Assembly: GCA_903930515.1 (NCBI GenBank)
Contig: CAIYYW010000264.1
Coordinates: 1 to 7,110 of the forward strand
Length of the DNA: 7,110 nucleotides
Reading direction: 5' to 3'
From: an uncultured delta proteobacterium
GTDB lineage: Bacteria > RBG-13-61-14 > DRUE01
Part shown: piece by piece, positions 1 through 7,110 of the stretch
Numbering within the stretch: the stretch's first letter is position 1
How the letters are laid out: each line of letters begins with the position of its first letter
Position numbers and translations under genes: made by a program
Notes under the pieces: generated by a model
Database searches by the model: none
The model's input: the letters and a program-made list of their open reading frames with translations, nothing else
What the model was told of the DNA's origin: nothing

Positions 1-699
1 GCCTCGGTCAAAGACCTGATCGGAGAAGTGGTCGCGCTGCTTATCGCCGCGGGGGTGATTCATTTTTTCGGCCAGAAAAACAGGATGATGACGATCATCA
101 TCCCCTTGCTCATTATCATCCGCTTCATCCTCCTGAACCGAAAAGGCGATTGGATCTTTCTCCTGCTCGGAGTCGTGCTCGGCGGCGGAAACGACATCCT
201 CTCAATGTATAAGGGCGTCTATTATTATCTGCCCGGAACCTTCCTCTCCCTACCGATCCCGGCCTGGATGCTTTTGTTCTGGGGAGAGATTTTCATTTTT
301 TTCCGGAAGCTCACCCGGTTCGGCCCTTTCATCGGCGAGCTGCCCGGTTTCAAGAGATTGATTGACCTTCCGCTCGCGCTTGATTTTATGGTGGCAATAA
401 TTTACCGGATGACCATCTACCGGCTGGCGAGCCGATCCTGGCTCCCGGACGCGATCTTTGCGAGTATTTTGATCCTGCGGTTCCTGCTCGCGCCTCCTAA
501 AAATAACGAGCGCAAGCTTATGCTCTGCATCTTGATCCTCGGCCCGCTCTACGAAATATTCCTGATCCGTTCCGGCCTCTATGTCTATCAGACCGGGGTG
601 GTTTTCGGAATGCCGCTTTGGCTCATCATCTACTGGGTCTTCATCCTCCGCTTCCTCAAGGCGATCATTGACCGGATTGAATTTTATTATGCGAAATGA
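1..699 (+). CDS. Polytopic membrane protein with two similar halves, open at left edge
   Basis: I do not recognise a specific function. The frame is open from base 1 and ends at TGA 697-699. A GTG at 28 could start it, but its only Shine-Dalgarno-like GGAG lies 2 bases away, so the gene probably begins outside the window. Numbering from that GTG, hydrophobic segments lie near residues 2-15, 20-36, 42-58, 76-92, 117-132, 139-155, 163-180 and 194-212, about eight membrane passes. The protein looks internally duplicated: an RF pair (32-33 and 151-152), a GxYxY motif (63-67 and 183-187) and PxWxxxxW (78-85 and 196-203) recur in the same order about 119 residues apart. The GxYxY and P-x-W-x-x-x-x-W pattern recalls DUF2878-like membrane proteins (from memory, unverified). 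It converges on the kinase gene and is not in its operon. No terminator hairpin is visible in the gap. Confidence 0.72.
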   Translation, partial: ASVKDLIGEVVALLIAAGVIHFFGQKNRMMTIIIPLLIIIRFILLNRKGDWIFLLLGVVLGGGNDILSMYKGVYYYLPGTFLSLPIPAWMLLFWGEIFIFFRKLTRFGPFIGELPGFKRLIDLPLALDFMVAIIYRMTIYRLASRSWLPDAIFASILILRFLLAPPKNNERKLMLCILILGPLYEIFLIRSGLYVYQTGVVFGMPLWLIIYWVFILRFLKAIIDRIEFYYAK

Positions 700-714
700 T
701 GAGCTCGCGACTGA

Positions 715-1782
715 CTAAATTTTTCCGGTCTCAATCAATCTTTGGGCGTTGCGGGAGAGCAGGACCACCATCAGGATCAGGGGCTTGAAGCGCTCGTCCC
801 GGGTATGGCCTTTGACATAGCGGTAATAAATCTGCTGCACCACCACGCCGATCTTGAACAGGGCGAAGATCACATAGTAAGGCAGGTTGGCGATGTCGCG
901 TCCGGTGATTTCAGCGTATCGGTCGGCGAGCTTCCGGCGGGGATAACTGCCCGGGGCATAAGTCGGCCCGAACGCGGCCAACTTGAGTTCATCCGGATCA
1001 TCCGCGTTGACCCAGTATCCGAGCGAGACCCCCAGGTCCACCAGCGGGTCTCCGATGGTTGACATCTCCCAGTCCAGGACTCCGATGATTTTGGCCAGGT
1101 CGTTGGGGTCCAGCACCAGGTTGTCATACTTATAATCGTTATGGACCAAAGTCGGCGCCGGGGATTGCGGCATATTTTTTTTCAGCCAGTCAATCACGGC
1201 GTTGATTTCCGGAATGTCGTCGGTCTGCGAGCCGGTGTAGCGGTCGGCCCATCCGTGAACCTGGCGGTAAAGGAAACCCTCGGGCTTGGATCCCTGGTCC
1301 AGGCCGATTGCTTTGTAATCAACCGCGTGGATCTCGGCCAGGTTTTTGATGAAGGATTCGCAAAGATCGGCCGCGACCGGGGCTGGAAAATCCAATCCCG
1401 GCGGGACTTGGCGGCGCAGGATCACCCCCTTGATCCGGTCCATCACATAAAAATTCGCGCCGATGACCGTCTCGTCCCGGCAAAAGACCAGCGGCTTCGG
1501 AACCTTGGGATAGACCGGGAAGAGCGCGGTGAAAATCCGGAACTCCCTCTCCATATCGTGCGCGGTTTTGACCTTGCTCCCGAACGGGGGCCTGCGCAAA
1601 ACCAGCTCCCGGTCCCCGACCTTGACCAGGTAGGTCAGGTTGGAATATCCGGAGGGGAATTGCGAAACCGAAATCTCTCCGGTCAGGCCGGGGATTTTAT
1701 CCGCCAAATATTTTTTTATTGTTTCCAGGTCCAGCTCCTCGCCCTTGCGGATCGGCTTGGTCTGATCAATAAAATTCTCCAT
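715..1782 (-). CDS. APH-fold phosphotransferase, ACAD10/11-type acyl-CoA kinase
   Basis: This 355-residue protein belongs to the aminoglycoside phosphotransferase/choline kinase fold, in the subgroup that partners acyl-CoA dehydrogenases rather than giving drug resistance. Visible motifs are the nucleotide-loop region FPSGYSNLTY (42-51), VLRRPP (61-66), AHDMERE (74-80), the catalytic loop HNDYKYDN (214-221, with catalytic Asp216 and Asn221) and metal-binding DWE (237-239). The likely reaction is ATP-dependent phosphorylation of the hydroxyl of a 4-hydroxyacyl-CoA, as known for LvaA of the levulinate pathway and the kinase domain of ACAD11. The exact substrate is inferred. The frame stays open to 1884, but that extension overlaps the dehydrogenase and has a non-homologous look. 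ATG 1782 has GAGGGAG seven bases upstream and is preferred. The dehydrogenase stop lies 22 bases upstream, so the two are probably co-transcribed. TAG stop at 715-717. Confidence 0.92.
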   Translation of the reverse strand: MENFIDQTKPIRKGEELDLETIKKYLADKIPGLTGEISVSQFPSGYSNLTYLVKVGDRELVLRRPPFGSKVKTAHDMEREFRIFTALFPVYPKVPKPLVFCRDETVIGANFYVMDRIKGVILRRQVPPGLDFPAPVAADLCESFIKNLAEIHAVDYKAIGLDQGSKPEGFLYRQVHGWADRYTGSQTDDIPEINAVIDWLKKNMPQSPAPTLVHNDYKYDNLVLDPNDLAKIIGVLDWEMSTIGDPLVDLGVSLGYWVNADDPDELKLAAFGPTYAPGSYPRRKLADRYAEITGRDIANLPYYVIFALFKIGVVVQQIYYRYVKGHTRDERFKPLILMVVLLSRNAQRLIETGKI

Positions 1783-1789
1783 TCCCAAA

Positions 1790-1796
1790 CTCCCTC
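1790..1796 (-). promoter_or_regulatory. Ribosome binding site of the kinase gene
   Basis: GAGGGAG lies seven bases before ATG 1782, in the gap after the dehydrogenase stop codon. It decides the kinase start against the 34-codon longer frame reaching 1884. Confidence 0.8.
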
Positions 1797-1804
1797 TTCC
1801 GGTT

Positions 1805-3013
1805 TTACTTTTTTTCCTGCTTTTGATATTTGCGGAGAATGCGCTTGGCCACCACCACCTTGTGCACCTCATCCGCGCCGTCATAAATCCGGGACCCGCG
1901 CTCCATCCGGTAGAAGAAGGAGAGGATGGTGTCGTCGGACACGCCTAGCCCTCCGTGGACCTGGATCGCCCGGTCAATCACCTTCATCATTATATTGGCG
2001 GTATAGAACTTGATCAGAGAAATTTCCTCCCGAGCCGCGTACGCGCCCTGGGTATCAATCTTCCAGGCCGCGTGAAGGACCATCAGCCGCGCCGCGTGAA
2101 TCTCCGCGCGCGATTCCGCGATCCATTCCTGGACGATCTGCTTGGTGGCCAGGGTTTTGTTGCCGCCCACATCCCTTTTCGCGGCATACTCGCACATCAT
2201 CTCAAAACTTCTCTGGGCGATCCCGGTGTAGCGCATGCAATGATGAATCCGGCCCGGCCCCAGCCGTTCCTGCGCGATCACGAACCCCTGTCCCTCCGGC
2301 CCGAGTAAATTTTTACCCGGCACCCGGACATTCTGATACATAATCTCGCCGTGAGAGGCGTAATCCTCGCCCGCGTGTCCCATCACGGAAATGTTCCGGA
2401 CCAGGTTGAATCCGGGCGTGTCGGTCGGGACAATGATCATTGACGCGCGCGAATAAGGAGAGGGAGCCTCCGGGTTGGTGATCGCCATCACGATCGCGAA
2501 GCGAGACCCGTCCGCGGAAGACGAGAACCATTTATGTCCGTTGATCACATAATCGTCCTTGTCCTTGACCGCAGTGCAGGCCATCTCGGTCGGGTTAGAC
2601 CCGGCGAATTCCGGCTCGGTCATAGAGAAACAACTGCGGATTTCTCCCCGGATCAAGGGCCGCATATATTTTTCCTTCTGCTCCTCGGTCGCGTATTTGG
2701 CCAGGATTTCTATGTTGCCCGCGTCCGGGGCCTGGCTCCCGAAACAATAAGGCCCGATCGGACTCCTCCCGATCTCCTCGCACAAGATCGCGTATCCCAT
2801 AAAGCCGATCCCGACCCCGCCCAGCTCCTTGGGCAGTTGCGGCGCCCACAGTTCCATCTGCTTCACCTTGCCCCGGACCTCCTCCAGCTTCGGCTTCATC
2901 GCCTTGAAGCTCTTGAATAAAAAATGCGGCTCCAGCGGATACACTTCCTTGTTCATAAACTCCCGCACCATCTCCAGACAGACCTGGGTCTTTTCGTCAA
3001 TAGAGAATTCCAT
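1805..3013 (-). CDS. Acyl-CoA dehydrogenase, ACAD10/11-like
   Basis: A full-length 402-residue FAD-dependent acyl-CoA dehydrogenase, cytosolic by lack of a signal peptide. The N-terminal helical domain (about 1-125) contains EEIGRSPIGPYCF (79-91). The FAD/substrate signature SMTEPEFAGSN (130-140) begins the middle beta domain and is followed by NGHKWFSS (158-165). LGPGRIHHCMR (251-261), resembling the ACAD11 type, opens the C-terminal domain. QVHGGLGVSDD (351-361) and RIYDGADEVHK (375-385) follow. Asp378 sits where medium-chain dehydrogenase has its catalytic Glu, in a DGxDEVH setting like ACAD10/11. Together with the adjacent kinase this suggests phosphate elimination or alpha-beta chemistry on 4-phospho-acyl-CoA, as proposed for LvaC and ACAD11, rather than plain chain oxidation. 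That step is inference. The start ATG has AGGAGG seven bases upstream. No convincing promoter is seen in the 79 bases after the nuclease gene, so read-through is possible. TAA stop at 1805-1807. Confidence 0.95.
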   Translation of the reverse strand: MEFSIDEKTQVCLEMVREFMNKEVYPLEPHFLFKSFKAMKPKLEEVRGKVKQMELWAPQLPKELGGVGIGFMGYAILCEEIGRSPIGPYCFGSQAPDAGNIEILAKYATEEQKEKYMRPLIRGEIRSCFSMTEPEFAGSNPTEMACTAVKDKDDYVINGHKWFSSSADGSRFAIVMAITNPEAPSPYSRASMIIVPTDTPGFNLVRNISVMGHAGEDYASHGEIMYQNVRVPGKNLLGPEGQGFVIAQERLGPGRIHHCMRYTGIAQRSFEMMCEYAAKRDVGGNKTLATKQIVQEWIAESRAEIHAARLMVLHAAWKIDTQGAYAAREEISLIKFYTANIMMKVIDRAIQVHGGLGVSDDTILSFFYRMERGSRIYDGADEVHKVVVAKRILRKYQKQEKK

Positions 3014-3020
3014 TGAAATT

Positions 3021-3026
3021 CCTCCT
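3021..3026 (-). promoter_or_regulatory. Consensus ribosome binding site of the acyl-CoA dehydrogenase
   Basis: A perfect AGGAGG lies seven bases before ATG 3013. It is the strongest translation signal in the window, suggesting the dehydrogenase is the best-translated gene of the block whatever promoter drives it. Confidence 0.85.
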
Positions 3027-3092
3027 CTTTATTTTTTCCGGTTCCCGCTAACTATTTCTGCGGTACACGACGAACAAGAAACTACAAAAGAT

Positions 3093-4148
3093 TCATAAAA
3101 TTCGGTTTATGATCAGATCCAAATTCATCTCCCAAATCTCAGGAGAAAAGGAGATCTTATCAAGACCGCGAATCTGGCTGACAATATCAATTGGAATGGC
3201 ATTGAATTCGGGAGTTAAGGCCAGCAATATTGGCTTGAGGTTAAAATTACGGCCACCGATAATATGACCGCCGAGATCTTCTCTGGACCAATTTATATAG
3301 TAGTCCAACTGCCCGGGAGAAAAATTTACATTGGTGGATGATTTGGGATGCTTTAACTCAATCAGCCGGTATAAAAATCTAGTCTCATCCAATTTTTCAA
3401 TGATAAAAATGTCTATTTTTTGCATACCGGAACCGGCAAACAATTCATTCCCGATCCAGACGATATTTTTGCCGAAGATCTCAGGGTAAAAGTTATTATT
3501 TCCCAATTTTAGGTTTTGGAGAAGGAAGGCCTGAAAATGAACTTCTCTTTTTCTTATTTCCTGCTCGCTAACCCTGATGGGCGTGCCAATATTATGATCA
3601 TTAGTCTCCTCCCCTGGAATGATTTGGCAATTTTCGGAATCCAAAGAAAAACTTTCCGCCTGCATAAATTCGCCATTATTTTCGCTCCTGATCAGAGAAA
3701 TTAATCTCTCTAATTCCCAGGGCAAAAGCATGGTGTTGCCCCGACCGCCTTTCATTTTTCGGTAGATCAAAGTCCAGAGTAATTCTTTGGCATAGGTTGG
3801 CAATTTATCTAAAGCCACCCATTCCAAAACCCCCTTGGAATAAACTTGGTAAGGCTTGATTTTCTTTCTATAAATGAGCTTTAGCGGCAAATCTGGATTT
3901 TGAGCCGAAGGCCCGGTCAAGTGATAAACGACATCTTCCACAGCTTGAAACAATCCGAAGAAGCGGCCTTTTCTTATTTTCGTTCCTTCAATATAGAAAA
4001 AGATCAGATCTCCCGTCTTAATTCTCAGCATATCCGCCAGCAGGCTGATGTTGTTGTCTTTTTCTCTGGAACTGGTTCCCACAAACATGTTTTTTAAGTG
4101 AATGGGCAGGGTTTGCTCATTGACGATAAAAACATGTCCAGTGATCAT
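3093..4148 (-). CDS. Probable restriction endonuclease: PUA/EVE-like domain plus PD-(D/E)XK nuclease
   Basis: This 351-residue protein probably has two domains. The N-terminal half (about 1-155) is beta-rich, with GDLIFFYIEG (46-55), GRFFGLFQAVEDVVY (61-75) and GRGNTMLLPWELERL (135-149). This arrangement resembles PUA/EVE/YTH-like folds that read modified bases, but the assignment is tentative. A low-complexity linker (about 157-200) leads to a C-terminal PD-(D/E)XK nuclease: helix with Glu202, QKIDIFII with Asp246, LIELKH with Glu264 and Lys266, then a helix with Gln280 and Tyr284, an arrangement also seen in DUF91/NucS-type nucleases. The start ATG overlaps the methyltransferase stop as ATGA, indicating translational coupling. 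The pairing argues for a Type II-like restriction enzyme, though a modification-dependent nuclease cannot be excluded. It is AT-richer than the flanking genes. Recognition sequence unknown. TGA stop at 3093-3095. Confidence 0.82.
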   Translation of the reverse strand: MITGHVFIVNEQTLPIHLKNMFVGTSSREKDNNISLLADMLRIKTGDLIFFYIEGTKIRKGRFFGLFQAVEDVVYHLTGPSAQNPDLPLKLIYRKKIKPYQVYSKGVLEWVALDKLPTYAKELLWTLIYRKMKGGRGNTMLLPWELERLISLIRSENNGEFMQAESFSLDSENCQIIPGEETNDHNIGTPIRVSEQEIRKREVHFQAFLLQNLKLGNNNFYPEIFGKNIVWIGNELFAGSGMQKIDIFIIEKLDETRFLYRLIELKHPKSSTNVNFSPGQLDYYINWSREDLGGHIIGGRNFNLKPILLALTPEFNAIPIDIVSQIRGLDKISFSPEIWEMNLDLIINRIL

Positions 4149-5281
4149 ATTGCTTTCCTACCTTTCTTAAACAAAAGAATGTACTCGTGCTTAAAAATAT
4201 AAAACCCTCCCACCAGGGCGCGATATCTCCAGAGTTCTTTCTGGTTTCTTTTCGCACGGGTCTCATCGAAATTTTTAACTATGATTCCCTTCAGGGTATA
4301 ACCTCTCTTTTTGACTTCTTCCATGCAATAAAATCCGAGTGGAAGCCATTCTCCCTGCTGGTATTTATCTCCGATCACCACGGCAAGGAATCTGCCGGGA
4401 TCAAGATAGGGAGTCAAATTTTCCACCACTTCGCCGAAGTTTTTCAAAAAATCTTGCAGGCTTTGGGAATTGGACAGGTCTTCTTGTAAGCCGCTGAATT
4501 TAATGATGTCAAAATAAGGCGGATGCAGGACGGCTAATTGAAAAGATTTGATACCGGATTCGGATAGAATTTTCTTATAATCAACCTTCCTTGAATCTCC
4601 GACGATCACCTCAGTCTTTGCATCCTTTAAATTTCTCTCCTTTTCAATCAGTGCTTTTGCTTTTTCCGCGACGACCGGGTTAATTTCAATACCGATTCCA
4701 TTTCTTCCCAATCGTTTGCCTTCAATCAAAGTGGTACCGCTTCCAAGAAATGGATCCAGCACCGATTCCCCCTGCTTGGTGTATCGCAACATCAACTGCC
4801 TGGGGATTTGGGGAATAAAATTCCCCCAATACCATCCCAGATGCGCTCCGGAATTGTCTCGTTTTTCAATCAGCCACAAGCTGTCTGTGATGATCTCTTC
4901 GTATTCCTGCCAGCGGTTCAAATCCAGATCATTGTAGCGCGAGATTCTAGACTCAGTTATGCTTTTGATCAGCCGGTTCAGATAATATCTTGCCCGCTCC
5001 AAAGTCCGGGCTGAAAGCATCTGGTCCATCTGGCCGAGGAGCACAGAAGATTTATATTCCACGATCTCAGCCGGGTTCAAGGTTATCAAAGAGGAATCCG
5101 AATTTTCCTGGATCAGGCTATCGCGCAATTTACCGAGCTGTGAGCGGAAGAGGTTGATGGAATCAACATTTGACAATTCCGCCAGCCGGTTCATCAAATG
5201 AGACCGGTTCATGGTCAGGTACTTGTTCCCGCTCGGCGCTTTTTGCTCAAATAAATTTTGGGCTGGCTCATCCTTTTTCAT
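4145..5281 (-). CDS. DNA amino-methyltransferase (N6-adenine or N4-cytosine) of an R-M pair
   Basis: An S-adenosylmethionine-dependent DNA methyltransferase of 378 residues from ATG 5281 (TTG 5302 would add 7; residue numbers here count from that TTG). A helical N-terminal region of about 150 residues precedes motif X (HLGWYWGNFIPQIPRQL, 154-170), motif I DPFLGSGTT (183-191, AdoMet loop), an acidic strand end GIGIEINP (203-210), GDSRKV (235-240), motif IV HPPYFD (260-265, catalytic), VVIGDK (308-313) and the closing HEYILLFKK (372-380). X-I-IV order with PPY marks an exocyclic-amine methylase. Adenine N6 or cytosine N4 cannot be told apart here. Motif IV has His where Asp, Asn or Ser is usual. 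ATG 5281 is chosen because a strong promoter ends just upstream and overlaps the TTG. The gene precedes and overlaps the nuclease gene, so methylase would be made first. It probably protects host sites from that nuclease. Confidence 0.92.
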   Translation of the reverse strand: MKKDEPAQNLFEQKAPSGNKYLTMNRSHLMNRLAELSNVDSINLFRSQLGKLRDSLIQENSDSSLITLNPAEIVEYKSSVLLGQMDQMLSARTLERARYYLNRLIKSITESRISRYNDLDLNRWQEYEEIITDSLWLIEKRDNSGAHLGWYWGNFIPQIPRQLMLRYTKQGESVLDPFLGSGTTLIEGKRLGRNGIGIEINPVVAEKAKALIEKERNLKDAKTEVIVGDSRKVDYKKILSESGIKSFQLAVLHPPYFDIIKFSGLQEDLSNSQSLQDFLKNFGEVVENLTPYLDPGRFLAVVIGDKYQQGEWLPLGFYCMEEVKKRGYTLKGIIVKNFDETRAKRNQKELWRYRALVGGFYIFKHEYILLFKKGRKAI

Positions 5282-5290
5282 TACTCTAGA

Positions 5291-5319
5291 ATTATTTACC
5301 AAAATTCAGTTCAGGTCAA
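5291..5319 (-). promoter_or_regulatory. Sigma-70-type promoter of the R-M operon
   Basis: On the minus strand, TTGACC (5314-5319) and AATAAT (5291-5296) are separated by exactly 17 bases; each hexamer matches five of six consensus positions. The expected transcription start is about base 5284, leaving only three bases before ATG 5281, so the methyltransferase mRNA would be nearly leaderless. No Shine-Dalgarno sequence precedes that ATG, which agrees. The alternative TTG start at 5302 lies inside the promoter and would not be transcribed from it. Confidence 0.72.
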
Positions 5320-5336
5320 CTCTGGATCAGGTTCAG
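5305..5336. repeat. Short TTCAG/TCAGGT repeats around the R-M promoter -35
   Basis: On the plus strand TTCAG occurs at 5305-5309, TTCAGGT at 5310-5316, TCAGGT at 5327-5332 and TTCAG at 5332-5336, covering the spacer start, the -35 and the bases upstream. They could be binding sites for a regulator or for the methyltransferase itself, but such short repeats may also be chance. No controller (C) protein gene is present in the cassette. Confidence 0.3.
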
Positions 5337-5429
5337 ATCTTTGTGGCCGAGGTCGGAGATTGCGCGCCTATTGCCCAAAGGCCTTTTCCCGGAGTGTTTA
5401 AATATTCCTCTTGCGGCATAGGTTTTGAA

Positions 5430-6155
5430 TTATCGGTATGAGATCAGACCGGGTCGGTCCAAGTGCGGGGTTGTGTTGAATGAAGCCAGGGAAAATTTAT
5501 CCTCGCTATATCGGAATTCGGTGATGGATCCATTGGCAATCACCCATCCCAGCTCCAGCGCGGTTTTGTCTCCGAGGCCCAGGGCTTTTTGGATCGCCGC
5601 GGAAATGGGGCCTCCGGAGGTGAACACGGCCACGGTTTTCCCAGAGCCTTGTTCCGCGATCACCAGGTCCAGGCCTTGGTTCACCCGGCCGGTGAATTCC
5701 CTCCAGGTTTCCATTCCGGGCAGTTTTAACTTTTCGTCCACCCACATATCCATTGCCCGGGCGAAAACTTTTTGGAAAGCCTTTTTATTATTGACCAGGT
5801 CGGGCGGGACGCCCGATGCCGGCTCTTTGACCAATTGCGCGAGCTCGGGATACTGGGTGAGCACGGTGGAAAGGGAACCGGTCAGGAGGTGGCGGGTCTC
5901 GTATTCGTCAAAGTTGTTCAGGATGATCGGGTCGGGAAATTTTTCGCCCGCCGCGGAGAACTCTTCCTTTACCCATCGCGCGCTGTTTTGCTGTCGGACC
6001 AATGCCCCGGCGTAAACCGCGTCCGGCCGGATCCCCCGCTGGACCCAGAATTTTCCCAGCGAATGCATCTGGACCTCGCCCAGCTCCGAGAGCCGGTCGT
6101 AATCGGCCTGTCCGAACGAGGCCTGTCCGTGCCGGATTAAATATAAAATGCTCAT
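5430..6155 (-). CDS. Histidine phosphatase family protein (PGAM-like)
   Basis: A 241-residue cytosolic protein of the histidine phosphatase (phosphoglycerate mutase-like) superfamily. IRHGQASFG (7-15) carries the phosphorylated His9, with Arg8. LVRQQNSA (52-59) supplies Arg54, and DEYE (83-86) the probable acid Glu. The second core His, normally in a xHGG motif late in the chain, is replaced: FTSGGPIS (178-185) has Ser180. From memory this SGG form recurs in a subfamily ending SFNxTPHLD (here 225-233), so it is likely a subfamily trait rather than decay. Substrate unknown. It lies upstream of the dehydrogenase and kinase on the same strand, now separated by the R-M pair, and may act on phosphorylated or CoA-linked intermediates of that pathway (inference). 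A near-consensus promoter with a palindrome lies upstream. The Shine-Dalgarno is poor: AAAGGA is 17 bases from the ATG. TAA stop at 5430-5432. Confidence 0.9.
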   Translation of the reverse strand: MSILYLIRHGQASFGQADYDRLSELGEVQMHSLGKFWVQRGIRPDAVYAGALVRQQNSARWVKEEFSAAGEKFPDPIILNNFDEYETRHLLTGSLSTVLTQYPELAQLVKEPASGVPPDLVNNKKAFQKVFARAMDMWVDEKLKLPGMETWREFTGRVNQGLDLVIAEQGSGKTVAVFTSGGPISAAIQKALGLGDKTALELGWVIANGSITEFRYSEDKFSLASFNTTPHLDRPGLISYR

Positions 6156-6195
6156 TTTCGGTAACTACTCATTCCTTTCGGAGGCTGCTTTGCAG

Positions 6196-6211
6196 GCATT
6201 TTATAAAATGC
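6196..6211. promoter_or_regulatory. Perfect 16-base palindrome over the -10, candidate operator
   Basis: GCATTTTATAAAATGC is identical to its own reverse complement and contains the whole -10 of the minus-strand promoter, the usual place for a repressor site (for example TetR- or GntR-type regulators of acyl-CoA genes; none is encoded in this window). A second small dyad, CTGC-TTT-GCAG (6185-6195), abuts it and spans the predicted transcription start. Binding is inferred. Confidence 0.5.
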
Positions 6212-6226
6212 GGGAAGGGATGTCAA
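6198..6226 (-). promoter_or_regulatory. Sigma-70-type promoter of the phosphatase gene
   Basis: On the minus strand a perfect TTGACA (6221-6226) and TAAAAT (6198-6203, five of six) are separated by 17 bases. The predicted start near 6191 gives a leader of about 36 bases. This is probably the original promoter of the phosphatase-dehydrogenase-kinase unit. The -35 overlaps a small AAAAGCTTTT palindrome (6225-6234), and the -10 lies inside a longer palindrome. Confidence 0.75.
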
Positions 6227-6299
6227 AAGCTTTTTCGCGGCGCGCGATTTAGAGTGAGCCGTTTGTCTTTAACCATTAACCGGTCGCCGCATTAAAGGT

Positions 6300-6328
6300 T
6301 TGACCGTGATAAGTTTTGAAGGTATCTT
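6300..6328 (+). promoter_or_regulatory. Candidate promoter of the FabH-like gene
   Basis: TTGACC (6300-6305) and TATCTT (6323-6328, four of six) are 17 bases apart. The predicted start is A6335, giving a 16-base leader that contains the purine-rich ribosome site before ATG 6351. It fires away from the phosphatase promoter, whose -35 is 73 bases distant. Confidence 0.5.
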
Positions 6329-6350
6329 CTGGGAAATAAGGGGGTGGAGG

Positions 6351-7110
6351 ATGATGCGGAATTCCAGGATCATCGGCGCGGGATTTTATGTTCCGCCCAG
6401 GGTGGTTACCAATGACGATTTGAGCAAGCTGATGGAAACCTCGGATGCGTGGATTGTTGAGCGGAGCGGGATCAAGGAGCGGCATTATGTGGAAGACGGT
6501 GTGGGCGCTTCTGATCTGGGGGCGGAAGCGGGCAAGAAGGCGCTGGCGATGGCCGGATTGAAGCCGGAGGATTTGGACCTGATTGTCCTTGCCACGCTCA
6601 GCCCCGATCATTGCTTTCCCGGTTCCGGGGTTTTGGTCCAGCATAAACTCGGCTGTCGTGATATAGGCGCGATAGATGTTCGCAATCAATGCTCGGGCTT
6701 TATCTATTCGCTTTCCATTGCCGACCAGTTCATCAAGACCGGGATGTACGAGCGGGTCCTGGTAATCGGCTCGGAGGTTCATTCCACCGGCCTGGAATTC
6801 AACAACCGGGGAAGGGATGTAACCGTGCTGTTCGGAGATGGCGCGGGCGCGGTGATCCTTGCGCCTTGCGAGGCGGGCAAGGGAATATTGAGCACGCATC
6901 TTCACTCCAATGGAGAACATCATAATAAGCTCTGGTCCTATGCTCCGGCGAGCTGCCGCCAGCCCCGGATCACTCACCAGATGATTGATGACGGACTGAT
7001 TTATGCGAAGATGGACGGCAAGTTTATTTTCCGGATGGCGATTGGCAAGTTCTGCGGGGTGATTGACGAGGCGCTCAAGAAAAACAACCTGACCCTCAAC
7101 GACCTTGACC
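6351..7110 (+). CDS. FabH-like beta-ketoacyl-ACP synthase III, cut by right edge
   Basis: The first 253 residues of a thiolase-fold KAS III enzyme, which condenses an acyl-CoA primer with malonyl-ACP to start fatty-acid or related chains. The sequence follows E. coli FabH closely: RIIGAGFYVP (6-15), TSDAWIVERSGIKERH (30-45; Trp34 and Arg38 align with the CoA-contacting Trp32 and Arg36), catalytic Cys114 in DVRNQCSGF (109-117), FGDGAGAVIL (161-170) and LSTHLHSNG (180-188). The catalytic His and Asn lie beyond the edge; the frame stops just before the expected W-x-x-PHQAN. About 190-225 is several residues longer and unlike E. coli FabH, so this may be a specialised paralogue with a different primer or product. 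I therefore withhold the symbol fabH. ATG ATG at 6351 and 6354 follow AAGGGGGTGGAGG; either could start. The gene diverges from the phosphatase gene across a 195-base control region. Confidence 0.93.
   Translation, partial: MMRNSRIIGAGFYVPPRVVTNDDLSKLMETSDAWIVERSGIKERHYVEDGVGASDLGAEAGKKALAMAGLKPEDLDLIVLATLSPDHCFPGSGVLVQHKLGCRDIGAIDVRNQCSGFIYSLSIADQFIKTGMYERVLVIGSEVHSTGLEFNNRGRDVTVLFGDGAGAVILAPCEAGKGILSTHLHSNGEHHNKLWSYAPASCRQPRITHQMIDDGLIYAKMDGKFIFRMAIGKFCGVIDEALKKNNLTLNDLD

Follow-up and report, generated by a model that had tools for sequence, protein, structure and literature searches.

In a 7,110-nucleotide stretch of DNA from an uncultured delta proteobacterium (hereafter the window), the gene at positions 3093..4148 on the reverse strand encodes a 351-aa protein that joins an N-terminal EVE/YTH-fold domain to a C-terminal NucS/EndoMS-like PD-(D/E)XK nuclease domain, and this gene is coupled to that of a DNA methyltransferase (MTase). 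In our judgment, the pair is probably a Type II-like restriction–modification (R-M) system in which the EVE domain flips and inspects a base of the target and cutting is blocked by cognate methylation.

The nuclease open reading frame (ORF) starts with an ATG that is preceded by a purine-rich stretch. Upstream lies the MTase gene (4145..5281, reverse strand); its ORF reaches a TTG at 5302, and the in-frame ATG at 5281, which agrees better with the relatives, is the probable start. Read directly from the DNA, the stop codon of the MTase gene and the start codon of the nuclease gene share a 4-bp ATGA overlap (4145..4148, reverse strand). The translational coupling described in the original prediction is therefore borne out by the overlap, and the pairing is conserved at other loci. 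The MTase matches Pfam N6_N4_Mtase (1.8e-22) and the PADLOC Type II MTase profile PDLC03351 (1.7e-142). Within its SAM-binding motif I, DPFLGSGTT (4730..4756, reverse strand), D183, F185 and G187–T191 are invariant in seven MTases; its catalytic motif IV, HPPY (4514..4525, reverse strand), is of the amino-methylase type and occurs in all full-length relatives, being absent only from the truncated MTase of genome G055. The G+C content of the pair is 0.41–0.44 compared with 0.52–0.57 in the neighbouring genes, which encode an acyl-CoA dehydrogenase, an APH-like kinase, a histidine phosphatase and a protein that we take from its sequence to be KAS III-like (all 0.56–0.57), as well as a DUF2878-like protein (0.52). 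No counterpart of the pair was found in two other genomes of the source’s very small phylum. Together, the low G+C and the missing counterparts indicate that the MTase–nuclease pair was probably acquired horizontally.

Profile matches and fold comparison assign residues ~1–160 (3669..4148, reverse strand) to the EVE/YTH fold of the PUA superfamily. Pfam EVE (PF01878) matched the window protein with an E-value of 0.0062 (17 bits, under the cut-off) and four of six family members in all, with a best value of 5.4e-5; the orthologue from G040, which is 41% identical, clears the cut-off (25.7 vs 23 bits). Supporting this assignment, the NCBIfam EVE-type family PRK00809 matched the relatives from G163 (2.8e-6) and the viral contig L018 (2.7e-6), and a profile of the eight-member family, searched against the PDB, returned EVE structures first (1wmm, 5.9e-5; 2p5d, 5.9e-4). 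An AlphaFold model built from three sequences had an overall pLDDT of 47.6, with local values of about 50–80 in most of residues 1–80 and 90–110. The top Foldseek matches of this model were EVE/YTH proteins (2hd9, 4.3e-5; THYN1, 2.7e-4; VcaM4I, 6yex, 0.011). A VIA comparison of model residues 1–167 with 2p5d gave a Z of 11.5 and an rmsd of 2.5 over 121 residues, YTH domains scored Z of about 10, and the fold matches listed for these residues are EVE or YTH proteins. The whole-model search is informative on the N-terminal domain only, and the missing nuclease match in it is uninformative. Since family profiles and model fold matches agree, the earlier guess of a PUA/EVE-like domain was right, and the fold search placed the N-terminal half among EVE/YTH folds rather than in an unrelated domain. 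EVE and DCD domains are hard to tell apart by profile (PMC7641849). A DCD identity, prompted by the HVFIVN..T motif, gained no support: PF10539 gave no match here or in the orthologues up to an E-value of 10.

The C-terminal domain, residues ~195–351 (3096..3566, reverse strand), is identified by profile matches and a conserved core as a NucS/EndoMS-like PD-(D/E)XK nuclease. Its putative catalytic residues are D246 (3411..3413, reverse strand) and E264-L-K266 (3351..3359, reverse strand), the latter aligned with the ELK of NucS, followed by Q280 (3309..3311, reverse strand) in a QxxxY motif as in NucS. The original prediction had correctly placed D246, E264-x-K266 and Q280 in the presumed nuclease core, and all are invariant in eight of eight relatives, as are E202, W231 and N234. 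With the family profile, NucS/EndoMS structures were matched in the PDB at 0.015 (2vld, the best match to the C-terminal half) and 0.38 (5gke). The NucS profile matched the G163 protein at 3.1e-4, and NucS_C matched a distant relative from G385 at 3.2e-4. Against the full-length NucS profile, the C-terminal stretch alone matched (19.9 bits vs a cut-off of 216), the N-terminus being EVE. The protein thus carries the E...D...ExK...QxxxY core of a NucS-like PD-(D/E)XK nuclease and is not NucS/EndoMS proper. The predicted order of secondary-structure elements (helix, three strands, helix) is compatible with a PD-(D/E)XK core; AlphaFold models of this half, within the whole protein and alone, had pLDDT under 40 and are too poor to serve as evidence. 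The REase families of PADLOC matched neither the window protein nor its closest relatives, and gave a weak REase_II match (9.6e-4) only for a relative from Halobaculum. The original prediction had allowed that close homologues might be characterised conventional Type II enzymes; none was found for the nuclease in the PDB, NCBIfam or PADLOC (REBASE lay outside the search).

The detection of modified bases is the role usually ascribed to EVE, YTH and SRA domains. In VcaM4I, the pocket residues P24, W82 and Y130 hold the flipped base, T11, E15 and main-chain atoms lie at its Watson–Crick edge, and Q128 acts as a wedge (PMC7897488). In the window protein, T13 (4110..4112, reverse strand), invariant in eight of eight relatives, is by sequence position a tentative counterpart of VcaM4I T11. 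Position 93 is Tyr or Phe in the MTase-coupled members, and F22, W125 and Y129 are invariant in the family alignment. A basic Gly/Arg loop, Y-R-K-x-K-G-x-R-G-N-T (residues 129–140; 3729..3764, reverse strand), occupies the position of the DNA-wedge loop of EVE domains and is shared by the six full-length members with a coupled MTase, with N138 replaced by Cys in G040; hhalign alignment to archaeal-type EVE supports the placement of both W125 and this loop. The classical EVE/YTH tryptophan position after the first helix is Val or Ala in the MTase-coupled members, and Trp only in the divergent G055 protein. These correspondences are drawn from sequence alignment rather than structure superposition, and they suggest that the classical aromatic cage is only partly present in this family. 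Of the pocket that the original prediction named as support, T13, the aromatic residue at position 93, W125 and the basic loop are conserved, whereas the classical tryptophan is not. For this reason, we put forward methylated-base reading by the EVE domain only as a possibility. A Type II-like coupled pair was likewise part of that prediction and is retained here. A base-flipping module for the unmodified target, with cognate methylation blocking the reaction, agrees with the evidence no less well than the separate methylation reader that the prediction envisaged.

The order MTase, then EVE-nuclease is found in the window, at locus L001, in G040, G163 and G134 and on the viral contig L018, so that six full-length loci, spread over different families, preserve it; a degraded version occurs in G055. 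Identity of the nucleases to the window protein is about 65% in L001, 41% in G040, 32% in G163 and G134, and 32–34% in L018, and at every full-length locus of the subfamily the same MTase, 51–57% identical to that of the window, lies directly upstream. The ATGA overlap recurs in G163 and G134, while the genes overlap by 1 bp in G040 and are separated by 5–12 bp in L018 and L001. The L018 pair (IMGVR_UViG_3300007351_000038, 3541-5846) comes from a contig that was classed as viral, which suggests that it is carried by a phage or provirus. L018 was the only locus found in viral-contig searches with nuclease queries; tblastn with the window nuclease found no plasmid or phage relatives, and the G163 query found one remote plasmid relative. 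On a Halobaculum plasmid, a divergent relative of the nuclease is solitary, with no adjoining MTase. Matches in G115, G181 and G117 to a profile of divergent EVE-nucleases were set aside, as only the NucS-like part is in common.

In G055, the MTase is truncated at residue ~234 and lacks HPPY, and an intact, divergent EVE-nuclease follows it. Behind these come an ORF of 106 aa and a C-terminal remnant of a window-like nuclease, and then the genes of a beta-type MTase and of a BglII-like enzyme (PF09195, 2.4e-21). This region (L011, 3135-7382) is a mosaic restriction island, and it looks as if a segment had been replaced within an older MTase–nuclease pair.

A profile search for the MTase across 386 genomes recovered 14 close full-length homologues (E < 1e-140), plus some truncated ones. 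EVE-nucleases adjoin four of the 14, and also the truncated G055 MTase. Another four (G153, G126, G142 and G071) adjoin a protein of 230–279 aa with a SAP-like N-terminus and a IDIFFDGQPFDLK core, and remnants of SAP-type partners lie beside two more (G279 and G069). One MTase (G148) has an HNH-like partner that matches PADLOC REase_II (1.5e-38) and the IceA family of Pfam (3.6e-5, just under the cut-off); the remaining three have no recognisable partner. A conserved protein of ~277 aa with SAP-like and D-x-K parts was seen at L040 (2609-3448), L041 (2607-3440) and L038 (418-1251); it has no PADLOC or NCBIfam match and apparently represents a restriction enzyme family, as yet without a name, whose partners belong to the same MTase subfamily. 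The recognition site could not be derived through these alternative partners, the SAP-type enzyme having no named relative and the HNH partner being only IceA-like, which is too weak. The MTase tree mixes EVE-linked with SAP-linked members to some extent, with two changes each; the strongly supported branches alone force just one change per label, and the tree is therefore no proof of repeated partner exchange.

A second type of pairing comes from G385. Its distant EVE-NucS nuclease resembles the window family over both domains (hhalign E-value 3.2e-12, probability 97.6), and at L095 (907-2747) the stop of the nuclease gene shares 1 bp with the start codon of an SPPY MTase gene. This Type II MTase (PDLC03353, 1.6e-96) belongs to another family, unrelated to the window MTase, so that the G385 genes appear to be an independent EVE-nuclease/MTase pair. 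EVE-NucS nucleases thus occur with two different MTases, and one MTase occurs with several restriction enzyme partners, which is the pattern of Type II restriction enzymes; judged by gene context, the EVE-nuclease occupies the seat of such an enzyme.

Based on these findings, we propose a probable mechanism for the pair, which would make it a DNA defence that tells self from non-self. The amino-methyltransferase (adenine-N6 or cytosine-N4) would mark host copies of a short target, and the translationally coupled nuclease would cut DNA that lacks the cognate mark by means of its NucS/EndoMS-like PD-(D/E)XK domain. The EVE domain would dock on the DNA, most likely flipping the target base into its pocket, and would serve as the specificity and checking module, with cognate methylation rendering the site unacceptable. 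Base flipping, a target sequence, and methylation that blocks rather than triggers cutting are what we infer. The Type II enzymes EcoRII, PspGI and Ecl18kI are known to flip bases that carry no modification (PMC4081073). The nuclease gene is paired with a Type II MTase, and the motifs of both enzymes are intact. A Type IV enzyme has no cognate MTase, whereas a coupled MTase is present at every full-length locus of this subfamily; this conserved partner speaks for a Type II-like system and against a solitary Type IV enzyme. Several observations count against the Type II-like reading, namely the modification dependence of the characterised EVE nuclease VcaM4I, the solitary Halobaculum relative, and the window MTase itself, which has an unusually long branch (1.01) in the tree and is less similar to that of L001 (55% identity) than is the nuclease (about 65%). 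The usual Type II pattern is the opposite. The G055 nuclease, intact behind its truncated MTase, would also be expected to harm the cell if unmethylated DNA were its substrate, unless protection came from another enzyme.

Some of these observations give weight to a Type IV-like alternative, which we regard as unlikely though worth serious consideration. In such a system, the EVE domain would recognise a modified phage base and trigger cutting, and the MTase would add a different mark that is not attacked. This would spare the host, or it would expose foreign DNA of both kinds, unmodified and modified, to cutting; it is the model proposed by Bell et al. for EVE proteins near Type I R-M systems (PMC7641849). 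VcaM4I cuts 5mC/5hmC DNA (PMC7897488), EVE-PD-(D/E)XK proteins have been predicted to be Type IV enzymes (PMC7641849), and both the solitary Halobaculum protein and the intact nuclease behind the dead G055 MTase point the same way. However, a constant, translationally coupled MTase would be superfluous for a Type IV enzyme, other restriction enzymes pair with the same MTase subfamily, and the classical pocket tryptophan is not retained in the MTase-coupled members. A dual-input enzyme, which would cut DNA without the cognate mark while its EVE domain additionally recognises modified phage bases, seems to us rather doubtful; if it exists, a single R-M pair would attack both unmodified DNA and the modified phage DNA that defeats ordinary Type II enzymes.

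Among PD-(D/E)XK Type II enzymes, site recognition is often the work of the catalytic domain alone. In keeping with this and with the partly conserved pocket, the NucS-like half might find and cut the target on its own, with the EVE half serving as a generic DNA-docking or dimerisation module that reads no base. Selection speaks against this. In one orthologous pair (G163/G134), dN/dS was 0.126 overall, 0.076 for the EVE domain, 0.144 for the nuclease and 0.237 for the linker, so that the EVE half is under the strongest purifying selection, as expected if this half carries a fixed specificity. The invariant residues T13, F22, W125 and Y129 on the pocket and loop side, together with GxRG in the coupled members, also speak against it, and we consider it quite improbable. 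That an orphan MTase merely stands beside an unrelated, possibly inactive nuclease, as the long MTase branch and the decay in G055 might hint, is very hard to credit given the gene order conserved across six full-length loci of different families, the intact catalytic motifs and the purifying selection in the G163/G134 pair.

The Type II-like pair that we favour has partial precedents. Bell, Wolf and Koonin (2020) counted EVE-PD-(D/E)XK fusions among the putative Type IV enzymes and described EVE proteins encoded next to MTase-containing Type I and SWI2/SNF2 systems, as well as DCD–MTase fusions followed by PD-(D/E)XK genes (PMC7641849). The former fusions share with the window protein an EVE-like reader and a PD-(D/E)XK nuclease, but were published as modification-dependent, whereas the window subfamily is coupled to a Type II MTase at each full-length locus. 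The DCD operons likewise unite an EVE-like domain, an MTase and a PD-(D/E)XK protein; there, however, the reader is fused to the MTase, while in the window it is fused to the nuclease and fits the EVE rather than the DCD profile. VcaM4I (PMC7897488; PDB 6yex) has the same succession of N-terminal EVE domain, linker and C-terminal nuclease, but its nuclease is a modification-dependent HNH enzyme, in contrast to the PD-(D/E)XK domain of the window family, in which the VcaM4I-type pocket is incompletely conserved. The mismatch endonuclease NucS/EndoMS (2vld, 5gke) has the ELK...QxxxY core in common with the window protein, which differs from it in its EVE N-terminal domain, MTase partner and R-M context. 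Systems of PDLC03351-type MTases with SAP- or HNH/IceA-type enzymes share the MTase subfamily and gene order, with an unrelated enzyme in place of the EVE-nuclease.

Two further EVE proteins were noted during this work. The window’s own genome (G000) encodes, on contig C362:1704-2051 (L088, 1072-1920, reverse strand), an EVE protein with an HNH-like C-terminus and thus the VcaM4I architecture, and may therefore hold both kinds of EVE nuclease. In G107 (L085, 700-1836, reverse strand), EVE is joined to another domain that may be a nuclease of a different kind, and the 3.3 kb covered contain no MTase, making this protein a candidate Type IV enzyme.

The EVE-PD-(D/E)XK architecture has thus already been published, and the constant coupling to a cognate MTase is the new part within the literature searched, where no account of EVE-NucS nucleases constantly partnered with Type II MTases came to light (REBASE and subscription papers lay outside the search). 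The family is small but widespread and places a PUA-type reader within the restriction enzyme of a methylase-coupled system. Because MTase-linked and solitary relatives both exist, it offers a direct way to test whether such a reader can change from one polarity to the other (‘cut if modified’, ‘cut unless modified’) and which residues of the pocket decide this. It would also add a new restriction enzyme architecture, possibly with new specificities.
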